This document shows, one piece after another, positions 1-64,000 of a stretch of DNA of 64,000 nt. The stretch covers positions 1 through 64,000 of the forward strand of contig CANRJR010000007.1 in NCBI GenBank assembly GCA_947631005.1, read 5' to 3'. Source of the DNA: an uncultured Clostridia bacterium (GTDB lineage: Bacteria > Bacillota > Clostridia > Christensenellales > Borkfalkiaceae). The position numbers were made by a program, and so were the translations under genes. The notes below the pieces were generated by a model. That model saw only the letters and a program-made list of their open reading frames with translations. It had not been told where the DNA came from and did no database searches. Each line of letters starts with the position of its first letter. Positions within the stretch are counted from its first letter, which is position 1.

Positions 1-32
1 TTCCTCGAAAAAACCACAAAATGTAGGGCTTT

Positions 33-107
33 TGGCTGGGGTAGCTGGATTCGAACCAACGAATGACGGAGTCAGAGTCCGTTGCCTTACCGCTTGGCGA
101 CACCCCA
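33..107 (-). tRNA. tRNA-Gln (anticodon CTG)
   Basis: Read on the minus strand, a 75-nt cloverleaf folds: acceptor TGGGGTG pairs with TACCCCA, the anticodon stem ACGGA/TCCGT holds loop CTCTGAC, and the T-loop GTTCGAATC is canonical. The anticodon CTG reads the glutamine codon CAG. The 3' CCA is encoded in the DNA. A minus-strand promoter lies just upstream. Confidence 0.95.
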
Positions 108-117
108 ATCTGTAACT

Positions 118-146
118 ATGATAGCATTCCCGCAAAAAATTATCAA
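118..146 (-). promoter_or_regulatory. Sigma-A promoter of the tRNA-Gln gene
   Basis: On the minus strand, TTGATA (141-146) and TATCAT (118-123) are separated by 17 nt, and the -10 box ends about 10 nt before the tRNA 5' end. This matches the sigma-A consensus well and fits a tRNA promoter. Confidence 0.75.
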
Positions 147-236
147 GCGTTTTTGCGCGGTTTTCCGAAAAAATTTTTCGGGGCGGAAATTTGCGGGCAC
201 GGTGGGGACTTGGCGAGAGGGAGGCGGAGATATTTT

Positions 237-251
237 GTAACAAAATGTTAC
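237..251. promoter_or_regulatory. Small inverted repeat in the 108-419 intergenic stretch
   Basis: GTAACA-AAA-TGTTAC is a perfect 6-bp-arm palindrome 169 nt before the downstream start codon. It could be an operator for the amidase gene. Apart from this and the tRNA promoter, nothing convincing is seen in the stretch 108-419. Confidence 0.25.
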
Positions 252-419
252 GATCCCGTTTGAAACCGTGCATTTTCGGTTAGATATGAAATGTGGGGCG
301 TGCCGCGCGGTACGGGGCGGGTTTTTCCGTTTCGATCGCGGACATGGTATGCGGCGCGTGCAAAAACCCGCAAAAAAACAGACATGGGGCGCGGACACGG
401 TATCGCGCGGGGAGGAATT

Positions 420-1403
420 ATGTGTACGGCTGCATCGCTTACTTTTCATTCGCATTGGTTCGGGCGCAATCTCGATTTGGAGGGGTCGTTCGGGGAGGGC
501 GTTACGGTCTGCCCGCGCGGCAGGGAACTTCGGTTGCGCATGGCGGGGACGATCCGTCCGCATGCGATGATCGGCATGGCTCTTATCCAAGACGGCGTAC
601 CGCTCTGGTTTGACGCGGTGAACGAGTGCGGATTGGGAATGGCGGGGCTGAATTTCCCGCAGAACGCGGTCTATCTTCCCCCGCGCGAGGGGATGCAAAA
701 CGTCGCGCCGTTTGAAATGATCTCGTTCGTGCTCGGAAAATGCGCGACGCTTGCGGAGGCGCGCGAGCTGCTGAAAACGGTGAACGCGGTCGATCTCTCG
801 TTCAGCGACGCGCTCCCCTCGACGCCGCTCCATTGGATGGTCGCCGACCGAAGCGGGTCGCTCGTCGTCGAGCCGACGGCGGAGGGACTGAAAGTGTACG
901 AAAATCCGACTTCGGTGCTCACCAACAATCCGCCCTTTCCCGCCCAGCTCACGCGGCTTGCCGATTACGCGGCATGTTCGGCGGGCGTGCCCGAGAACAA
1001 ATTTGCGCGGTACGCGCTGCCGCAGTACAGCCGCGGCATGGGCGCGATGGGTCTGCCCGGGGACTGGTCGTCGGCGTCCCGCTTTGCGCGCGCGGCGTTC
1101 GTGGCGGAAAACTGCGTGGCGGGCGAGGGGGACGGCGGCGAGGCGAGCGCGTTCTTCCATCTCTTGCAGTCGGTGGCGATGCCGCGCGGCTGCGTGCGTT
1201 TGAATGAGAACGTTTTTGAGGAGACGGTGTATTCTTGCTGTTGCAATACGGACAGCGGCGACTACTATTATACGACATATTCCGACCCGTCCGTGCACGT
1301 CGTATCGCTCAAAGACGCCGATCTTGACGGGGAAGAGCTGTATTTCTCGCCGTTGTCGCAAAAATTTTATGCGCAAAAATGTAAACTTGCCGTGAAGCAT
1401 TGA
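420..1403 (+). CDS. Choloylglycine hydrolase family amidase (bile salt hydrolase / penicillin V acylase type)
   Basis: A 327-residue Ntn-hydrolase that cleaves linear amides such as conjugated bile salts or penicillin V. The ATG at 420 was chosen because GGAGG lies 6 nt upstream and it places the nucleophile at Cys2, which becomes the N-terminus after Met removal. An upstream in-frame start would bury that Cys. The other expected active-site residues line up: Arg16 and Asp19 (GRNLDLE), Asn78 (GLNFP), Asn169/170 (TNNP) and Arg221 in GLPGDWSSASRF. There is no signal peptide, so it should be cytoplasmic. Length is typical for the family. Bile salt versus penicillin V preference cannot be told from sequence reading. 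The gene stands alone, and the comEC promoter overlaps its stop codon. Confidence 0.9.
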   Translation: MCTAASLTFHSHWFGRNLDLEGSFGEGVTVCPRGRELRLRMAGTIRPHAMIGMALIQDGVPLWFDAVNECGLGMAGLNFPQNAVYLPPREGMQNVAPFEMISFVLGKCATLAEARELLKTVNAVDLSFSDALPSTPLHWMVADRSGSLVVEPTAEGLKVYENPTSVLTNNPPFPAQLTRLADYAACSAGVPENKFARYALPQYSRGMGAMGLPGDWSSASRFARAAFVAENCVAGEGDGGEASAFFHLLQSVAMPRGCVRLNENVFEETVYSCCCNTDSGDYYYTTYSDPSVHVVSLKDADLDGEELYFSPLSQKFYAQKCKLAVKH

Positions 1404-1428
1404 CATTTTTCTCCGCAAATGGTATATT
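1400..1428 (+). promoter_or_regulatory. Promoter of comEC-holA
   Basis: TTGACA (1400-1405), a 17-nt spacer and TATATT (1423-1428). It overlaps the stop codon of the preceding amidase gene and precedes the comEC start at 1483. Confidence 0.75.
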
Positions 1429-1482
1429 GTAGGTATATTGCCGTTGCGGATCATTGCGTTGCGGTTTCCAAAAGAGGTCGAC

Positions 1483-3429
1483 ATGGAAGAGAGGGAGAAG
1501 AAAACTGACGCGGGACGCATCAATCTCCGTCCCTTTCTTTTCTGCGCTTTGGGGCTCTTCTTCGGGATCACGCTCTATTTTCAGATAGCGTTCGAAAGGT
1601 TTGTGCTTTCGGACTTTCTTTTTTATGCGATCTTCGCCGTTCTTGCACTCGTGCCCTTTTCCCGTCGGCGGGTGGTGTTCGTGATAGCTGTGCTCGTCTT
1701 GGGCGCGGGGATCGGCGCGGCGGTCGGGTACGGCTTCCGCGCGCGGTACTTCGGCGGGACGGAGGGGGAGACCGTCGTGATGGGGACGGTGCGCTCCTGC
1801 GTAGGAAAGGACGGATACAGCGAGGCGATCCTCGGGGATCTCTCGATCGGCGGCGAGCGCACGGGCGGGAAGATGCTGGTGCGCTTTTCCTCGGAGGACG
1901 CGCACGTCGGGGACGTTGTGGTGTTCGAGGGGAAGGTGGAACATGCCGACGAAGAGGGCTCGTACGGCGACTATCTCTTTTCGGAAAACATCCGCTATGT
2001 GTCGGCGGGCGCGTATGTCCGCACGGGCAGGAGCAAAAATTTTTTGTTGCGTCTCGACGACCGTCTGTATTGTACCCTGCGAGCGGGCATGGGGACGGAA
2101 CAGGCGGAGGTGGCATACGCGCTCCTCACGGGCAATTCGCAGATCATGGACGGGGGGCTGTTGGATTCGGTGCGCCGCGGCGGGATCGCCCATATCTTCG
2201 CGGTTTCGGGACTGCACATCGGGATCTTGTACGGGGCGGTCTATCTCCTTTGCCGTCCGTTCGGGCGGTGGGCGTGCGCGCCGTCGTCCGCGGCGGCGTT
2301 CCTCTACGCCGCCTTTTGCGCGTTTACGCCCTCCTCGGTGCGCGCGGCGGTGATGTGTACGTCGCTCGGCGTATGCCGCGCGGTGGGAGTAAAGTACGAT
2401 TTTCTCGAATCGGTTTCGCTTGCCGCCATCCTCATTCTGCTCTTTTCTCCCGCGGCGGCGCGCTCGGTGGGATTTTTGCTCTCGTTCGGCGCGTGCATCG
2501 GGCTCGCGCTGTACGGCGGGACGCTCCGCCGCGCCTTCCGGAAACTGCCCGCCTTTTTGCGGGACTATCTCGCGGCGGCGGTCTCGGTGCAGACGCTCAC
2601 GCTTCCCGTGGCGTTCTCCTCGTTCGGCTATCTCGCGGTGTGGGGGCTCGCGCTCAATTTGTTTCTCCTGCCCGCCCTGCCCGTCCTCTTTCTGACGACG
2701 CTCGTCTGTTCGCTCGCGGCGGCGTCGTTTTCCGCGCCCGCCTTGCTCATCGTCCCCGACGGGTTGATGTCCCTCTTTCTGATGTTGATGTCGTCGGCGG
2801 AATTTTCGCTCGTACTCTCGGGATTCACGCTCGGCGCGGGCGGGGCGGTGTGGATCGCGGGGGTTTCGCTGCTGTGCGGACGGGTGCGCATCGGCGCGGC
2901 GGCGCGGGCGGGCTGGGCGGCGGCGTTCGCGCTCCTGTTCGGGTGCTGCCTCGTCCTCGAAAACATCCCCTTTCGCGGGCGCGGGTATGTGTATTCGCGG
3001 GGGGATGGGGACGTCGCCTTTTTCGAAGCGGAAAATACGGCGGTGCTCGTGATCGACGCCGACGCCACGCTCGCCCTGTGCAACGAGACGCTTCTCCGCC
3101 GCTATGCGGGGACGCTCGACGCGGTGGTCGTGGTCGGGTCGGACGAGCTCAAAGCGATCAACGTGGCGGCAGCTCTCGATACAAAGTGCATCTGCGCGCG
3201 GCGGGAGATCCCGACGGGCTTGCAGAGGGCGCGTTTGCAGTTCGGCGACAGCGCGTCGTTCGGCGCGTTCACGTTTTATTTTGTGGGCGACGACCGTCTG
3301 TACGTTTCGGCGTACGGCGTGAGCGTCGAGCTCGGGTTCGAAAATTCCGCGCTCGGCGGAGATTTCTTCGTTCCCGCGGGGAGCGGGGGCTTGATATTTT
3401 CTTTCGGAGATGGTATAATCAAGGCGTGA
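1483..3429 (+). CDS. comEC: ComEC/Rec2-family competence membrane channel, degenerate C-terminal domain
   Basis: A 648-residue multispanning membrane protein. ComEC forms the channel that carries single-stranded DNA across the membrane during transformation. Start ATG 1483 follows AAGAGGTCG. An N-terminal hydrophobic pair and a DUF4131-like soluble segment come first. The Competence domain follows, with the hallmark SGLHIG after GGIAHIFAV and many helices up to about residue 490. The last ~150 residues sit where the metallo-beta-lactamase-like nuclease domain normally lies, but no HxHxDH metal motif is visible, so any nuclease activity is doubtful. The stop overlaps the holA start (GTGA). No other late-competence genes are in the window. 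Confidence 0.88.
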   Translation: MEEREKKTDAGRINLRPFLFCALGLFFGITLYFQIAFERFVLSDFLFYAIFAVLALVPFSRRRVVFVIAVLVLGAGIGAAVGYGFRARYFGGTEGETVVMGTVRSCVGKDGYSEAILGDLSIGGERTGGKMLVRFSSEDAHVGDVVVFEGKVEHADEEGSYGDYLFSENIRYVSAGAYVRTGRSKNFLLRLDDRLYCTLRAGMGTEQAEVAYALLTGNSQIMDGGLLDSVRRGGIAHIFAVSGLHIGILYGAVYLLCRPFGRWACAPSSAAAFLYAAFCAFTPSSVRAAVMCTSLGVCRAVGVKYDFLESVSLAAILILLFSPAAARSVGFLLSFGACIGLALYGGTLRRAFRKLPAFLRDYLAAAVSVQTLTLPVAFSSFGYLAVWGLALNLFLLPALPVLFLTTLVCSLAAASFSAPALLIVPDGLMSLFLMLMSSAEFSLVLSGFTLGAGGAVWIAGVSLLCGRVRIGAAARAGWAAAFALLFGCCLVLENIPFRGRGYVYSRGDGDVAFFEAENTAVLVIDADATLALCNETLLRRYAGTLDAVVVVGSDELKAINVAAALDTKCICARREIPTGLQRARLQFGDSASFGAFTFYFVGDDRLYVSAYGVSVELGFENSALGGDFFVPAGSGGLIFSFGDGIIKA

Positions 3430-4394
3430 AATTCGTACAGTTTTCCAAAAGTTTACAGGAGGGGCTGTCTCCCGTCTACCTCGTCGAGGGGGCGGAGGCG
3501 TACTTCCGCGACAGCGCGGTGGCGCAGATCCGCGCGGCGGCGGGGATCTCCATGCCCGCGCTCAACGAGACCCGCGTCGAGGGGGAGAGCCTGAAAGGAC
3601 AGCTCGCTCCGTGGATCGCCCGACTTCATACCGCGCCCTTTGCGGACGCGCGGCGGCTCGTGCGGGTGTACGAGTTCTATCCCACCGAGCGCGAATGGGA
3701 GATCTTGCAGGGATATGTTGCCAAGCCCTGTCCCACGACCGTGCTCGTGTTCGTCAACACGGGCGCGAAGAAGAGCGAGATGCGGCGAAAAGCGGGGGTC
3801 GTGTTCGTCGACTGCGCCAAGGAGAGCGAGGAGACGCTCTCCCGCTGGATCTATTCGGTCGCCAAGCGGTCGAATCTCACGATGGACGGCGACGCGGCAA
3901 GCATGCTGGCGCGCTATTGCAACTGCGACGCGGCGCGCATGAAAAAGGAGACCGAGAAGCTCGCGCTCCTGTACGGCGCGGGGGGACGGATCGACCGCGC
4001 GGCGGTGGAGGAGAACGTCGCCAAAGACGTCGACTATAAAATTTACGAGCTCACGCAGGCGTCCACGCGCAACCGCGGGGAGTTTCTTGAAATTTTATAC
4101 GACCTCATGGACAAGGGGTTCGACGAGAGTGCCGCGCTCTCCGCGCTCGTCTCCTATTTCCGCACGCTCACCGAGGTCTCTTCCATGCGCGGGAGCGACG
4201 CGGCGGTGGGGGAGGCTCTCGGGCTCAATCCGTACGCCGTGAAGAAGAACAGGGAGACGGCGGCGCGGCTGGGCGCGGAGCGCACGGCTTCGCTCTATAC
4301 GCAGCTCTACGCGCTCGGCGCGGACATGCGCGGGGGAAAATACTCCAAATCGGGCGCGCTTTCCGCCGCGATCGCGAAAATATTTTTCGGATAA
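3426..4394 (+). CDS. holA: DNA polymerase III delta subunit
   Basis: A 322-residue clamp-loader subunit that opens the beta clamp for loading onto primed DNA. The N-terminal segment SPVYLVEGAEAYFRD matches the family start pattern. An AAA+-like fold with no intact Walker A is followed by the helical collar domain, with conserved KKETEKL and KDVDYKIYELTQA segments. Start GTG 3426 overlaps the comEC stop by four bases, showing translational coupling. Gene order comEC-holA is classical in Firmicutes. Length is normal. Confidence 0.93.
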   Translation: MKFVQFSKSLQEGLSPVYLVEGAEAYFRDSAVAQIRAAAGISMPALNETRVEGESLKGQLAPWIARLHTAPFADARRLVRVYEFYPTEREWEILQGYVAKPCPTTVLVFVNTGAKKSEMRRKAGVVFVDCAKESEETLSRWIYSVAKRSNLTMDGDAASMLARYCNCDAARMKKETEKLALLYGAGGRIDRAAVEENVAKDVDYKIYELTQASTRNRGEFLEILYDLMDKGFDESAALSALVSYFRTLTEVSSMRGSDAAVGEALGLNPYAVKKNRETAARLGAERTASLYTQLYALGADMRGGKYSKSGALSAAIAKIFFG

Positions 4395-4416
4395 TGCAAA
4401 ATCACGGGAAAAGGCT

Positions 4417-4445
4417 TTGCATTTTTCCGCCGAAACCGCTATAAT
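4417..4445 (+). promoter_or_regulatory. Promoter of the cdaA operon
   Basis: TTGCAT (4417-4422), a 17-nt spacer and TATAAT (4440-4445). The start codon at 4479 is preceded by AAAGGAGGG, so the leader is short and no room remains for a riboswitch. Confidence 0.8.
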
Positions 4446-4478
4446 AATGTTAATGCGCGTTACCGCAAAGGAGGGAAT

Positions 4479-5312
4479 ATGCGTACACCGTTACAGGTCT
4501 GGGAAGGCTTGAAGAACATCTTCCTCGATTTTCAATGGGTCATCGTACTCGAAGCTGTTTTTCTGTGCATCATCATCTACGTCGTGCTTCGCACGCTCTG
4601 GGACAACAACGCCAAAAGTTTGGTGTTCGTCTATGTGTTTTTGATCCTCCTCTCGGGGGCGATCACGCTGTTTTCCACCAAGCTCGACGCAACGGTGTTC
4701 TGCATCTTCTTCATGCTGCTTTCCCTCTTCTTCCTCTTCCTCTTCAACGTGGAGATCAAGCGGAACATCTGGAACGCGGGCAAGCGCAACCTCAAAACGG
4801 CGGCTTCCGTGCAGACGGCGAAGATCGCGGCGGTCACGGCGCGCGCCGACGAGTATGTGACGGGCATCGTCAAGGCGGTGCAGAGCCTGTCCAAGAACAA
4901 TACGGGCGCGCTCATCGTGCTCTCCAACGGCAACCTGCCCAAGGAGATCATCGAGAGCGGCGTTACGCTGAACGCCCGCATCTCCAACCAGCTCATCGAG
5001 GGGATCTTCGTCCCCAAAGCCCCCCTGCACGACGGCGCGATGATCATTCACGGCGACAAGATCCAGGCGGCGGGCTGCTTTCTGCCGCTGACGCAGAAAG
5101 ATTTCCCCAAAGACTACGGCACGCGCCACCGCGCGGGGATCGGCGTGACCGAGGTCGCCGACGTGTCCACCATCATCGTTTCGGAGGAGACGGGGATCGT
5201 ATCCGTCGTCAAGCGCGGCGAGATCACGCGGTATGTCGATTCCGAGAGTTTGAAACGCTTTTTGAAAGAGTACTATTGGAAAGAATTTAATGCGGAGGGT
5301 AAGAAATCGTGA
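4479..5312 (+). CDS. cdaA: Diadenylate cyclase CdaA
   Basis: A 277-residue membrane enzyme that makes cyclic di-AMP from two ATP, controlling potassium and osmolyte uptake and wall homeostasis. Three transmembrane helices lie at about residues 18-38, 48-66 and 72-91. A short linker follows, then the DAC domain with both signature motifs: DGA at 185-187 and GTRHRA at 214-219. Full-length for the family. In most Firmicutes cdaA is followed by cdaR and glmM. Here it is followed, with stop/start overlap, by only a 35-residue CdaR-like stub, and glmM is absent. Confidence 0.95.
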   Translation: MRTPLQVWEGLKNIFLDFQWVIVLEAVFLCIIIYVVLRTLWDNNAKSLVFVYVFLILLSGAITLFSTKLDATVFCIFFMLLSLFFLFLFNVEIKRNIWNAGKRNLKTAASVQTAKIAAVTARADEYVTGIVKAVQSLSKNNTGALIVLSNGNLPKEIIESGVTLNARISNQLIEGIFVPKAPLHDGAMIIHGDKIQAAGCFLPLTQKDFPKDYGTRHRAGIGVTEVADVSTIIVSEETGIVSVVKRGEITRYVDSESLKRFLKEYYWKEFNAEGKKS

Positions 5313-5416
5313 AATTTACGGAATTTTTGAAGAAGGCATTCACCCAACACATTCCCATCAAAATTCTCGCCGTCCTTCTTGCCGTCGTCTGCGTCGTATT
5401 CATCAACGCGATATGA
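5309..5416 (+). CDS. 35-residue membrane peptide resembling the N-terminus of CdaR (YbbR)
   Basis: GTG 5309 overlaps the cdaA stop and the TGA at 5414-5416 overlaps the next ATG at 5413, so the ORF is fitted exactly between two coupled genes. The peptide has a short polar start, then a single hydrophobic helix (IPIKILAVLLAVVCVVFINA). This is how CdaR proteins begin: a cytoplasmic stub and a transmembrane helix ending in an aromatic-Val-Asn-like junction. All extracellular YbbR domains are missing. It may be a decayed cdaR or a functional single-helix partner of CdaA. The tight coupling on both sides favours translation. Recognition rests on position and helix pattern only. Confidence 0.6.
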   Translation: MKFTEFLKKAFTQHIPIKILAVLLAVVCVVFINAI

Positions 5417-6558
5417 AAAATTGCATTCGCATTCCGAAAATGTTGATCCCGCGCGAGGCAGACCCCAAGTGGTCGGTCGCCGCAGGCGACGGGTTCACCC
5501 CCGCGCAGTGGGAACGTGTGGAGCGTTATGTGGGAGATTCTCCCTCGACGCTCCGCTTTCTTGTGCCCGAATTTCGCTTCGGCGACGACGGTCGCATCGG
5601 CGAGGTCCGCGAAAACATGTACGCCGCCCTCGAAGCGGAATGGTTCGACAAGCTCGCCCGCGGGTTCGTGCTCGTCGAACGGAACACGGGGAAAGGGGTG
5701 CGGTACGGCATCGTCGCCTGTCTCGACCTCGAACAGTACGCCTCCGCGCGCGGGGAGAGCGCGCCCGTGCGTCCCGCCGAAGAGACCGACCCTGCCTGTA
5801 TGCGGGGATATCTCGCGGCGCGGCGGGAATGCCCGCTCGAATTTCCCTTTACGACCGTGCTCTATAAAGATAAAAAATGCAAGGTCGTGCGCACGCTGTT
5901 GAAGTGCGAGCTCGAACTTCTGTACGACCAAGAGCTCATGGACGGGGGGAGCGTGAAAGGATATTTCATCCCCGCGGACATGGCGGCGGAGGTCGCCGCG
6001 GATCTGCATACGCGCGGCGAGCCCTGCTTCCTCGTCGCCGACGGCAACGACGCCGTGGCGGCGGCAAAGGCGTATTGGGAGGAGATCAAGGGGGAACTTT
6101 CTCCCCTCGAACGGGAGAACCATCCCGCCCGCTTTACGCTCGCCGAGTTCATGAACGTGTACGAGGAGGGCGTGGAGCTCTGCCCCGTCTGCCGCGTCGT
6201 GGAGGACACGGACGCGGCGGCACTCTGCGCGACGCTGCGCGGACAGTTCAAATGCAAGATCGAACAAAACGTCGTCCGCATCCAATTCGCCGACCTCTTG
6301 CGCGGGCTGACCGAGCTCGACGGCTGTCTTTCGGACTTCGTGAAAAAGGCGGGCGGGCGCGTCGTCCGCACGGACGGCGAGGCGGCTCTTCATTCCGCGG
6401 ACGGCGACAGCGTGGCGATCGTGTATTCCGCGCCCGACAAGTCGGACGTGTTCGACGCGGTGAAAAACGGACGTCTCTTTCCGAAAGGAACGTTTACCGT
6501 CGGCAGGGGCGCGGCGCGCCGCTTTGTGACGGAGGGCAGAGAGATAAGCTATGATTAA
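5413..6558 (+). CDS. DUF1015 family protein
   Basis: A 381-residue cytosolic protein of unknown biochemical function. Family features are clear: an N-terminal LIPREADPKWSVAAGDGFT segment, ERNTGKGVRYGIVACLDLE, the ELLYDQELMDGGSVKGYF segment, and HPARFTLAEFMNVYEEGVE. In the family a GDGNHSLATAK-like motif is usual. Here it reads ADGNDAVAAAK, so the histidine is replaced by Asp. The start at 5413 is set by ATGA overlap with the preceding mini-ORF. It overlaps the aspartate kinase start by 8 nt, so four genes from cdaA onward form one coupled operon. Confidence 0.8.
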   Translation: MKNCIRIPKMLIPREADPKWSVAAGDGFTPAQWERVERYVGDSPSTLRFLVPEFRFGDDGRIGEVRENMYAALEAEWFDKLARGFVLVERNTGKGVRYGIVACLDLEQYASARGESAPVRPAEETDPACMRGYLAARRECPLEFPFTTVLYKDKKCKVVRTLLKCELELLYDQELMDGGSVKGYFIPADMAAEVAADLHTRGEPCFLVADGNDAVAAAKAYWEEIKGELSPLERENHPARFTLAEFMNVYEEGVELCPVCRVVEDTDAAALCATLRGQFKCKIEQNVVRIQFADLLRGLTELDGCLSDFVKKAGGRVVRTDGEAALHSADGDSVAIVYSAPDKSDVFDAVKNGRLFPKGTFTVGRGAARRFVTEGREISYD

Positions 6559-7882
6559 AGTTTGTAAATTCGGCGGGACGTCGATGGCGGACGGGGCTAC
6601 CATGTCCCGCGTCCGCGCCATTATCGAAGCCGATCCCGCGCGGCGGTACATCGTCGTCTCCGCCCCCGGGAAGCGGTACAGCGGCGACGAAAAGATCACC
6701 GATCTTCTGTACGCGGCGTATGAGGAAGTGGCTGCAACGGGCAAAACGGGCGCGGCGTACGAGCGGGTCGCGAACAGGTTCTGCGGCGTCGTGCGCGAGC
6801 TCGGGCTGGACTTCGATATCGCCGCCCTGCTCGCGGAGACGGCGCAGGCGATGGAGACCGAGAGGACGGCAGACTTTTGCGCGTCGCGCGGGGAATACCT
6901 TGCGGGGCGCGTCATGGCGGCGTTTCTCGGCGTCCCGTTCATCGACGCGCGCGATACGGTGAAGTTCGACCGCGAGGGCAGGCTCGACCGCGAACGCACC
7001 TACGCGCTCACGGCGGCGGCACTCAAAAACAAGCGCAGGGCGGTAGTCGCGGGTTTTTACGGGGAGGACGCCTTCGGCAACGTCAAGACCTTTTCGCGCG
7101 GGGGGAGCGACGTTTCGGGCGCGATCGTCGCGCGGGCGGCGGGCGCAGACCTCTATGAAAATTGGACGGACGTGAGCGGCTTTCTCGCCTGCGATCCGCA
7201 CATCGTCCCCTCGCCCGCGGGCATCCGCGAGCTCTCGTATAAGGAACTGCGCGAGCTCTCGTATATGGGCGTGGAAGTGCTGCACAGCGAGTCGGTCTTT
7301 CCCGTGCGCGAAGCGGATATTCCGATACGCATCAAAAACACATTCCGTCCCGAGGACGAGGGCACGATCATCATGCCCACCTCCAAATACACGTTCGGCG
7401 GGCGCACCGTAACGGGCATCGCGGGCAAGCGGAATTTCGTGATTATCTTCCTCGAAAAGTCGCTCATGAACGCCGAGATCGGCTTTACATACCGCGTGCT
7501 TTCGGTGTTTTTGAAGCACAACATCTCGTTCGAGCACATGCCGACGGGCATCGACACGATGTCGTTCGTCATCGACGGCGCGTTCTTCACGGGCGACGTG
7601 CTCGATCAAGTGATCGCCGAGATCGAGGAGGCGGTGCACCCCGACAGACTGCGCGTGCTCCGCGAGATCTCCCTCATCGCGGTCGTGGGGCACGGCATGA
7701 GCCGCAACGTCGGCACGTCGGCGCGCCTCTTCCGCGCCATCGCGCGGGCGGGCGTCAACGTCCGCATGATCGACCAAGGGTCGTCCGAGCTCAACATCAT
7801 CGTCGGTGTCGACAACGAAAATTACGAGCGCACGATGCGCGCCGTCTACGACGAGTTTTTCAAGGAAGAGACGGTTTTGTAA
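6551..7882 (+). CDS. Aspartate kinase
   Basis: A 443-residue enzyme that phosphorylates aspartate, the first step towards Lys, Thr, Met and diaminopimelate. The N-terminal KFGGTSMADG motif binds substrate and ATP. The kinase domain runs to about residue 280, with FSRGGSDVSGA and VLHSESVFPVREADIPI. Two ACT domains follow, the second with VGHGMSRNVGTSARLFRAIARAGVNVRMIDQ split by normal family residues. These imply end-product feedback. Start ATG 6551 overlaps the DUF1015 gene. thrC lies 25 kb downstream in its own unit. Confidence 0.93.
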   Translation: MIKVCKFGGTSMADGATMSRVRAIIEADPARRYIVVSAPGKRYSGDEKITDLLYAAYEEVAATGKTGAAYERVANRFCGVVRELGLDFDIAALLAETAQAMETERTADFCASRGEYLAGRVMAAFLGVPFIDARDTVKFDREGRLDRERTYALTAAALKNKRRAVVAGFYGEDAFGNVKTFSRGGSDVSGAIVARAAGADLYENWTDVSGFLACDPHIVPSPAGIRELSYKELRELSYMGVEVLHSESVFPVREADIPIRIKNTFRPEDEGTIIMPTSKYTFGGRTVTGIAGKRNFVIIFLEKSLMNAEIGFTYRVLSVFLKHNISFEHMPTGIDTMSFVIDGAFFTGDVLDQVIAEIEEAVHPDRLRVLREISLIAVVGHGMSRNVGTSARLFRAIARAGVNVRMIDQGSSELNIIVGVDNENYERTMRAVYDEFFKEETVL

Positions 7883-7920
7883 CAACTTTTCCCCGTCTTG
7901 CCGCTTTTCCGAAAAAATAC

Positions 7921-7949
7921 TTGACAAGCCCCGCAGCGCATGCTATAAT
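7921..7949 (+). promoter_or_regulatory. Consensus promoter of the Fe-S assembly operon
   Basis: TTGACA (7921-7926), 17-nt spacer, TATAAT (7944-7949). It is a perfect sigma-A promoter and its -10 box is overlapped by a palindromic operator. Confidence 0.88.
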
Positions 7950-7971
7950 TCCTATCGCAAAGATAGGAATT
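7947..7971. promoter_or_regulatory. Perfect palindromic operator, probably for the Rrf2 regulator
   Basis: AATTCCTATC (7947-7956), loop GCAAA, GATAGGAATT (7962-7971): 10-bp perfect arms starting inside the -10 hexamer and covering the transcription start. A repressor bound here would block RNA polymerase. The operon's third gene encodes an Rrf2-family regulator with three cysteines, so Fe-S-responsive autoregulation is the obvious inference. The RNA could also form a weak 5' hairpin. Confidence 0.65.
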
Positions 7972-7991
7972 TATTTTTTACGGAGAAAATC

Positions 7992-9179
7992 ATGTTTGTT
8001 TATGCCGACCATGCGGCGACGACCAAACTTCGCGAATCCGCCGCGAAAACGTATGTGGAGACCGCCGCGCAATACTACGGAAATCCGTCCAGCCTGCACT
8101 CTTCGGGACAGCAGGCAAAGGAAGTGTTGGAGGACTGCCGCGCGCGGGTCGCCGCCGCGCTCGGCGGGGAGGCGCGCGAGATCTACTTTACGTCGGGGGG
8201 GAGCGAGGCGGACAACCAGGCGATCCTTTCGGCGGCGTATGCGGGCGCGAAGAAGGGAAAGAAGAAGATCGTCTCCACGGCGATCGAACACCACGCCGTT
8301 CTGCATACCCTCGAAAAGCTCAAACGGGAGGGCTTTCAAATCGTGCTTCTGCCCGTGGGGGAGGCGGGGATCGTGAGCCTCAACGACGCGGAAGCCGCCA
8401 TCGACGGCGAGACCGCGCTCGTCAGCGTGATGTTCGCCAACAACGAGATCGGAACGTTACAGCCCGTCAAAGAGATCGGCGCGCTCTGCAAGAGCCGCGG
8501 CGTGCTTTTCCATACCGACGCGGTGCAGGCGGTAGGGCACGTCCCCGTCGACGTCCGCGAGATCGGGTGCGACTACCTCGCCCTCTCGGCGCACAAGTTT
8601 GGCGGTCCGAAAGGGGTCGGCGCGCTGTATTGCCGCAGGGGCGCGCCGCTCACGCCGCTCATCGAGGGTGGAGCGCAGGAGCGCGGAAAGCGCGCGGGGA
8701 CGGAAGATCTTCCCGCCGTCGCCGCCATGACCGTCGCGCTCGAAGAATCCCTGCGCGAGATGCCCGCCGAACAGGAAAAACTCAAAAAATTGCAGACCAT
8801 GCTCATCGAGGGGCTCGAAAAGATCCCCCATTGCGCGCTCAACGGCGACAGGGAACGCCGCCTTGCGGGCAATACGAGCTTCTGTTTCGAGGGGATCGAG
8901 GGCGAATCGCTGCTGCTTCTTCTCGACGAAAAGGGGATCTGCGCGTCGTCGGGTTCGGCGTGCACGTCGGGTTCGCTCGACCCGTCCCACGTCCTGCTCG
9001 CCATCGGACGGGTACACGACGTGGCGCACGGCTCTCTCCGTCTCACGCTCGGCGCGGAGAATACCGAAGAGGACGTCGCCTATCTGCTCAAAGCCGTCCC
9101 CGAAGTCGTGGAATATTTGCGCAACATGTCGCCCGTCTGGCGCGATCTTCAAGAGGGAAAACGAAAGTATATCCTGTAA
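7992..9179 (+). CDS. iscS: Cysteine desulfurase (IscS/NifS family)
   Basis: A 395-residue PLP enzyme that takes sulfur from cysteine as a persulfide for Fe-S clusters and thio-modified tRNA. It starts with the family pattern VYADHAATTKLRE. It has EHHAVLHTLE, HTDAVQAVGHVPVDV and the PLP-lysine segment LSAHKFGGPKGVGALY. The catalytic cysteine lies in CASSGSACTSGSLDPSHVL. Start ATG 7992 follows TACGGAG, and an extended upstream reading frame would run through the promoter. First gene of the iscS-iscU-rrf2 operon. Confidence 0.94.
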   Translation: MFVYADHAATTKLRESAAKTYVETAAQYYGNPSSLHSSGQQAKEVLEDCRARVAAALGGEAREIYFTSGGSEADNQAILSAAYAGAKKGKKKIVSTAIEHHAVLHTLEKLKREGFQIVLLPVGEAGIVSLNDAEAAIDGETALVSVMFANNEIGTLQPVKEIGALCKSRGVLFHTDAVQAVGHVPVDVREIGCDYLALSAHKFGGPKGVGALYCRRGAPLTPLIEGGAQERGKRAGTEDLPAVAAMTVALEESLREMPAEQEKLKKLQTMLIEGLEKIPHCALNGDRERRLAGNTSFCFEGIEGESLLLLLDEKGICASSGSACTSGSLDPSHVLLAIGRVHDVAHGSLRLTLGAENTEEDVAYLLKAVPEVVEYLRNMSPVWRDLQEGKRKYIL

Positions 9180-9203
9180 CGGATTGGAAATAAGGAGTCG
9201 GAT

Positions 9204-9659
9204 ATGTCACTGTACAGCGAAAAAGTTATGGACCATTTCAAGCACCCCCGCAACGTGGGCGTCATCGAGAACGCCGACGGCGTGGGCGAAGTCGGCAACG
9301 CCAAATGCGGCGACATCATGAAGATGTACATCAAAGTGGAGAACGATATTTTGGTCGACGTCAAATTCGAGACGTTCGGGTGCGGAAGCGCGATCGCTTC
9401 GAGCTCGATGGCGACCGAAATGATCAAGGGGAAGCCCATCTCCGAGGCTCTCACCCTCACAAACAAGGCGGTCGCCGAGGCACTCGACGGACTTCCCGCC
9501 TATAAAATGCACTGCTCGGTGCTTGCCGAACAGGCGGTGCAGGCGGCGATCCTCGATTACTACCGCCGCAACAACATCGCCTACGACCCCGCGCAGTTCA
9601 AAGACGCGCTTTGCGCGCACGAACACGACGGGCACGATTCGGACGGAGAGGACGAATGA
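9204..9659 (+). CDS. iscU: Iron-sulfur cluster scaffold IscU/NifU-N
   Basis: A 151-residue scaffold on which Fe-S clusters are assembled with sulfur from the upstream desulfurase. The three ligand cysteines appear in NAKCGDIM, ETFGCGSAIASSSM and KMHCSVLAEQA, with the conserved Asp in the first. The tail ends in a His/Asp-rich stretch (AHEHDGHDSDGEDE) beyond the standard fold. The RBS is TAAGGAG. The TGA overlaps the ATG of the Rrf2 gene. Confidence 0.94.
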   Translation: MSLYSEKVMDHFKHPRNVGVIENADGVGEVGNAKCGDIMKMYIKVENDILVDVKFETFGCGSAIASSSMATEMIKGKPISEALTLTNKAVAEALDGLPAYKMHCSVLAEQAVQAAILDYYRRNNIAYDPAQFKDALCAHEHDGHDSDGEDE

Positions 9660-10051
9660 TCGTCTCAACCAAGGGCAGATACGCCCTGCGCATGATGACC
9701 GACCTCGCTACACGGCAGGGGAGCGCGTCGCTGCGGGAGATCGCACAGGCGCAGGATATCCCTTTCAAATACGCCGAGAGCATCATGAGCTTGCTCGTCC
9801 GCGCAGGGTTCGTCGAGAGCGCGCGCGGCAAGAACGGCGGCTACCGTCTCACCCGCCCGCCCGAGGCGTACACGCTCGCCGAGGTCTTGCGGGAAACCGA
9901 AACTTCACTCGCCGCAAGCGATTGCACGGGACGCAAAGAAGCCGATTGCCCGCGCGCCGCAACCTGCCCCACCCTCCCCGTCTGGCGCGCCCTCGACCAA
10001 ACGGTGAACGAGTTTTTGTCGGGATATACGATCGTGGATTTGATGGGGTGA
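9656..10051 (+). CDS. Rrf2 family transcriptional regulator (IscR-like)
   Basis: A 131-residue winged-helix regulator, start ATG 9656 overlapping the iscU stop. It begins MIVSTKGRYALRMMTDLA, typical of Rrf2 proteins, with a recognition-helix region around residues 25-50 and GKNGGYRL wing at 58-65. Three cysteines at 90, 98 and 104 (spacing x7 and x5) match the Fe-S ligand cluster of IscR-like members, so it probably senses cluster status. Having the regulator last in the operon is unusual, since it is commonly first. Its likely target is the palindrome at 7947-7971. Confidence 0.9.
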   Translation: MIVSTKGRYALRMMTDLATRQGSASLREIAQAQDIPFKYAESIMSLLVRAGFVESARGKNGGYRLTRPPEAYTLAEVLRETETSLAASDCTGRKEADCPRAATCPTLPVWRALDQTVNEFLSGYTIVDLMG

Positions 10052-10075
10052 GATGACAAAGGGTTCACAAAGAAG

Positions 10076-10500
10076 TTCACACTTTTCTTTTCTGTGCGGG
10101 GCGCGTAGCTTCCCGCGCGAAAAGAAAATTTCGTGAGGGAAACCAGCTCTCGCTTAAATTAGGTTAGTCCTCTCGTTCGCTTTGTAAGACAATAAGCGCG
10201 AGGTTTCGCGCAAATTGTGTCGCGCACGGTGGAAATGAATTCCACCTAACGCCGTTATTTTGGAAGTTCACAAAAATGCTTTTGCTTGTCGGCAAAAGCA
10301 TTTTTTGTGAGGGAAACTGACTTTCGATTAAATTAGAGCCCGTCCTCAAAGATGGTATGTAAGACAATAAGCCGCAAGTGTGCGGCAAATTGGGGCGCGC
10401 TACTTCGCCCTGCGGGCTCGTGCCGCCCTTGGTGTACAAATAGAAGCCGCGGGCGGGGCGGTGGAAATGAATTCCACCTAACGCCATTATTTGGGAAGCC
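10076..10500 (+). repeat. Two tandem copies of dispersed repeat family A (variable-hairpin element)
   Basis: Each copy begins near GTTCAC, carries a hairpin, continues with TTTCGTGAGGGAAAC or TTTTGTGAGGGAAAC, then a conserved body containing TGTAAGACAATAAG and ending GAATTCCACCTAACGCC. Copy 1 spans about 10076-10268 and copy 2 about 10269-10500. Copy 2 holds an inserted segment (about 10390-10460) shared with other intergenic clusters. Further copies lie at 14325-14520 (minus) and 22960-23190. No coding potential is seen. Confidence 0.8.
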
Positions 10501-10518
10501 TGAAAGGCATTATAATAA

Positions 10519-10792
10519 TGTCATGTTGAGCCGAGAGCCCGCGTCGAGGAGACGTGGGCTCTCGTGTCGAAACATCTCCCTTATTTTTAAGGGCAATAAG
10601 ACTGCGGGAGATTCTTCGCTTCGCTCTGAATGACATAATTGGAGTGCCCGTTCGCTTTCCCACTGTCATTTCGACCGAAGCGAGTGGAACGAGCGAAGCG
10701 GAAAAATCCCCTTGGTCGTTGATTCGGCTTATGATAAAAATAAGGGAGATTTCTCGATTCCGCGGGCGTTGCCCGCTTCACTCGAAATGACA
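10519..10792. repeat. Two copies of dispersed repeat family B (SERSEE-type)
   Basis: About 10519-10635 and 10664-10792. The ends are inverted: TGTCATTTCGA or TGTCATGTTGA on the left, TCGAAATGACA or CTGAATGACA on the right. Internal words GGGAGATTCTTCGCTTCGC and AAATCCCCTTGGTCGTTGA recur across the window. Translations give SERSEE-like peptides, a familiar sign of this kind of intergenic repeat, not a protein. Confidence 0.8.
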
Positions 10793-10971
10793 AATGAAAC
10801 TCCACTCTGAATGACAGAATTGGGAACGCCTTTCGTTTTTAATACGCCCGTTCACTTCCGAATGTCATTCCGCATTCTTTTCCAAAAAAATTTCGAAAAA
10901 TTTTCGGAATTTGCCAACAAAACGGCATAGTACGGTTGTTATATGGGTGAAACTAAAATCAGGAGGATATT

Positions 10972-12021
10972 ATGAAAAAGACAGGTTTGCTGGTTGCGCT
11001 TGCATTGTTGGGGGTTGCCGCGATCCCGCTCGCGGCGTGCGATAAAACGCCGAAGCAAAGTGAGGGAAAGACCGAAACGGGCACATATTACGGCATCCAA
11101 AGTGCCGAGTCCATTTACGGCGTTGCCGCCGTGACCACGGCGAAACTGCTCGCCGCGTCCGCGCCCGCAGGCGTCACGCCGACCGCCCAAACGGTCGCCG
11201 ATTCTTCCATTTCCAAGGCGTTGGACGAGGTTGAAGATTTCAACAAATATTTCAACATGCTCGATTCTTTCCTCGTGAAGTCGGCGACCAAAACGGTCGT
11301 CGAGCCGAACGATTCCGCCGACGAGGCGGTGCGCGAGTACGACTACCGTCTCACCGTGACGGGCAAGGACGCGGAGGGGGGAGACGTGACGCACTTCGTC
11401 TACTTCTCCGAGACGGCGGGCGCGCCCACCCATAACCGCTATACCGACGGCGACGAGACGGTCACGGTCGAGGAGACCGTCTACACCCTGCGCGGCGCGG
11501 TGGACATGGGGCGCACGGAGGACGGCACGGTCTACTATCAAATGACGGGCACGCGCGCCGAGCGCACCGTTACCGAAAAGGAGGGACGGGAGACCGAAAC
11601 CGAGCACATCGCAACGCTCAACATGAAGGCGTACGACGACCCCGCTTCGGGCGACTACGTTGCGCTGACCCACACGCAGACCACCGAAGAGGAGGGGCGG
11701 GAATCCGAAACCGAATCGCTGTACACCTACCGCGTGTATTCGAACAACGCGCTCGTCGAGGCGACGGAGGTCGGGTTCGAAACGGAGACCGAACACGGCG
11801 GGACGGAGAGCGAATATTCCATCCGCTTTTTGGAGGGCGGCCGCCGCGGCAGCTACGAGATCGAGCACGAGACCGTCAACGGAAAGACGGTCATCGAGGT
11901 CGAATACAACATCGACGGCACGCGCGGCAAGTTCACCGTCGGCAAAGACGGCGAATATTACCGCTACCGCTTCTCGGACGACGGCACGTACGACAGAAAT
12001 TTCCGCGATTTCGACGACTGA
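10972..12021 (+). CDS. Predicted lipoprotein, unknown function
   Basis: 349 residues with an N-terminal lipoprotein signal peptide ending in LAAC (cysteine 23), so it should be anchored outside the membrane. RBS AGGAGG precedes ATG 10972. The mature part is hydrophilic and Glu/Thr-rich with beta-strand-like repeats (ETETEH..., ESETESLY..., ETETEHGG...). No known domain is recognised. It lies directly upstream of an ECF-type sigma factor and RsgI-like gene that have their own promoter starting four bases after this stop, so it may be functionally linked to them as an envelope-stress component. That link is inferred from position only. Confidence 0.75.
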   Translation: MKKTGLLVALALLGVAAIPLAACDKTPKQSEGKTETGTYYGIQSAESIYGVAAVTTAKLLAASAPAGVTPTAQTVADSSISKALDEVEDFNKYFNMLDSFLVKSATKTVVEPNDSADEAVREYDYRLTVTGKDAEGGDVTHFVYFSETAGAPTHNRYTDGDETVTVEETVYTLRGAVDMGRTEDGTVYYQMTGTRAERTVTEKEGRETETEHIATLNMKAYDDPASGDYVALTHTQTTEEEGRESETESLYTYRVYSNNALVEATEVGFETETEHGGTESEYSIRFLEGGRRGSYEIEHETVNGKTVIEVEYNIDGTRGKFTVGKDGEYYRYRFSDDGTYDRNFRDFDD

Positions 12022-12024
12022 CCC

Positions 12025-12053
12025 TTGACTTCCGTTCGCCGAAGTGAGATAAT
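12025..12053 (+). promoter_or_regulatory. Promoter of the sigma factor operon
   Basis: TTGACT (12025-12030), 17-nt spacer, GATAAT (12048-12053). The in-frame TTG at 12025 that would extend the sigma ORF is the -35 box, which argues for the downstream GTG start at 12076. Confidence 0.7.
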
Positions 12054-12075
12054 AAACGCGATCACGGAGGCGAAC

Positions 12076-12594
12076 GTGTCGTTGGAAGAACATCTGAAAA
12101 AACTCGCGGGAGGGGACGATTCGTCGTTCGAAGCGTTCTATCTCGCGACAAAGCGGCTGATATATCATATCGCGCTCGGCGTCCTCGGGGAGAGAGCTCT
12201 CGCGGAGGACGCCATGCAGAACGCGTATATGAAGATCGTCGCAAACGCGTCCAAGTACAGGCAGGGGAGCAACGACCTCGCGTGGATCGGCAGGATCGCG
12301 CGGAACGAGGCGTTGAATCTGAAAAAGTCTGCCGCGCGCGAATATCCCGTCGACACGCAGGAAAAGCCCGCGCTCTTCGGCGAGGCGCGCCCCGACGACT
12401 ACGGCATGGTGACCGACGTCGCCCGCCGCGTCCTCTCCGAAGCGGAGTTTACCGTGCTCATGCTCGCCGCCGTCGACGGCTACCGCCGTCGGGAGATCGC
12501 GGCGATGCTCGGCATTCCCATCCCCACCGTCACTTGGCGTTATCGGCAGGCACTCGCCAAAATGCGGCGCGCGCTCAAAGGAGAGAAGGCATGA
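12076..12594 (+). CDS. RNA polymerase sigma factor, ECF/sigma-70 family
   Basis: A 172-residue alternative sigma factor. GTG 12076 is preceded by GGAGG at ideal distance. Region 2 covers about residues 15-80 (EAFYLATKRLIYHIAL... AEDAMQNAYMKIVANA). Region 4 follows at about 115-165, with SEAEFTVLMLAAVDGYRRREIAAMLGIP split by normal residues and the helix-turn-helix TVTWRYRQALAKMRRAL. It overlaps the next gene by ATGA, and the membrane protein encoded there is its likely anti-sigma partner. Confidence 0.88.
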   Translation: MSLEEHLKKLAGGDDSSFEAFYLATKRLIYHIALGVLGERALAEDAMQNAYMKIVANASKYRQGSNDLAWIGRIARNEALNLKKSAAREYPVDTQEKPALFGEARPDDYGMVTDVARRVLSEAEFTVLMLAAVDGYRRREIAAMLGIPIPTVTWRYRQALAKMRRALKGEKA

Positions 12595-13535
12595 AAAAGC
12601 GCGAGATTGTTGAACGTCTCCGCGCCGAAGCGGAGGAACATGTTCCCGACGTGGCTGTCGATCCCGCCGCGGCGCGCCGCGGCGCGCCGTCCGACGTCAT
12701 CGTCTTGCCGCGTCCGCGCAGAAATTTCCTGCCGCTCGCGGCAGCGGCGGTCGCCCTCTTTCTTTTGCTCGCCATCCTTCTTCCCGTCCTGCTCGTACGG
12801 GGGGGCGGCGGGCTTACCACGCTCGTGATCAGCATCAACCCGTCGGCGGAACTCACCGTCGAAAGCGGCGTCGTCACCAAGACCAAGCCGCTCAACCGCG
12901 ACGCCGCCGTGTTGCTCGCGGATCGCGACCTCAACGGCATGACCGCGGAGGACGCCTGCCTCGCGTTTGCGCAACTTGCGAGCGATCGTCGGTTGATCGG
13001 CGCAGACGGCGTGCGTATCCGCGTGACGGGCAAAGACGGCGCGGGGCTCACGCGGCGCATCCACAGCACGCTCGACGCCCTCTTTGCGGTGGGGGATCTC
13101 GACGATTTGTCGCTCTCCACCCTGTTCGACGGCTACGACGAGGACGCCATGGAGCAGTTCGAGGATTACGTCGTGCGCGAATACGGCGAAAAACAGCAGG
13201 AATATCTCGAACGGGCGCGTGCTTTGCTCCAAACCTACCGCGCCGACGTGCTCGCCCTCGATCTGACGAACCCCGCCGCCGTGCAGGCGTTCAATCAAAC
13301 CTATCTCCCTCTCGGCGAAGATTTCCTCGTCGAACGGGAGGAGGACGATGACGACGATGACGACGATGATGACGACGATGATTACGATGACGATGAGAGC
13401 GACGAGGACGTGCGCGCGGAGCTGTTGGAGGAATACGAGGAGATCATGCGGCTTTTGGACCGCGACCCGCAACGCGCATTCGAGGTGCTATTCAAAGGTT
13501 TTTTGGAATTGATCGAAGAAGAGTACGACGATTGA
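12591..13535 (+). CDS. RsgI-like membrane protein, probable anti-sigma factor
   Basis: 314 residues: a cytoplasmic N-terminus of about 45 residues, one transmembrane helix (about 46-69), and an extracellular region beginning VISINPSAELTVESG. This resembles the conserved domain of RsgI-type anti-sigma proteins (INPS-E pattern, then NRDAAVLLADRDLNGMTAEDA). A run of about 15 acidic residues, nearly all Asp, encoded by a GAC/GAT microsatellite, lies near residues 253-268. A second acidic segment closes the protein. Start overlaps the sigma gene stop, so the two are translated together. The short cytoplasmic part would bind the sigma factor. Identification is by pattern and context. Confidence 0.7.
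   Translation: MKKREIVERLRAEAEEHVPDVAVDPAAARRGAPSDVIVLPRPRRNFLPLAAAAVALFLLLAILLPVLLVRGGGGLTTLVISINPSAELTVESGVVTKTKPLNRDAAVLLADRDLNGMTAEDACLAFAQLASDRRLIGADGVRIRVTGKDGAGLTRRIHSTLDALFAVGDLDDLSLSTLFDGYDEDAMEQFEDYVVREYGEKQQEYLERARALLQTYRADVLALDLTNPAAVQAFNQTYLPLGEDFLVEREEDDDDDDDDDDDDDYDDDESDEDVRAELLEEYEEIMRLLDRDPQRAFEVLFKGFLELIEEEYDD
13344..13400 (+). repeat. GAC/GAT microsatellite encoding poly-Asp
   Basis: About 19 consecutive codons are nearly all GAC or GAT, within the RsgI-like gene. Slippage in multiples of three would change only the length of the acidic run. Confidence 0.85.
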
Positions 13536-13623
13536 CCGCTCCTCTTCGCGAAAAACTTTGCTACGCAATCTTTTTCGCGAGGGGATAAGAAATGACATAT
13601 TAGAAGCAACGGGCATTTTGAAT

Positions 13624-13903
13624 TGTCATTCAGAGCGAAGCGGCATAATGGGAGACCAAACAGGCATTTTTATTTGTTATTTCGCCCCGCCCGCGGCTTC
13701 TATTTGTAGACCAAGGGCGGCACGAGCCCGTAGGGCGAAGTACCAAGCCGTTCCCCAATATGTCATTTCGACCGTAGCGAGTGAAACGAGCGAAGTGGAG
13801 AAATCTCCCGCATTATATTCCAAGCATCATCAACGACCAGGGGGATTTCTCGACACGTTGTTCCCCCACCTGCTCGGTTCTGGAACAACGGCTCGAAATG
13901 ACA
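13624..13903. repeat. Repeat family B cluster with inserted family C segment
   Basis: A partial copy (from 13624) and a full copy (13761-13903) with TGTCATTTCGACC and TCGAAATGACA inverted ends. Between them (about 13684-13745) is a GC-rich segment reading CCGCGGCTTCTATTTGTAGA... that recurs at 10390-10460, 14215-14275, 46560-46625 and 50698-50760. The rest of 13536-14680 has no credible gene. Confidence 0.75.
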
Positions 13904-14176
13904 GAGAGAGCGGGGCGAAATGACAGGATTCTGAATATGTTATTCCATATTTCCTATCACGAAAAAAGACGAAGTATTTTTTCGTGAAAAGGTGGAACGG
14001 CGTTGCTTCTGTTCATCAGCCCTGTGGGCTGTGAACAACGCCGCGACAGCCGAGCTGGTAGCGAGGCGGGTGCGGCGGGCACTACCGCCGCACCAAAAAG
14101 GAAAAGGTAAGCCGTTCCCAATGGGAACGGCTTACAAAACCCGTCGCGTCGCGACGAGCGGGAGATGTTTCGACAC

Positions 14177-14207
14177 AAAAACCCGTGCCTGTTCGGCACG
14201 GGTTTTT
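14177..14207. terminator. Strong hairpin with A/T flanks inside the repeat region
   Basis: AAAAACCCGTGCC-TGTTC-GGCACGGGTTTTT is a symmetrical bidirectional terminator-like hairpin. Near-identical hairpins with CCCGCGCC stems occur at 46627-46655 and 51034-51062 in the same repeat context, so it may be a part of the repeat, not a dedicated gene terminator. Confidence 0.55.
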
Positions 14208-14324
14208 GGCTACTTCGCGGGCGTTGCCCGCTCGTGCCGCCCTTGGAACGTATCAGAAACTGCGGGCGGGGCAACATGACAAATTGATAATGCCTTTATG
14301 TTTCCAATTATGTTGCGCGAGGAA

Positions 14325-14520
14325 AATCACACTTTTCCGCTGCGCGACACAATTTGCGCGAAACCTCGCGCTTATTGTCTTACAAAGCGAACGAGAGGAC
14401 TAACTTAATTAAAGTGAAAGTCGGTTTCCCTCACGAAATTTTGTTTTGCTCGCAAAACAAAATTTCGTGAACTTATTCTCTCACGAAAAATGCTTTTGCC
14501 GATCGGCAAAAGCATTTTTG
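14325..14520 (-). repeat. Repeat family A copy with two hairpin modules
   Basis: On the minus strand two consecutive modules appear: GTTCAC, then stem TGCTTTTGCC/GGCAAAAGCA, then CGTGAGAG. The second is GTTCAC, stem AAATTTTGTTTTG/CAAAACAAAATTT, CGTGAGGGAAACC. The conserved body with CTCTCGTTCGCTTTGTAAGACAATAAGC split over the usual positions follows. Stems differ between modules yet remain fully paired. Confidence 0.8.
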
Positions 14521-14679
14521 TGAACTGTTGTCGCAGTACAAGCCCGATTTACACGGAATGTACAAAAATAATTTACCTGTTTGCGGGCACGCACGCTGCT
14601 GCCGGTATGCCTTATATCATAGCGCGGGGGAAGGGGGAAAGTAAACCGATTTTCTATATATATGGTATAAAAGGGTAGA

Positions 14680-14715
14680 AAAAAAGGACCTTACGGTATG
14701 GTAGGATCCTTTTTA
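14680..14715 (-). terminator. Terminator of the rpsF-ssb-rpsR operon
   Basis: On the minus strand AAAAAGGATCCT pairs imperfectly with AAGGTCCTTTTTTT around a short loop, followed by T residues. It is placed about 95 nt after the rpsR stop. Confidence 0.6.
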
Positions 14716-14809
14716 TTGATTGATCTCTGCTGGAAAGATATATATGCCCCGACAGGAAGATTTATTTTGTATCTTTCATGTAAATTGGGGTTGTATCTTT
14801 ACAACTGTC

Positions 14810-15127
14810 TTATTCCGCGCGGAACGGCAGCAGTGCGGCGACGCGGGCGCGTTTGATTGCGATCGCGAGCTCTCTTTGGTGCTTCGCGCACGTCCCCGTC
14901 ATTCTGCGGGGGAGGATCTTCCCGCCTTCGCTGATGAACTTGCGGAGTTTTGCGGTCTCCTTGTAGTCGATCTTGGCAGTCTTTTCCTGGCAGAACAGGC
15001 AAACTTTTTTGAAGTTTTGCTTCTTATACGACTTTTTCGCGGGGCGTTCGCCTCTTTCTCCTCTTTCGCGGGGAGCGGCTTCGGCGGTTTCCTCGGTCTC
15101 TTCGGTTTTCAATTCGTTCTCTTCCAT
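14810..15127 (-). CDS. rpsR: 30S ribosomal protein S18
   Basis: 105 residues. The core [18 protein letters not shown], then [15 protein letters not shown] and [19 protein letters not shown], is unmistakable S18. It binds 16S rRNA next to S6 in the platform. Cysteines at CLFC, and C in TGTC, suggest the zinc-type (C+) S18. The N-terminus has an extra ~30-residue acidic/charged extension ([13 protein letters not shown]...). The RBS AAGGAG precedes the ATG. Last gene of the rpsF-ssb-rpsR operon. Confidence 0.95.
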
Positions 15128-15157
15128 AACGATGTCTCCTTACAATTTGATGTGCGC

Positions 15158-15580
15158 TTAAAAGGGAATGTCGCCGTCGTCGTCGAACGATTCGAGGGCG
15201 GGCTTCTTCTTGGCGGGTGCTTTGTCGGCGGGCGCGTCGTAGTAGTCGTCGTTGTTGCGGTCGCTCTTGGTCGTGAGGAACTCGACGTCCTGCGCGATCA
15301 CGTCGACGGCGGTGCGGCGCACGCCTTGGTTATCTTCGTAGTTGCGGATCTGCACGCTTCCCGTGACCGCGACTTTCGACCCCTTTCTCACATAGCGGGC
15401 GATGTTGTCGGCGAGACCGCGCCACGCGGTGACGTTGAAGAAGTCGGTCTGGCGTTCGCCGTCCTGCGACGTATAGGTGCGGTTGACGGCGATGGCGAAG
15501 TGGCAAACGCTTACCCCGCCCGAAGTTTCGGAGAGTTCGGGGTCGCGCGTGAGATTTCCGATCAAAAATACTTTGTTCAT
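15158..15580 (-). CDS. ssb: Single-stranded DNA-binding protein
   Basis: 140 residues: an OB-fold of about 105 residues (MNKVFLIGNLTRDPELSE, FFNVTAWRGLADNIARYVRKG) and an acidic tail ending DDDGDIPF, the conserved tip that recruits replication and repair proteins. Encoded between rpsF and rpsR as in most Firmicutes. The tail is short, so the linker is compact. One base separates its start from the rpsF stop. Confidence 0.96.
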   Translation of the reverse strand: MNKVFLIGNLTRDPELSETSGGVSVCHFAIAVNRTYTSQDGERQTDFFNVTAWRGLADNIARYVRKGSKVAVTGSVQIRNYEDNQGVRRTAVDVIAQDVEFLTTKSDRNNDDYYDAPADKAPAKKKPALESFDDDGDIPF

Positions 15581-15581
15581 C

Positions 15582-15869
15582 TTATTCCTCGATTTTTGTG
15601 ATCATACGGCGCAATACGTCGCCCGAAATTCCCGCAATGCGGTCGAGCTCGGCTACGGCGTCTGCATTTGCCCGAAACGTCATGAGCGCGTAGAACGCTT
15701 CCGACTTGAAGTTGACGGCGTAAGCGGTTTTCTTTACGCCCCACTTGTCGTAGGCTTCCACCGTGCCGCCGAAAGACGCGACGATGTCCGAATACTTTTT
15801 GAGTTCGGCTTCGCGCGCTTCCTCTTCCATGTCGCTTTTCAGCAAAATGAGCATCTCGTACTTTTTCAT
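15582..15869 (-). CDS. rpsF: 30S ribosomal protein S6
   Basis: 95 residues beginning MKKYEMLILLKSDMEEE. It binds 16S rRNA together with S18. The start codon at 15867-15869 is chosen because GGGAGGTG lies just upstream and the protein then begins as S6 always does. A longer reading frame upstream would cross the leader hairpins. First gene of the operon. Confidence 0.95.
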   Translation of the reverse strand: MKKYEMLILLKSDMEEEAREAELKKYSDIVASFGGTVEAYDKWGVKKTAYAVNFKSEAFYALMTFRANADAVAELDRIAGISGDVLRRMITKIEE

Positions 15870-15894
15870 TGTTTTCACCTCCCGGTCTGATTCG

Positions 15895-15934
15895 GCATGC
15901 CTTTTCGGCATGCAAGGCAAACGTCCTTTCGGAC
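15895..15934 (-). promoter_or_regulatory. Structured leader of the rpsF operon
   Basis: The ~75-nt leader between the promoter and rpsF holds two hairpins: GCATGCC-GAAAA-GGCATGC (15895-15913) and GTCC-GAAA-GGAC (15923-15934). S6:S18 complexes autoregulate this operon through leader RNA in many bacteria, so this is the expected place for that element. Its consensus was not verified. Confidence 0.45.
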
Positions 15935-15945
15935 AAGTTACGCTT

Positions 15946-15974
15946 ATTTTACTATAATTTTTCGCGCAAGTCAA
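15946..15974 (-). promoter_or_regulatory. Promoter of rpsF-ssb-rpsR
   Basis: On the minus strand TTGACT (15969-15974), 17-nt spacer, TAAAAT (15946-15951). It is followed by the structured rpsF leader. Confidence 0.75.
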
Positions 15975-16007
15975 TTATTTTCGACGGCTGCGGGAAATTT
16001 TTCGAAA

Positions 16008-18251
16008 TCAACCGAACGGGACAGTCGGAATGAGTTCGGTGATTCCCTGCACGAGGGAGATCGTTTCGCTCAATGTGACCTCGATGAGGTTGGTGACGTT
16101 GAGGTATTTACCTTTCGTATCCATCTGATCGCCGCGGTCGGTATAGATCTTGATCGTCACTTTGAGGTCGATGTACGGATTCTCGTTGAGAATCTCGTGG
16201 AACCAGAGCATGGCGAGGAGCGTATCGTTGATCTTGGAGGCGACGTTCGTCACGATGGAGTCCATTTGGAGAATGGGAAGATCGGTGTTCAGTTTGACCG
16301 TCGTATGCCCGTCCGAAATGGTCTCGTCCGCGAGCAAGAGATACCAGATTCCGTAAACGTAGCGGTCGAGTTCGACCGTTTTGCCGCCCTCGTTGTATTC
16401 GTACCGCTCGGTCGTATCTGCCTTTTCGTAATAGTTCGAACCGTCGGTGTAGCGTTCGAACACCTCCCCGCGTTGCAGGTAGTAGTCGCCCGTCTCCTTA
16501 TCGGAGCGGATGGCGATGACATTGCCGTTCGCGTCCGCCCACGCGCCCGCCGCATTCTTGGTGTAGCGCACGCCGGTCGGATCGGTGTATGAAAGGACGG
16601 TGCGGTCGAGGTCGATGCGCTTGCCCGCGCCGTCGTAGTAATACAGGCTGTAATCGTCCTCTTCGAGCAGATGCTCGCCCCCGTTTTTGTCTGTAAATAT
16701 GATACCACTATTCGTGAAACGGTAATCGTTTTCGGAACACGGGTTAAGCATTCCCGCGTCGTAGTCGACGACGGACAGCCCGTAGGCGGGCGTGAGGGGG
16801 ATCTTGCGCTCGTAATACCACGGCGTGCGCCATGTCGCGTTCGGCGTACGGTTGCTGTGCGCGATGCCCGAGTCGAACTTCACCGTTGCGCCGTCGGGCA
16901 GGGGGGCGAAGGAGTTCCCCGAGGGGAGGAAGTAGCCCTGTTCCACCCGCGTATTTCCCACGGTGTAGTAGGTGTGGAAAGAGGACATTTCGGTGACGTT
17001 CGCGATCGCCTTCGGGCGGTGCGCGTCGGTGTTATATTCCGCTTCGGTATAGTGGGCGAGATAGTCGTCGGCGAGTGCCTGATAGGACTGCGAGCCGTCC
17101 TCGCCTTTCGACATGTACGCGAAGATCTGATCGCCGAACACATCGCCGACCGAGAGCGCGGACAAGTCGTCGGACAGCGTGTTTACCGTACTGCCCGCGA
17201 GGTGCTTCAAAATGCGGTTGCCCGAGACGGCTTCTTCGCCGAGCATCTGTTCCAGAGTGAGGCTCTGAATGCCCTCGTCGAGTTCTCCGATCGTGAAGTC
17301 GGAGATGGAGCGGAGGATGTCCGAAGCGTTATCGTCGATGGAGAGGATGTCGCCGAGGCGGAGCGAGTCGAGCTTTTCCTGTTGGGAGAGCTCGCCGATG
17401 CGCCAATCGCCGATGGCGGCAAGCAGCGACGAGGGCGAGTCGCCGAGGTCGACGACCTGCTTGATGCGCAGACGCTCGATGTGCATGCTGTCGCCGAGGT
17501 CGGCGGCGGTCCAATCCTTGATCGCCTGCATGATGGGCGCGGAGTCGGGAGATACGGCGATGATGTCGCCGATGGTGAGGCGGTTGATGAGCCCGCTCGC
17601 GTCGTCGATGAGGTCGCCGAGCAGGGTGGGCTTTTTGCCTTCCATCATCACGATCTCGCCGCCCTCGACGCGGTAATCCACGTCGCGCTTGCCGTAGAAG
17701 AGGGCGAGCATCAGAGGATCGCCGTCGGGGGTGAGCCCGAGCGTCTTGCCGAGTTCGACCGACATGAGCGAATCCTGGAAAAATTCGCCGAGTTCGGTAA
17801 AGGGGACGTCCATGAGCTCGTCGGCGTCGAGATCCACGCCCAAATCGGCGAGCTGTTCGGTGAGCCCCTCCACCACGTTGTTGACGACGGGCGTGTACTG
17901 CGCGAGGCTGTTGAAGCTCGTGATGGGGGTGGTCGCGACCTCGGAGATGAGGTCGACGACGCTCATTTCGGTGGCAGTCTCGGTGAGATAGTTCGAGGCG
18001 TCAACCCCGACCAAGGAAAACACGTCTTTGAGTTTGCGCGTGCCGAAGTAGTAGCCCACGCCGACGACGCTTCCGAGCCCGATCAAGATCCCGAGGAGAA
18101 AGACGAGGCAGAGCGCGATGATGCCGCGCAGTCTGCCGCGGGGGGCGTAATGGGCGCGCGGGAAGATCTTGCCTTCCTTTACGAGTTGTTTTTCGAGGGC
18201 GATCTTTTCCTTTTCGCCGCTCACGTCGCGTACTTTTTTCTTTTTCGACAT
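16008..18251 (-). CDS. Large membrane-anchored extracellular repeat protein, unknown function
   Basis: 747 residues. A basic cytoplasmic N-terminus (MSKKKKVRDV...) of about 41 residues, one transmembrane helix (about 42-69, ending GVGYYFG), then a long extracellular part. From roughly residue 205 to 330 an approximately 36-residue unit repeats at least three times, each with a pattern like RLxIGDI-x(10)-IxxAIxDWxIGEL (INRLTIGDIIAV, IERLRIKQVVDL, LDSLRLGDILSI). The C-terminal half is rich in Tyr, Asp and Asn with beta-strand character. No catalytic motif is seen. It has its own promoter and is single-gene. A surface or cell-envelope role is likely. Confidence 0.75.
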   Translation of the reverse strand: MSKKKKVRDVSGEKEKIALEKQLVKEGKIFPRAHYAPRGRLRGIIALCLVFLLGILIGLGSVVGVGYYFGTRKLKDVFSLVGVDASNYLTETATEMSVVDLISEVATTPITSFNSLAQYTPVVNNVVEGLTEQLADLGVDLDADELMDVPFTELGEFFQDSLMSVELGKTLGLTPDGDPLMLALFYGKRDVDYRVEGGEIVMMEGKKPTLLGDLIDDASGLINRLTIGDIIAVSPDSAPIMQAIKDWTAADLGDSMHIERLRIKQVVDLGDSPSSLLAAIGDWRIGELSQQEKLDSLRLGDILSIDDNASDILRSISDFTIGELDEGIQSLTLEQMLGEEAVSGNRILKHLAGSTVNTLSDDLSALSVGDVFGDQIFAYMSKGEDGSQSYQALADDYLAHYTEAEYNTDAHRPKAIANVTEMSSFHTYYTVGNTRVEQGYFLPSGNSFAPLPDGATVKFDSGIAHSNRTPNATWRTPWYYERKIPLTPAYGLSVVDYDAGMLNPCSENDYRFTNSGIIFTDKNGGEHLLEEDDYSLYYYDGAGKRIDLDRTVLSYTDPTGVRYTKNAAGAWADANGNVIAIRSDKETGDYYLQRGEVFERYTDGSNYYEKADTTERYEYNEGGKTVELDRYVYGIWYLLLADETISDGHTTVKLNTDLPILQMDSIVTNVASKINDTLLAMLWFHEILNENPYIDLKVTIKIYTDRGDQMDTKGKYLNVTNLIEVTLSETISLVQGITELIPTVPFG

Positions 18252-18303
18252 AGTTCCCTCTCTGAATCGAGATGAATTTTGTTTTGGTTGTTTGTTTTAC
18301 AAT

Positions 18304-18332
18304 ATTATATTACACGCGCGCACAAAAAGCAA
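18304..18332 (-). promoter_or_regulatory. Promoter of the 747-residue membrane protein gene
   Basis: On the minus strand TTGCTT (18327-18332), 17-nt spacer, TATAAT (18304-18309). The RBS AGAGAGGGA follows before the start at 18251. Confidence 0.7.
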
Positions 18333-18452
18333 GCGTTTTACGCCCTTTGTTGTCCGTAAGAGGCAAGGAAGTTTTTCCAAGACAGATCGCGCTTCCGCGC
18401 CCGCGTCTTTTGGACGTGCAAGCTGACAATTTATTGACAATGGTATTGTCGC

Positions 18453-19592
18453 CTATTCGTCGCCGCCGGGCAATTCCCCGCGGAAGGAGTCGAGACGGCG
18501 GTGGATGACCGAACTGCGCTTTTCGGCGACGTCCACGGCGTCCTGCGCCTCCTGCAATTTCTTGCGCGTCTTTTCGAGCGCGTCGGCGAATTTTTCGAAG
18601 TCGGCGCGGAACTGTTCGAGCATCTCCCGAAGCTCGCCCGACCTGCGCTCGATCGCCGCCGAGCGGAATCCCGTTTGTAGGGTGGAGAGGAGCGCGCCGA
18701 GGTTGGTCGGACCGCAGGCGATCACGCGGCGTTTCATGAGGTGGTCGCCGAGCCCCTCCGCGCGCATCACTTCGGCGTACAGTCCCTCCGAGGGCAGATA
18801 CATGAGGGCGAAGTCGGTCGTGCGGGGCGGAAGGATGTATTTTTTGGCGATGGAATCCGCCTGCGTCTTAACGGCGGCGCAGAGGTTCTTTCTCGCCCGT
18901 TCCGCGCCCTCGCGGTCGCCCCGTTCGGAGGCGGCGGCAAGCCGCTCGAATTCCTCGACGGGGAACTTGCTGTCGATGGGGAGGAGGGTCGTCCCGCCGT
19001 CCCGCGAGGGCATGCGCACGGCGAAGTCGACGAGCGCGTCCGAGAGCGGGTCGATCTTCACGCTCCTTTCGTACTGTTCGGGGGAGAGCATTTGGGCGAG
19101 CAGGGCGTCGAGCTGCGCCTCCCCCCACGTGCCGCGCAGTTTCACGTTAACGAACACGCGGCGGATATCCGAAACGTTTTCGGAGAGGCTCTTCATCTCG
19201 CCCACGCTCTCGTACATCTTTTCGAGCCGCTCGGAGATGCGCGCGTAACTCTCGGAGAGCTTTCCGTCGATGGAGGAGGAAAGTTTGTCGTCCACCGTCC
19301 TGCGGATGCGTTCGAGGTTTTGCGCGTTGGCGTCGACGATGTACTTCATGTCGTCGGTGAGGCTCTTCTGGATGAATCCGAGCCGCTGTTCGGTCGCGCG
19401 GTTGAGGTTCTCGATGGAGCGGGCGTTGAAGTCGCACAAATTTCCCACGGCGTCCGTCTTTTCTTCGAGACGGCGCAGGGCGGTTTCTTGGGACGCGGAC
19501 GTACCATGTCCGCGTTTGAAGAGCGCGATCGCAGACATGGTGGCGGCAAGCGCAGACATGACCGCGGCAATTACGATGAGGACGGTGGGCAT
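18453..19592 (-). CDS. rmuC: DNA recombination protein RmuC
   Basis: 379 residues. RmuC-family proteins limit inversions at short inverted repeats and have a PD-(D/E)XK-like nuclease fold. An N-terminal transmembrane helix (about 4-25) is followed by coiled coil (about 38-130). The conserved domain includes RGTWGEAQLDALLAQMLS, PIDSKFPVEEFERL and DFALMYLPSEGLYAEV, and another coil follows at 330-365. The start overlaps the end of the CCA-adding enzyme gene by 22 nt, so the two are co-transcribed. Confidence 0.92.
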   Translation of the reverse strand: MPTVLIVIAAVMSALAATMSAIALFKRGHGTSASQETALRRLEEKTDAVGNLCDFNARSIENLNRATEQRLGFIQKSLTDDMKYIVDANAQNLERIRRTVDDKLSSSIDGKLSESYARISERLEKMYESVGEMKSLSENVSDIRRVFVNVKLRGTWGEAQLDALLAQMLSPEQYERSVKIDPLSDALVDFAVRMPSRDGGTTLLPIDSKFPVEEFERLAAASERGDREGAERARKNLCAAVKTQADSIAKKYILPPRTTDFALMYLPSEGLYAEVMRAEGLGDHLMKRRVIACGPTNLGALLSTLQTGFRSAAIERRSGELREMLEQFRADFEKFADALEKTRKKLQEAQDAVDVAEKRSSVIHRRLDSFRGELPGGDE

Positions 19593-20929
19593 GATTTTCT
19601 CCTTTGCATGGATCGTACGCGCTTCAAAAGCGCGGGTTTTCGGTTGGGCGCGCCGAGCACGCAGCTTTCAAACAGCGCGTTGAGATACGCGCCGATCTCC
19701 CGCGGCGGGACGCCCTCGCGCAACAGGTCGTCCCCGTCGACGGCGAGTTCTTTGAGACATAGCGGCGCGCCCTCCCGCTTCATCGCGTCGAGGATGCCCG
19801 TCCATTTCGTCACGCAGGGGGCGGGGGAGAGGTCGTCTTTGCAGGCGGAATAGTCCGCCTGTTTGAGCGCGAGGAGGGCGGGGAGCAGGTCTTTGCAGGA
19901 CACGATCGTCTTTCGCACCTTGCTCTCCCGCATCGAGCCGTCGAGGTCGACCATGTGCATCTTCACGAGAAAGGTGACGTCGTCGGTGAGGCGGCGGGGG
20001 GCTTTGAGACGGGTGAGGATGTCCCCCGCGATCCGCGCGCCTTCCTCGGCGTGGGCGTGATAGTTGCCGTCGCGGAAGTAGCAAAACGGCTTGCCGACGT
20101 CGTGCAGGAGGGCGGCGAAGCGGACGGCTGGCGCGGCGTACTTTGCGGCGCGCAGGGAATGTTCGAGCACGTCGTGATCGTGGAAGGCGGGCGGTTGGGG
20201 AAGTCCCGCCCCCGCCGAAAGTTCGGGCAAGATCTGCCCCAACACCCCCGTGTCGCGAAGAAGGACGAGACCGCGGTACGGCTCTCCCCCTTTGCCGTCG
20301 GCATGCAACAGACGGGAGAGCTCCGAAAAGACGCGCTCGGGGACGATGTCGCCAATGAGCGCGCAGTGTTCCCGCGCCCCCGCGATACATTCCGCGTCGG
20401 GGGAAAGCCCCGTTTCGGCGGCGAGGCGGGAGAGCCGCATGAGCCGCAAGCCGTCCTCGCCGAACACCTCCGCGGCGGGGCGCGTCGTACGGAGAAGTCC
20501 CGCCGCAATGTCGTCCCGCCCGCCGAGCGGGTCGCAATATACGTCGTTTGCGACGTCGTAGTAAACGGCGTTGGCGCGGAAATCCCGCCGCCGCGCGTCC
20601 TGTGCGATATCGTCGGTAAAGGCGACGCCGCAGGGCGCGTGCGTCCCGCGCGCATAGCGGTCGGTGCGGAAACGGGTGTATTCCATGCCGATCCCGTCCC
20701 GTTCGATCTTCACCGTTCCCGTGTTGCGGTACACGGCGCGCACGGCAAAGCCGCACGCTTGGGCGGCGGAGAGAAAAACCTCCTCGCCGAGCGGGGCGGC
20801 GAGATCGAAGTCGACGGGCAAAGACAGGCGGCCCATCAGGCTGTCACGCACGCTTCCTCCCACGAGATAGAGCGGCGCGGGCAGGGCGGCGGCGAGCCGT
20901 AAAAGCGATTCGGGCAACAAATTTCTCAT
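19571..20929 (-). CDS. cca: CCA-adding tRNA nucleotidyltransferase with HD domain
   Basis: 452 residues. It builds or repairs the 3' CCA of tRNAs. LYLVGGSVRDSLMGR is the nucleotidyltransferase entry motif, followed by the DFDLAA metal-binding aspartates and RRRDFRANAVYYD. GEDGLRLMRLSRLAAE is the neck helix. An HD domain follows (HDHDVLEHSLRAA, FAALLHDVGKP). Start at 20929 is chosen because CAGGAAA lies just upstream. An extended upstream reading would include the promoter. Confidence 0.92.
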   Translation of the reverse strand: MRNLLPESLLRLAAALPAPLYLVGGSVRDSLMGRLSLPVDFDLAAPLGEEVFLSAAQACGFAVRAVYRNTGTVKIERDGIGMEYTRFRTDRYARGTHAPCGVAFTDDIAQDARRRDFRANAVYYDVANDVYCDPLGGRDDIAAGLLRTTRPAAEVFGEDGLRLMRLSRLAAETGLSPDAECIAGAREHCALIGDIVPERVFSELSRLLHADGKGGEPYRGLVLLRDTGVLGQILPELSAGAGLPQPPAFHDHDVLEHSLRAAKYAAPAVRFAALLHDVGKPFCYFRDGNYHAHAEEGARIAGDILTRLKAPRRLTDDVTFLVKMHMVDLDGSMRESKVRKTIVSCKDLLPALLALKQADYSACKDDLSPAPCVTKWTGILDAMKREGAPLCLKELAVDGDDLLREGVPPREIGAYLNALFESCVLGAPNRKPALLKRVRSMQRRKSCPPSSS

Positions 20930-20957
20930 AGTTTCCTGCGAAATTTTTTCTGAAAAC

Positions 20958-21009
20958 ATTATAGCAAATTCCGAAAAAAATTGCAATTCCCAAAAAGATA
21001 TTGTATAAT
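20958..21009. promoter_or_regulatory. Back-to-back divergent promoters sharing one palindromic -35 box
   Basis: The hexamer TTGCAA (20981-20986) reads the same on both strands. Leftward it is followed after exactly 17 nt by TATAAT (20958-20963, minus) for cca. Rightward, after exactly 17 nt, comes TATAAT (21004-21009, plus) for the diacylglycerol kinase-family gene. The two polymerases cannot occupy it at once. Confidence 0.75.
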
Positions 21010-21042
21010 AACATTCAAAGAACGATCGTTACGGAGGTGCGC

Positions 21043-21903
21043 ATGCTCGATTTTATCGTCAATCCGACCGCCGAAAAGGCGAACGCCGTCCTCCGTGCGA
21101 CGGTCGCGCGGCTCGGCGAGGGCGAATACGTCGTCCACGCGCTTCCCACCAAAGAGGAGACGCGCGAAACGGTGCGCCGTCTCACCAAACAACGGGAGGC
21201 GCGTACGCTCGTCGCCGTCGGCGGGGACGGCACGCTCAACGACGTGCTGTCGGGCGTGTCCGACTTTTCCCGTCTCACCCTCGGGCTGATCCCCGCGGGG
21301 ACGGGGAACGACTTCGCCGCTTCGGCGCGCATCCCCGAGGGCGTCGGCGCGCTCGACCTCATTTTGCACGGCGAACCCAAACCTACCGACTTCATCGAGT
21401 GCGACGAGGGACTGCGCAGTATGAACATCGCGGGGCTGGGGATCGACGTGGATATCCTCGAACGGTGTGCGCGCATGAAGCGCGGCAACGCGAAGAGCAA
21501 ATATTTCAAGGGGCTCATCCAATCTCTGTTTCATTATAGGGGACAGCGCATCGAAGTCACCGCCGACGGCAAGCGGTTCGACGTACAGGCGTACATCGCG
21601 GCGGTGTGCAACGGAAGCCAATTCGGCGGGGGCATTCCCATCTGCCCCGCCGCTACGATCGACGACGGCAAGCTCGATCTCGTCGTCGTATCCCGTCCCA
21701 GGCGGCTTACCGCGCCGTTCGAGCTCATCCGTCTCATGCGCGGAAAAATTTTGGAACGTCCCATCACGCGGCATATCCTCTGCGACAGCGCGCGCATCGT
21801 GCAGACGGAGGGACAGACCGTCCAGCTCGACGGCGAGATCGTATCCTCCCGCACGCTGACCGCGCATATCGTGCACGGCAAACTCATGATGTATCGGGGC
21901 TGA
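21043..21903 (+). CDS. Diacylglycerol kinase family lipid kinase (DagK/YegS type)
   Basis: 286 residues. It belongs to the DAGK_cat family, which phosphorylates diacylglycerol or related lipids for recycling into phospholipid synthesis. The start DFIVNPTAEKA, the glycine-rich AVGGDGTLNDVLSG and the PAGTGNDFA motif are all present, and the C-terminal domain contains NGSQFGGGIPICP and DGKLDLVVV. ATG 21043 has GGAGGTG upstream. It is followed two bases later by the PAS-phosphatase gene, implying one transcript. Confidence 0.9.
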   Translation: MLDFIVNPTAEKANAVLRATVARLGEGEYVVHALPTKEETRETVRRLTKQREARTLVAVGGDGTLNDVLSGVSDFSRLTLGLIPAGTGNDFAASARIPEGVGALDLILHGEPKPTDFIECDEGLRSMNIAGLGIDVDILERCARMKRGNAKSKYFKGLIQSLFHYRGQRIEVTADGKRFDVQAYIAAVCNGSQFGGGIPICPAATIDDGKLDLVVVSRPRRLTAPFELIRLMRGKILERPITRHILCDSARIVQTEGQTVQLDGEIVSSRTLTAHIVHGKLMMYRG

Positions 21904-21904
21904 C

Positions 21905-22954
21905 ATGGCAAACTTATATCGCGAAGTGCTCGACAATCTCCCGACGGCTGCGCTCGTCGTCGATTCCAATTACAGGGTGCGGTATCTCAACCGCGCCTTT
22001 TCGGAGTATTTTCCCAAGGGAAAGCGGCGGGGCACGCTTCGCGATATCTATGGGTGCGACGTGAAAGAGCCGTGCGGGGAGGGCGTAAAATGCGCCTATT
22101 GCCCCTTGCGCAACCTGTTTTCCGAGGTCGTGCGGACGGGCAAGACCGCTTTCCGCAAGATCTTCGTGGGGAGCGGGAACGACGGGCTCGCCCTCCGCAT
22201 GAAGGTGCGCCCGCTCGGGAAATACTTTCTCGGCGTCGTCGACAACGCCTACGAAACGGAGATCGCGCGGGAAATGTACACCGCGCAGAGCATCCAACAG
22301 CGTCTCCTCCCGCCCGCAAAGGGGGAGGGCACGCCCTATTCGTTCACCTATATCCCCTGCCGCGAGATCGGAGGCGATCTGCCCGACGTGTACGAGACGG
22401 ACGGCGAAACCATGGGATTCCTCGCCGACGTTTCGGGCAAGGGCATCTCCGCGGGGATGCTGTCCGCATTCGTCAAGGCGGGCTGGGATCGCGCCGAACG
22501 CTCGCCCGCCCGCGCCCTCACCCTGCTCAACGCCAAGTTTCAGGAACTCAACCTCGACGAACGTTCTTATGTCACGGCGGCGGCGGTGCGCATCGCGCGC
22601 AACGGGACGCTCGTCTACGCCTTTGCGGGGCACAACGCCCCCCTCCTCTTAAAGGGGAAAGACGGCATTTCCGAGATCGAGGGCGCGTCTCCCCCCGTCT
22701 CCACGTGGATGCCCGACTACCGCTATACCGACGGCGAGATCGCCTATTGCAAGGGGGATATTCTCGTCATGCTCACCGACGGCGTCACCGAGAGCCGCAA
22801 CGCGCGCGGGGAGATGTTCTCGCTTGAACGCGTGGAGGACGTTCTGCACCGCTCGGAAAACGCCGCCGCGTTCATCGAACGTCTCAAAGCCGCCCTCAAA
22901 GACTTCTGCGGCACGTTCGACGACGACATTACGGCAATCGCGTTTGACCTTTGA
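21905..22954 (+). CDS. PAS domain + PP2C-type (SpoIIE/RsbU) serine phosphatase
   Basis: 349 residues. A PAS sensor (about 1-115) contains a four-cysteine patch: C51, C57, C63 and C66 in CDVKEPCGEGVKCAYC, which could bind a metal or Fe-S cluster. A linker helix with MYTAQSIQQRLLPP follows, the usual entry to SpoIIE/RsbU phosphatases. The catalytic domain has GGDLPDVYET, FLADVSGKGISAGMLSAF and LTDGVTESRN, with C-terminal DDDITAIAF. Such enzymes dephosphorylate anti-anti-sigma proteins. No partner-switching genes are nearby. Confidence 0.88.
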   Translation: MANLYREVLDNLPTAALVVDSNYRVRYLNRAFSEYFPKGKRRGTLRDIYGCDVKEPCGEGVKCAYCPLRNLFSEVVRTGKTAFRKIFVGSGNDGLALRMKVRPLGKYFLGVVDNAYETEIAREMYTAQSIQQRLLPPAKGEGTPYSFTYIPCREIGGDLPDVYETDGETMGFLADVSGKGISAGMLSAFVKAGWDRAERSPARALTLLNAKFQELNLDERSYVTAAAVRIARNGTLVYAFAGHNAPLLLKGKDGISEIEGASPPVSTWMPDYRYTDGEIAYCKGDILVMLTDGVTESRNARGEMFSLERVEDVLHRSENAAAFIERLKAALKDFCGTFDDDITAIAFDL

Positions 22955-22959
22955 TTGGT

Positions 22960-23190
22960 TCACAAATTTTCTTTTCTGTGCCGTGCGCGTTGCGCTTTCG
23001 CGCCGCGCGTTTTGTTTGTTCACAAATTTTGTTTTGTGCTTCGCCAAAACAAAATTTCGTGAGGGAAACCAGCTCTCCCTTTAATTAAGTTGGTCGTCTC
23101 GTTCGCTCTGTAAGACAATAAGCGCGAGGTTTCGCGCAAATTGTGTCGCGCACGGCAGAAGTGAATTCTGCCTAACGCCGTAATTTAGAA
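22960..23190 (+). repeat. Repeat family A copy with two hairpin modules
   Basis: Starts six bases after the phosphatase gene: GTTCACAAA with an imperfect GC-rich hairpin, then a second GTTCACAAA with stem TTTTGTTTTG/CAAAACAAAA and CGTGAGGGAAACC. The conserved body with CTCGTTCGCTCTGTAAGACA and GTGAATTCTGCCTAACGCC follows. Compared with the copy at 10126, the inner stem is GGTGGAA/TTCCACC there and GGCAGAA/TTCTGCC here, a compensated change. Confidence 0.8.
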
Positions 23191-23210
23191 GCATAAGGGC
23201 ATTTCCAATT

Positions 23211-23398
23211 TGTCATTTCGACCGTAGCGAGTGAAACGAGCGAAGTGGAGAAATCTCCCTTATTCTTATTATAAGCCCAATCAACGACCAAGGGGATTTT
23301 TCGACTTCGGCTCGCTTACGCTCGCCTCCGCTTAAAATGGCATCGTGATATAAACGAAATAAAAATGCGGGAGATTCTTCGCTTCGCTCTGAATGACA
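23211..23398. repeat. Repeat family B copy
   Basis: TGTCATTTCGACCGTAGCGA at the left end and GCTCTGAATGACA at the right end bound internal words (AAATCTCCCTTATT, AACGACCAAGGGGATTTTTC) found in the other copies. No gene is seen in 22955-23480. Confidence 0.75.
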
Positions 23399-23440
23399 TA
23401 TTGGAATGCCAATTCGTCCAAAAAGCAAAAAAACGACAAC

Positions 23441-23469
23441 AAAAAAACCGCTCGGAGAGCGGTTTTTTT
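23441..23469. terminator. Bidirectional intrinsic terminator
   Basis: AAAAAAACCGCTC-G-GAGAGCGGTTTTTTT, a nearly perfect stem with A and T tracts on both sides. It lies 11 nt beyond the stop of the minus-strand gene at 23481. Confidence 0.85.
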
Positions 23470-23480
23470 GTTAGTTGTTC

Positions 23481-23705
23481 TTATTCAAGAATAAGTTTGT
23501 TGAAGATGAGCGTCCAAATCGCGTCGAGCCAACCGATGACAACGCCGAAGATCGTAACGACCAAAGCGAAAACGATCTTGAGCACGCTGCCCTTGCGGAG
23601 AGCCGCCGACCATCTTACGAGGATCTCAACGATCCAGTTGATAAACGGGATGATCAGCAGAAGGACTTGGACCAACTTGTTTTGCGAGTGAAACCACTTA
23701 TCCAT
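23481..23705 (-). CDS. Small membrane protein, unknown function
   Basis: 74 residues with two hydrophobic helices (about 12-30 and 43-70) separated by VRWSAALRKGSV. The positively charged middle suggests both ends face outside. TAAGGAG lies upstream, a promoter is at 23741-23769 and a terminator follows, so this is a complete monocistronic gene. No family is recognised. Confidence 0.75.
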   Translation of the reverse strand: MDKWFHSQNKLVQVLLLIIPFINWIVEILVRWSAALRKGSVLKIVFALVVTIFGVVIGWLDAIWTLIFNKLILE

Positions 23706-23740
23706 ATCTCTATATCTCCTTACAGATTTTTTATACTTTC

Positions 23741-23769
23741 ATTTTACACACTTCGACAAGCGATGTCAA
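23741..23769 (-). promoter_or_regulatory. Promoter of the 74-residue membrane protein gene
   Basis: On the minus strand TTGACA (23764-23769), 17-nt spacer, TAAAAT (23741-23746). Confidence 0.75.
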
Positions 23770-23827
23770 GAGTTTGAAAAAAATTTTTACAAAAAAGTAA
23801 GCGGCGGAACGGGGCAAGAAGCGACGC

Positions 23828-24361
23828 TCAAACGGTTGCGGTTTTGAAGGCAAGTCCCGTTTCCAGATCCTTCCAAATCAGTGTATGCCCCTCGCAGACG
23901 AGATATGAATGGGGGGAGTTTTCTTTGGGAATGGAGACCGAGCCGCAGTTCACATAGGTATAGCCGTCGCGCTCTTCGAGGGCGGGCACATGGAAATGTC
24001 CGTTCACGAGGATATCTCCCGCGCGCGGGACGACGGGCGTTTTATGCCCGTGGGTGAGGATGGCGAGGCGGTCGCCTATGGGAAGAAGCATGCTCTCCGC
24101 TTCGATGGGAAATTCGAGGACGAGCGTATCCACGTCGCTGTCGCAGTTGCCCTTGATGCAGACGAGCTTGTCTTTCATGGAATTGAGGACGGCGGCGCAT
24201 TCGAGCGTGCCGTATTCGCGGGGGAGGGGGTTGCGCGCGCCGTGATACAGGAGGTCGCCGAGCAAGATCAGCTTGTCCGCGTTCTCTTGTTCGAACCGCG
24301 TTTTGAGCAGGCGGCAATAGTAAGCCGAGCCGTGGATGTCCGATGCGATGACGAATTTCAT
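23828..24361 (-). CDS. YfcE-type phosphodiesterase
   Basis: 177 residues of the calcineurin-like metallophosphoesterase fold. Motifs in order: KFVIASDIHGS (metal-binding Asp and His), LILLGDLLYHGARNP, CIKGNCDSD, LAILTHGHK and LVNGHFHVP. It cleaves phosphodiesters, with the natural substrate unclear. The ATG overlaps the stop of the upstream HAD gene (ATGA), so the two are coupled. A longer upstream frame lies inside that gene and was rejected. Confidence 0.9.
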   Translation of the reverse strand: MKFVIASDIHGSAYYCRLLKTRFEQENADKLILLGDLLYHGARNPLPREYGTLECAAVLNSMKDKLVCIKGNCDSDVDTLVLEFPIEAESMLLPIGDRLAILTHGHKTPVVPRAGDILVNGHFHVPALEERDGYTYVNCGSVSIPKENSPHSYLVCEGHTLIWKDLETGLAFKTATV

Positions 24362-25161
24362 AGTTCTCCCCCGTTTGCGAGAATTTTTTTGATGGTGATG
24401 AGCACGCCCCCCTCCTCGTTGGAGGGGATGGTGCGCCCGACGAGCTTTTTGAGGGGCGGATAGGCGTTTTCGGGCACGAACGCCCTGCCGCACTCCACGA
24501 GCATCTCGTAGTCGTTCATATGGTCGCCGAACGCGACGCATTCCTCCCGTTTGAGATGGAAGCGGGTGCGGATATGCCGTATGGCGACGCCCTTGTTGGT
24601 CTCGGGCGAGGAGACGTCGCACCAATCCGTGCCCGAGATGATGGTGCGCAGATTGGGAAGTTTTGGCGGCAACACCTTGATGCAGTTGTCGGCGGCGGCG
24701 ATCTCGTCGTACACCGCTATTTTGCAGATGTCCTCTTTCCCGATCACCTCGTCGAGCGAGTTCACCTTTTTACAGTTGGTGTAGGCGTCCATGGAGTAGC
24801 GGTAAAAGGGCTGCCGCTCGTTCTCGATGTAGGCGCATTCCGCGCCGCACAGCATGGGATAGAGATGGGGAAGCGCGCGGATCGCGTCGAGCGCGTCCTT
24901 GATGTAGAGGTCGCGGATGGGGGAGAGATGCAAGGTCTCCCCGCGGTATTTTACGAGCGCGCCGTTCTCGCAAATGAAAACCACCTTGTCCGCCACGGGG
25001 GCGAACAGCGTTTTGAGATTGGCGTACTGCCGCCCGCTCGCGGGGGCGAACAAAATGCCCGCGTCATGCAGTTGTCGGACGAGACCGTAGATCTCTTCGG
25101 GGAGCTTGCGCGCCCCGTCGAGCAGCGTACCGTCGAGGTCCGTGGCAATAAATTTTATCAT
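24358..25161 (-). CDS. Cof-type HAD-IIB sugar-phosphate phosphatase
   Basis: 267 residues. HAD motif I is FIATDLDGTLLDG. Motif II is the Ser of APASGRQY. Motif III/IV is KGVAIRHI... VAFGDHMNDYEML. The C2B cap lies between about 80 and 190. Family members dephosphorylate sugar phosphates or cofactors such as FMN or PLP. Directly upstream of, and overlapping, the phosphodiesterase gene. Confidence 0.9.
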   Translation of the reverse strand: MIKFIATDLDGTLLDGARKLPEEIYGLVRQLHDAGILFAPASGRQYANLKTLFAPVADKVVFICENGALVKYRGETLHLSPIRDLYIKDALDAIRALPHLYPMLCGAECAYIENERQPFYRYSMDAYTNCKKVNSLDEVIGKEDICKIAVYDEIAAADNCIKVLPPKLPNLRTIISGTDWCDVSSPETNKGVAIRHIRTRFHLKREECVAFGDHMNDYEMLVECGRAFVPENAYPPLKKLVGRTIPSNEEGGVLITIKKILANGGEL

Positions 25162-25171
25162 CGTAGTCGGT

Positions 25172-26521
25172 TCAAATGAGAGGCGCGAATACGCGGCAGA
25201 GCCGCCCGAGCGCGCGCCCCGCGCGGGAGGGCGTTTTGAGCGGAACGCCCTGCTCCCACGTCGAGAGAAAGTCCCGCTCTACATCTTCCGCCGCGCCGCC
25301 GCCGAAGACGAGCCCGCATTCGGCTTGCAAATACAAACTGCGGAAGTCGAGGTTGTAGCTCGAAACGAAGGCGGTCCTATCGAACAGCGCGCACTTGGCG
25401 TGCAGAAATCCCGCGCCGTATTCCCGCACCTGTACGCCCGCCGAAGCGAGCGAATCGGCATAGGAACGGGTGAGGAAGAACACCCACTTTTTGTCGGGGA
25501 TATGCGGGATCATGAGACGGACGTCCGCGCCCCGCTTCGCCGCGAACGCGAGCGCGGAAACAAGCGCGGCGTCGGGCGCGAGATAGGGGGTGAACAGGTA
25601 GATCTTTTCCCTCGCGCGGGAGACGAGAAAGGGCAGAAGCACCGCGCCCGTTCTCTCCTCCCCGTTCGCCCCGTCCGAGACGGCTACGCAGTTGCAATGC
25701 GAGGGGGGCATGTCCGCGTGTTTGCGCGGCAGGGCGGGCATGGTATCCCTGCGGATCGCGCAATAGGTGCGCAAAAACAGTTCCGCGAAGTCGTCCGAAA
25801 CGTCGCCCTCGGCGCGCACCGCCGTATCCTTCCAATGTCCGAAGCGGATCGTTTCGCCGATGTACTCGTCCGCGAGGTTGATCCCGCCCGTGTACACCGC
25901 GCCGTCGACGACGGCGATCTTGCGGTGATCCCGCTTGCCCGCGTTTTTCCCGACGCGGAGGGGACGGAAGCGCGCCGTTTTCACCCCTTGCGCTTCGGCT
26001 TCGCGGACAAAGGCGCGGCGGCGGGTGAAGAGACATCCGAAGTCGTCGTAGATGAGCCGCACGTCCACGCCGCATGCCGCGCGCTCTTTGATCGCGGCGT
26101 ACACGTCGTTCCAGAACACGCCGCTTGCGATGATGTAATATTCGAGATAGATCCGCTCTTTCGCGCGGGAGAGATCGCGGAGCAAACTCTCGTACATCTC
26201 CCGTCCCGTGGAAAAGTAGCGCACCGAGCGCGCCCTGCTTTTGCGGAGCGGCAGAGCCGCGCTCTTTCTCCCGCGCGGCAACAGGAGGATCGCCGCGCCC
26301 AGCCAGGGCAACAGCAGAAGGCAGAACTTGGAGAGTTTGTTTTCTTCGAAGTCGTCCGAGACAAAGACCGCACCCGCGGCGGCAAGGGAAAACGCCCGTT
26401 CGAGGATCGCGACGGGCGCGAGCAGGCGGGGCAGATAGATCGCGAGCCATACCGTCGCCGAAACGACGCCCGCGAGCGCAAGCAGAAAGGCGAGCCTTCC
26501 GCGAAGATATCGAAACCGCAT
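25172..26521 (-). CDS. cls: Cardiolipin synthase (phospholipase D family)
   Basis: 449 residues. It condenses two phosphatidylglycerols to cardiolipin at the membrane. N-terminal hydrophobic helices (about 10-30, 35-55 and 65-82) anchor it. Two HKD catalytic motifs are present: HRKIAVVD in GKRDHRKIAVVDGAVYTGG, and HAKCALFD in FLHAKCALFDRTAFVSSYN. EYYIIASGVFWND and FFLTRSYADSLASAGV are family segments. It ends 10 nt before the HAD gene start, so the three minus-strand genes probably form one unit. Confidence 0.92.
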   Translation of the reverse strand: MRFRYLRGRLAFLLALAGVVSATVWLAIYLPRLLAPVAILERAFSLAAAGAVFVSDDFEENKLSKFCLLLLPWLGAAILLLPRGRKSAALPLRKSRARSVRYFSTGREMYESLLRDLSRAKERIYLEYYIIASGVFWNDVYAAIKERAACGVDVRLIYDDFGCLFTRRRAFVREAEAQGVKTARFRPLRVGKNAGKRDHRKIAVVDGAVYTGGINLADEYIGETIRFGHWKDTAVRAEGDVSDDFAELFLRTYCAIRRDTMPALPRKHADMPPSHCNCVAVSDGANGEERTGAVLLPFLVSRAREKIYLFTPYLAPDAALVSALAFAAKRGADVRLMIPHIPDKKWVFFLTRSYADSLASAGVQVREYGAGFLHAKCALFDRTAFVSSYNLDFRSLYLQAECGLVFGGGAAEDVERDFLSTWEQGVPLKTPSRAGRALGRLCRVFAPLI

Positions 26522-26537
26522 TATGTATGCGGACAGG

Positions 26538-27548
26538 TCAAAGGAGGTCGTAGACCGAGGCGACGCTCACGTCCTGCCGCACGCCCGCGGCGAATTTTAC
26601 GAAGTTGCGTTCGGCAGCCGCCGCCTTTTCGGTGACGATGCGGAAATTGTCGAGGTCGACCGCCTTGTTCGCGATGAGGTTGATGGCGGCTTCGAGGTAG
26701 TCCGCGCTGCCCGTCACGCAATGGACGGCGAGGTGGCGGCGCATCGCCGTTTCGAGGTCGACGACCACCTTGCGCAGACCCGCCGAGCACATCACGACGT
26801 TCGCGTCGCGCGCGCAGACCGAGAAAGCGAGCGAGGGATCGTTCTCCTCCGACCCGACGACGCAGATCGCGCCGCCCGCGAGCCTTCCTCCCGTGACCGA
26901 CGCGATCCGTCCGACCGCGTCCTCGTCGGCAAGTTCGGTGTAATATACGCCGCAGCGGCGGGCAAAGGCGAGGCGGGATTCGTCGGCGTCCACGAGAATG
27001 GGCGCGGCTTGCTGGTAGATGAGCAGTTCGGCGGCGAGGATGCCCACGGGATTTGCCCCCACCACGGCGACGTGCTGTCCCTTTTTGGGTTCGAGACGGT
27101 CGACTGCCGCCTTGGCGACGGCGACCTGATGCAAAAAGAGAGCCTTTGCGTCGCTCACGGAGACGGGCAGGGGGGTCATTTCGTCGGGCGAGAGCATGAC
27201 GAAATCGGAGAGGAAGCCGTCGGCTGTCTTGCCGCACACGAGGTATTCCTCTTCGGAGAAGTCGCGTTTTTCCGTCCCCGTATCGGGGATGGGGCGATAG
27301 GTATGGGGGACGACGTGCGTTCCCTTGGGGAAGAGCGGGTTCGCCGTCTCCTCGGTGACGATGCCCACGGCGTACCGCCCGGGGACGAGGGGAAGTTTGG
27401 CGCGCACCGCACCCGCGGCGAGCGCGGCGTCCGTGTCGTTGACAAAAACTTTGGAGATCCTTACGCGGATCTTGTCCTCCCGCGATTCGGGGAGAGGCTG
27501 CTCGCGGCGTTCGATTTTATTCGGACCGACAAGTTGCCAGAGATTCAT
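26538..27548 (-). CDS. Medium-chain dehydrogenase-like protein lacking zinc ligands
   Basis: 336 residues with the MDR two-domain layout. An N-terminal GroES-like part contains [15 protein letters not shown], and a Rossmann part contains [18 protein letters not shown], then [15 protein letters not shown]. The usual catalytic zinc Cys and His-Glu (CGIC-TD, GHE) are replaced by VFVNDTD and GRYAVG, so zinc-dependent alcohol oxidation is unlikely. Substrate is unknown. Start at 27548 follows AAGGAGCGC. A longer N-terminal reading includes no RBS. It stands 16 nt upstream of cls. Confidence 0.72.
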
Positions 27549-27706
27549 AGCGCGCTCCTTGCATCTTTTAACGTGTTCCATTCTTATTATACCGCAAGCG
27601 CGGGTTTTTTGCAAGCGATTCCCGCGAGATTTCCGTATCTTGGGCAGATCGCCGAAAAAAACCGCCCATCCTTTTCTCATTTTTTTCGTTTGTCTTTCAA
27701 AATCAG

Positions 27707-27735
27707 TTGACGAACCCCGAAAAAACGGATATAAT
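27707..27735 (+). promoter_or_regulatory. Promoter of rpmE
   Basis: TTGACG (27707-27712), 17-nt spacer, TATAAT (27730-27735), forty bases before the rpmE start. Confidence 0.8.
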
Positions 27736-27774
27736 GTGAGAAGTGTTAAGAGAAATCACGAGCGAGGTGAGGTT

Positions 27775-27978
27775 ATGAGACCCGACATTCATCCCAAATA
27801 CCACGAAGTAACGGTCGTTTGCGCTTGCGGCGAAACCTTCAAAACGGGTACGACCAAAGACGTCGACGTTCTGAAAGTGGATATTTGCAGCAAATGCCAT
27901 CCATTCTTTACGGGCAGACAAAAGCTGGTCGATACGGGCGGCCGCGTCGATAAGTTCAAGAAGAGATACGGCATTTAA
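27775..27978 (+). CDS. rpmE: 50S ribosomal protein L31, zinc type
   Basis: 67 residues, [22 protein letters not shown]. Four cysteines (C16, C18, C38, C41) mark the zinc-binding C+ form. GAGGTGAGG precedes ATG 27775. Length and sequence fit L31 fully. It begins the conserved rpmE / DUF1385 / prmC / prfA block. Confidence 0.95.
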
Positions 27979-28057
27979 GCAGTACAGCAAACAGCCTCGG
28001 TGACGGGGTTGTTTTGTTATGGGGTCGCCATATGACCGCGTAAGACGGGAGAAGCCC

Positions 28058-29902
28058 ATGAAAAAAAAGAAAAATCGCACCTATATCGGCGGACAAGCCG
28101 TCATACAGGGCGTTATGATGCGCGGAAAACGGAGCATGGCTACCGTCGTCCGCGACGACAACGGAGAATTGCAAACGGAAGCCGTCCGCCTTTCGGTCTC
28201 CCGCAAACGGGAGATCGCCATGCGCATTCCGTTCGTGCGGGGGGTTGTCAACTTTTTTTTCTCCCTCGTCGACGGCATGCGCGTGCTTCTGCGCAGTTCA
28301 GACGTCGCCCTCGCCGACAACGAGGAGGAAGAGACCAAACTTTCCCATTGGGTGGAAAATAAATTCAAGGTGCGCATGAGCGATATCCTTTCGGCGGTGG
28401 CGGTCGTGCTCGGGGTGATCATCGCCGTGGGGCTGTTCGTGTTTTTGCCCCACTTCGTCACGTCGCGCATCGCCGCGGCGTTCCCCGCCGTGTCGCCCGC
28501 CGCAGACTACGGGATATGGTATCACCTCATCGACGGCGGTCTGCGCCTGTGTATCTTTATCCTGTATATTCTGTTCACGCTCATCTTCAAATCTCTGCGC
28601 GAGACCTACGGCTATCACGGCGCGGAGCACAAGACCATCAACTGTTACGAATACGGCATGCCGCTCACCGTGGAGAACGTGAGAAAGTGTTCCCGCCTCC
28701 ACGACCGCTGCGGCACGACCTTTCTCTTTATCGTGCTCATCATCTCCATTTTGGTGTTCGCGCTCATCGGCGTGCCCATGCAGATGTTCTACGAGAAGAT
28801 CGGCTTGCAAGGCGTGGCGACCGACCTCATCTCCATCGCGGTGAAAATTTTGTGTTTGCCCATCGTGGCGGGGGTGTCGTACGAGATCTTGAAACTGCTC
28901 TCGTACATCGATTCGCCCATCGTTTTTCCGTTCAAAGCCCCCGGCTATCTTCTTCAAAAGCTCACGACGCGTGAGCCCGACGACGCCATGATCGAATGCG
29001 CCATCCTCGCCTTCGAAAAGACGCTCGCGATGGAAAACGACCCCGAACTTCCCGAAAAGCATTTCGCGACGCAGGTCAAACTTTCCAAGCTGCTCGAAAT
29101 GATGAAGAAGAGCTTTGCGGAAAAGGAGATCGACGAGGCGGACGCCGAGTGGATCGTGAGCATCTCCCTCAACGTCCCGCGGAGCGCGCTCAAAACCGAG
29201 CGGATCGTCAAGCGCGCCGAGTGCAAAAAGATCCTCGACGCCTTCGAGGAACGCCTCACGGGCAGACCGCTCTGGTACATCTACGGTTCGACGGAGTTTT
29301 ACGGATATTCGTTCAAGGTGGACGAGCGGGTGCTCATCCCCCGTCCCGAAACGGAGATCCTCGTACGGCAGGCGGTTTCCGCGCTCTCGGCGGGGGACAG
29401 CATGCTCGACCTCTGCACGGGGAGCGGCGCGATCGCCGTCGCGGTCGCCTGCGAAGCGGCGAAAGACAAGGCGGTCACCGTCATGGCGGCGGATATTTCG
29501 GAGGACGCGCTCGCCGTCGCGCGGGAGAACGCCCGCGTCAATAAGGCGAACGTCACCTTTGTGCGGAGCGACCTCTTCGAGAACGTGCGGGGGAGATTCA
29601 ACCTCATCACGGTCAACCCGCCCTATGTGCGGAGCGGGGAGATCTCCTCTCTGCCCAAAGACGTGCGCGATTTCGAACCCCGTATCGCCCTCGACGGCGG
29701 CGTGGACGGGCTGGACTTTTACCGCCGTATCGCCGAAAAAGTGAGCCGTCACCTCGTGCGCGGGGGGATGGTCATCCTCGAATGCGGGGAAAACCAGGCG
29801 CAGGACGTCATTAAAATTTTCAAGACGACGGCGCGGTGCGACTTCGCGATGGTCGTAAAGGACTACGCGGGCGTCGAACGGGTCGTCAAGCTCGGGTTCT
29901 GA
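28058..29902 (+). CDS. prmC: Fusion: DUF1385 membrane protein + PrmC release-factor glutamine methyltransferase
   Basis: 614 residues. Residues 8-305 are a DUF1385 protein: YIGGQAVIQGVMMRG, several membrane helices (about 106-131, 160-180, 221-241 and 258-285) and the signature GYHGAEHKTINCYE (185-198). Residues about 325-614 are PrmC: a helical N-domain, RPLWYIYGSTEFYG, LIPRPETEILV, the SAM site LCTGSGAIAVA (452-462) and catalytic NPPY (520-523). PrmC methylates the Gln of the GGQ motif in release factors, and prfA is the next gene. These two families are usually neighbouring separate genes. No stop or start separates them here. ATG 28058 follows GGGAGAAG. An ATG at 28019 is possible but lacks an RBS. 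Confidence 0.92.
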   Translation: MKKKKNRTYIGGQAVIQGVMMRGKRSMATVVRDDNGELQTEAVRLSVSRKREIAMRIPFVRGVVNFFFSLVDGMRVLLRSSDVALADNEEEETKLSHWVENKFKVRMSDILSAVAVVLGVIIAVGLFVFLPHFVTSRIAAAFPAVSPAADYGIWYHLIDGGLRLCIFILYILFTLIFKSLRETYGYHGAEHKTINCYEYGMPLTVENVRKCSRLHDRCGTTFLFIVLIISILVFALIGVPMQMFYEKIGLQGVATDLISIAVKILCLPIVAGVSYEILKLLSYIDSPIVFPFKAPGYLLQKLTTREPDDAMIECAILAFEKTLAMENDPELPEKHFATQVKLSKLLEMMKKSFAEKEIDEADAEWIVSISLNVPRSALKTERIVKRAECKKILDAFEERLTGRPLWYIYGSTEFYGYSFKVDERVLIPRPETEILVRQAVSALSAGDSMLDLCTGSGAIAVAVACEAAKDKAVTVMAADISEDALAVARENARVNKANVTFVRSDLFENVRGRFNLITVNPPYVRSGEISSLPKDVRDFEPRIALDGGVDGLDFYRRIAEKVSRHLVRGGMVILECGENQAQDVIKIFKTTARCDFAMVVKDYAGVERVVKLGF

Positions 29903-29903
29903 C

Positions 29904-30965
29904 ATGTTCGAACGGCTCGACGGGATCAAGGCGCGCTACGCGGAGCTCGAACGCCGCCTCGCCCTGCCCGAAGTGTACGGCGACGGCGAGCAGCTTCGCG
30001 TCCTCTCCAAGGAGAAGGCAGAGCTCGGGGAGATCGTGGCGGCGTACGACGCCTATCTGGCGGCGCAGCGGGAGATGCGCGCCGACTTCGAGGAGGCGGA
30101 GCGCGAAACGGGGGAGATGAAAGATCTCCTCGTCGAAGAGGGCTACGCCGTGCAAAAGCGGCTCTCCGCGCTCGAAGAACAGCTCAAAATTTTACTTTTG
30201 CCCAAGGACAAGAACGACAGCCGCGGCTGTACGCTCGAGATCCGCGCGGGCGCGGGCGGCGAGGAAGCCGCCCTCTTCGGGTACGAGCTCTACCGCATGT
30301 ACCTTTCCTTTTGCGAAAAACACCGCTTCGGCTGGGAGATCGTCAACCTCAACGAAACCGAGCTCGGCGGCGTGAAGGAAGCCGTCGTCATCGTGAGCGG
30401 CGAAAACGCGTATAAGCGTCTCAAATACGAGAGCGGGGTGCACCGCGTCCAGCGCGTGCCCGAAACCGAATCGCAGGGGCGCATCCACACCTCGACGTGC
30501 ACGGTCGCCGTCCTGCCCGAAGCGGAGGAGGTGGACGTGACGATCGACGAAAAGGACGTCCGCGTCGATCTGTTCCGCTCCTCGGGGGCGGGCGGGCAAA
30601 AGGTGAACAAGACCGAAACGGCGATCCGTCTCACCCATATTCCGACGGGCATCGTCGTCACCTGCCAAGACGAGCGAAGCCAGCTCAAAAACAAAGAAAA
30701 GGCATACCGTGTCCTCAAATCCCGCCTCTACGACCTCTACGAGAGCCGCGCGGCGGGGGAGGTCGCGGGCAAGCGGAAGAGCCTCGTCGGCACGGGAGAC
30801 AGGAGCGAACGCATCCGCACATACAACTTCCCCCAAAGCCGCATCACCGACCACAGGATCGGATTGAGCCTGCACGACATGGACGCGTTTTTGTCGGGGG
30901 AGATCGACGAGATGATCGACGCGCTCGCCCGCGCCGAGGTCGCGGCAAAGCTCGCCGCGCAATGA
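29904..30965 (+). CDS. prfA: Peptide chain release factor 1
   Basis: 353 residues, full length. RF1 ends translation at UAA and UAG. The codon-recognition tripeptide PET is at 186-188 in RVQRVPETESQGRIHTST, and the catalytic GGQ is at 230-232 in SSGAGGQKVNKTETA. The ATG lies one base after the stop of the fused prmC gene, whose product should methylate Gln232. Confidence 0.97.
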   Translation: MFERLDGIKARYAELERRLALPEVYGDGEQLRVLSKEKAELGEIVAAYDAYLAAQREMRADFEEAERETGEMKDLLVEEGYAVQKRLSALEEQLKILLLPKDKNDSRGCTLEIRAGAGGEEAALFGYELYRMYLSFCEKHRFGWEIVNLNETELGGVKEAVVIVSGENAYKRLKYESGVHRVQRVPETESQGRIHTSTCTVAVLPEAEEVDVTIDEKDVRVDLFRSSGAGGQKVNKTETAIRLTHIPTGIVVTCQDERSQLKNKEKAYRVLKSRLYDLYESRAAGEVAGKRKSLVGTGDRSERIRTYNFPQSRITDHRIGLSLHDMDAFLSGEIDEMIDALARAEVAAKLAAQ

Positions 30966-30989
30966 GCCCGCGGGGCACGGAGGTACAGC

Positions 30990-32186
30990 ATGGAGAGGCT
31001 TGCAAGGCGCATCAAAACCATTTCTCCCTCATTGACGCTCGCGGTCAGCGCGCGGGCGAAGGCGATGAAGGCGGCGGGCGAGGACGTGATCTCGTTCGGC
31101 GTCGGCGAACCCGACTTCAACACGCCCGAACACATCGTGGACGCGGCGGTGGAGGCACTTCGCCTCGGACACACCAAATACACCCCGTCCGCGGGGCTCA
31201 CCGAACTGCGGCGCGCCATTTGCAGTAAATTCCGCCGCGACAACGGGCTCGACTACGAACCCTCGCAGATCATCGTCTCGAACGGCGCGAAGCATTCCAT
31301 CTTCAACGTCTGCTTTGCCCTCATCGACGAGGGGGACGAGGTGATCATCCCCGCGCCCTATTGGCTCACCTATCCCGAGGTCGTCAAGGTATGCGGCGGC
31401 GTGCCCGTCATCGTGAAGGCGTCCAAGCGCACGGGCTTCAAAATCACCCCCGCGCAGCTGCGGGCGGCGATCACCGAAAAGACCAAGCTGTTCATCTTCA
31501 ACTCGCCCTGCAATCCCACGGGGGCGGTATATTCGGAAGCCGAAGTCCGCGCGCTCGCCGAGGTCTGCGTCGAAAAGGGTATCTTCGTGCTCTCCGACGA
31601 GATCTACGAAAAGCTCGTGTACGGCGACGGAAAGCCGTTCTCCTTTGCGGCGTGTTCGGAGGAGACAAAGGCGCGCACGATCACCGTGAACGGCGTCTCC
31701 AAGACGTACGCCATGACGGGCTGGCGGGTGGGATATCTCGCCGCGCCCAAGGATATCGCCGCCGCGATCGACTCCTTCCAGAGCCACGCGACGAGCAACG
31801 CCAATTCCATCGCCCAATATGCGGCGATCAAGGCACTTTCCTCGCCCGAGGCGGCGGTGGAGGAGATGGTCGCCCGCTTTGCGCGGCGGCGGCTCGCCAT
31901 GATCGAGCGCATTTCCGAGATGCAGGGGGCGTATTGCATCATTCCCGAGGGCGCGTTCTATTGCATGCTCGTGGTGAGCGACGCCTACGGCAAGAAGTTC
32001 GGCAGCCGCGCGATCGAAAATTCGGTCGATTTCGCGGAGACGCTGCTCGACGCGGCGAAAGTGGCAGTCGTCCCGGGCGCGCCGTTCGGGGCGGACGAGT
32101 GCGTGAGGCTCTCCTATTCGCTCTCCATGCGCGACATGCTCGAAGGGCTGGACAGGATCGACGCGTTTTTGCAGAGTTTACGGTAA
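30990..32186 (+). CDS. Pyridoxal-phosphate aminotransferase, aspartate type (class I)
   Basis: 398 residues. Family segments: FGVGEPDFNTPEHI, YTPSAGLTELR, the FNSPCNPTGAVY substrate loop, VLSDEIYEKLVY and the PLP-lysine motif SKTYAMTGWRVGYL. Arg in CVRLSYSLS binds the substrate carboxylate. It likely transaminates aspartate or a related amino acid. GGAGGT precedes ATG 30990. It follows prfA by 24 nt and may be read from the same transcript. Confidence 0.92.
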   Translation: MERLARRIKTISPSLTLAVSARAKAMKAAGEDVISFGVGEPDFNTPEHIVDAAVEALRLGHTKYTPSAGLTELRRAICSKFRRDNGLDYEPSQIIVSNGAKHSIFNVCFALIDEGDEVIIPAPYWLTYPEVVKVCGGVPVIVKASKRTGFKITPAQLRAAITEKTKLFIFNSPCNPTGAVYSEAEVRALAEVCVEKGIFVLSDEIYEKLVYGDGKPFSFAACSEETKARTITVNGVSKTYAMTGWRVGYLAAPKDIAAAIDSFQSHATSNANSIAQYAAIKALSSPEAAVEEMVARFARRRLAMIERISEMQGAYCIIPEGAFYCMLVVSDAYGKKFGSRAIENSVDFAETLLDAAKVAVVPGAPFGADECVRLSYSLSMRDMLEGLDRIDAFLQSLR

Positions 32187-32215
32187 AAATATTTACGGAA
32201 ATTTCCCGAAACCTC

Positions 32216-32244
32216 TTGAAATATCCGTAAAAACTTGATAGAAT
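32216..32244 (+). promoter_or_regulatory. Promoter of the small P-loop gene
   Basis: TTGAAA (32216-32221), 17-nt spacer, TAGAAT (32239-32244). AAGGAGG follows before the start at 32285. Confidence 0.7.
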
Positions 32245-32284
32245 AGAGACAGAATAACCGCCGCAAGGCGGCAAGGAGGATCTC

Positions 32285-32692
32285 ATGATCAAAATCATCT
32301 GCGGCCCGAAAGGCAGCGGCAAGACCAAACGCATCATCGACGCGGCGAATATCGCCTCCGAAACGGCGAAAGGGCATCTCGTCTTTATCACCGATACCAA
32401 GAGATACATGTACGATTTGAAGCGCGCGATCCGCTTCGTCGACGTAAGCGACTATTCGATCGCGGGAGAGGACGCGCTCTGCGGCTTCATCAAGGGCGTG
32501 ATCGCGGGCAGTTACGACAACGAGTATGTGTATGTCGACGGCGTGGCGCGCATCGCGGGCAAGGCTCTCAAAGACATGGCGCAGCTCTTTTATATGCTCG
32601 AAAAGGTCGCCGAATTGCGCGGTCTGGAAATTTGGATCACGTGCAGCTGCACGGAAGAGGAACTTCCCGATTTCGCCAAGAAATACCTTTGA
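32285..32692 (+). CDS. Small P-loop NTP-binding protein, unknown function
   Basis: 135 residues. Walker A is CGPKGSGKTKR at about 6-16. A Walker B-like YVYVDG lies near residue 82. This compact domain has no recognisable partner domain. Similar short P-loop proteins are sometimes labelled PilT-like, but no pilus gene is near and that name is not supported here. A GC-rich hairpin (about 32719-32744) without a T tract lies between it and thrC. Confidence 0.75.
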   Translation: MIKIICGPKGSGKTKRIIDAANIASETAKGHLVFITDTKRYMYDLKRAIRFVDVSDYSIAGEDALCGFIKGVIAGSYDNEYVYVDGVARIAGKALKDMAQLFYMLEKVAELRGLEIWITCSCTEEELPDFAKKYL

Positions 32693-32777
32693 GCCACGGT
32701 CAGGATATCGGATGCGATTGCCCTTTGCGCTTGCGCGAAGGGCTTCTGCGTCATAAGAGAGATTTTGCGGAGGAAGC

Positions 32778-34268
32778 ATGAAATTTATCGATACGAGAGG
32801 AGGAGAGACCGTAACGGGCGCGGAGGCGGTCGTAAAGGGGATCGCGTCGGACGGCGGGCTGTTCGTTCCCGAACGCTTCCCCGCCGTTTCGCGGGAGGAG
32901 CTGAACGAAATGCTCGCGATGGACTATCCCGAACGCGCCGCCCGCATCCTCATGAAGTTTTTCGACGAGTACGACGGAGAGGAGATGCTCGCCGCGCTCA
33001 AAGCGGCGTATTCCTCTTTCGAGGGGGACGACCCCGCCCCGCTCGTGCGCATCGACGACGGGCTGTTCATTCTCGAACTCTTCCACGGTCCGACCTGCGC
33101 CTTTAAGGACATGGCACTCGCCGTATTGCCCTATCTCATGCGCAAGGGGTGCGACCTTGCGGGCATAAAGGAGCGGCTTCTCGTCCTCACGGCGACGAGC
33201 GGCGACACGGGCAAAGCCGCCCTCGAGGGATTCAAGGGGAAAGAGGGCGTCGACGTTCTCGTGTTCTATCCCGAGGACGGCGTCTCCAAAATGCAGAAGT
33301 TGCAGATGGGGACGGCGGAGGGCGACAACGTGAACGTCGTTGCCGTCCGCGGCAATTTCGACGACTGCCAGACGTCGGTCAAAAAGATCTTCCGCGACGA
33401 AACCGTACAAACGCTATTAAAACAAAGCGGATATTTGCTCACTTCGGCAAATTCCATCAACTTCGGCAGGCTCGCCCCGCAGATCTGTTATTACTTTTCG
33501 GCGTACCTCGATCTCGTGTCTTCCTCGCAGATCTCGCTCGGGGAGGAGGCGGACTTCTCCGTGCCGACGGGTAACTTCGGCAACATCCTCGCGGGCTACT
33601 ACGCCAAGCGTATGGGACTTCCCGTGGGCAGACTGCTCTGCGCTTCCAACAAGAACAACGTCCTCACCGACTTCATCAAGACGGGCACGTACGACGTCAA
33701 GCGTCCGTTCTTCCGCACGATGTCCCCGTCGATGGACATCCTCGTCTCCTCCAACCTCGAGCGGCTCATCTTCGAGCTTTCGGGGCGGGACGCTTCGCTC
33801 ACGGCGGAGCGGATGCACGCGCTTTCCGCGTCGGGCAAGTACACCATCCGCGCCGAGGAGCTCAAAGAGCTCAAAAAGACGTTCGCCGCGGGCTGTACGG
33901 GCGAGGACGACACCGTGGAATGCGTCTATGAATTTTTCACCGAATACGGCTATCCGCTCGACACGCACACGGGCGTTGCGATGAATATCGCCCAACGCTA
34001 TCTCAAAAAGACGTCCGACGACCAAGCCGAACGCCGTCCCATGGTGGTCGTCTCCACGGCGAGCCCCTACAAATTTCCGCAGGACGTGCTGTACGCGCTC
34101 ACGGGCAACGACGTAAAAGATTCGTACAAGGGGGTCAAGCGCATCCACCTGCTCACGGCGATGAAAGTGCCCGAGCCCATCAAGGCGATCCGCTATCTGC
34201 CCGTCCGCTTCAAGACGGTCGTCCCGCCCGACAAGATGGCGGACGAAGTAAAAAAATATTGCAAATGA
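32778..34268 (+). CDS. thrC: Threonine synthase
   Basis: 496 residues, the long (class with N-terminal cap) form. It converts O-phosphohomoserine to threonine with PLP. It starts with FIDTRGG and GIASDGGLFVPE. The PLP-lysine lies in HGPTCAFKDMA. LTATSGDTGKAALEG, VPTGNFGNILAGYYA and VSTASPYKFPQDV are family hallmarks. GCGGAGGAAG precedes the ATG. No threonine leader or attenuator is evident upstream. Confidence 0.95.
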   Translation: MKFIDTRGGETVTGAEAVVKGIASDGGLFVPERFPAVSREELNEMLAMDYPERAARILMKFFDEYDGEEMLAALKAAYSSFEGDDPAPLVRIDDGLFILELFHGPTCAFKDMALAVLPYLMRKGCDLAGIKERLLVLTATSGDTGKAALEGFKGKEGVDVLVFYPEDGVSKMQKLQMGTAEGDNVNVVAVRGNFDDCQTSVKKIFRDETVQTLLKQSGYLLTSANSINFGRLAPQICYYFSAYLDLVSSSQISLGEEADFSVPTGNFGNILAGYYAKRMGLPVGRLLCASNKNNVLTDFIKTGTYDVKRPFFRTMSPSMDILVSSNLERLIFELSGRDASLTAERMHALSASGKYTIRAEELKELKKTFAAGCTGEDDTVECVYEFFTEYGYPLDTHTGVAMNIAQRYLKKTSDDQAERRPMVVVSTASPYKFPQDVLYALTGNDVKDSYKGVKRIHLLTAMKVPEPIKAIRYLPVRFKTVVPPDKMADEVKKYCK

Positions 34269-34342
34269 TGTTTTTCGCCCCGCACCGACCGTCCGCGGGG
34301 CAATTCTTTACACAATTTTCATCATTCGTTCCCGTTCACCCG

Positions 34343-34371
34343 TTGATTTTTGGGGAAGAATATGGTATAAT
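34343..34371 (+). promoter_or_regulatory. Promoter of trpS
   Basis: TTGATT (34343-34348), 17-nt spacer, TATAAT (34366-34371). Only 54 nt remain to the trpS start, which rules out a T-box leader. Confidence 0.8.
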
Positions 34372-34425
34372 CGTACTATACGGTCGCCGCATGGGAAGCG
34401 TCGCGGCGGCTTACGGGGCATCGGT

Positions 34426-35427
34426 ATGGAAGAAAAGAAGAAAATCGTCTACTCGGCGGTCCAGCCGACAGGCAGACTGACCATCGGAAATTACGTGGGG
34501 GCGATCCGCAATTGGGTGCGCCTGCAACAGGAATACGAGTGCTTTTTCGCGGTCGCGGATCTGCACGCCATCACCGTACGGCAAGAGCCCGCCGAGCTTC
34601 GCCGCCGCACGTTGGAGCTCGTCGCGCTCTACCTTGCCTGCGGCGTCGATCCCTCTCTCTGCACGCTCTATATCCAATCGCACGTGCCCGCGCACGCCGA
34701 GCTCGCTTGGGTGCTCAACACCATCACCTATGTGGGCGAAGCCTCCCGCATGACGCAGTTCAAAGACAAGAGCGCGCGGCATGCCGACAACATCAACATG
34801 GGGCTCATGGACTATCCCGTGCTCATGGCGGCGGATATCCTCCTGTACGGCGCGTCGGCAGTGCCCGTCGGGGCGGACCAAAAACAGCACGTCGAGCTCG
34901 CGCGCGACCTCGCCGTCCGCTTCAACAACCGCTACGGGGAGACGTTCGTCGTCCCCGAGCCGCTCATCGGGAGGGGCGACGCGCGCATCGCGTCCCTGCA
35001 AGATCCCTCCAAAAAGATGAGCAAGTCCGACGAAAATCCCTCCGCTTCGGTCTTTCTCTCGGACGACCGCGATACGGTGCTGCGCAAGTTCCGCCGCGCC
35101 GTCACCGACAGCGAAAACTGCGTGCGGTACGCCCCCGAGAAGCCGGGGATCTCCAATCTCATCAACATCTACTGCGCCTTTGAAAACAAGAGCGTCGCCC
35201 AAACGGAGGAACTCTTCCGCGGCGTCGGCTACGGCGATTTCAAGGCGGAAGTCGGCGAAGCGGTCGCCCGCGTCCTCACGCCCATCCAGACCAAGCAGGC
35301 GGAGCTTCTCGCGGACAAGCCCGCCCTCTCCGCGCTTTTGAACGAGAGCGCGGAGCGGGCGTACAAGACGGCGCGCCGCACCCTCTTTAAGGTCTACCGC
35401 AAGGTCGGATTCTATCGGGGGGAATGA
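34426..35427 (+). CDS. trpS: Tryptophanyl-tRNA synthetase
   Basis: 333 residues, class I synthetase that charges tRNA-Trp. The HIGH-type motif is PTGRLTIGNYVGA and the KMSKS motif lies in PSKKMSKSDENP. MDYPVLMAADILLYGA and PVGADQKQHVELARD bind tryptophan and ATP. Length normal. The TGA overlaps the next gene's ATG pair. Confidence 0.96.
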   Translation: MEEKKKIVYSAVQPTGRLTIGNYVGAIRNWVRLQQEYECFFAVADLHAITVRQEPAELRRRTLELVALYLACGVDPSLCTLYIQSHVPAHAELAWVLNTITYVGEASRMTQFKDKSARHADNINMGLMDYPVLMAADILLYGASAVPVGADQKQHVELARDLAVRFNNRYGETFVVPEPLIGRGDARIASLQDPSKKMSKSDENPSASVFLSDDRDTVLRKFRRAVTDSENCVRYAPEKPGISNLINIYCAFENKSVAQTEELFRGVGYGDFKAEVGEAVARVLTPIQTKQAELLADKPALSALLNESAERAYKTARRTLFKVYRKVGFYRGE

Positions 35428-36290
35428 TGTTCGGATACGTTCGCTACGATTTTCCCAACCTGTTCGTGAAAGACGTCATGCTCTACAAGGCACTCTACTG
35501 CGGGCTGTGCAAGAGCATAGGCGCGGCGTGCGGACAGCGCGCGCGGATGGGTCTTACCTACGATATGACATTTCTCTCCGCTTTGCTTCATAATATTTCG
35601 GGGACGGATATCGTGGTGGAGCGGCAGAATTGTTTCGAACACGCCATAAAGAAGCGTCCCATCGCGCGGGTGGACGAGCTGACCATGCGGCTCGGCGCGC
35701 TCAATACCGCGCTCATCTACTATAAATTGTCCGACGACGTTAAGGACGGCGGCAAGGGACGGGGCAAACGCAGCTGGTTCAAGGCGGGCTTTCGCCGCGC
35801 ACGGAAGAAATACCCCGAGATCGTCGGGATCGTCGAACGCTATCTCGCCGCGCAAAACGGCGTGGAGCGGGAGAGCGCGCCCCCCGATATCGCCGCCGAT
35901 CCCACCGCGTGCATGATGCGCGCCGTCTCCGCCGCGCTCTTGGGCGACAAGGCGACCGAGGACACGGGGGAACTCTTTTACGCGCTCGGCAAGTGGGTGT
36001 ATCTCATCGACGCGCTCGACGACTACGAGAAGGACGGCAAGGCGGGGAACTTCAACCCGTTCGTCAACGCGTACGGGCGGGAGGACCGCGAAACGCTCAT
36101 GCGGCGGCACGGGGAGGACGTATCTTTTCTCTTCGACACGCTGTTCTACGCGATGCGCGAACATCTCGCGGGGATCAAGTTTTATTTTAACCGCGATCTC
36201 ACGGACAATGTGATCTTACGGGGAATTCCCCTCGAAACCATGCGCGTGATCAAGGGGGAACCGCGCGCCCCCATGACGTCGAAATTTTAA
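35424..36290 (+). CDS. DUF5685 family protein
   Basis: 288 residues (286-288 depending on which of two adjacent ATGs is used). It opens with MFGYVRYDFPNLFVKDVMLYKALYCGLC split by ordinary residues. The paired Cys of YCGLCKSIG and a later Cys in QNCFEHA are conserved features. The mid-region GKWVYLIDALDDYEKDGKAG has the look of an all-helical, metal-binding prenyl-synthase-like fold. Function unknown. It overlaps trpS and is followed by a J-like protein, a pairing suggesting a shared chaperone-related role. Confidence 0.7.
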   Translation: MMFGYVRYDFPNLFVKDVMLYKALYCGLCKSIGAACGQRARMGLTYDMTFLSALLHNISGTDIVVERQNCFEHAIKKRPIARVDELTMRLGALNTALIYYKLSDDVKDGGKGRGKRSWFKAGFRRARKKYPEIVGIVERYLAAQNGVERESAPPDIAADPTACMMRAVSAALLGDKATEDTGELFYALGKWVYLIDALDDYEKDGKAGNFNPFVNAYGREDRETLMRRHGEDVSFLFDTLFYAMREHLAGIKFYFNRDLTDNVILRGIPLETMRVIKGEPRAPMTSKF

Positions 36291-36299
36291 GGAGCGATC

Positions 36300-36908
36300 A
36301 TGTTAAAGGAAAGTTATGAACTGTTCGGCTTGCCCGAAACCGCCACGGACGAGGAGCTCGAAGAAAGGTACGGCGAGCTCAAAGCCCGCTACAACGAAGA
36401 AAAGTGGGAGGACGGCGAAAAGGGCATGAATGCCGCGCGTATGCTCGGCAAGCTCGACGCCGCCTATCAGGAGATCAAAGATTCCCGTCACGAGAAACCG
36501 CACGACGAGGCGGGCGGCTCGGCGGCGTATGAAGAGGTGTCCTCGGCGATCAGGAGCGGCGACCTTTCCAGAGCGCAGAGCCTGCTCGACGGCTTCAACG
36601 AGCGGGGTGCGGAGTGGCACTATTTGCAGTCGGTCGTGTTCTATAAAAAGAATTGGATCAACGAGAGCAAGAAACAGCTCGAGATCGCCATTCAGATGGA
36701 CGGCGGCAACGAAAAGTACCGCACGGCGTACGAAAAGCTCAAAGCGCGCGCCGAATACACGCCGCAGACGGGCAACGCGCCCCATATCGACCCTGCGAAC
36801 GCGGGCGGCGAGCAGATGGGGGGGAATTGGTGCGTGAGCTGCGTCAACGCGTGCTATACTTTCCTCTGCGTCAACTGCCTCTTCAATCTCTGCTGCGGAT
36901 GCCGTTGA
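36300..36908 (+). CDS. Degenerate J-domain / TPR-like protein with cysteine-rich tail
   Basis: 202 residues. The first ~65 look like a J-domain (ESYELFGLPETATDEELEERY, AARMLGKLDAAYQEI), but no HPD tripeptide is visible, so stimulation of Hsp70 is doubtful. Residues 75-150 form helical TPR-like hairpins (WHYLQSVVFYKKNWINESKKQ split normally). The last 26 residues contain eight cysteines in CVSC, AC, CVNC and CCGC, a possible metal or membrane-associated patch. The RBS AAGGAG precedes the ATG. It lies in a tight run with the DUF5685 and membrane protein genes. Confidence 0.7.
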   Translation: MLKESYELFGLPETATDEELEERYGELKARYNEEKWEDGEKGMNAARMLGKLDAAYQEIKDSRHEKPHDEAGGSAAYEEVSSAIRSGDLSRAQSLLDGFNERGAEWHYLQSVVFYKKNWINESKKQLEIAIQMDGGNEKYRTAYEKLKARAEYTPQTGNAPHIDPANAGGEQMGGNWCVSCVNACYTFLCVNCLFNLCCGCR

Positions 36909-36909
36909 C

Positions 36910-37461
36910 ATGAAACGCCCGTCGAAATCGTTCGAGATCGCGCTGTCTGCGATCGCCTGCGCGGTCGCCGCGCTCGCGCTGACGCTCGGCTCTTACGTCG
37001 ATTTTCTGCTCGCGGCGGGGTATGTCGTCGCGGTGTTCGCGCTCATGGTCCCCCTGTCCAAGAACTTCGTTTGGGGGGAGATCCTCGCGTTTTTGGGCGC
37101 GGTCATCCTCGCCTTTTTCTTCTGCGCTTTCTCGATCTTCCGTCTGTTGCCGTTCGCGGCGTTCTTCGGGCTACACCCGCTCGCGAATTGGGCGCAGAAA
37201 AAATTCGTCAAGAAAAAACCGTTGCACATTCTCGTATTTTTGGGCAAAGCCGCATGGTTCGACCTCGCGATGTGGCTTGCGTGGACGGTCGTGTTCGTGC
37301 CCGTTTTCGGCGTCGAAAACGCGACATGGTATCCCTTTGTGCAAAAATATTTCTATCTTGTGCTCTTTGTCGGAGGCACGCTTTTCTTTGCGCTTTACGA
37401 TCCCATGATATTTCTCTGCCAACGCTCGGTCGACCTTGCCGTTGCGCGGATCAGGAGGTAA
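36910..37461 (+). CDS. Integral membrane protein, unknown function
   Basis: 183 residues with about five hydrophobic helices (10-28, 31-48, 55-83, 112-132 and 145-165). Charged loops such as WAQKKFVKKKPLH face the cytoplasm. It starts one base after the J-like gene and is three bases before rlmD. The fold recalls small substrate-binding membrane components, but no motif supports a specific transporter name. Confidence 0.65.
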   Translation: MKRPSKSFEIALSAIACAVAALALTLGSYVDFLLAAGYVVAVFALMVPLSKNFVWGEILAFLGAVILAFFFCAFSIFRLLPFAAFFGLHPLANWAQKKFVKKKPLHILVFLGKAAWFDLAMWLAWTVVFVPVFGVENATWYPFVQKYFYLVLFVGGTLFFALYDPMIFLCQRSVDLAVARIRR

Positions 37462-37464
37462 GAC

Positions 37465-38859
37465 ATGCAAAAAAACGACGTGATCACGGTTATTGCGGAC
37501 GGCGTAGGAACGCAGGGCGAGGGCATCGCCAAGGCGGACGGCGTTACCGTTTTCGTGCCCTATCTTCTCCCCGGCGAACGCGCGCAGGTGCGGATCTTGA
37601 AAGTGAAAGGGAACGTCGCCTACGGCAAGGCGGAGGAGATCGTCACGCCCGCCGAGGAACGCGTGCGCCCCGCCTGCCCCGTGTTCTACCGCTGCGGGGG
37701 TTGCCAACTGCAACACTTGCGCTACCGCGACCAGCTCAAATTCAAAACGGGGCTCGTCCGCGATACGTTGAAGAAGATCGGCGGCGTCTGCGCCGAGGTC
37801 TCCCCCTGCGAGCGGAGCGACAAGGAGTACGGCTACCGCAATAAATTACAGCTTCCCGTGGGGCGGCAGGGCGAAAAGAACGTCGTCGGATTTTTCGCCG
37901 AACGCAGCCACCGCATCATTCCCACCGAAGAGTGCCCCATCCACCCGCAGTGGTCCAAGCCGCTCATCGAAGCCCTGCTCGGGTTTATGGAGAAGTGCGG
38001 GCTGGACGGGTACGACCCCGAAACGGGCAAGGGGCAGGTGCGCCATATCGTCGTGCGCGAGCTCAAAAAGAAATATATCGTCACCCTCGTCGTCACCGTG
38101 CGGCAGATCATGGGCATCGACTACTTCACCTTTTTGCTCGACAAGATCTTTCCCGAATACAGTCTGTACCTGAATTTCAACGACGGCGACAGTAACGTCG
38201 TGTTCGGTGAGGAGTTCATTCCCGTCAAGGGAAAGGGGACGTACGAATGCGCCGAGGGCGGGATCTTGTACGAGGCAGGTCCGAACACCTTTGTGCAGGT
38301 CAACGACGGCGTGCGCGCCAAACTGTACGAGCAGATCGTCTCCCTCGTCAAGGAGACGGACGCCGTGTTCGATTGCTATGCGGGCGGCGGACTTCTCACC
38401 GCCATGCTCGCCAAAAAATGCGCCCGCGTCTATGGGATCGAAGTCGTCCCAGAGGCGGGGGAATGCGCCCGCCGCGTCGCCCAAAAGAACGGGCTCGAAG
38501 ATAAAATGTTCCCCGTCACGGGCAGGGTGGAGGACGTGTTGCCCGCGCTTTTGGAAAAGGAGGACGGCGTAGCCGTGCTCGACCCGCCGCGCGCGGGGCT
38601 CGACCGCAGCGTCGTCCGCGCGCTGCTTTCCGCACAGCCCGAAACCATCGTGCTCGTCTCCTGCAACCCCGCGACGCTCGCGCGCGATCTCGGGCTGTTG
38701 ACGGGCACTCTCTGCGAGCGGGAGGGCGAGCTCGTCAAAACGGAGGGCGGCGCGCCGTATTCGGTCTCGCTCGTCCGTCCGTTCGACATGTTCCCGCAGA
38801 CCCGCCACGTCGAGACGCTCGTCGTGCTGAAACGGGTCGAGGTCAATGGGGCGAAATAG
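37465..38859 (+). CDS. rlmD: 23S rRNA (uracil-C5)-methyltransferase, RlmD/TrmA family
   Basis: 464 residues. An N-terminal TRAM domain (about 1-65) is followed by a four-Cys Fe-S patch using CPVFYRCGGCQLQHL and, later, TEECPIH. The methyltransferase part contains FVQVN, FDCYAGGGLLTAMLA (SAM site), VLDPPRAGLD, and the catalytic cysteine in LVSCNPATLARDL. It methylates a uracil of 23S rRNA. Which uracil (1939 or 747) cannot be told. Confidence 0.92.
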   Translation: MQKNDVITVIADGVGTQGEGIAKADGVTVFVPYLLPGERAQVRILKVKGNVAYGKAEEIVTPAEERVRPACPVFYRCGGCQLQHLRYRDQLKFKTGLVRDTLKKIGGVCAEVSPCERSDKEYGYRNKLQLPVGRQGEKNVVGFFAERSHRIIPTEECPIHPQWSKPLIEALLGFMEKCGLDGYDPETGKGQVRHIVVRELKKKYIVTLVVTVRQIMGIDYFTFLLDKIFPEYSLYLNFNDGDSNVVFGEEFIPVKGKGTYECAEGGILYEAGPNTFVQVNDGVRAKLYEQIVSLVKETDAVFDCYAGGGLLTAMLAKKCARVYGIEVVPEAGECARRVAQKNGLEDKMFPVTGRVEDVLPALLEKEDGVAVLDPPRAGLDRSVVRALLSAQPETIVLVSCNPATLARDLGLLTGTLCEREGELVKTEGGAPYSVSLVRPFDMFPQTRHVETLVVLKRVEVNGAK

Positions 38860-38872
38860 GGAAAGCGGACGC

Positions 38873-40048
38873 ATGCGCGATTTGAAGATCTTCACCGAGA
38901 ATATCGAGCCCGAGGCGGCGCATCAGGTCTATACCCTCCTCGCCCAGCCCGCGTTCGAGGGACAGCGCGTGCGCATCATGCCCGACGTGCACTACGGAAA
39001 GGGGTGCGTCGTCGGCTTTACCGCCACCCTCTCCGATAAAATCATTCCCAACGTGCTCGGCTCCGACCTCGGGTGCGGCATGCTGACCGCCGAGCTCGGG
39101 AGAGCCGAGATCGACTTTCCCGCCTTCGATGCGCGGGTCAAGGAGCTCGCCGTGCGCGGCGTTCCCAAGCGCGTCGGGGAGGCGGAGACGCTCGTAAAGG
39201 ATCTCGCCTGCCGCAAGACGCTCGGCGATCTTTCGCGCACGTTGCGCGGGCTCGGCACGACGGGCGGCGGCAATCATTTCGTCGAGATGGACGCCGACGG
39301 GGCGGGCAACCGCTATCTCGTCGTCCATACGGGCTCGCGCGGGTTGGGGCTCAAAGTGGCGGCGCACTACCGCGCCCGCGCGGTAAAGGCGTGCAAGTCG
39401 AGCGCGGAAGAGGAGCGCGCCCGCGTCATCGCCGCCCTCAAAGATTCCCCCGAACTTCTTCCCGACGCGATCGCCGCGGTCAACGCCGCGCACGCGTACC
39501 GCACCAAGATCCCCGCGCCGCTCTGCTATCTCGACGGGACGGATATGCTCGAATATTTGCACGATCTCCGCATCTGCCAAGCCTTCGCCTCCCTCAACCG
39601 CAGGTGCATCGCGGACGAACTTCTGCGCTTTGCGGGCGTCCGCGCGGCGTCGGTCTTTGAAACGGTGCACAACTATCTCGGCGAGGACAATGTGTTGCGC
39701 AAGGGGGCGATCTCGGCACACAAGGGGGAGCGCGTCGTCATTCCCATGAACATGCGCGACGGCTGTCTCATCGCCGTGGGAAAGGGGAACGCGGATTGGA
39801 ACGAGTCCGCCCCGCACGGCGCGGGACGCGCGCTCAAACGGAGCGAGGCAAAGGAGCTCTTTTCGGTGGAGGAATTCCGCAAAGAGATGCGCGGCGTGTT
39901 CACCACCACCGCCACCGCCGCCACCCTCGACGAGTGTCCCATGGCGTATAAGCCCGCCGCGGAGATCATGTCTCTCATCGGCGACACCGTGGAGACGGTC
40001 GCCATCGCCAAACCCGTCTACAACTTCAAGTCGGGCAATTCCGAGTAA
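38873..40048 (+). CDS. rtcB: RtcB-type RNA ligase (short form)
   Basis: 391 residues. RtcB joins 2',3'-cyclic phosphate or 3'-phosphate RNA ends to 5'-OH ends with GTP and Mn. Metal and catalytic motifs seen: MPDVHYGKGCVVGFT, GSDLGCGML (metal Cys), GTTGGGNHFVEM, HTGSRGLG and the guanylylated His of APHGAGRAL. The length (~390) fits the shorter bacterial RtcB2-like group. No archease gene is adjacent. ATG 38873 is chosen over 38846 because the latter overlaps rlmD and lacks an RBS. Confidence 0.9.
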   Translation: MRDLKIFTENIEPEAAHQVYTLLAQPAFEGQRVRIMPDVHYGKGCVVGFTATLSDKIIPNVLGSDLGCGMLTAELGRAEIDFPAFDARVKELAVRGVPKRVGEAETLVKDLACRKTLGDLSRTLRGLGTTGGGNHFVEMDADGAGNRYLVVHTGSRGLGLKVAAHYRARAVKACKSSAEEERARVIAALKDSPELLPDAIAAVNAAHAYRTKIPAPLCYLDGTDMLEYLHDLRICQAFASLNRRCIADELLRFAGVRAASVFETVHNYLGEDNVLRKGAISAHKGERVVIPMNMRDGCLIAVGKGNADWNESAPHGAGRALKRSEAKELFSVEEFRKEMRGVFTTTATAATLDECPMAYKPAAEIMSLIGDTVETVAIAKPVYNFKSGNSE

Positions 40049-40126
40049 AAATTTTCAAACCGACGTTTGTACCCGCCCGCAGGCGGGTATATATCATATA
40101 GGACAAAACAAAAAGGAGATTTCGAT

Positions 40127-40645
40127 ATGTTAAACAAGAAGATCGCGGCGATGCTCAACGATCAGGTCAACAAGGAACTGTATTCCGCCTACCTCTACCT
40201 CGACTTTGCCAACTACTATGCGGACGAGGGACTGAACGGCTTCGCGCATTGGTACGAAGTGCAGGCGCAGGAGGAACGCGATCACGCGCTCATGATCCGC
40301 AGATATTTGCTCAACAACGGCGAAAAGGTCGAGTTCCTCGCGGTTGCAAAGCCCGACAAAACGTTCTCTTCGCACATCGCCCCCCTCGAAGCGGGGCTCG
40401 AACACGAGAAATACGTCACCTCGCTCATCACGGCGATCTACGCCGAGGCGTTCGCGCAGAAAGATTTCCGCACCATGCAGTTCCTCGATTGGTTTATCAA
40501 GGAGCAGGGCGAGGAGGAGACGACCGCCGACGACATGGTCAAGAATATGACCTTATTCGGCACGGATGCCAAGGGACTTCACGCGCTCGACAGAGAGCTC
40601 GCCGCCCGCGTCTATGCGCCCTCGGCGACCGCGCCCGCAAAGTAA
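40127..40645 (+). CDS. ftnA: Ferritin, non-heme
   Basis: 172 residues of four-helix-bundle ferritin that oxidises and stores iron. Ferroxidase ligands appear in NKELYSAYLYLDFANYY (Glu), WYEVQAQEERDHALMI (Glu, Glu, His) and FLDWFIKEQGEEE. AAGGAGAT precedes ATG 40127. A hairpin ACCCGCC-CGCA-GGCGGGT lies 50 nt upstream. Expressed as a single gene, with a terminator at 40676. Confidence 0.93.
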   Translation: MLNKKIAAMLNDQVNKELYSAYLYLDFANYYADEGLNGFAHWYEVQAQEERDHALMIRRYLLNNGEKVEFLAVAKPDKTFSSHIAPLEAGLEHEKYVTSLITAIYAEAFAQKDFRTMQFLDWFIKEQGEEETTADDMVKNMTLFGTDAKGLHALDRELAARVYAPSATAPAK

Positions 40646-40675
40646 CATTTCAAACGTTTGCAGAGATATGTTCGA

Positions 40676-40704
40676 AAAACGCGCGCCGAAGCGGCGCGCG
40701 TTTT
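40676..40704 (+). terminator. Terminator after ferritin
   Basis: AAAACGCGCGCC-GAAG-CGGCGCGCGTTTT: a long GC-rich stem with short T tract, 31 nt past the ferritin stop. Confidence 0.75.
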
Positions 40705-40923
40705 CCGCGACGCAAGGCTTTTCGGCTTTTTTCGTCCGCATTTTCAAAAAGGGGCGAAGCCGGTACGTCGGCGCGCCCGTTTTTTTTGCGCGGGGAATTT
40801 CAAAAACGCGCTTATTTTGCAAGACATTCGCGAATTTGTGTGGTATAATATGCCATGAAATGCCGCGGGCGGGACGCATTTCGGCGCGTCCGAAAACCGA
40901 CCCCGCGGGAGGGGGAGAAAGAT

Positions 40924-41265
40924 ATGCCGTTTATCGACAGCAAAGTTACGGTGCCGCTCACCGAGGAAAAGAAGGAGGCGGTCAAGAGCAAGCTCGGCAA
41001 GGCGATCTCGATCTTGCATAAGGGCGAGGGCTATCTCATGGTCGGCTTCGAGGACAACTATTCGCTCTATTTCGGCGGGAAAAAGCTCGAAAAGGGCGCG
41101 TATGTGGAGGTCAGCCTGTTCGGCGCGGCGGAGAGCAAGGATTACGACCGCATGACGGGCGAGATCTGCCGCATCCTCTCGGACGAACTCGGCATCCCCG
41201 CGAACGCGGTGTATGTGACCTATCGCGAAGTTGCGGATTGGGGCTGGAACGGCTCGAATTTCTGA
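40924..41265 (+). CDS. MIF-family (macrophage migration inhibitory factor-like) tautomerase
   Basis: 113 residues beginning MPFIDSKVTVPLTEEKKE. Removal of Met exposes Pro1, the catalytic base of the tautomerase superfamily. GEGYLMVGFEDNYSLYFGG and FLAA-like VSLFGA segments, then NAVYVTYREVADWGWNGSNF, match MIF-type proteins (about 115 residues), not the 60-80 residue 4-oxalocrotonate type. An extended -10 (TGGTATAAT, 40841-40849) lies upstream, and GGGAGGGGG is the RBS. The leader is short. Physiological substrate unknown, and the host-directed role seen for eukaryotic MIF is only a possibility. Confidence 0.85.
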   Translation: MPFIDSKVTVPLTEEKKEAVKSKLGKAISILHKGEGYLMVGFEDNYSLYFGGKKLEKGAYVEVSLFGAAESKDYDRMTGEICRILSDELGIPANAVYVTYREVADWGWNGSNF

Positions 41266-41283
41266 CGGCGGCGGGAGAGGACG

Positions 41284-42078
41284 ATGGAGTTTTGGACGGT
41301 GATCGCGGTGTGCATGGCGGCGTCGCTCGGCGCGGGATTCGGCACGGGGCTGGCGGGCATGTCCGCCGCCGCCGTGATCTCGCCCATGCTCTCCACCTTC
41401 CTCGGTGTTCCGCCCTATCAGGCGATCGGCATCGCGCTCGCGTCCGACGTGCTCGCCTCCGCGCTTTCGGCGGTCGTGTACGCGCGGCATCGCCGCATCG
41501 ACCTGCGCGGGGGGACGCTGCTCATGGCGAGCGTATTGCTCTTCACCTACCTCGGCAGTCTGCTCTCGTCGAGGGCGAGCGAGGAACAGCTCGGCGTATT
41601 CTCCATTGTGATGACGTTCATCGTCGGACTGCAATTCGTCATCAATCCCAATCCGCCGCGACAAAAGGGGACGCTCGCACCGCCGCTGCGCGTGCGGCGG
41701 GGGGACGACCCTGCGCGCATGGTAAAAACGCTGCTCTCGGGCGCGCTCATCGGGATGATCTGCGGCTATATCGGCGCGGGCGGGGGGATGATGATGCTCA
41801 TCGTGCTCACCGCGGTGCTCGGCTACGGGTTAAAGACCGCCGTGGGGACGAGCGTGTTCGTCATGACGTTCACCGCGCTTACGGGTGCGGCGACGCATTT
41901 TGTGGTCGGGGGGATCTTCGACTGGAAGATTCTCGCGCTGTGCTGTGTGGCGACCTGCCTGTTCGCGCAGATCGCGTCGACGCTGGCGAACGTCTCTTCG
42001 GAGCGTCTGCAAAAGCGGGTGACGGGCGTCGTGCTCGTGCTGTTGTCGGCGGGGATGATGGCGTTCAAATTCCTTTGA
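41284..42078 (+). CDS. TauE/SafE family sulfite/anion permease
   Basis: 264 residues, about eight transmembrane helices. Family features: an initial GAGFGTGLAGMSAAAVISP, and the second half repeat GALIGMICGYIGAGGGMMM. Members export sulfite, sulfoacetate or related anions. It sits 18 nt after the MIF-like gene and 75 nt before the flavodiiron gene, so co-transcription with the former is likely. Substrate not determinable. Confidence 0.87.
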   Translation: MEFWTVIAVCMAASLGAGFGTGLAGMSAAAVISPMLSTFLGVPPYQAIGIALASDVLASALSAVVYARHRRIDLRGGTLLMASVLLFTYLGSLLSSRASEEQLGVFSIVMTFIVGLQFVINPNPPRQKGTLAPPLRVRRGDDPARMVKTLLSGALIGMICGYIGAGGGMMMLIVLTAVLGYGLKTAVGTSVFVMTFTALTGAATHFVVGGIFDWKILALCCVATCLFAQIASTLANVSSERLQKRVTGVVLVLLSAGMMAFKFL

Positions 42079-42081
42079 GCG

Positions 42082-42119
42082 CGCTTATGAATTTCGCCCG
42101 CGCTTATGAATTTCGCCCG
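42082..42119 (+). repeat. Perfect 19-bp tandem duplication
   Basis: The 19-mer CGCTTATGAATTTCGCCCG occurs twice in tandem just after the permease stop. It is probably a slippage duplication. No function is evident. Confidence 0.8.
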
Positions 42120-42152
42120 AAAGGGTAAAAATATTATTGAGAGGATTTTTTC

Positions 42153-43349
42153 ATGCAAAACGTGACCGAGATCGCAAAAGATCTGTACTATCTCGGCGGG
42201 AACGACCGCCGTATCGCGCTGTTCGAGAGCGCGTTTCCCGTACCGCGCGGGGTGTCGTACAATTCCTATTTATTGACCGACGAAAAGACGGTGCTGTTCG
42301 ACACCGTCGATCTTGCGGTGAGCGAGCAATTCTACGAAAATCTCGAATTTGCGCTGGGCGGCAGACCGCTCGACTATCTCGTCGTCCACCATATGGAGCC
42401 CGACCATTCGGCGAGCTTTCTGCACGTTATTGAGCGGCATCCCGAAACGGTGGTCGTCACCAACGAAAAGGTCAAGCGGATGCTCATGAACTTCTTCCCG
42501 TATTCGGGGGAGAACGTGCAAACCGTCAAGGAGGGCGACGTTTTGAGCGTGGGCAAGCGCACGCTCAAATTCGTGTTCGCGCCCATGGTGCACTGGCCCG
42601 AGGTGATGATGACGTACGTCGCGGAGGACGGCATTCTGTTCACGGCGGACGCGTTCGGCACGTTCGGCGCGCTCGGGAACATCTTCGCCGACGGGAATTT
42701 CGAGCGGGATTTCCTCGACGACGCCCGCCGCTACTACTTTAATATCGTGGGCAAATACGGCGTGCAGGTGCAGAACGCGCTCAAAAAGGCGGCGGGGCTC
42801 GACCTCAAACTCGTTTGCCCGCTTCACGGTCCTGTTTGGCGGGAAAATTTCAAGTGGTTTTTGCAGAAGTACGACGTATGGAGCCGTTACGCGCCCGAGG
42901 AGAAAGGTGTGGTCGTGTTCTATGCGTCCGTCTACGGACACACGCAGAACGCCGCGGAGATCGTCGCCGCCGAGATCGCCCGCCGCGGCGTGCCCGTCAA
43001 GGTGTACGACGTATCGGTCACGCACGTTTCCGAGCTTCTTGCGGAGGCGTTCCGCTATTCGCACTGCGTGTTCTGCTCCACGACGTACAACAACGGCATT
43101 TTCATCAACATGGAGAACTTTATCAACGACTTAAAGGCGCACAACTTCCGCGGCAGACGGTACGCCGTGGTGGAGAACGGGAGCTGGTCGCCGCAGGCGG
43201 GCACGCTCATGGAGGACGCGCTCGATTCCATGACGGGCATGGTACGCCTTGCCAACAAAGTAACCGTCCTTTCCGCCGTCAACGAGACGGTGCGGGAGAA
43301 GCTTGTCGCGCTCGGCGCGGACGTCGCCGAAGATTGTAAGTCGCTGTAA
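42153..43349 (+). CDS. fprA: Flavodiiron protein (FprA family A-type flavoprotein)
   Basis: 398 residues. An N-terminal lactamase-like diiron domain has HHMEPDHSASF (H-x-E-x-D-H ligands), the VHWPEVMMTY, FTADAFGTFG and PLHGPVW ligand segments. A C-terminal flavodoxin domain follows (VVFYASVYGHTQNAAE, then CSTTYNNGIF and VENGSWSPQAG). These proteins reduce O2 to water or NO to N2O in anaerobes, fed by rubredoxin, which is encoded immediately downstream. Detoxification of oxygen or NO is the clear role. Confidence 0.95.
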   Translation: MQNVTEIAKDLYYLGGNDRRIALFESAFPVPRGVSYNSYLLTDEKTVLFDTVDLAVSEQFYENLEFALGGRPLDYLVVHHMEPDHSASFLHVIERHPETVVVTNEKVKRMLMNFFPYSGENVQTVKEGDVLSVGKRTLKFVFAPMVHWPEVMMTYVAEDGILFTADAFGTFGALGNIFADGNFERDFLDDARRYYFNIVGKYGVQVQNALKKAAGLDLKLVCPLHGPVWRENFKWFLQKYDVWSRYAPEEKGVVVFYASVYGHTQNAAEIVAAEIARRGVPVKVYDVSVTHVSELLAEAFRYSHCVFCSTTYNNGIFINMENFINDLKAHNFRGRRYAVVENGSWSPQAGTLMEDALDSMTGMVRLANKVTVLSAVNETVREKLVALGADVAEDCKSL

Positions 43350-43408
43350 AAGAGCCGTAAAAAAGAGGAACGCCCGCCTCGGCGGGGAAAATAAAAGGAG
43401 GAACAAAT

Positions 43409-43567
43409 ATGGCAAAATATATCTGCAACGTCTGCGGGTATGAGTACGACGAAGCGGCGGGCGACCCCGACAACGGGATCGCGCCCGGCACGAAGTGGGA
43501 GGATGTCCCCGACGACTTCACCTGCCCGCTCTGCGGCGTGGGGAAAGAGGACTTTTCCGCCGAATGA
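43409..43567 (+). CDS. Rubredoxin
   Basis: 52 residues, too short for ordinary ORF listing. It reads [20 protein letters not shown] and ends with [16 protein letters not shown]. The two CxxCG knuckles (C6, C9 and C39, C42) bind one iron. RBS AAAAGGAGG precedes ATG 43409. It is the electron donor for the flavodiiron protein encoded 59 nt upstream. Confidence 0.96.
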
Positions 43568-43572
43568 CAAAC

Positions 43573-43611
43573 AAAAAATCCGCCGAACGCACCCCGTTCG
43601 GCGGATTTTTT
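43573..43611. terminator. Intrinsic terminator after rubredoxin
   Basis: AAAAAATCCGCCGAACG-CACC-CCGTTCGGCGGATTTTTT. The stem is perfect and both flanks can serve as T tracts, so it also ends the converging XRE gene (stop at 43622). Confidence 0.92.
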
Positions 43612-43621
43612 ATGGCGTTTT

Positions 43622-43828
43622 TTATTCGATTTCCTTTCTGCCGAGCAGGTAATCGGCGGACACGCCGAAGTAGTCGCACAGGGCAATAATATAACTTGCC
43701 TTGGGCTCGTGCACCCCCCTTTCCCAAAAATTTATGGCTTTTTGACTTGTCCCGATCGCCTTTCCGAGCTGTGCTTGCGAAAGACCTTTTTCCGTACGCA
43801 ATTCTTTGATCCGTGAAGCGATTTCCAT
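43622..43828 (-). CDS. XRE-family transcriptional regulator facing a BspA-like gene
   Basis: 68 residues, essentially one helix-turn-helix domain: RIKELRTEKGLSQAQLGKAI, TSQKAINFWERG, then ASYIIALCDYFGVSADYLLGR. Such short Cro/CI-like proteins bind palindromes as dimers. It is transcribed away from the BspA-like lipoprotein gene. The 104-nt gap holds the lipoprotein promoter and CTTCTTA half-sites, so control of that neighbour and of itself is likely. A second, unrelated-looking XRE gene has the same arrangement at 51106. Confidence 0.88.
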   Translation of the reverse strand: MEIASRIKELRTEKGLSQAQLGKAIGTSQKAINFWERGVHEPKASYIIALCDYFGVSADYLLGRKEIE

Positions 43829-43839
43829 ACAACAATATT

Positions 43840-43890
43840 AGAAGAAATCTTCTTAAAAAGATTGACAAAGAACCAAACTTCTTATATAAT
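43840..43890 (+). promoter_or_regulatory. Promoter of the first BspA-like gene with candidate XRE sites
   Basis: TTGACA (43862-43867), 17-nt spacer, TATAAT (43885-43890). Upstream is AGAAGA-AA-TCTTCT (43840-43853), and the half-site CTTCTTA recurs inside the spacer just before the -10. A bound XRE protein would cover the promoter. Confidence 0.7.
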
Positions 43891-43932
43891 ATGTGGCAAC
43901 AACAGGGAACTCATGAAAAAGGGAGAAAAAAG

Positions 43933-46281
43933 ATGAAGCGGAAAATTTTCTTGCTGATGTTCGCGTTGATTGCCTGTTTGTGCCTTGCGCTGGGGCTCAC
44001 CGCGTGCGGCGGGACGGGCGGCGGCAACGGTGGTAACGGTGGCAACGGCGGCACGCAAGGCGGTAATGGCGGCAACGGCGGCACGCAAGGCGGTAATGGC
44101 GGCAACGGCGGCACGCAAGGCGGTAATGGCGGCGGCAAGTGCAAGGCAGGGCATACCTATACCGCAGAAAACAAATGCAGTGTTTGCGGCGCGGAATGGA
44201 AATACACCGAGGGGTTGGAGTTCAGGGAAAATTCCGACGGGGGATATAGTGTAGACGGGATTGGCACGGCGGGCGGCGATATCGTCATCCCTTACGGGCA
44301 CAACGGAAAATTCGTGACCTCGATTGGTGGGAATGCGTTCAAGGATTGCGAATCCCTTACGAGCGTGATTATTCCCGACAGCGTGGTCGAGATAGGGACG
44401 AATGCGTTCTCGAATACAGGATATTACAATGACGCGTCGAATTGGACGGGGGACGTGCTCTACATCGGGAAATATTTGATTCAAGCGAAAACTACGCTGT
44501 CGGGTGTTTATACCGTACCACAGGGAACAAAAGTGATTGCGGGTGGGGCGTTCAGAAATTGCACTTCTCTCACGAGCGTGACGATCGGGGGCGGCGTGAC
44601 CTCGATTGGGCAGGCGGTGTTCGATGGTTGCACCTCACTTGCCAGCGTGACAATTCCCGACGGCGTGACCTCAATTGGAGAGCAGGCGTTCTATGATTGC
44701 AGCTCTCTTACGAGCGTGACGATCCCCGACAGTGTGACCTCGATTGGGGGGCGTGCGTTCTCTAATACAGGATATTATAATGACACGTCGAATTGGACGG
44801 GGGACGTGCTCTACATCGGACAGTATTTGATTCGAGCGAAAACTACGCTGTCGGGTGTTTATACCGTACCACAGGGAACAAAAGTGATTGCGGGTTGGGC
44901 GTTCAGAACTTGCACTTCTCTCACGAGCGTGACAATTCCCGATAGCGTGACCTCGATTGGGGAGGATGCGTTCGAGTATTGCAGTTCTCTTACGAGCGTG
45001 ACGATTCCCGATAGCGTGACCTCGATTGGGGAGATGGCGTTCTATGAGTGCCGCTCTCTTACGAGCGTGACGATCCCCGACAGTGTGACCTCGATTGGGG
45101 GGCGTGCGTTCTATGAGTGCCGCTCTCTCACGAGCGTGACGATCCCCGACGGTGTGACCTCGATTGGGGTAGGTGCGTTCTATGATTGCACCAAGCTTAC
45201 GGGCGTGACGATCCCCGACGGTGTGACCACGATTGGGCGGAATGCGTTCGAGGGATGCACCTCACTTACGGGCGTGACGATCCCCGACGGTGTGACCACG
45301 ATTGGGCGTCATGCGTTCTGTAATTGCACTTCTCTTACGAGCATAACGATTCCCGACAGTGTGACCACGATTGGGCGGAATGCGTTCGAGGGATGCACCT
45401 CACTTACGAGCGTGACGATCCCAAACAGTGTGATCGAGATTGGACAGAGTGCGTTCTATGATTGCAAGGCTCTTGCGCGGGTGGATATTACCGACCTTGC
45501 GGCGTGGTGTAACATTGGTTTTGGAGACGATACTGCTAATCCGCTCTGTTATGCGCACCATTTGTATTTGAAAGGCGAAGAGGTGACCGCACTGACGATT
45601 CCCGACGGGATCACGGAAATTAAGCCGTTCACTTTCTGTGGCGGTGCGTTTACGAACGTGACGATCCCCGACGGTGTGACCTCGATTGGGGTAGGTGCGT
45701 TCTATGGTTGCACCTCGCTTACGAGCGTGACGATTCCAAACAGTGTGACCTCGATAAGGGGGAGTGCGTTCTATGATTGCACCTCGCTTACGAGCGTGAC
45801 GATTCCCGACAGTGTGACCTCGATCGGGAACAGTGCATTCTGTGATTGCACCAAGCTTACGGGCGTGACGATCGGGAACGGCGTGACCTCGATTGGGGAG
45901 AGGGCGTTTGGGTGGTGCACCTCTCTTACGAGCGTGACGATCCCCGATAGCGTGACCTCGATTGGGAACAGTGCATTCTATTATTGCATCAAACTTACGA
46001 GCGTGACGATTCCAAACAGTGTGACCTCGATTGGGGAGAGGGCGTTCTATAATTGCACCTCACTTACGAGCGTGACGATCGGGGGCGGCGTGACCTCGAT
46101 TGGGGCAGATGCGTTCGCTTGGTGTACCAAGCTTACGAAAATCGAGTTCCAAGGGACGGTCGCGCAGTGGCAAAAAATTCAAAAAGGTGATAGTTGGAAT
46201 TATAACACGGGCAATTATACCATTACTTGCACGGACGGCACGATCGACCAAAACGGGAATGTGACGATGTTTGACGCGTAA
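43933..46281 (+). CDS. BspA-like leucine-rich-repeat surface lipoprotein 1
   Basis: 782 residues. Lipoprotein signal peptide ending LTAC (Cys 24 region), a Gly/Asn linker made of a 30-bp DNA repeat, a short CxxC segment (HTYTAENKCSVCGAEW), then about 25 LRR_5-type repeats. The repeat is typically CTSLTSVTIPDSVTSIGxxA-F, about 23 residues, 69 bp. A 180-bp block (about 44402-44580) is duplicated almost exactly at 44756-44935. The C-terminus (FQGTVAQWQKI... GNVTMFDA) is a normal end for this family. BspA-like proteins mediate adhesion. ATG 43933 is set by the signal peptide and GGGAG. It lies divergent from an XRE regulator. Confidence 0.9.
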   Translation: MKRKIFLLMFALIACLCLALGLTACGGTGGGNGGNGGNGGTQGGNGGNGGTQGGNGGNGGTQGGNGGGKCKAGHTYTAENKCSVCGAEWKYTEGLEFRENSDGGYSVDGIGTAGGDIVIPYGHNGKFVTSIGGNAFKDCESLTSVIIPDSVVEIGTNAFSNTGYYNDASNWTGDVLYIGKYLIQAKTTLSGVYTVPQGTKVIAGGAFRNCTSLTSVTIGGGVTSIGQAVFDGCTSLASVTIPDGVTSIGEQAFYDCSSLTSVTIPDSVTSIGGRAFSNTGYYNDTSNWTGDVLYIGQYLIRAKTTLSGVYTVPQGTKVIAGWAFRTCTSLTSVTIPDSVTSIGEDAFEYCSSLTSVTIPDSVTSIGEMAFYECRSLTSVTIPDSVTSIGGRAFYECRSLTSVTIPDGVTSIGVGAFYDCTKLTGVTIPDGVTTIGRNAFEGCTSLTGVTIPDGVTTIGRHAFCNCTSLTSITIPDSVTTIGRNAFEGCTSLTSVTIPNSVIEIGQSAFYDCKALARVDITDLAAWCNIGFGDDTANPLCYAHHLYLKGEEVTALTIPDGITEIKPFTFCGGAFTNVTIPDGVTSIGVGAFYGCTSLTSVTIPNSVTSIRGSAFYDCTSLTSVTIPDSVTSIGNSAFCDCTKLTGVTIGNGVTSIGERAFGWCTSLTSVTIPDSVTSIGNSAFYYCIKLTSVTIPNSVTSIGERAFYNCTSLTSVTIGGGVTSIGADAFAWCTKLTKIEFQGTVAQWQKIQKGDSWNYNTGNYTITCTDGTIDQNGNVTMFDA
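44041..44130 (+). repeat. Three tandem 30-bp repeats encoding a Gly/Asn linker
   Basis: The 30-mer starting GGCAACGGCGGCACGCAAGG is repeated three times exactly (44041, 44071, 44101). It encodes GNGGTQGGNG. The second lipoprotein has a shorter version near 51480-51530. Copy number should vary between strains. Confidence 0.9.
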
Positions 46282-46350
46282 TTTCGCCGCAGAACACAAT
46301 TTTGCGCGCCCGCGTCTCCCCGACGCGGGCGCGCGCCTTATAAGACTGCA

Positions 46351-46678
46351 TAAGACTGCGGGAGATTCTTCGCTTCGCTCTGAATGACATATTGGGAACG
46401 CCCGCTCGCTTCTAATGTGTCATGTTGAGCGGAGGCGAGTGTAACGAGCCGAAGTCGAAACATCTCCCTTATTTTTAAGGGCAATAAGACTGCGGGAGAT
46501 TCTTCGCTTCGCTCTAAATGACATATTGGGAATGCCTGTTCGCTTCTAATATGTCATGTTGCCCCGCCCGCAGTTTCTGATACGTTCCAAGGGCGGCACG
46601 AGCGGGCAACGCCCGCGAAGTAGCCAAAAACCCGCGCCGAGCAGGCGCGGGTTTTCGTGTCGAAACATCTCCCTTATT
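46351..46678. repeat. Cluster of repeat families B and C
   Basis: Alternating GGGAGATTCTTCGCTTCGC, TGTCATGTTGAGCGGAGGCG and CGAAACATCTCCCTTATT words, with an inserted CCCGCCCGCAGTTTCTGATA segment and hairpin CCCGCGCC/GGCGCGGG (46627-46655). No gene is seen in 46282-46714. Confidence 0.75.
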
Positions 46679-46714
46679 GTACAACTTCCGCGGGCTTTGC
46701 CCGTTGCGAATTGG

Positions 46715-47353
46715 TTATTTCGTGCCGAAGAGGCGGTCGCCCGCGTCGCCGAGCCCGGGGAGAATATACCCCTGCGCGTTGAGACAACGGTCGAGCGTGG
46801 AGATATAGACGGAGACGTCGGGATGGGCTTGGGCGACCCGTTCCACGCCCTCGGGCGCGCCGATGATCGCCATAAAGATGATCTTCTTCGCGCCGTGCTG
46901 TTTGAGCGCGGCGATCGCGTCGCACGCAGACCCGCCCGTCGCCAGCATGGGATCGAGCAAAAACACCGTCTTTTCGCCGATGTCGGGGGGCAGTTTGCAG
47001 TAATATTCGCGGGGTTCGAGGGTGGCTTCGTCGCGATACATGCCGATGTGTCCGACCGCCGCCGTCGGGAATACGCGGTGCACGCCGCTCACCATGCCCA
47101 GCCCCGCCCGCAGGATGGGGACGATGACAACGCTCTCCGACTTCACCCGCAAACAGGTGGTGCGTTCGAGAGGGGTCTCCACCTCGACGGGGACGAGTTC
47201 CACCCCGCGCATGCTCTCGTACGTCATGACCATGGCGATCTCCTCAACGAGTTCGCGGAACTGCTTCGCGCCCGTGGTCTTGTCGCGCAAGATGGAGATC
47301 TTGTGCTTGATGAGCGGATGATCGAATACGAATACGTTCGGTTGCATTGTCAT
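46715..47353 (-). CDS. upp: Uracil phosphoribosyltransferase
   Basis: 212 residues. It salvages uracil to UMP using PRPP. Segments: [49 protein letters not shown], the PRPP loop [12 protein letters not shown] and the C-terminal [21 protein letters not shown] precedes the ATG. It lies 58 nt after ysxC on the same strand and may be co-transcribed with lon-ysxC. Confidence 0.95.
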
Positions 47354-47411
47354 TGGCTTTCTCCCATATGCGGCGTTGCGCCGATTATTTTTCGAGAATC
47401 CTTTGCGCGGC

Positions 47412-47990
47412 TCACTTTGCGATGATCTGCGCGATCTTTTTCATGAGATCGTCCTTGCCCTGCCCCGTCAGCCCCGATACGGCGACGACGTTCCCGATCC
47501 CGAGCGAAAACCCGCGCGCCACCGTCGCGAGCCGCTCCTTTTGCTTCATGCGCGAAAGTTTGTCGCATTTCGTGGCGACGACCGTAAACGGCAAAATATG
47601 GTAATTCAAAAAGGAGACCATCTGCAAGTCGTCCTCCGACGGGTCGCGCCGCATGTCGGTGAGCAGGAAAACGTGGCAAATTTCCTCCTTGCGCGCGAAG
47701 AAGTCGTCGAGCGTCTTTGCCCACTTCGCCTTTTCCTCTTTGGAGACGGCGGCGTAGCCGTACCCGGGGAGATCGGCGAGCAGGAACGAACCGAAGTCGA
47801 AATAGTTCACGAGCCGCGTCCGCCCGGGCGCGGCACTCGTCTTGGCGAGATTCTTTTGCCCCGCAAGCATGTTGATGAGCGTGCTCTTGCCCGCGTTGGA
47901 CTTGCCGCAAACCGCGATCATCGGCTTTTCGGGGCGCAGAAATTGTCCCGCGGCGGCAGCCGAGGTGATAAATTTCGCGTCAGCCGCCAT
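47412..47990 (-). CDS. ysxC: Ribosome biogenesis GTPase YsxC/EngB
   Basis: 192 residues. GTPase needed for large-subunit assembly. G1 is [11 protein letters not shown]2/G3 are GRTRLVNYF and [11 protein letters not shown]4 is TKCDKL and G5 is [22 protein letters not shown] is a typical entry. It overlaps the 3' end of lon by 11 nt, as in Bacillus gene order. Confidence 0.95.
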
Positions 47991-50304
47991 TTCGCCCTCC
48001 GACGGCGGTCTCGAACACTTGGTCGACCTCGCTCACGCAGATGAAGTTGAGCTTCTTTCTGATCTCCGCGGGGATCTCCTCGACGTCTTTGCGGTTCTCC
48101 TCGGGAATGATGACGTCGCGGATGCCGATGCGGTTCGCCGCGAGTGCCTTCTCTTTGAGCCCGCCGATGGGCAAGACCTTGCCGCGCAGGGTGATCTCGC
48201 CCGTCATGGCGACGTCCCGCCGTACGGGCTGTCCCGTAAACGCCGAGAGGATCGCCGTCGCCATCGTAATCCCCGCCGACGGACCGTCTTTGGGGGTCGC
48301 CCCCTCGGGGATATGGATATGGATATCTTTCTTTTCGAAGTCCTCGGCGTCGATGCCGTACTTTTCGGCGTGCGCGCGGATGTAGCTGATCGCCGCCCGC
48401 GCCGACTCTTTCATCACGTCGCCCAGCTTGCCCGTGAGCAAAACGTCGCCCTTGCCCTCCATGGCGGACACTTCGATGGTGAGCGTTGCGCCGCCGACCG
48501 CCGTCCATGCGAGCCCTGTCGCCGCGCCCACCTCGTCTTTTTCGAGCATTTCGCCGTCGTGCAGGAAGCGTTTCGCCCCGAGGAATTTTTCGAGATTGTT
48601 CTTATTGACCGCGATAGACTGTTCCCGCCCTTTGGCGATGCGCACCGCCGCTTTGCGGCAGACGCTTCCGATGGTGCGTTCGAGCGAGCGGACGCCCGCT
48701 TCCATCGTGTAGCCCTCGATCATCGCGAAGATCGCGCCGTCGGTGAAGCGCAAATTGTCCGCCGTGAGCCCGTTCTCCCGCAATTTTTTGGGGACGAGAT
48801 AGCGTTTTGCGATCTCGAGCTTCTCCTGCGGCGTATAGCCCGAGAGTTCGATGATCTCCATACGGTCGCGCAGGGGCGCGGGAATGGTGTCGAGGGTGTT
48901 CGCCGTGGCGATGAACATGACCTTGGAGAGGTCGTACTCGACTTCGAGATAGCGATCGCGGAAGGTGTTGTTTTGTTCGGGGTCGAGCACTTCGAGCAGC
49001 GCGCTCGACGGGTCGCCCCGCAGGTCCGCCGAGATCTTGTCCACCTCGTCGAGCAAAAAGACGGGGTTGACCGAGCCCGCGTTTTTCATTTCGAATACGA
49101 TGCGCCCCGGCATCGCGCCGATGTAGGTGCGTCTGTGCCCGCGGATCTCCGCTTCGTCTTTCACGCCGCCGAGGCTCATGCGGACGAATTTCCTGCCGAG
49201 CGCGCGGGCGATGGACTTTGCGATGCTCGTCTTGCCGACCCCGGGAGGACCGACGAGACAGAGGATGGGGGCTTTGAGTTCGCCCGTGAGTTTGAGCACG
49301 GCGAGATACTCCATGACCCGCTCTTTGATCTGTTCGAGCCCGTAATGATCCTCGGCGAGCATGCGTTCCACGTCGTCGAGGGAGGCGGTGTCCTCGGTCT
49401 CCTCGCTCCAAGGAAGATCGGCGATCCAGTCGGCGTAGTTGCGCAGGACGGTCGCTTCGGGGGAGGAGGCGGGCATGCGTTCGAGACGGAAGAGCTCCGC
49501 CGAGACCTTTTCCCAAACCGCCTCGGGCAGACCCTTTTTCTTGATTTTTTCGCGCAGTTCGTCGATCTCCTTGTCCTCGTCGCCGAGCTCGGCATGGATG
49601 GCTTTGAGCTGTTCGCGGAGGAAATATTCCTTTTGCGCCTTGTCGATGCTGTTGCGCACGTCCTGCGCGATCTTGCGCTCTAATTGCAGGATGTTGAGTT
49701 CCTGCTCGGCGAACGTCTCAAAGAGACGAAGACGGGACAAAAGGACGTTCTCTTCGAGAAGTTTCTGCTTGTCCTCGTCTTTGAGGCGCAGATAATGCGC
49801 CCCGATGTCGATATATGCGTCGATATCGGCGACGCCCGTAAGTGCCGCACCCACGTCTTTGGAGATCTTCCCGTCCCCCGCAACGACCTCCTGCATCAGA
49901 GATTTTACGGTGCGGAAATGCGCCTCTTCAAGCATACTGCCCTCGGAGACGGTGGGGACGCTGTCGGTGACGGCGTAGATATAGCCGCTCTCCACGCGAA
50001 ATTCGCGCGCACAGGCGCGGTAGAGTGCCTCGACGACGATGCGCATACGGTCGGCGGGAAGCCGCGTTTTTTGACGGATGACGGCGACCGTCCCCACGGC
50101 ACAGAGGTCCTCGGGGGCGGGGAATTCCTTTTCGGACGTTTTCTGCCGCGTGATAAACACGAAAGAATCGTTCATGCCCGCCCGCTCGACGGCGGCAAGC
50201 GAGATCCCCCGCCCGACGTCGAATGCGACCGTCGTATGCGGAAAGATCACCTGCGTGCGCATGGGGATGACGGATAAGATTTTGGTATAGATCTCGTTGT
50301 CCAT
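47980..50304 (-). CDS. lon: ATP-dependent protease Lon
   Basis: 774 residues. It degrades damaged and regulatory proteins. N-terminal substrate domain (about 1-200), coiled region (200-260), AAA+ module with Walker A GPPGVGKT (352-359) and Walker B FLLDEVDK. The protease domain carries the catalytic Ser in KDGPSAGITMATA and its Lys in LRGKVLPIGGLKEKALAA. Start at 50304 follows AGAGGTATTTCGT, and a longer frame would include the promoter. No CIRCE or CtsR-like repeat is evident at the promoter. Confidence 0.96.
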   Translation of the reverse strand: MDNEIYTKILSVIPMRTQVIFPHTTVAFDVGRGISLAAVERAGMNDSFVFITRQKTSEKEFPAPEDLCAVGTVAVIRQKTRLPADRMRIVVEALYRACAREFRVESGYIYAVTDSVPTVSEGSMLEEAHFRTVKSLMQEVVAGDGKISKDVGAALTGVADIDAYIDIGAHYLRLKDEDKQKLLEENVLLSRLRLFETFAEQELNILQLERKIAQDVRNSIDKAQKEYFLREQLKAIHAELGDEDKEIDELREKIKKKGLPEAVWEKVSAELFRLERMPASSPEATVLRNYADWIADLPWSEETEDTASLDDVERMLAEDHYGLEQIKERVMEYLAVLKLTGELKAPILCLVGPPGVGKTSIAKSIARALGRKFVRMSLGGVKDEAEIRGHRRTYIGAMPGRIVFEMKNAGSVNPVFLLDEVDKISADLRGDPSSALLEVLDPEQNNTFRDRYLEVEYDLSKVMFIATANTLDTIPAPLRDRMEIIELSGYTPQEKLEIAKRYLVPKKLRENGLTADNLRFTDGAIFAMIEGYTMEAGVRSLERTIGSVCRKAAVRIAKGREQSIAVNKNNLEKFLGAKRFLHDGEMLEKDEVGAATGLAWTAVGGATLTIEVSAMEGKGDVLLTGKLGDVMKESARAAISYIRAHAEKYGIDAEDFEKKDIHIHIPEGATPKDGPSAGITMATAILSAFTGQPVRRDVAMTGEITLRGKVLPIGGLKEKALAANRIGIRDVIIPEENRKDVEEIPAEIRKKLNFICVSEVDQVFETAVGGRNGG

Positions 50305-50323
50305 ACGAAATACCTCTTTGACT

Positions 50324-50352
50324 ATTATATCACACCTTTGCGCATATTTCAA
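50324..50352 (-). promoter_or_regulatory. Promoter of lon-ysxC
   Basis: On the minus strand TTGAAA (50347-50352), 17-nt spacer, TATAAT (50324-50329). Confidence 0.8.
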
Positions 50353-50398
50353 ACATTTTTACGGAAAATCGAAAATTGCCGCCTGTTCACGCTTAATA

Positions 50399-51085
50399 GT
50401 CATTTCGAACCATTTTCAATTATGTCATTCAGGGCGGAGAGGCGTTCCAATTATGTCATTTCGAACCATTTTCAATATGTCATTCAGGGCGAAGCGGCGT
50501 TCCAATTATGTCATTTCGAGTGAAGCGGCATTCCCAATTATGTCATTTCGACCAAACGAACGCAGTGAGTGCGTGGAGAAATCTCCCGCAGTCTTATTGC
50601 CCTTAAAAATAAGGGAGATGTTTCGACTACGGCTCGTTTTACTCGCCTCCGCTCAACATGACAAATTAGAAGCGAACAGGCATTCTAATTGTCATTTCGC
50701 CCCGCCCGCGGCTTCTGTTTGTAGACCAAGGGCGGTACGAGCCCGTAGGGCGCAGTCCCAAACCGTCGTTTCCAATATGTCATTTCGAGTGAAGTGACAT
50801 TCCCAATTATGTCATTTCGACCAAACGAACGCAGTGAGTGCGTGGAGAAATCTCCCGCAGTCTTACGTTGTCATTTCGAGTGAAGCGGGCGAAGCCCGCG
50901 GAATCGAGAAATCTCCCTTATTATTTCATAAGCATAGTCAACGACCGAGGGGATTTCTCAACTGCGGCTACGCCTCCGTTCGAAATGACATCGGAATAAA
51001 AACGATAAAAATAAGGGAGATGTTTCGACACAAAAACCCGCGCCGAGCAGGCGCGGGTTTTTGGCTTAACATGATGACATATTAG
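50399..51085. repeat. Largest cluster of repeat families B and C
   Basis: Many partial and full copies: short units (GTCATTTCGAACCATTTTCA repeated, GTCATTCAGGGCG...), longer ones with AAATCTCCCGCAGTCTTA, a family C segment (about 50698-50760) and the hairpin CCCGCGCC/GGCGCGGG (51034-51062). The peptide-like ORFs here are repeat translations. No gene is seen between lon and the XRE gene. Confidence 0.8.
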
Positions 51086-51105
51086 AAAGCAAACGGGCGG
51101 GGCAT

Positions 51106-51309
51106 TTATTCTAACAATTCTTCCATGGAAACGTCGTACAGCTTGGCGAGCTTGATAAAATTCTGCAACGTCGGCACGGTCAGCCCGCGCTCGTAAGCGT
51201 GGTAGGATTGATAGGCGATCCCCAACGTTTCGGCGACTTGTTTTAATGTATAACCGTATTGATTTCGCAGTTGTTTTAAGTTTTGCGGCAATCGGTATAA
51301 TTCTTTCAT
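51106..51309 (-). CDS. XRE-family regulator facing the second BspA-like gene
   Basis: 67 residues: LKQLRNQYGYTLKQVAETLG, IAYQSYHAYERG, then LQNFIKLAKLYDVSMEELLE, a single helix-turn-helix domain. Start at 51309 is preceded by GAGGAAAA. A longer frame reaches into the operators and is rejected. It diverges from the lipoprotein gene at 51396. Two perfect palindromes in the gap are the probable binding sites. Confidence 0.88.
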   Translation of the reverse strand: MKELYRLPQNLKQLRNQYGYTLKQVAETLGIAYQSYHAYERGLTVPTLQNFIKLAKLYDVSMEELLE

Positions 51310-51325
51310 TTTTTCCTCAAAACAC

Positions 51326-51381
51326 TTGACATTATACAGTTTCAAACTGTATAATAAAGAAAATTCAGTTATTAACTGAAT
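51326..51381 (+). promoter_or_regulatory. Promoter of the second BspA-like gene with two perfect operators
   Basis: TTGACA (51326-51331), 18-nt spacer, TATAAT (51350-51355). Operator 1, TTATACAGTTT-C-AAACTGTATAA split at its centre (51332-51354), has 11-bp perfect arms and fills the spacer and -10. Operator 2 is ATTCAGTTA-T-TAACTGAAT (51363-51381), 9-bp arms, over the start of transcription. Both share CAGTT/AACTG half-sites, as expected for one dimeric XRE repressor. Confidence 0.85.
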
Positions 51382-51395
51382 CAAGGGAGAAAAAC

Positions 51396-54119
51396 ATGAA
51401 ACGAAAAATTTTCTTGATCCTTTGTACGCTCATTGCGTGCGTCTGCCTCGCATTGGGTCTCGCCGCCTGCGGCGGGACGGGCGGCGGCACGCAAGGCGGT
51501 AACGGCGGCACGCAAGGCGGTAACGACGGCAATGCGGAAGAGCAGGAAACGCACGATTGGAGCGATTGGGAGATCGTCAAAGAGGCGACTTGCACCGAGG
51601 AAGGCTCGCGTACACGGACATGCGACGAATGCGGCAAGGCGGAGACGGAAACCATTCCCGCCAAAGATCACACATTTAACGACAGCAATGTCTGTAAAGA
51701 TTGCGGCTTCGAACTTGTTCCCACCGTCGGCTTGGAGTATGAACTCTATGAGGAGACCGAATATCCCCGAGGAGAATATTATCGCGTAAAAGGAATGGGG
51801 ACTGCGACGGACACAGACCTCGTGATCCCTGCTAATCATGCGGGGAAAGCGGTGAAACAAATTGCCGCCGAAGCATTCAACGGGAAAGACGCTTTAACGA
51901 GCGTCTATATTCCCAAGGGCGTGGCGGGGATCGGCATGAACGCCTTTTCCTATTGCATCAGCTTGACTGCATTGCATATTCCCGCCTCTGTGACTACGAT
52001 CGGCAAACAAGCGTTTTACGGGTGCAGTAAAATAAAAGACATTACCCTCGGAACAAACGGAATCACGATTGGTGAAAGCGCATTTGAAAATACCGCCTAC
52101 TATAAAAATAACAAAAATTGGGACAATGGCGCGCTGTATATCGGCGCACATTTGATCGCTACAAACGATAGCCTTCCCTCTTCTTATACCGTGAAAGAGG
52201 ATACGAGTTCGATTGCAACGAAAGCCTTTGCGAATCGGTCGGAATTGAAAGAAATCGTACTACCGTATATCAGAGGTAAGGGAACTAACATATTTTCCAA
52301 TAGCGGTGTTTCAAAAGCCACGGCAACCTATGACAATTTAGATCTGTTGCCCGCAGATCAAATCACCGATTTAACAATTACAAGCGGAACGGTTTATACT
52401 CTGTCGCAGTTTGTCAATGTGGAAAATCTATTTGTAAATACCGATTGGGCAGATAACTCATTTAGTATTCAAGAAGCTCCGCTCGCTGGGTTGGGGAAGC
52501 TAAAAAATCTCAAAGTGAAATGGTTGTGCGGACGCTATCACAGCTATCCCATGCACACCCTTTTCGGCGACGAATATTATAGCGGAAGTGTGGAAATCAA
52601 GCAAGACGCAAAGAGAACGAATCAAGCAGACATAAAAAACTATTATACGGCATATCTCCCCGCAGAGTTGGAAACAGTAACGGTTTTGCAGGGAGATCTC
52701 GGTGCTTATATGTTTTCGAACTGCACAATGATAAAGCGTTTTGATTTGGGCGAAAAAATTGGCAAGATTGATATAGCATTTTGGGGTTGCCGTGACGGCG
52801 TTCGCGTCAATTATGAAGGCACTGTAAAACAATGGGCAGAACAAGAGAAAGGATGTTGGTCGGGATTACGAGATTATAATTCCGATGGGGGTTACGAGCC
52901 GGCATTCGTCGATTTTACAATTCAAAATAGTTCGTTATCGGAAATAAACATTCCGAATGATGTGACTAACATTGCCTCGTATGCTTTTTTCGGTTGCAAA
53001 ATAAATCGTATTGAAATCCCCGACAGCGTGACCTCGATTGGAGATAGGGCGTTCGGGTGGTGCACCTCACTTACGAGCGTGACAATTCCAAACAGTGTGA
53101 TCTCGATTAGAGATGTGGCGTTCTATCAGTGCACCTCACTTACGAGCGTGACGGTTCCCGACAGCGTGACCTCGATTGGGGAGAGTGCGTTCAGTGGTTG
53201 CACGAAACTTACGAGAGTGAATATTACCGACCTTGCGGCGTGGTGTAAAATTGATTTTGGAGGCGATACTGCTAACCCGCTCTATTATGCTTACCATTTG
53301 TATTTGAAAGGCGAAGAGGTGACCACACTCACGATTCCCGACGTGATCACGGAAATTAAGCCGTTCACTTTCTGTGGTGGTGCGTTTACGAGCGTGACGA
53401 TTCCCGACAGTGTGACCTCGATTGGGGAGGATGCGTTCCATGATTGCTACTCTCTTACGAGCGTGACGATTCCCGACAGCGTGACCTCGATTGGGGAGAG
53501 AGCGTTCTATTATTGCACCTCGCTTACAAGCGTGACGATCGGGGGCAGCGTGACCACGATTGGGAAGTGGGCATTCGAAGGTTGCTATAAACTTATAGAA
53601 GTTTGGAATCATTCAACATTGGAACTGAAAAGAGGAAGTGCCAACTATGGTTGTATTGCGTATTATGCGGAGCAAATTTATAAAGGCGACGAAGTTGGCA
53701 AACAGACGGTGACGGACGACGGGTATATCTTCTATGAGGACGGCGAGGAAAATTATCTTCTCGGATATATGGGAAAAGAAACCCAATTAACTCTACCCAC
53801 TACTTCACCGAGCGGAAAACAGTATGAGATTTATCGATATGCGTTCTATTATTGCCGCTCTCTTACGAGTGTGACGATCCCCGACGGCGTGACCTCGATC
53901 GGGGACTATGCGTTCTGTGATTGCAAATCTCTTACGAGCGTGACGATCGGGAGCGGCGTGACCTCGATTGGGGAGGATGCGTTCTGTGATTGCAAATCTC
54001 TTACGAGCGTGACGATCGGGAGCGGCGTGACCTCGATTGGGGAGAGTGCGTTCAATAGGATTAGGGATACAGTAAAAAATCAAAAAAATCTATTAAAACG
54101 GTCATTAAGCAGAGCATAA
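51396..54119 (+). CDS. BspA-like leucine-rich-repeat surface lipoprotein 2
   Basis: 907 residues. Lipoprotein signal (LAACGG), short Gly/Gln/Asn linker, a CxxC segment (TRTCDECGKAETETIP, then CKDCGFELVP), then LRR_5 repeats. The first half is more diverged and AT-richer. The second half (from about 53030) uses the near-identical SVTIPDSVTSIG repeats of lipoprotein 1 and shares a long block with it (53215-53415 versus 45477-45680). The last repeat is followed by an unrelated basic tail (RIRDTVKNQKNLLKRSLSRA), so the normal C-terminal end may be lost. Probably an adhesin under XRE control. Confidence 0.88.
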   Translation: MKRKIFLILCTLIACVCLALGLAACGGTGGGTQGGNGGTQGGNDGNAEEQETHDWSDWEIVKEATCTEEGSRTRTCDECGKAETETIPAKDHTFNDSNVCKDCGFELVPTVGLEYELYEETEYPRGEYYRVKGMGTATDTDLVIPANHAGKAVKQIAAEAFNGKDALTSVYIPKGVAGIGMNAFSYCISLTALHIPASVTTIGKQAFYGCSKIKDITLGTNGITIGESAFENTAYYKNNKNWDNGALYIGAHLIATNDSLPSSYTVKEDTSSIATKAFANRSELKEIVLPYIRGKGTNIFSNSGVSKATATYDNLDLLPADQITDLTITSGTVYTLSQFVNVENLFVNTDWADNSFSIQEAPLAGLGKLKNLKVKWLCGRYHSYPMHTLFGDEYYSGSVEIKQDAKRTNQADIKNYYTAYLPAELETVTVLQGDLGAYMFSNCTMIKRFDLGEKIGKIDIAFWGCRDGVRVNYEGTVKQWAEQEKGCWSGLRDYNSDGGYEPAFVDFTIQNSSLSEINIPNDVTNIASYAFFGCKINRIEIPDSVTSIGDRAFGWCTSLTSVTIPNSVISIRDVAFYQCTSLTSVTVPDSVTSIGESAFSGCTKLTRVNITDLAAWCKIDFGGDTANPLYYAYHLYLKGEEVTTLTIPDVITEIKPFTFCGGAFTSVTIPDSVTSIGEDAFHDCYSLTSVTIPDSVTSIGERAFYYCTSLTSVTIGGSVTTIGKWAFEGCYKLIEVWNHSTLELKRGSANYGCIAYYAEQIYKGDEVGKQTVTDDGYIFYEDGEENYLLGYMGKETQLTLPTTSPSGKQYEIYRYAFYYCRSLTSVTIPDGVTSIGDYAFCDCKSLTSVTIGSGVTSIGEDAFCDCKSLTSVTIGSGVTSIGESAFNRIRDTVKNQKNLLKRSLSRA

Positions 54120-54122
54120 AGG

Positions 54123-54150
54123 GCTTCGTGGAATAACGCGAAGCTTTTTT
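54123..54150 (+). terminator. Terminator after the second BspA-like gene
   Basis: GCTTCGTG-GAATAA-CGCGAAGC followed by six T residues, four bases after the stop codon. Confidence 0.9.
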
Positions 54151-54208
54151 CTTATCCAAGTTCGTCTTTTATATTTGAAATGATTATCGAGAGGTATAGT
54201 CGTAGTAC

Positions 54209-54237
54209 TTGCTTTTCTTCTTAAAATATGCTATAAT
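54209..54237 (+). promoter_or_regulatory. Promoter of the AlbA_2 protein gene
   Basis: TTGCTT (54209-54214), 17-nt spacer, TATAAT (54232-54237), 23 nt before the start codon. Confidence 0.75.
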
Positions 54238-54260
54238 GTAATCATTCTCATAAGGGGCGT

Positions 54261-55595
54261 ATGGATATGGAAAACGCTTATACTGAGTACAAAAGAGAAT
54301 TGACGGACGGCTTGGAGAAGGAAGTCGTTGCCTTTTTGAATACACTTGGCGGGGATATTTTAATCGGAATAGAAGACAACGGCGAAGTCGTGGGGATTGA
54401 TGCCCCCGACGATATTAGCTTGAAAGTGGCAGACCGTTTGAAAAACAATATCAGCCCGTCCGTCATCGGGCTTTTCCAAATCGATATTTTGGGTGAGCAG
54501 AAGAAATACATCAAAATCTCCGTTGCAGGCGGCTTGGAGAAACCCTATTATATCAAAAAATACGGCATGAGCCCCAAAGGTTGTTTTGTGCGCATCGGAA
54601 CGCAGAGTACGCCGATGGAACAAGCGCAGATCGAAACCTTATTTTCGCACAGAGTCAACCGCACTTTGAGCACAATTATATCCCCTCGGCAAGATCTGAC
54701 GTTTACTCAACTTCGGATTTTTTACGAAGAAAACGGCTTTGATACGAGCGGAGATCATTTCTTCCGAAACTTGGGGATGTACACTTCCGACGGCAGTTTC
54801 AATTACTTCGCCATGCTCCTGTCCGACCAAAACGATGTTACGATGAAGGTTGCCCGTTTCAAAGGAACAGACAAGAATGAAATTGTCACCAGCAAAGAAT
54901 TCGGCTATTGCTGTATCCTGAAAAGCGTCTATAACATCCTTGCCTACTTGGACAATTATAACTTGCCTTCCGTGGAAATTACCTATCCCAAGCGGGTGGA
55001 AAAGTTTTTGGTCGATAAAGTTGCCCTGCGTGAAGCCGTTATCAATGCCATCGTTCACAACGATTATATCAGCGGCGGCGCACCTCTCTTTGAGATTTAC
55101 GACGACCGTATCACAGTTGTTTCTTACGGCGGGCTTGTGGGCGGATTGACGCAGGAAGAATTTTTCAGCGGACGGTCTATGCCGAGGAACAGAGAACTGA
55201 TGCGGGTATTCCGCGACATGGAGTTTGTAGAAAACTTCGGTTCGGGGATCCAACGCATTTTGCGCGTTTATGATCGAAGCATCTTCCAAATTTCCGACAA
55301 CTTTATCATTACCGAGTTCAAGTACGACTCCGAAGTCTTAAAGAAAGTGCGTAACGCGGTTGTTCACGGTGAGCCTGTAAATGAGCCTGTAAATGAGCCT
55401 GTAAAATTGACCGCCACGGCGCAAAAAGTATTGGCACTCATTGGCGAGCAAGGCAATATTACCCTTGAAATTTTGGTCGAAAGAATCGGTGTTTCAAGAG
55501 AAACCATCAAGCGCGCGATCAAACTATTAAAACAAAACGGTTACATTGAACGCGTTGGTTCGGATAAGACGGGATATTGGAAGGTATTGAAGTAG
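54261..55595 (+). CDS. AlbA_2 (Schlafen-type) DNA-binding / ATP-binding HTH protein
   Basis: 444 residues. An N-terminal AlbA_2 domain (EYKRELTDGLEKEVVAFLNT, GGDILIGIEDNGEVVG) is followed by an ATPase/HATPase_c_4-like part (VALREAVINAIVHNDYI, DDRITVVSYGGLVGG, RNRELMRVFRDMEFVENFGSG). A C-terminal winged helix (NITLEILVERIGVSRETIKRAIKLL) ends it. A 12-bp tandem repeat gives EPVNEPVNEPV at about 371-382, a hinge. Members are putative transcriptional regulators and often sit in mobile or defence regions. Composition is AT-richer than the core genes. Confidence 0.85.
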   Translation: MDMENAYTEYKRELTDGLEKEVVAFLNTLGGDILIGIEDNGEVVGIDAPDDISLKVADRLKNNISPSVIGLFQIDILGEQKKYIKISVAGGLEKPYYIKKYGMSPKGCFVRIGTQSTPMEQAQIETLFSHRVNRTLSTIISPRQDLTFTQLRIFYEENGFDTSGDHFFRNLGMYTSDGSFNYFAMLLSDQNDVTMKVARFKGTDKNEIVTSKEFGYCCILKSVYNILAYLDNYNLPSVEITYPKRVEKFLVDKVALREAVINAIVHNDYISGGAPLFEIYDDRITVVSYGGLVGGLTQEEFFSGRSMPRNRELMRVFRDMEFVENFGSGIQRILRVYDRSIFQISDNFIITEFKYDSEVLKKVRNAVVHGEPVNEPVNEPVKLTATAQKVLALIGEQGNITLEILVERIGVSRETIKRAIKLLKQNGYIERVGSDKTGYWKVLK

Positions 55596-55830
55596 AGAAG
55601 TGAAAATAAGTTGAAGCATCGCAGGGATAGGATAAGGGAAAAGCCAAATGAGCCATGGTGTGGAATATGCGTTAAACTTTGAATCAAATTAGCGGCTTGT
55701 TCTTTCTATGGTTTTGGTTAACACTTAAATTGTATCACATGGATCGTTTTGTTGAGATTCTTTTCCTATTCCCACTGTCTTACATCTATTGTAATCCTAC
55801 AAGACAAAACAAGAAAATGTTTTTAAGACA

Positions 55831-55859
55831 TTGACAGAGGCTTCCTTTTATGCTATAAT
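55831..55859 (+). promoter_or_regulatory. Promoter of the vWA-phosphatase-kinase-helicase cluster
   Basis: TTGACA (55831-55836), 17-nt spacer, TATAAT (55854-55859), a perfect sigma-A promoter. The rest of the gap 55596-55911 is AT-rich with no gene seen. From here all genes to the window end run in the same direction with no clear terminator between them. Confidence 0.9.
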
Positions 55860-55911
55860 TAAAAGGTGATATGGGAATATATTTAACTATCCAAAAATGT
55901 AAGGAGAACAT

Positions 55912-56274
55912 ATGTCAGAAGTAAAAGGGAAAACAGGTTCGTTCTCTATAGGAGAAAAGAAGCCGGGACAGGAGTATTTCGTGGACTCCTATGGGAACAG
56001 ATATACCGATCATGCGGTAGCAGGCATGCAGCCGAGTGGTCATCGTTATGGCAACGCAGACGGGGGGAGTGGTATTATTTATTATCGCGATTCTCGTGGG
56101 CACGTGGTAGATGGTAGCTCGATTCCTGCCATGTGTGTCGATAATTGTCTAAAAAATGGCACTCGAACGGAAAGCTTTAGGGACGGAAAGAAATGTTATG
56201 TCTATCTGCATGATGGGATCGAGGTTGTGACAAATGCCGAGGGTGTTGTCATAACGACTACGAAGAAAGATTGA
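55912..56274 (+). CDS. Small hydrophilic protein, unknown, first gene of the cluster
   Basis: 120 residues, RBS AAGGAG. Rich in Gly, Tyr and Asp, with short beta-prone segments (DSYGNRYTDHAVAGMQPSGH, GIIYYRDSRGHVVDG, KKCYVYLHDGIEVVTNAEG). No signal peptide or membrane helix. I recognise no family. As the first gene in a run with vWA, phosphatase and kinase genes it could be a substrate, scaffold or sensor of the switch, but that is a guess. Confidence 0.7.
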   Translation: MSEVKGKTGSFSIGEKKPGQEYFVDSYGNRYTDHAVAGMQPSGHRYGNADGGSGIIYYRDSRGHVVDGSSIPAMCVDNCLKNGTRTESFRDGKKCYVYLHDGIEVVTNAEGVVITTTKKD

Positions 56275-56284
56275 ATCTACTATT

Positions 56285-57301
56285 ATGCCCCAATATCAAT
56301 ATTACTACATGCTTTTAAGTCGTCGTGATCGCGAGCTATACGATGCGATTTATAAATCACTACGAGATGAAAATCCTGTCGTGCATGCGTCCCTGCAGGG
56401 AACATCTGGCGAAAAGATTGAGGAAATAATTACCTCTATACAAAGCGATCATCCTGAGCTTGCATTTTTTCATTGGTCAATCGAATATGGCAATGGTGAG
56501 ATACGTTTTACCACACCTGTCGTATCAATTTATAGAAGTCCCTTCTATCATTCACGGCTCGAAAAGATTATAAAGGGCGCAAATGAGCGGAAAACCGAAT
56601 ACGACAAGGAAATATTTATACATGATTACATCGTGCAAAATATTAGTTTCGATCATGATGAAATAAAAGACAATCGAAGCGTACGAGAGAATCATACAGT
56701 AGAAGGCCCTTTGAAAAACGGTAAAGCTGTTTGCGAGGGGATTGCACGTTTTACCCAGTTGCTCCTGTTAGAGGCTGGGTTAAAGGCAATATATGTCGAA
56801 GGAACGAGTCGTTCCTTTGCGACGGACGAACCCGGCGGGCATGCATGGGTGATAGTCTGCATAGAAGGAAGCTATTATCATCTTGATGTTTCGCACGATA
56901 TATGTATGACGGAGGACAAAAGCCGTGTGAAATATAATTATTTCAATTTGACCGATGAAGAAATTTTGTACGACCACACGCTTGACAATCCGTCAAAGCT
57001 TCGCAATCTCGTTTGCAATTGCAAGAAATTCAATTATTTTTACCAATTCAACAGATTTTTCTTGCAACCATTGGAGATTTATCAGGCGATATTGCGTTTT
57101 TTGAGAAACTATGCCAATCATCCACATGAGAATACGTTTCTCTTTCGTGCCTCATTGAATATATCGGAAGAGGAGGTAACGGAATTTGTGCAGAAAGCCA
57201 TGCGGACCTTTTATGACGAAACGGGGATGGGAGTAGGTTATTCGTCTAGTGAGAGTGAGTTGCAAAATGTCTATTCATTTACATTTACATTTGAATCTTA
57301 A
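56285..57301 (+). CDS. Cytoplasmic transglutaminase-like protein
   Basis: 338 residues. The transglutaminase core has a full catalytic triad: Cys150 in GKAVCEGIARFTQLLL, His186 in GGHAWVIV and Asp201 in YYHLDVSHD. The N-terminal ~105 residues are helical and the C-terminal ~100 form a separate domain (from about 245). No signal peptide, so it acts inside the cell as a protease, amidase or crosslinker. Start ATG 56285 lies 11 nt after the previous stop and lacks a strong RBS, so a start at 56309 is possible. Confidence 0.85.
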   Translation: MPQYQYYYMLLSRRDRELYDAIYKSLRDENPVVHASLQGTSGEKIEEIITSIQSDHPELAFFHWSIEYGNGEIRFTTPVVSIYRSPFYHSRLEKIIKGANERKTEYDKEIFIHDYIVQNISFDHDEIKDNRSVRENHTVEGPLKNGKAVCEGIARFTQLLLLEAGLKAIYVEGTSRSFATDEPGGHAWVIVCIEGSYYHLDVSHDICMTEDKSRVKYNYFNLTDEEILYDHTLDNPSKLRNLVCNCKKFNYFYQFNRFFLQPLEIYQAILRFLRNYANHPHENTFLFRASLNISEEEVTEFVQKAMRTFYDETGMGVGYSSSESELQNVYSFTFTFES

Positions 57302-57338
57302 GTGAAACCTCAAAAGAAATCAAAAAGGAGATATACAA

Positions 57339-58022
57339 ATGGAAACTGTTAAGAAAAAAAAGACGATTTATTTCGCAATCGATGCATCTGGATCGATGGC
57401 GGACAAAAGAGCGGGGATTGTCAACACCGCGATGAGGGGAGTATTTGACGATGTGATTCCCGAAATTATTGCGGAGAGCGACAGCAAGCTGGAATTGTCC
57501 ATCGCCGTGCTGTTGTTTTCCGACCAATTCCCCGATGGGGTGAAATGGGTAATCGACAAGACGAATATGGAAGAAATTGCCAATAATCATATTTCTTGGA
57601 CGGATCTCCCTCAAGATTTGTTCTATGGCGGCACCCCTACGGGACAAGGAATTCTTGCGATCATTAATAACTGTAAAAGTGAGAACAGAGGGGAAGTAGA
57701 TATGTGCACGGTCGCTCCTGCCATTATACTGATTTCAGATGGGTTAGCGAATACAGGTAGCCCCAGTTACGAAGAAGTCCTGGAATATGAAGATAAGGCG
57801 CACGTCAATTATAGCGATTTCTTCCGTCATTCTATTCGCGTTGCTATTGGCATTGATGTCGAAGACGAGGGAAAAGAGCAGCTTAAGCGGTTTGGAAAAG
57901 TGTCAAAAGGGATGCTTGCCAAAGGATTGAAACCGTATTATGACCATAGTGATAAATATCAAGACGAGCTCATTGAAATTATTAAGAGTGTAACGAAGAT
58001 GACGTCGTTAGCTCCTGTTTAA
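57339..58022 (+). CDS. vWA-domain protein 1 (TerY-like)
   Basis: 227 residues, a single von Willebrand A domain. The MIDAS metal site is DASGSM (Asp15, Ser17, Ser19), with a Thr in GGTPTGQG and Asp in ILISDG. AAAAAGGAG precedes the ATG. It is soluble. TerY proteins are stand-alone vWA domains that form a triad with a PP2C and a kinase, which are encoded two genes downstream. The neighbouring gene is a near-duplicate. Confidence 0.88.
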   Translation: METVKKKKTIYFAIDASGSMADKRAGIVNTAMRGVFDDVIPEIIAESDSKLELSIAVLLFSDQFPDGVKWVIDKTNMEEIANNHISWTDLPQDLFYGGTPTGQGILAIINNCKSENRGEVDMCTVAPAIILISDGLANTGSPSYEEVLEYEDKAHVNYSDFFRHSIRVAIGIDVEDEGKEQLKRFGKVSKGMLAKGLKPYYDHSDKYQDELIEIIKSVTKMTSLAPV

Positions 58023-58042
58023 TCGTGTAGAGAGCGAATACG

Positions 58043-58702
58043 ATGATAAAAAGGACGATTTATTTCGTAATCGATGTATCTGGCTCGATGGCGGGCGAAA
58101 GAGCAGGGATTGTCAATACCGCGATGAAGGAAGTATTTGATGAAGTGATTCCCGAGGTTATTGCGGGGAGTGACAGCAAGCTAGAATTGTCCATCGCCGT
58201 GCTGTTGTTTTCCGACCAATTCCCCGATGGGGTGAAATGGGTAATCGACGAGATGGATATGGAAGAGATTGCCAATGATCATATTTCGTGGACGGATCTC
58301 CCTCAAGATTTGTTCGATGGCGGTGCGTCTATAGAAGACGGGATTCTTGCGGTCATTAACAATGGAAACAGAATGGAAGTTGATGCGAGGACGCTTGCTC
58401 CTGCCATTATACTGATTTCGGACGGTGGAGAGCCAGCCAGCTATCACTCATATGATGAAGTTTTGGAATATGAAGATAAGGAGTGCGTTAATTACAGTAT
58501 TTTCTTCCGTCATTCTATTCGCGTTGCCATTGGTATCGATGTCGCAGACGAGGCGCGAGAACAGGTAAAGCGCTTTGGGAAAATACCAAAGCGAATGGTT
58601 TCCAGCGGACTTAGGGGATATTATGACACCAGTTCGAAATATCAAGACGTGCTCATTGATATCATTAAGTTTGTGACAGAAACGGTTTCATTGACGATAT
58701 AA
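58043..58702 (+). CDS. vWA-domain protein 2 (TerY-like)
   Basis: 219 residues, MIDAS DVSGSM, same architecture as the preceding protein. More than 70 consecutive bases are identical or nearly so between the two genes (57481-57560 and 58183-58262), while ends and the region after DGGxP/DGGAS differ. This indicates a tandem duplication held similar by gene conversion, or a recent one. It starts 20 nt after its twin. Confidence 0.88.
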   Translation: MIKRTIYFVIDVSGSMAGERAGIVNTAMKEVFDEVIPEVIAGSDSKLELSIAVLLFSDQFPDGVKWVIDEMDMEEIANDHISWTDLPQDLFDGGASIEDGILAVINNGNRMEVDARTLAPAIILISDGGEPASYHSYDEVLEYEDKECVNYSIFFRHSIRVAIGIDVADEAREQVKRFGKIPKRMVSSGLRGYYDTSSKYQDVLIDIIKFVTETVSLTI

Positions 58703-58789
58703 CAGTATAGCAATTAACGTTTTTTATGAAACGGGGGAAGGAACAAAATTTATGATTCCTTTTCCTGTTTCATTTAAAGGAGTTAAGAG

Positions 58790-60526
58790 ATGAATGATGA
58801 GTTAAAAAAAAGTCAATTGGATGAGACTCCTGTAGTTCTTTCGACCTGTCAAGATGAACTGCGCGAGCAAGAGGAAGCAAGAAATACACCATGTGATAGT
58901 TTGACTACAGTTGTGGAATCGGTTATGCCATCAACGGAGAGCACTCATGTTCAATCGGTTGATAAATCCGTCGAAAACAATAATGTCGAATTGCTTACAG
59001 AAACTACCGAGTCCTTGGATGTAGCGATTGTTCATGAAGAAAATAAATCTGGGGACGAAGCGCAAAACGGGGAAGGGAAGTGGAGGCTGTCCTTAAAAGA
59101 TTTTCCGTCTACCGAATCGGGGCTTTTGGAATTAATGTTCGAGCTTGCAAAAACAATCGGTGACTGTCAAACGTTTGCATATGAGGAAGAAATCTTTACG
59201 ACACTGAAGGATCAGGACCATTTCAAAATGGACGAGATTGACGAGATAGTTCGTATTTCGGTTGCTACGAAATCACAGAGTGCCATGGTCTACAACAACC
59301 TGCTCGTTGGTCATTTACTATTAGTTATATTCACACGAGGGAAATATGCTTGGGAGATTTGGACAGAAATTGATTTTCATCAAATGGAAAGAGAGAGCTT
59401 TGATGAAAAAATGCCCTACACGTTGAACCGTGTAAGTGCGCTTTTAAACGTTGCGGCATTTGAAAATTTTCGCATTGCCGAATTGCTTGTACGCATTATA
59501 GTGTGCGGGCAGTCAATTTATAAGCCAGAACTTTGGTGTAAAGTTTTAAGCGCGGAACGCAATCGCCTGACCGTTGTTCCTCGCACTCAAGAAACGCTGA
59601 GCTTTTTGGATTGGAAGGGTAGCTCAATTTCCGTAATTGGTGCCGACCATGAGACATGTGACGATTTCAGTACGGTTGCGGACATATCTAGTGGGCGCGG
59701 TAAGGGTTTTGCCGCGGTATGTTCAGACGGTGTTAGCGCGTGCGAGAATTCCCGCTTTGGCTCAGAGGCAATTGCGCAGGCGGTTATAGAAGTTGTCACG
59801 CGTATGTATCACGATGCGACGTTTCACCCATGTAAGAGTGACAAATTGCAGCTTGATAAAGACGATGCTAGCTCAGTGTCAAGTTTTGCGAGTGAATTGT
59901 TCGTATGCTGGGAGAAGATTTTGAAGCAGCGTTTCGGTGCGGACATTAACATATTTGATTACGGCGCAACGTTGCTTTTTGCGTTCAAGATCAAAAAATT
60001 TATTACCTGCGGAATTGTTGGAGACGGGGTATTCATGATAAAAACGACGGCGGGTTTCCTGCGGCTGACAGATGGATTCTCTTCAATTCAGGAGAATGGA
60101 GCCCCCTACAATGTGGCGTTATTGGGTAGCAAGCCAAACGTGTTAAAGTTGTTTTCCTTTCCTGCAGATGATGTTGATGCGATTTTGATGGGCTCGGATG
60201 GGGTTGACTATCTGTTATACACTTCGGATGAGACGAATGGCGAAGCGACGGGGTCGACAATCGTTTCAAGCGGCATTGAAAACGGAGAAACCGGGAATTG
60301 TCCGAATCCCAACGAGAAAATGGTATTCTGCGCGGATCATGTAAATGGAAGAAAGGTTATGGACTCCCTGTCCAAGTTACCCTTCATTGGTAATGGCGAA
60401 AAAAGCGATGTGCGGGAAACTTTGGATTATTATGTACGTAGGTTTTCTCGTGTCAGCGTAACGGGCGGTGGCGGTGGAGACGATTGTTCATTGGTCTATT
60501 TGCGGCGCTCAAACAAAAAGTTATAA
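58790..60526 (+). CDS. PP2C-family protein phosphatase with long N-terminal extension
   Basis: 578 residues. Residues 1-100 are acidic, Ser/Thr/Glu-rich and probably disordered. 105-265 form a helical domain of unknown type. The PP2C domain covers about 275-575, with FAAVCSDGVSACENSRFGSE (metal Asp), a GDG-like CGIVGDGVFMI, AILMGSDGVDYLL and the C-terminal metal segment GGGGDDCSLVYL. Together with the adjacent kinase it should set phosphorylation of a shared target, possibly its own N-terminal tail. AAGGAG precedes the ATG. Confidence 0.85.
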   Translation: MNDELKKSQLDETPVVLSTCQDELREQEEARNTPCDSLTTVVESVMPSTESTHVQSVDKSVENNNVELLTETTESLDVAIVHEENKSGDEAQNGEGKWRLSLKDFPSTESGLLELMFELAKTIGDCQTFAYEEEIFTTLKDQDHFKMDEIDEIVRISVATKSQSAMVYNNLLVGHLLLVIFTRGKYAWEIWTEIDFHQMERESFDEKMPYTLNRVSALLNVAAFENFRIAELLVRIIVCGQSIYKPELWCKVLSAERNRLTVVPRTQETLSFLDWKGSSISVIGADHETCDDFSTVADISSGRGKGFAAVCSDGVSACENSRFGSEAIAQAVIEVVTRMYHDATFHPCKSDKLQLDKDDASSVSSFASELFVCWEKILKQRFGADINIFDYGATLLFAFKIKKFITCGIVGDGVFMIKTTAGFLRLTDGFSSIQENGAPYNVALLGSKPNVLKLFSFPADDVDAILMGSDGVDYLLYTSDETNGEATGSTIVSSGIENGETGNCPNPNEKMVFCADHVNGRKVMDSLSKLPFIGNGEKSDVRETLDYYVRRFSRVSVTGGGGGDDCSLVYLRRSNKKL

Positions 60527-60578
60527 ATGTTTTGACCATATAAGGGTAATGGTAAAGACAAATACGGAGGAACGGAAT

Positions 60579-61988
60579 ATGCAAGATTATTCTGGAAAAA
60601 CAATCAAATTGAAGAACGGAACCATAAAGCTAATAAAAAAAGCAGGACAAGCGGGGGGACAAGGGACCGTGTATTTTGCGGATTTCAATGGGAAAAATTA
60701 CGGTTTCAAAATACTGTTTTCAAAAGATGATCCGCTGGGCGAACAAAAATGCAAGAATATTAAGGAATTACTGCGTCGGAAGGCTAAATTGGACCAAAAG
60801 ATTGGGGACAATGGAAATTTTACATTCACGTTTCCAATCGAGGAAACGAAAGTGGACGGCGAAGAAGCCTATCTCATGGAGTGGGCGACTGGGAAAGATG
60901 TTTCTACGCTTATTGAGGACGGAACTTTCGATAAATATTCGCTACAGGAGAGATTGGAGGTCATATGGAAAATTAATGAGGCATTATTGTTTTTAAGTCA
61001 AGACGCTCTTTGCTATCAGGATATTAATGCCGAAAATATTTTTTATGATACCGTATCAAAACTGGTGACTGTAATCGATACGGAAAATACGACAGATGCG
61101 TACATGGTCGAAAATGGAGAGGCCGCTTTCGTTAAAGGAAAGGGCTTTTATATGGCGCCAGAAGTGGGTGCGGGTTTGGTAAAATGCGCGGCAAAACCTT
61201 CCGATTATTATGCCATGGCCGCACTGTATTATTCTATTCTTACATGCTCGACGAATTCTCCGTATCATGGTCGTGTCTTATACGAGAATTTTTCTTTGCG
61301 GGATGCTGGTGATATGGATATTGCATGTGAGCGTGCGGAGGAAGATGATGAGCTTGAAGATTTTCTCACCTTTACATTCGATCCGACTAATCATGTCAAT
61401 AGTTTGGAAGATTTTTGCAAAGAAGTCAAGGGAAAGTGGAAAGAAGAATCCAATAAGCGACTTTTGAGGCATCTTGAAGGCATAACTAAAAATTGGAATG
61501 AGGTTCCGAATGAACTGAAAGAATTACTGTATAAAGCATTTTCGAACCCGCTTAATCCAGCTTGTTACACGAAGCGTCCATTGCCCTTGGCGTGGGAAAG
61601 ACGTTTAAAGAAGTTGCTGAATAAAGATGCGTGCTCCACAGTCCCAGACAATTCGGGCAAGGAAGAATTAAGTTATTCAAACAAGCCGAATTTGCAAAAT
61701 GGTTGCGGACTATATCTATTTAATTCATTTGGCGACAGGCTTTATTTAACAGACGATGAAACCTTAATCCCTATGAGTTTTGTGGATTCAAACTCTAAGG
61801 GAGGATTTGGCAAGGTGAAAAAGCATGGTAATGAGTGGGTGTTTGTTAAAATGGGCATTTGGAACTTGGAGGCCTCAAAGAATAATCGCTATTGTTGTTC
61901 TAATGTGAAAGAGATTGTTATAGAAGAAGGTATGCGGATTTTTCAAGCCGGCAACAGCAAGATATTTATTGGAATAGAAAGAGTGTAA
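60579..61988 (+). CDS. Protein kinase-like protein (Ser/Thr type) of a TerY-P-like triad
   Basis: 469 residues. Kinase motifs: Gly loop KAGQAGGQGTVYFADF (21-36), Lys44 in YGFKIL, MEWATGKDV hinge, catalytic CYQDINAENIFYD (Asp148, Asn153; HRD replaced by YQD), VIDTEN (Asp167; DFG replaced) and FYMAPEV (193-195). Thus key catalytic residues are kept in divergent motifs. The C-terminal ~150 residues (from about 320) form an unknown domain ending in a beta-rich segment (GLYLFNSFGDRLYLTDDE...). ATG 60579 is chosen for its ACGGAGG. A longer frame overlaps the phosphatase gene. Confidence 0.87.
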   Translation: MQDYSGKTIKLKNGTIKLIKKAGQAGGQGTVYFADFNGKNYGFKILFSKDDPLGEQKCKNIKELLRRKAKLDQKIGDNGNFTFTFPIEETKVDGEEAYLMEWATGKDVSTLIEDGTFDKYSLQERLEVIWKINEALLFLSQDALCYQDINAENIFYDTVSKLVTVIDTENTTDAYMVENGEAAFVKGKGFYMAPEVGAGLVKCAAKPSDYYAMAALYYSILTCSTNSPYHGRVLYENFSLRDAGDMDIACERAEEDDELEDFLTFTFDPTNHVNSLEDFCKEVKGKWKEESNKRLLRHLEGITKNWNEVPNELKELLYKAFSNPLNPACYTKRPLPLAWERRLKKLLNKDACSTVPDNSGKEELSYSNKPNLQNGCGLYLFNSFGDRLYLTDDETLIPMSFVDSNSKGGFGKVKKHGNEWVFVKMGIWNLEASKNNRYCCSNVKEIVIEEGMRIFQAGNSKIFIGIERV

Positions 61989-61998
61989 TTCAGATGAT

Positions 61999-62121
61999 AT
62001 GATTTTGTATTTATCAGAAGTTGGTAGAAGGAATTTCCCAATGGGATGAACAAGAGCAAGTGAACAAAAGGAGAAAACGGAAGAAGCGAAAGAAGTTTTT
62101 GAGCGTTCCGCGGATAAAATT
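61999..62121 (+). other. Possible interrupted start of the helicase gene (in-frame TGA)
   Basis: An ATG at 61999, in the same frame as the helicase, opens MILYLSEVGRRNFPMG and then hits TGA (62047-62049). After the stop the frame stays open and protein-like (TRASEQKEKTEEAKEVFERSADKI) into the helicase. No ATG or RBS-supported start exists between the TGA and residue 34 of the helicase reading. A single TGG-to-TGA change at codon 17 would explain this, as would an unusual start. Confidence 0.5.
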
Positions 62122-64000
62122 GTGAATAAAGAGTTGTATGACAAATATTTGAATCTGTTGCGTAAGCTAAAAAAGGACCGTCCTGAATGGACAAAACATC
62201 CTAATGCATGGATTGAGGATATGTATCATTCAGAAAAGGGTCCCTTTTTTGATGCATTAAAATCCCTAAGCGATGATGTGGTTTCGTGCTTAGAAAGCAC
62301 TGATATGCCCCAAAATCGGCATGAAGCTAATGCTCTGTTTGAATCCGTTGTAGATTATGTTGCGCAACGAGCAGAGGATATTTCCTCAATACGATTTACT
62401 TATGGCGCAGCTGAATTTATCACAAAATTATATATGGATTATTTCGGTTATCCACAAACGGATACGAGTGTAGACGATTTGGATGAGAATGTTATTGACG
62501 AATCGGTGTTGCTTTTTGACTCTGATATTTCACTGGCGGGAGATGCCTGTCGACAGACGCTTGTTGAATATCAGAATCGATTAAAAAACCTCTCCCGCAA
62601 CAATCGATTGGTTAATTTTAAGCAACAGAAAAATGCAATGCTATCGTTCTGTTATCCATCCACGCGTAATCTATTTAAGATGTTGTTAGAGGGCAAAACT
62701 TTAACGATCGTAAATTGGGAGCGCGCAGGTTTAAAACAGATACTACGTTGTCGCAACCCTGAATGCGGTAAATATATGTTTCGCAAGTACATCGCAAAAT
62801 CTAGTAATCAATTGGAATATTGCCCGATTTGCGACAGTATAAATGGCAAATCGAAGCATATGGCACCGCTCGAGGAAAAGCCGTTTTTTTCTGTGGAGCA
62901 AGAGATGGTGGTCAATTGTGTGGGTTGCGGAGAACAAGTCAGGCTTCCTACTGAGTTGTTTGAAAGTAAAACAGCGGAAAGCATCGTGTGTCCTATTTGC
63001 GGTGAGGGGCTAATAAAGTCGTATCCTTTTGTGTTTCTGAAAGGGCTGAAGGAGAAAAGAATCATGAACGATAATTCGGCTTTTCTCGATTTCGGACGGG
63101 CTTTGGACGTTGCACACAAGCTGATTTCGCGAGATAAAAATATGCAAAAGAATTTTGGCTTGCGTGCATTATATATGGCATTCGGATTTTTAAATTGGTC
63201 AGATGTTACTGGTTTGACATACCGATCTCCTCTTCTGCTTTTGAGAGTTATCCTGTACCAAGATGCAAATAAAAATTATTGTCTTGCGGTGGACGGCGAT
63301 GCATCGGAGGCGGTCAGTATCAATAAGACGCTGGAATATATTTTGGGGCATTATAGCCGAGATTTGTCATTTACAATTCCTTCCTATGAGAAAGAGGAGT
63401 TCGGAGCATACCTGCATCGAGTAAAAAAAGAGATTGCAAAGTTCAATCTTGAGTGGACGGTGGAGGAGGCAGCTGTCCTTGGACTGTTTAATCATCAAAA
63501 AAGCCAACTGGAGGAGGAAATCAAGGGGTATTTTGATGAATATCTCGCTAATCCATTTATAAATCGCATATGCGGGGGAGTGCGGTCCTTGCCAAGTTGT
63601 ACTTTTATTCATGGGGGAGAGTTTAGCATCTGTGATGCGGATGCAAGCCAACAACTTGTTATAGATGAGGCAATCAGTGGAGAATCATTTGTGTTGCAGG
63701 GACCGCCAGGGAGCGGAAAAAGCCAAACAATAACAAATCTTATTACAGAGTTTATTGCGCGCGGGAAAACAGTTTTGTTTGTTACACAGAAATCCACGGC
63801 TCGCGAAATTATTTGTAGCAATATGCGGGAACGCAGTGTAGGCGATAATTCTTTAATTGATTATTGCTTAAATTTTGATGCTCTCACAAGTAGCGCAAAT
63901 GGCATTACGAAGAAATCGTTCAAAGATCACATGAATGAAATTTTTGGTAAAATGCTAAATATAGACCCTGTAATAGATGCAAACAATGAATCCAACGAGG
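62122..64000 (+). CDS. DUF4011-type superfamily 1 helicase with two zinc ribbons (3' end outside window)
   Basis: Open for 626 codons to the window end, so the C-terminal helicase motifs are not seen. GTG 62122 is a nominal start without RBS. The LKNLSRNNRLVNF segment (about 154-166) is the DUF4011 hallmark, SPLLLLRVIL (369-378) is typical of these proteins, and Walker A is GPPGSGKSQTITNL (527-540). Between them lie two four-Cys zinc ribbons: C210, C215, C234, C237 and C266, C269, C290, C293. Proteins of this class are large DNA/RNA helicases, some fused to nucleases. It is the likely effector or target of the upstream phosphatase-kinase-vWA module. Strongly AT-rich relative to the core genes. 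Confidence 0.82.
   Translation, partial: MNKELYDKYLNLLRKLKKDRPEWTKHPNAWIEDMYHSEKGPFFDALKSLSDDVVSCLESTDMPQNRHEANALFESVVDYVAQRAEDISSIRFTYGAAEFITKLYMDYFGYPQTDTSVDDLDENVIDESVLLFDSDISLAGDACRQTLVEYQNRLKNLSRNNRLVNFKQQKNAMLSFCYPSTRNLFKMLLEGKTLTIVNWERAGLKQILRCRNPECGKYMFRKYIAKSSNQLEYCPICDSINGKSKHMAPLEEKPFFSVEQEMVVNCVGCGEQVRLPTELFESKTAESIVCPICGEGLIKSYPFVFLKGLKEKRIMNDNSAFLDFGRALDVAHKLISRDKNMQKNFGLRALYMAFGFLNWSDVTGLTYRSPLLLLRVILYQDANKNYCLAVDGDASEAVSINKTLEYILGHYSRDLSFTIPSYEKEEFGAYLHRVKKEIAKFNLEWTVEEAAVLGLFNHQKSQLEEEIKGYFDEYLANPFINRICGGVRSLPSCTFIHGGEFSICDADASQQLVIDEAISGESFVLQGPPGSGKSQTITNLITEFIARGKTVLFVTQKSTAREIICSNMRERSVGDNSLIDYCLNFDALTSSANGITKKSFKDHMNEIFGKMLNIDPVIDANNESNE

Follow-up and report, generated by a model that had tools for sequence, protein, structure and literature searches.

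Organization of the locus

The window, i.e. the complete stretch of 64,000 nucleotides analyzed here, ends in an AT-rich island. Per 2 kb, its GC fraction is 0.405–0.436 at 54–64 kb compared with 0.519–0.648 at 1–50 kb, in agreement with the base composition described in the initial annotation. Within this island seven open genes, all on the + strand, lie downstream of a sigma-70-like promoter (55831–55859, + strand), which has the form TTGACA-17-TATAAT with an extended -10 TG and matches at 12 of 12 positions. The perfect promoter upstream of seven same-strand open reading frames, as originally reported, was hence recovered. It is notable, but not decisive, because 5 of 400 dinucleotide shuffles of the 54–64 kb region also contained a perfect site and the whole window contains four. 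We infer a single transcript for all seven genes.

The gene upstream of the promoter (54261–55595, + strand) encodes a protein with Schlafen/AlbA_2, HATPase_c_4 and winged-helix domains, and the Pfam search corroborated the AlbA_2 neighbor noted earlier. Its membership in the system is putative. A phmmer search found no counterpart beside either of two related loci, L052 and L055. According to PMC12839542, proteins of this architecture are common neighbors of BREX-type loci. On the other side, the helicase gene is followed by a phage-type gene that is cut by the contig end (base 68,439) about 1.5 kb past the helicase. For this gene, matches at 28–41% identity were obtained to phrog_8308 and to three records of faecal phages. 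No structural phage gene was recognized among the open reading frames of the island as sequenced, and no complete known defence system was recognized beside the window copy, where the flank ends at these 1.5 kb, or beside L055, where the open reading frames were inspected by eye.

The PP2C gene of the locus was found in 1 of 101 relatives, namely the window genome itself, in a single-sequence search that a diverged copy could escape. Because of this distribution the island was likely acquired, as had been proposed. The vWA gene was found in 2 of 398 genomes of the phylum, the window genome and a distant one in G129. The lon flanks of 12 same-genus genomes, tested as an insertion hot spot, contained none of the operon genes by BLASTP (several of these flanks were short). 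Five scans of viral contigs (with vWA, PP2C, the small protein, the helicase alignment and the kinase alignment) confirmed no relative.

The vWA, PP2C and kinase genes

Stand-alone genes for a vWA protein, a PP2C phosphatase and a kinase occur together in the window and form a TerY-P-like triad. The first vWA protein (57339–58022, + strand; PF00092, 4.1e-7) is TerY-like, carries the MIDAS sequence DxSGS and is 41–43% identical to the vWA proteins of L052 and L055. It belongs to the core of the locus. The second one (58043–58702, + strand; Pfam vWA, 2.5e-6) is an accessory tandem copy with 73% protein identity to the first and 524 identical bases out of 660 aligned. In the vWA tree both proteins are sisters with a support of 99/98.

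The core PP2C phosphatase comprises 578 residues (58790–60526, + strand; PP2C_2, PF13672, 1.6e-11). In an alignment its N-terminal extension is common to the L052 and L055 proteins and is unmatched in five other TerY-P phosphatases. The segment of residues 154–200 was matched at an iE of 1.3e-5. As judged by reading, the MIDAS of the vWA protein, the Asp residues of the PP2C and the Walker A and B motifs of the helicase are present.

The third core gene encodes a Ser/Thr-kinase-like protein (60579–61988, + strand; Pkinase, PF00069, 2.9e-8). The initial annotation was right about the presence of a kinase; its start, however, is probably the ATG at 60579, which yields 469 residues, and not the GTG at 60468. 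The catalytic Asp and the Asn are kept, with YQD in place of HRD and DTE in place of DFG. The C-terminal zinc ribbon of canonical TerY-P kinases is missing from the window kinase. A CxxC pair was found in none of the three full and one cut kinases of the clade described below, whereas all five other TerY-P kinases compared have the ribbon. A profile comparison of the clade's kinase C-termini with ribbon-type C-termini was not significant (E 0.065) and did not support a common fold. As to the C-terminal OB fold that kinases of the Gao-type TerY-P form carry, the PADLOC model STK_OB matched the window kinase with 16 bits (9e-4), covering the kinase domain alone. No PADLOC model matched the window vWA or PP2C proteins.

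The small protein and the transglutaminase

The first gene of the operon (55912–56274, + strand) encodes an accessory protein of 120 residues, a putative toxin-type domain. No Pfam match above cut-off and no match in NCBIfam, PADLOC or PHROGs was obtained for it. Over 101 residues it is 37% identical to the end of a 478-residue protein from G655 (pairwise BLASTP E 5e-10). We take the latter to be a MuF-like phage protein, whose C-terminal domain the small protein resembles. Hits were obtained in 2 of 196 genomes of the class, the window genome and G655. A related domain at L218 matches no phage and two plasmid records. A place in Paracoccus considered along with it is unannotated.

The accessory transglutaminase-like protein (56285–57301, + strand; 338 residues) stands alone and matches Transglut_core (PF01841, 8.5e-11) and PF04473 (8e-9). 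Reading of the sequence located the Cys, His and Asp residues and no signal peptide. Relatives exist in 53 of 148 class genomes, its own included, and in 8 faecal phage records. Since relatives are this common, the transglutaminase was ruled out as a marker of the system. No vWA gene lay within the stretches read around seven transglutaminase homologues at six places. At L161, a kinase-like open reading frame is located about 0.9 kb from such a homologue.

The helicase

The last gene of the operon encodes a DUF4011/UPF1-like SF1 helicase of 1589 residues, the first 626 of which lie within the window (62122–64000, + strand). The gene, a core component, continues to contig base 66,891 (full open reading frame L002:8123–12892). 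Pfam domains are DUF4011 (3.7e-16), AAA_11/AAA_12 and an MTES_1575 REase (8.6e-16). The Walker A motif was located by alignment at 63700–63723 (+ strand), and the helicases of the clade have kept both Walker A and Walker B intact.

The DUF4011 region contains a Cys-rich, zinc-ribbon-like insert (62734–63006, + strand) with cysteines 210, 215, 234, 237, 269, 290 and 293, all seven of which align across the helicases of the window, L052 and L055. This insert was observed in 3 of 97 helicases examined, the remaining 94 having no CxxC at that place, and also in G778.

Although the Pfam nuclease domain is matched, the window helicase lacks the conserved acid pair of Vsr/MTES_1575 nucleases. The Vsr-type active-site pair is kept in 90 of the 94 helicases covered, the exceptions being the window, L052, L055 and L107. 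In the window protein D1514 is kept, E1532 replaces an Asp found elsewhere and A1533 replaces a Gly. By these residues the Vsr-like nuclease is probably inactive. Some uncertainty attaches to this assignment, because the Asp-to-Glu exchange is mild and the ECDG glutamate is also missing in 37 of the 90 helicases that have both acids.

Recurrence of the four-gene core

The order vWA-PP2C-kinase-helicase is identical at L052 and L055, with the window adding its extra genes. In G778 the vWA, PP2C and a cut kinase gene are located at the end of contig C66 and a cut helicase gene (2159 bits) at the end of C85. The helicases of the window, L052, L055 and G778 form a clade with an SH-aLRT support of 100 in a tree built on columns outside the insert and the nuclease. 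The corresponding group has a support of 97/96 in the vWA tree, whose branching is compatible with the helicase tree; in the kinase tree the clade is weak (61/26). Three features mark this clade: the insert in DUF4011, the missing kinase ribbon and the damaged Vsr-type motif. That the four genes constitute a real recurring unit appears nearly certain from these comparisons. The rival view of an ordinary TerY-P triad that lies beside a DUF4011 helicase by chance can appeal to the occurrence of each part alone elsewhere, but it is highly improbable, being contradicted by an adjacency that is kept in diverged genomes (the window helicase is 32–33% identical to those of L052 and L055), by the compatible helicase and vWA branching and by the paired ribbon changes.

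The initial annotation had recognized the triad directly beside a DUF4011 helicase, which was found at the window, L052, L055 and L072, and had treated all seven genes as one conserved machine. The latter idea did not hold. The transglutaminase, the small protein and the second vWA gene are all missing from L052 and L055 and, as far as its sequence could be read, from G778, and these three genes of the window copy appear to be local additions. Moreover, TerY-P triads without such a helicase alongside, named at the outset as evidence against the seven-gene machine, occur in G129, G736, G734 and G892.

At L072 the order is kinase-vWA-PP2C-helicase and the triad directly adjoins the helicase. This helicase has an intact nuclease motif and no insert, and its kinase has the ribbon. 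The changes that mark the clade are therefore not needed for coupling of triad and helicase. Separate origins of the coupling in the clade and at L072 were considered and not adopted: the tree splits the two, and an AU test does not reject one clade (p 0.397). At L119 a kinase is fused in cis to a DUF4011 helicase. In the sample examined, DUF4011 helicases mostly occur without a TerY-P triad; complete triads adjoined them at 3 of 80 loci in one set, in which 17 of 77 measured loci have less than 5 kb on both sides, and at none of 19 fetched loci in another.

Proposed function

Based on these data we propose, with about even confidence, that a TerY-P phospho-switch and a DUF4011/UPF1-like SF1 helicase form an inherited four-gene unit which most likely acts against invading DNA. 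The core resembles a type of phage defence that has no name yet, and a defensive role of the four genes as such is slightly favored. The phospho-regulated anti-phage machine suggested in the initial annotation stays plausible; the Schlafen-type neighbor of the window copy and the HamA neighbor of L052 speak for it, as do the anti-phage helicase models with the best scores and the fusion at L119. According to PMC7699616, TerY-P has been described as anti-phage. The contig of L052 carries HamA, a DEAD-box helicase, HipA and an integrase, with a Hachiman-type pair at about 13 kb from the L052 copy. We presume the DEAD-box neighbor to be HamB.

In the proposed mechanism the helicase would survey nucleic acid or protein through DUF4011 and the zinc-ribbon-like insert. 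The metal-dependent peptide-binding site of the vWA protein may, as vWA biology suggests, tether kinase and PP2C to the helicase. These two enzymes could then phosphorylate and dephosphorylate the helicase, themselves, or targets of host or invader, such that the helicase would be released only on a signal. Since its motif residues are lost, the Vsr-like domain probably persists as a remnant that binds nucleic acid, and the output would therefore be ATP-driven translocation or remodelling together with phosphorylation rather than cutting in cis. The window copy may have gained a further vWA protein, a cytoplasmic transglutaminase and the MuF-C-terminal-like protein under one promoter; that these genes form a protein-modifying or toxin-type effector arm is speculative and rather doubtful. 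A zinc-binding-type module is absent from the kinase and present in the helicase, which would indicate a direct functional link between both and turns control of this helicase by kinase and PP2C into a testable question. A still more tentative extension is a separate phospho-regulated immune helicase, in which the zinc sensor of the kinase would in effect have been replaced by one in the helicase and the helicase's own nuclease would have been given up. Killing or blocking would then be achieved by phosphorylation and, in the window copy, by the transglutaminase together with the MuF-type toxin-like domain, both brought under one promoter.

The best-surviving alternative is a stress-response or DNA-repair device, in which TerY-P would detect metal or damage and then clear the helicase for a role in repair or in the processing of forks, phages not being the target. 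Those who described TerY-P linked it to the sensing of metals and to DNA processing, as stated in PMC11090510 and PMC4978471. A zinc-ribbon-like insert would suit a sensor of metal or DNA, and repair would be compatible with a helicase whose nuclease is weakened. We nevertheless regard this alternative as unlikely, given the patchy spread of the PP2C and vWA genes, the anti-phage nature of the best named helicase models and the Schlafen-type and HamA neighbors.

Less probable still is that the island is cargo of a prophage or mobile element, with the MuF-like domain and the transglutaminase as a toxin-type module and with TerY-P and the helicase regulating it or excluding rival phages. The phage-type gene after the helicase, the MuF-like match of the small protein, the transglutaminase relatives in phage records and the AT-rich composition are consistent with cargo. 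Against it stand the lack of a recognized structural phage gene in the island as sequenced, the five viral-contig scans and the occurrence of the core without the toxin-like gene or the transglutaminase.

Comparison with known systems

In the literature searched we found no work that joins TerY-P to a DUF4011 helicase; the 2012 TerY-P survey (Anantharaman) was outside the scope of this search, and a prior description is possible. TerY-P triads, including the anti-phage form of Gao et al. 2020, likewise combine vWA, PP2C and Ser/Thr kinase genes in one operon. The window differs from them by a kinase without ribbon, a PP2C with an extra N-terminal region and the DUF4011 helicase as partner. Such triads have been recorded widely among genomes; the present one stays linked to the same helicase even between diverged genomes. 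The kinase domain is similar to those of the MADS (MAD6) and PD-T4-6 kinases, with best scores of 35 and 42 bits for the window and 77 and 72 bits for L052, but no partner genes of those systems were recognized, and the window helicase scored only 24 bits against the PADLOC model mad8.

In CoCoNuT types II and III-A, TerY-P lies beside the UPF1-like SF1 helicase CnuH, similar to the window, and vWA duplication as well as inactivated PD-(D/E)xK domains are reported (PMC11090510). The window, in contrast, has a DUF4011/Vsr-like architecture. CoCoNuT systems have a CnuB/CnuC (McrB/McrC) core, and membership was rejected, as the McrC family (PF10117) matched in none of five genomes (G000, G770, G771, G778 and G772, comprising the four clade members and G772) with a weak control (1 of 14 genomes positive).

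MTES_1575-type fusions, in which a transglutaminase is named, unite it with an SF1 helicase and a Vsr REase, the same combination as in the window. According to PMC3710099, those are single proteins with HEPN and wHTH, whereas here the transglutaminase is a separate gene confined to the window copy. ProA-type helicases probably carry a transglutaminase domain in cis, a likely precedent for the extra gene of the window. Their N-terminal domains have weak Pfam matches, among which transglutaminase families are the commonest (DUF553 and Transglut_core in 7 and 4 of 11, respectively, with E values of 0.0045 and 0.0053 at best). No PDB match was obtained for this domain, its profile comparison with the window transglutaminase was not significant (E 0.22 and 0.29; a kinase control scored better, 0.15), and no transglutaminase family appeared among the best 25 of 32 Pfam families for 25 whole helicases. 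The motif of this domain is absent from the window helicase, upstream of which the stand-alone gene is found.

The closest helicase models are those of the anti-phage systems ProA, Hhe and PDC-S37, which share DUF4011, AAA_11/12 and a Vsr-type REase with the window. PADLOC scores were 723 bits for PDC-S37 and 318 bits for Hhe. The PDC-S37 match covers positions 7–1340 of a 1550-position model, for which five other DUF4011 helicases scored 768–1503 bits. With the NCBIfam models, ProA (NF058533) gave 657 bits and Hhe (NF042953) 489 bits, far below the curated cut-offs of 1500 and 2000 bits, respectively. The window helicase further differs from these systems by the lack of a DUF3320 match, the Cys-rich insert, the damaged nuclease motif and the linkage to TerY-P. 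It adds the case of a defence-type helicase that keeps a Vsr-like domain, loses the motif residues and is partnered with a signalling module.

Organization of the predicted operon

The four-gene core of the operon (vWA, PP2C, kinase and DUF4011/UPF1-like helicase) forms a coherent variant of the helicase systems coupled to TerY-P, and one that appears to be rare. As the initial annotation had observed, seven genes of the same strand follow a perfect promoter-like site (55831–55859), in the order small protein, transglutaminase, two vWA proteins, PP2C, kinase and helicase. When the 10-kb stretch was shuffled 400 times, a perfect site arose in 5 of the shuffles, but the whole window holds four. 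Ribosome sites are, by reading, clear ahead of four of the seven genes, which we infer to be one transcript.

The genome comprises 2.0 Mb over 75 contigs, of which C7, carrying the operon, has 68,439 bases. The GC content per 2 kb ranges from 0.519 to 0.648 and drops to 0.405–0.436 beyond a lon-type gene. Between this gene and the low-GC island, the translations of overlapping ORFs at 50297–51085 contain recurring short phrases, which suggests a small array of repeats. A BspA-type leucine-rich-repeat protein of 907 aa is encoded at the island edge (51396–54119). The helicase gene extends to contig base 66,891; after it comes a phage-type gene cut by the contig end (L002:13017–14440, contig bases 67016–68439; phrog_8308, 5e-55), with 28–41% identity to three faecal phage records; a search for a solved relative of it found none. 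A second, distantly related DUF4011 helicase of the same genome is located at L046:5510–10765 (G000:C14; PDC-S37, 768 bits).

Occurrence of the four-gene unit

A helicase alignment was scanned against the species genomes of genome_contigs, and of 542 confirmed relatives the 80 best were taken further. Local profiles of the TerY-P triad (vWA, PP2C and kinase) were run on these 80 loci, on 19 other fetched helicase loci and on the locus of genome G129. The complete triad was found at three of the best 80 loci (L052, L055 and L072) and at none of the 19 others; L071 and L119 gave a kinase match with the rest of the triad unmatched. Some neighbours have possibly gone unseen, since 17 of 77 measured loci among the best 80 have less than 5 kb on both sides. 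L071 (1846–17467) is another phospho-signalling neighbourhood of the DUF4011 helicase family: after the helicase come a kinase gene and, by reading, FHA-type, radical-SAM, ClpA-type AAA and PP2C genes.

The vWA-PP2C-kinase-helicase order of the window is also present in L052 and L055. A search with vWA of 151 genomes around that of L055 yielded a further genome, G778, in which one contig end carries vWA, PP2C and a cut kinase and the end of another contig a cut helicase. The transglutaminase, the small protein and the second vWA were not found by phmmer in L052, L055 or the readable stretch of G778, so the proposal that all seven genes form one system did not hold. The four-gene unit looks rare: with the vWA alignment as query, 3 of 291 genomes of the class gave matches, namely that of the window and two with distant triads, and a single vWA query matched 2 of 398 genomes of the phylum, G129 besides that of the window.

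Phylogeny of the core proteins

In the helicase tree (386 columns, 96 rows; insert and nuclease left out), the window, L052, L055 and G778 constitute one clade (SH-aLRT 100) that branches as window,(L052,(L055,G778)). The vWA tree supports this clade at 97/96 and groups L052, L055 and G778 at 99/97. It also pairs the two window copies (99/98); the doubling is therefore specific to the window among these rows. Two vWA genes also occur in the TerY-P triad at L170:4562–16836 (G892), whose neighbour, a protein of 1817 aa, has Listeria-Bacteroides repeats and a sub-threshold Hint match. In the kinase tree the four clade kinases lie on one side of a branch with weak support (61/26), and a group of five canonical TerY-P kinases is supported at 100/99. 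The window PP2C shares an N-terminal extension with L052 and L055 (iE 1.3e-5), which is unmatched in five other TerY-P PP2Cs.

Sequence changes within the clade

The insert in DUF4011, with seven aligned cysteines, is present in 3 of 97 helicases, exactly those of the window, L052 and L055; the remaining 94 have no CxxC at this position. By reading, the G778 helicase, outside the 97, also contains it. The C-terminal zinc ribbon is found in all five comparison kinases (L072, L030, L154, L155 and L170), and none of the clade kinases, three full and one cut, has it. Judged by sequence, the insert and the kinase without ribbon look as though a putative zinc module had moved from the kinase into the helicase. 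TerY_C (PF15616) was unmatched among the operon proteins of the window; at L154:7811–8158 (G736) the gene of such a metal-binding protein adjoins a canonical TerY-P kinase.

Two conserved aspartates of the Vsr-like domain are kept in 90 of 94 covered helicases, the exceptions being the window, L052, L055 and L107, the last placed elsewhere in the tree. In the window the second Asp is replaced by Glu and a Gly by Ala; L052 and L055 have lost the first Asp and the Gly, and G778 reads like L055. The contrast locus L072 combines a TerY-P kinase with ribbon, a helicase without insert and an intact nuclease motif. The tree parts it from the clade, but a topology in which the two are joined is not rejected by an AU test (p 0.397).

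Transglutaminase and small protein

The transglutaminase family of the window occurs in 53 of 148 class genomes, and no vWA was found near seven of its genes at the six places read. At a contig end one relative faces a DUF4011 helicase in convergent orientation (L043:9797–10480, G300:C64), and another lies about 0.9 kb from a kinase-like ORF on the opposite strand (L161:8733–12251, G504). A C-x-D ... H-A motif is present in the N-terminal domain of 19 of 97 helicases. In 11 of 11 tested cases this domain is part of the ProA model, and the ProA-type domain gives weak matches to transglutaminase families. The transglutaminase-helicase pairing of the window has precedent in cis: a myxococcotal protein of 2669 aa (L119:5749–13758) unites kinase, ProA-type transglutaminase-like domain, DUF4011, SF1 helicase, Vsr-type REase and DUF3320 in a single polypeptide, and transglutaminase, SF1 helicase and Vsr REase within one protein are described in PMC3710099. 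The small protein shares 37% identity (pair E 5e-10) with the C-terminal 100 residues of a protein of 478 aa from genome G655, which appears MuF-like from its metal-ligand motif. Because of the fusions in cis and this match, a toxin-type or modifying effector arm formed by the extra genes is possible but speculative.

Possible defence role and comparison with known systems

Its context makes the four-gene unit a candidate for a role in defence. The best-scoring models for the window helicase are PDC-S37, ProA and Hhe; full membership was reached for none of the three. A point against a defence role is that neither the window nor L055 showed a recognisable complete system of known type. The gene that directly precedes the promoter combines AlbA_2, HATPase_c_4 and winged-helix domains, a Schlafen architecture that PMC12839542 reports in close association with BREX and loci related to it. 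On the L052 contig, HamA, a DEAD-box helicase, an ImmA/IrrE-type (ImmA/IrrE-HTH) regulator, HipA and a tyrosine integrase lie 6–17 kb upstream of the unit (L173:211–11107, G770:C27), HamA and the DEAD-box helicase being of the Hachiman type.

Action of TerY-P against T7-like phages is reported in PMC7699616. According to PMC11090510, CoCoNuT types with other nucleases and effectors are without TerY-P, and in CoCoNuTs TerY-P is paired with a UPF1-like helicase. In this pairing the CoCoNuTs resemble the unit studied here.
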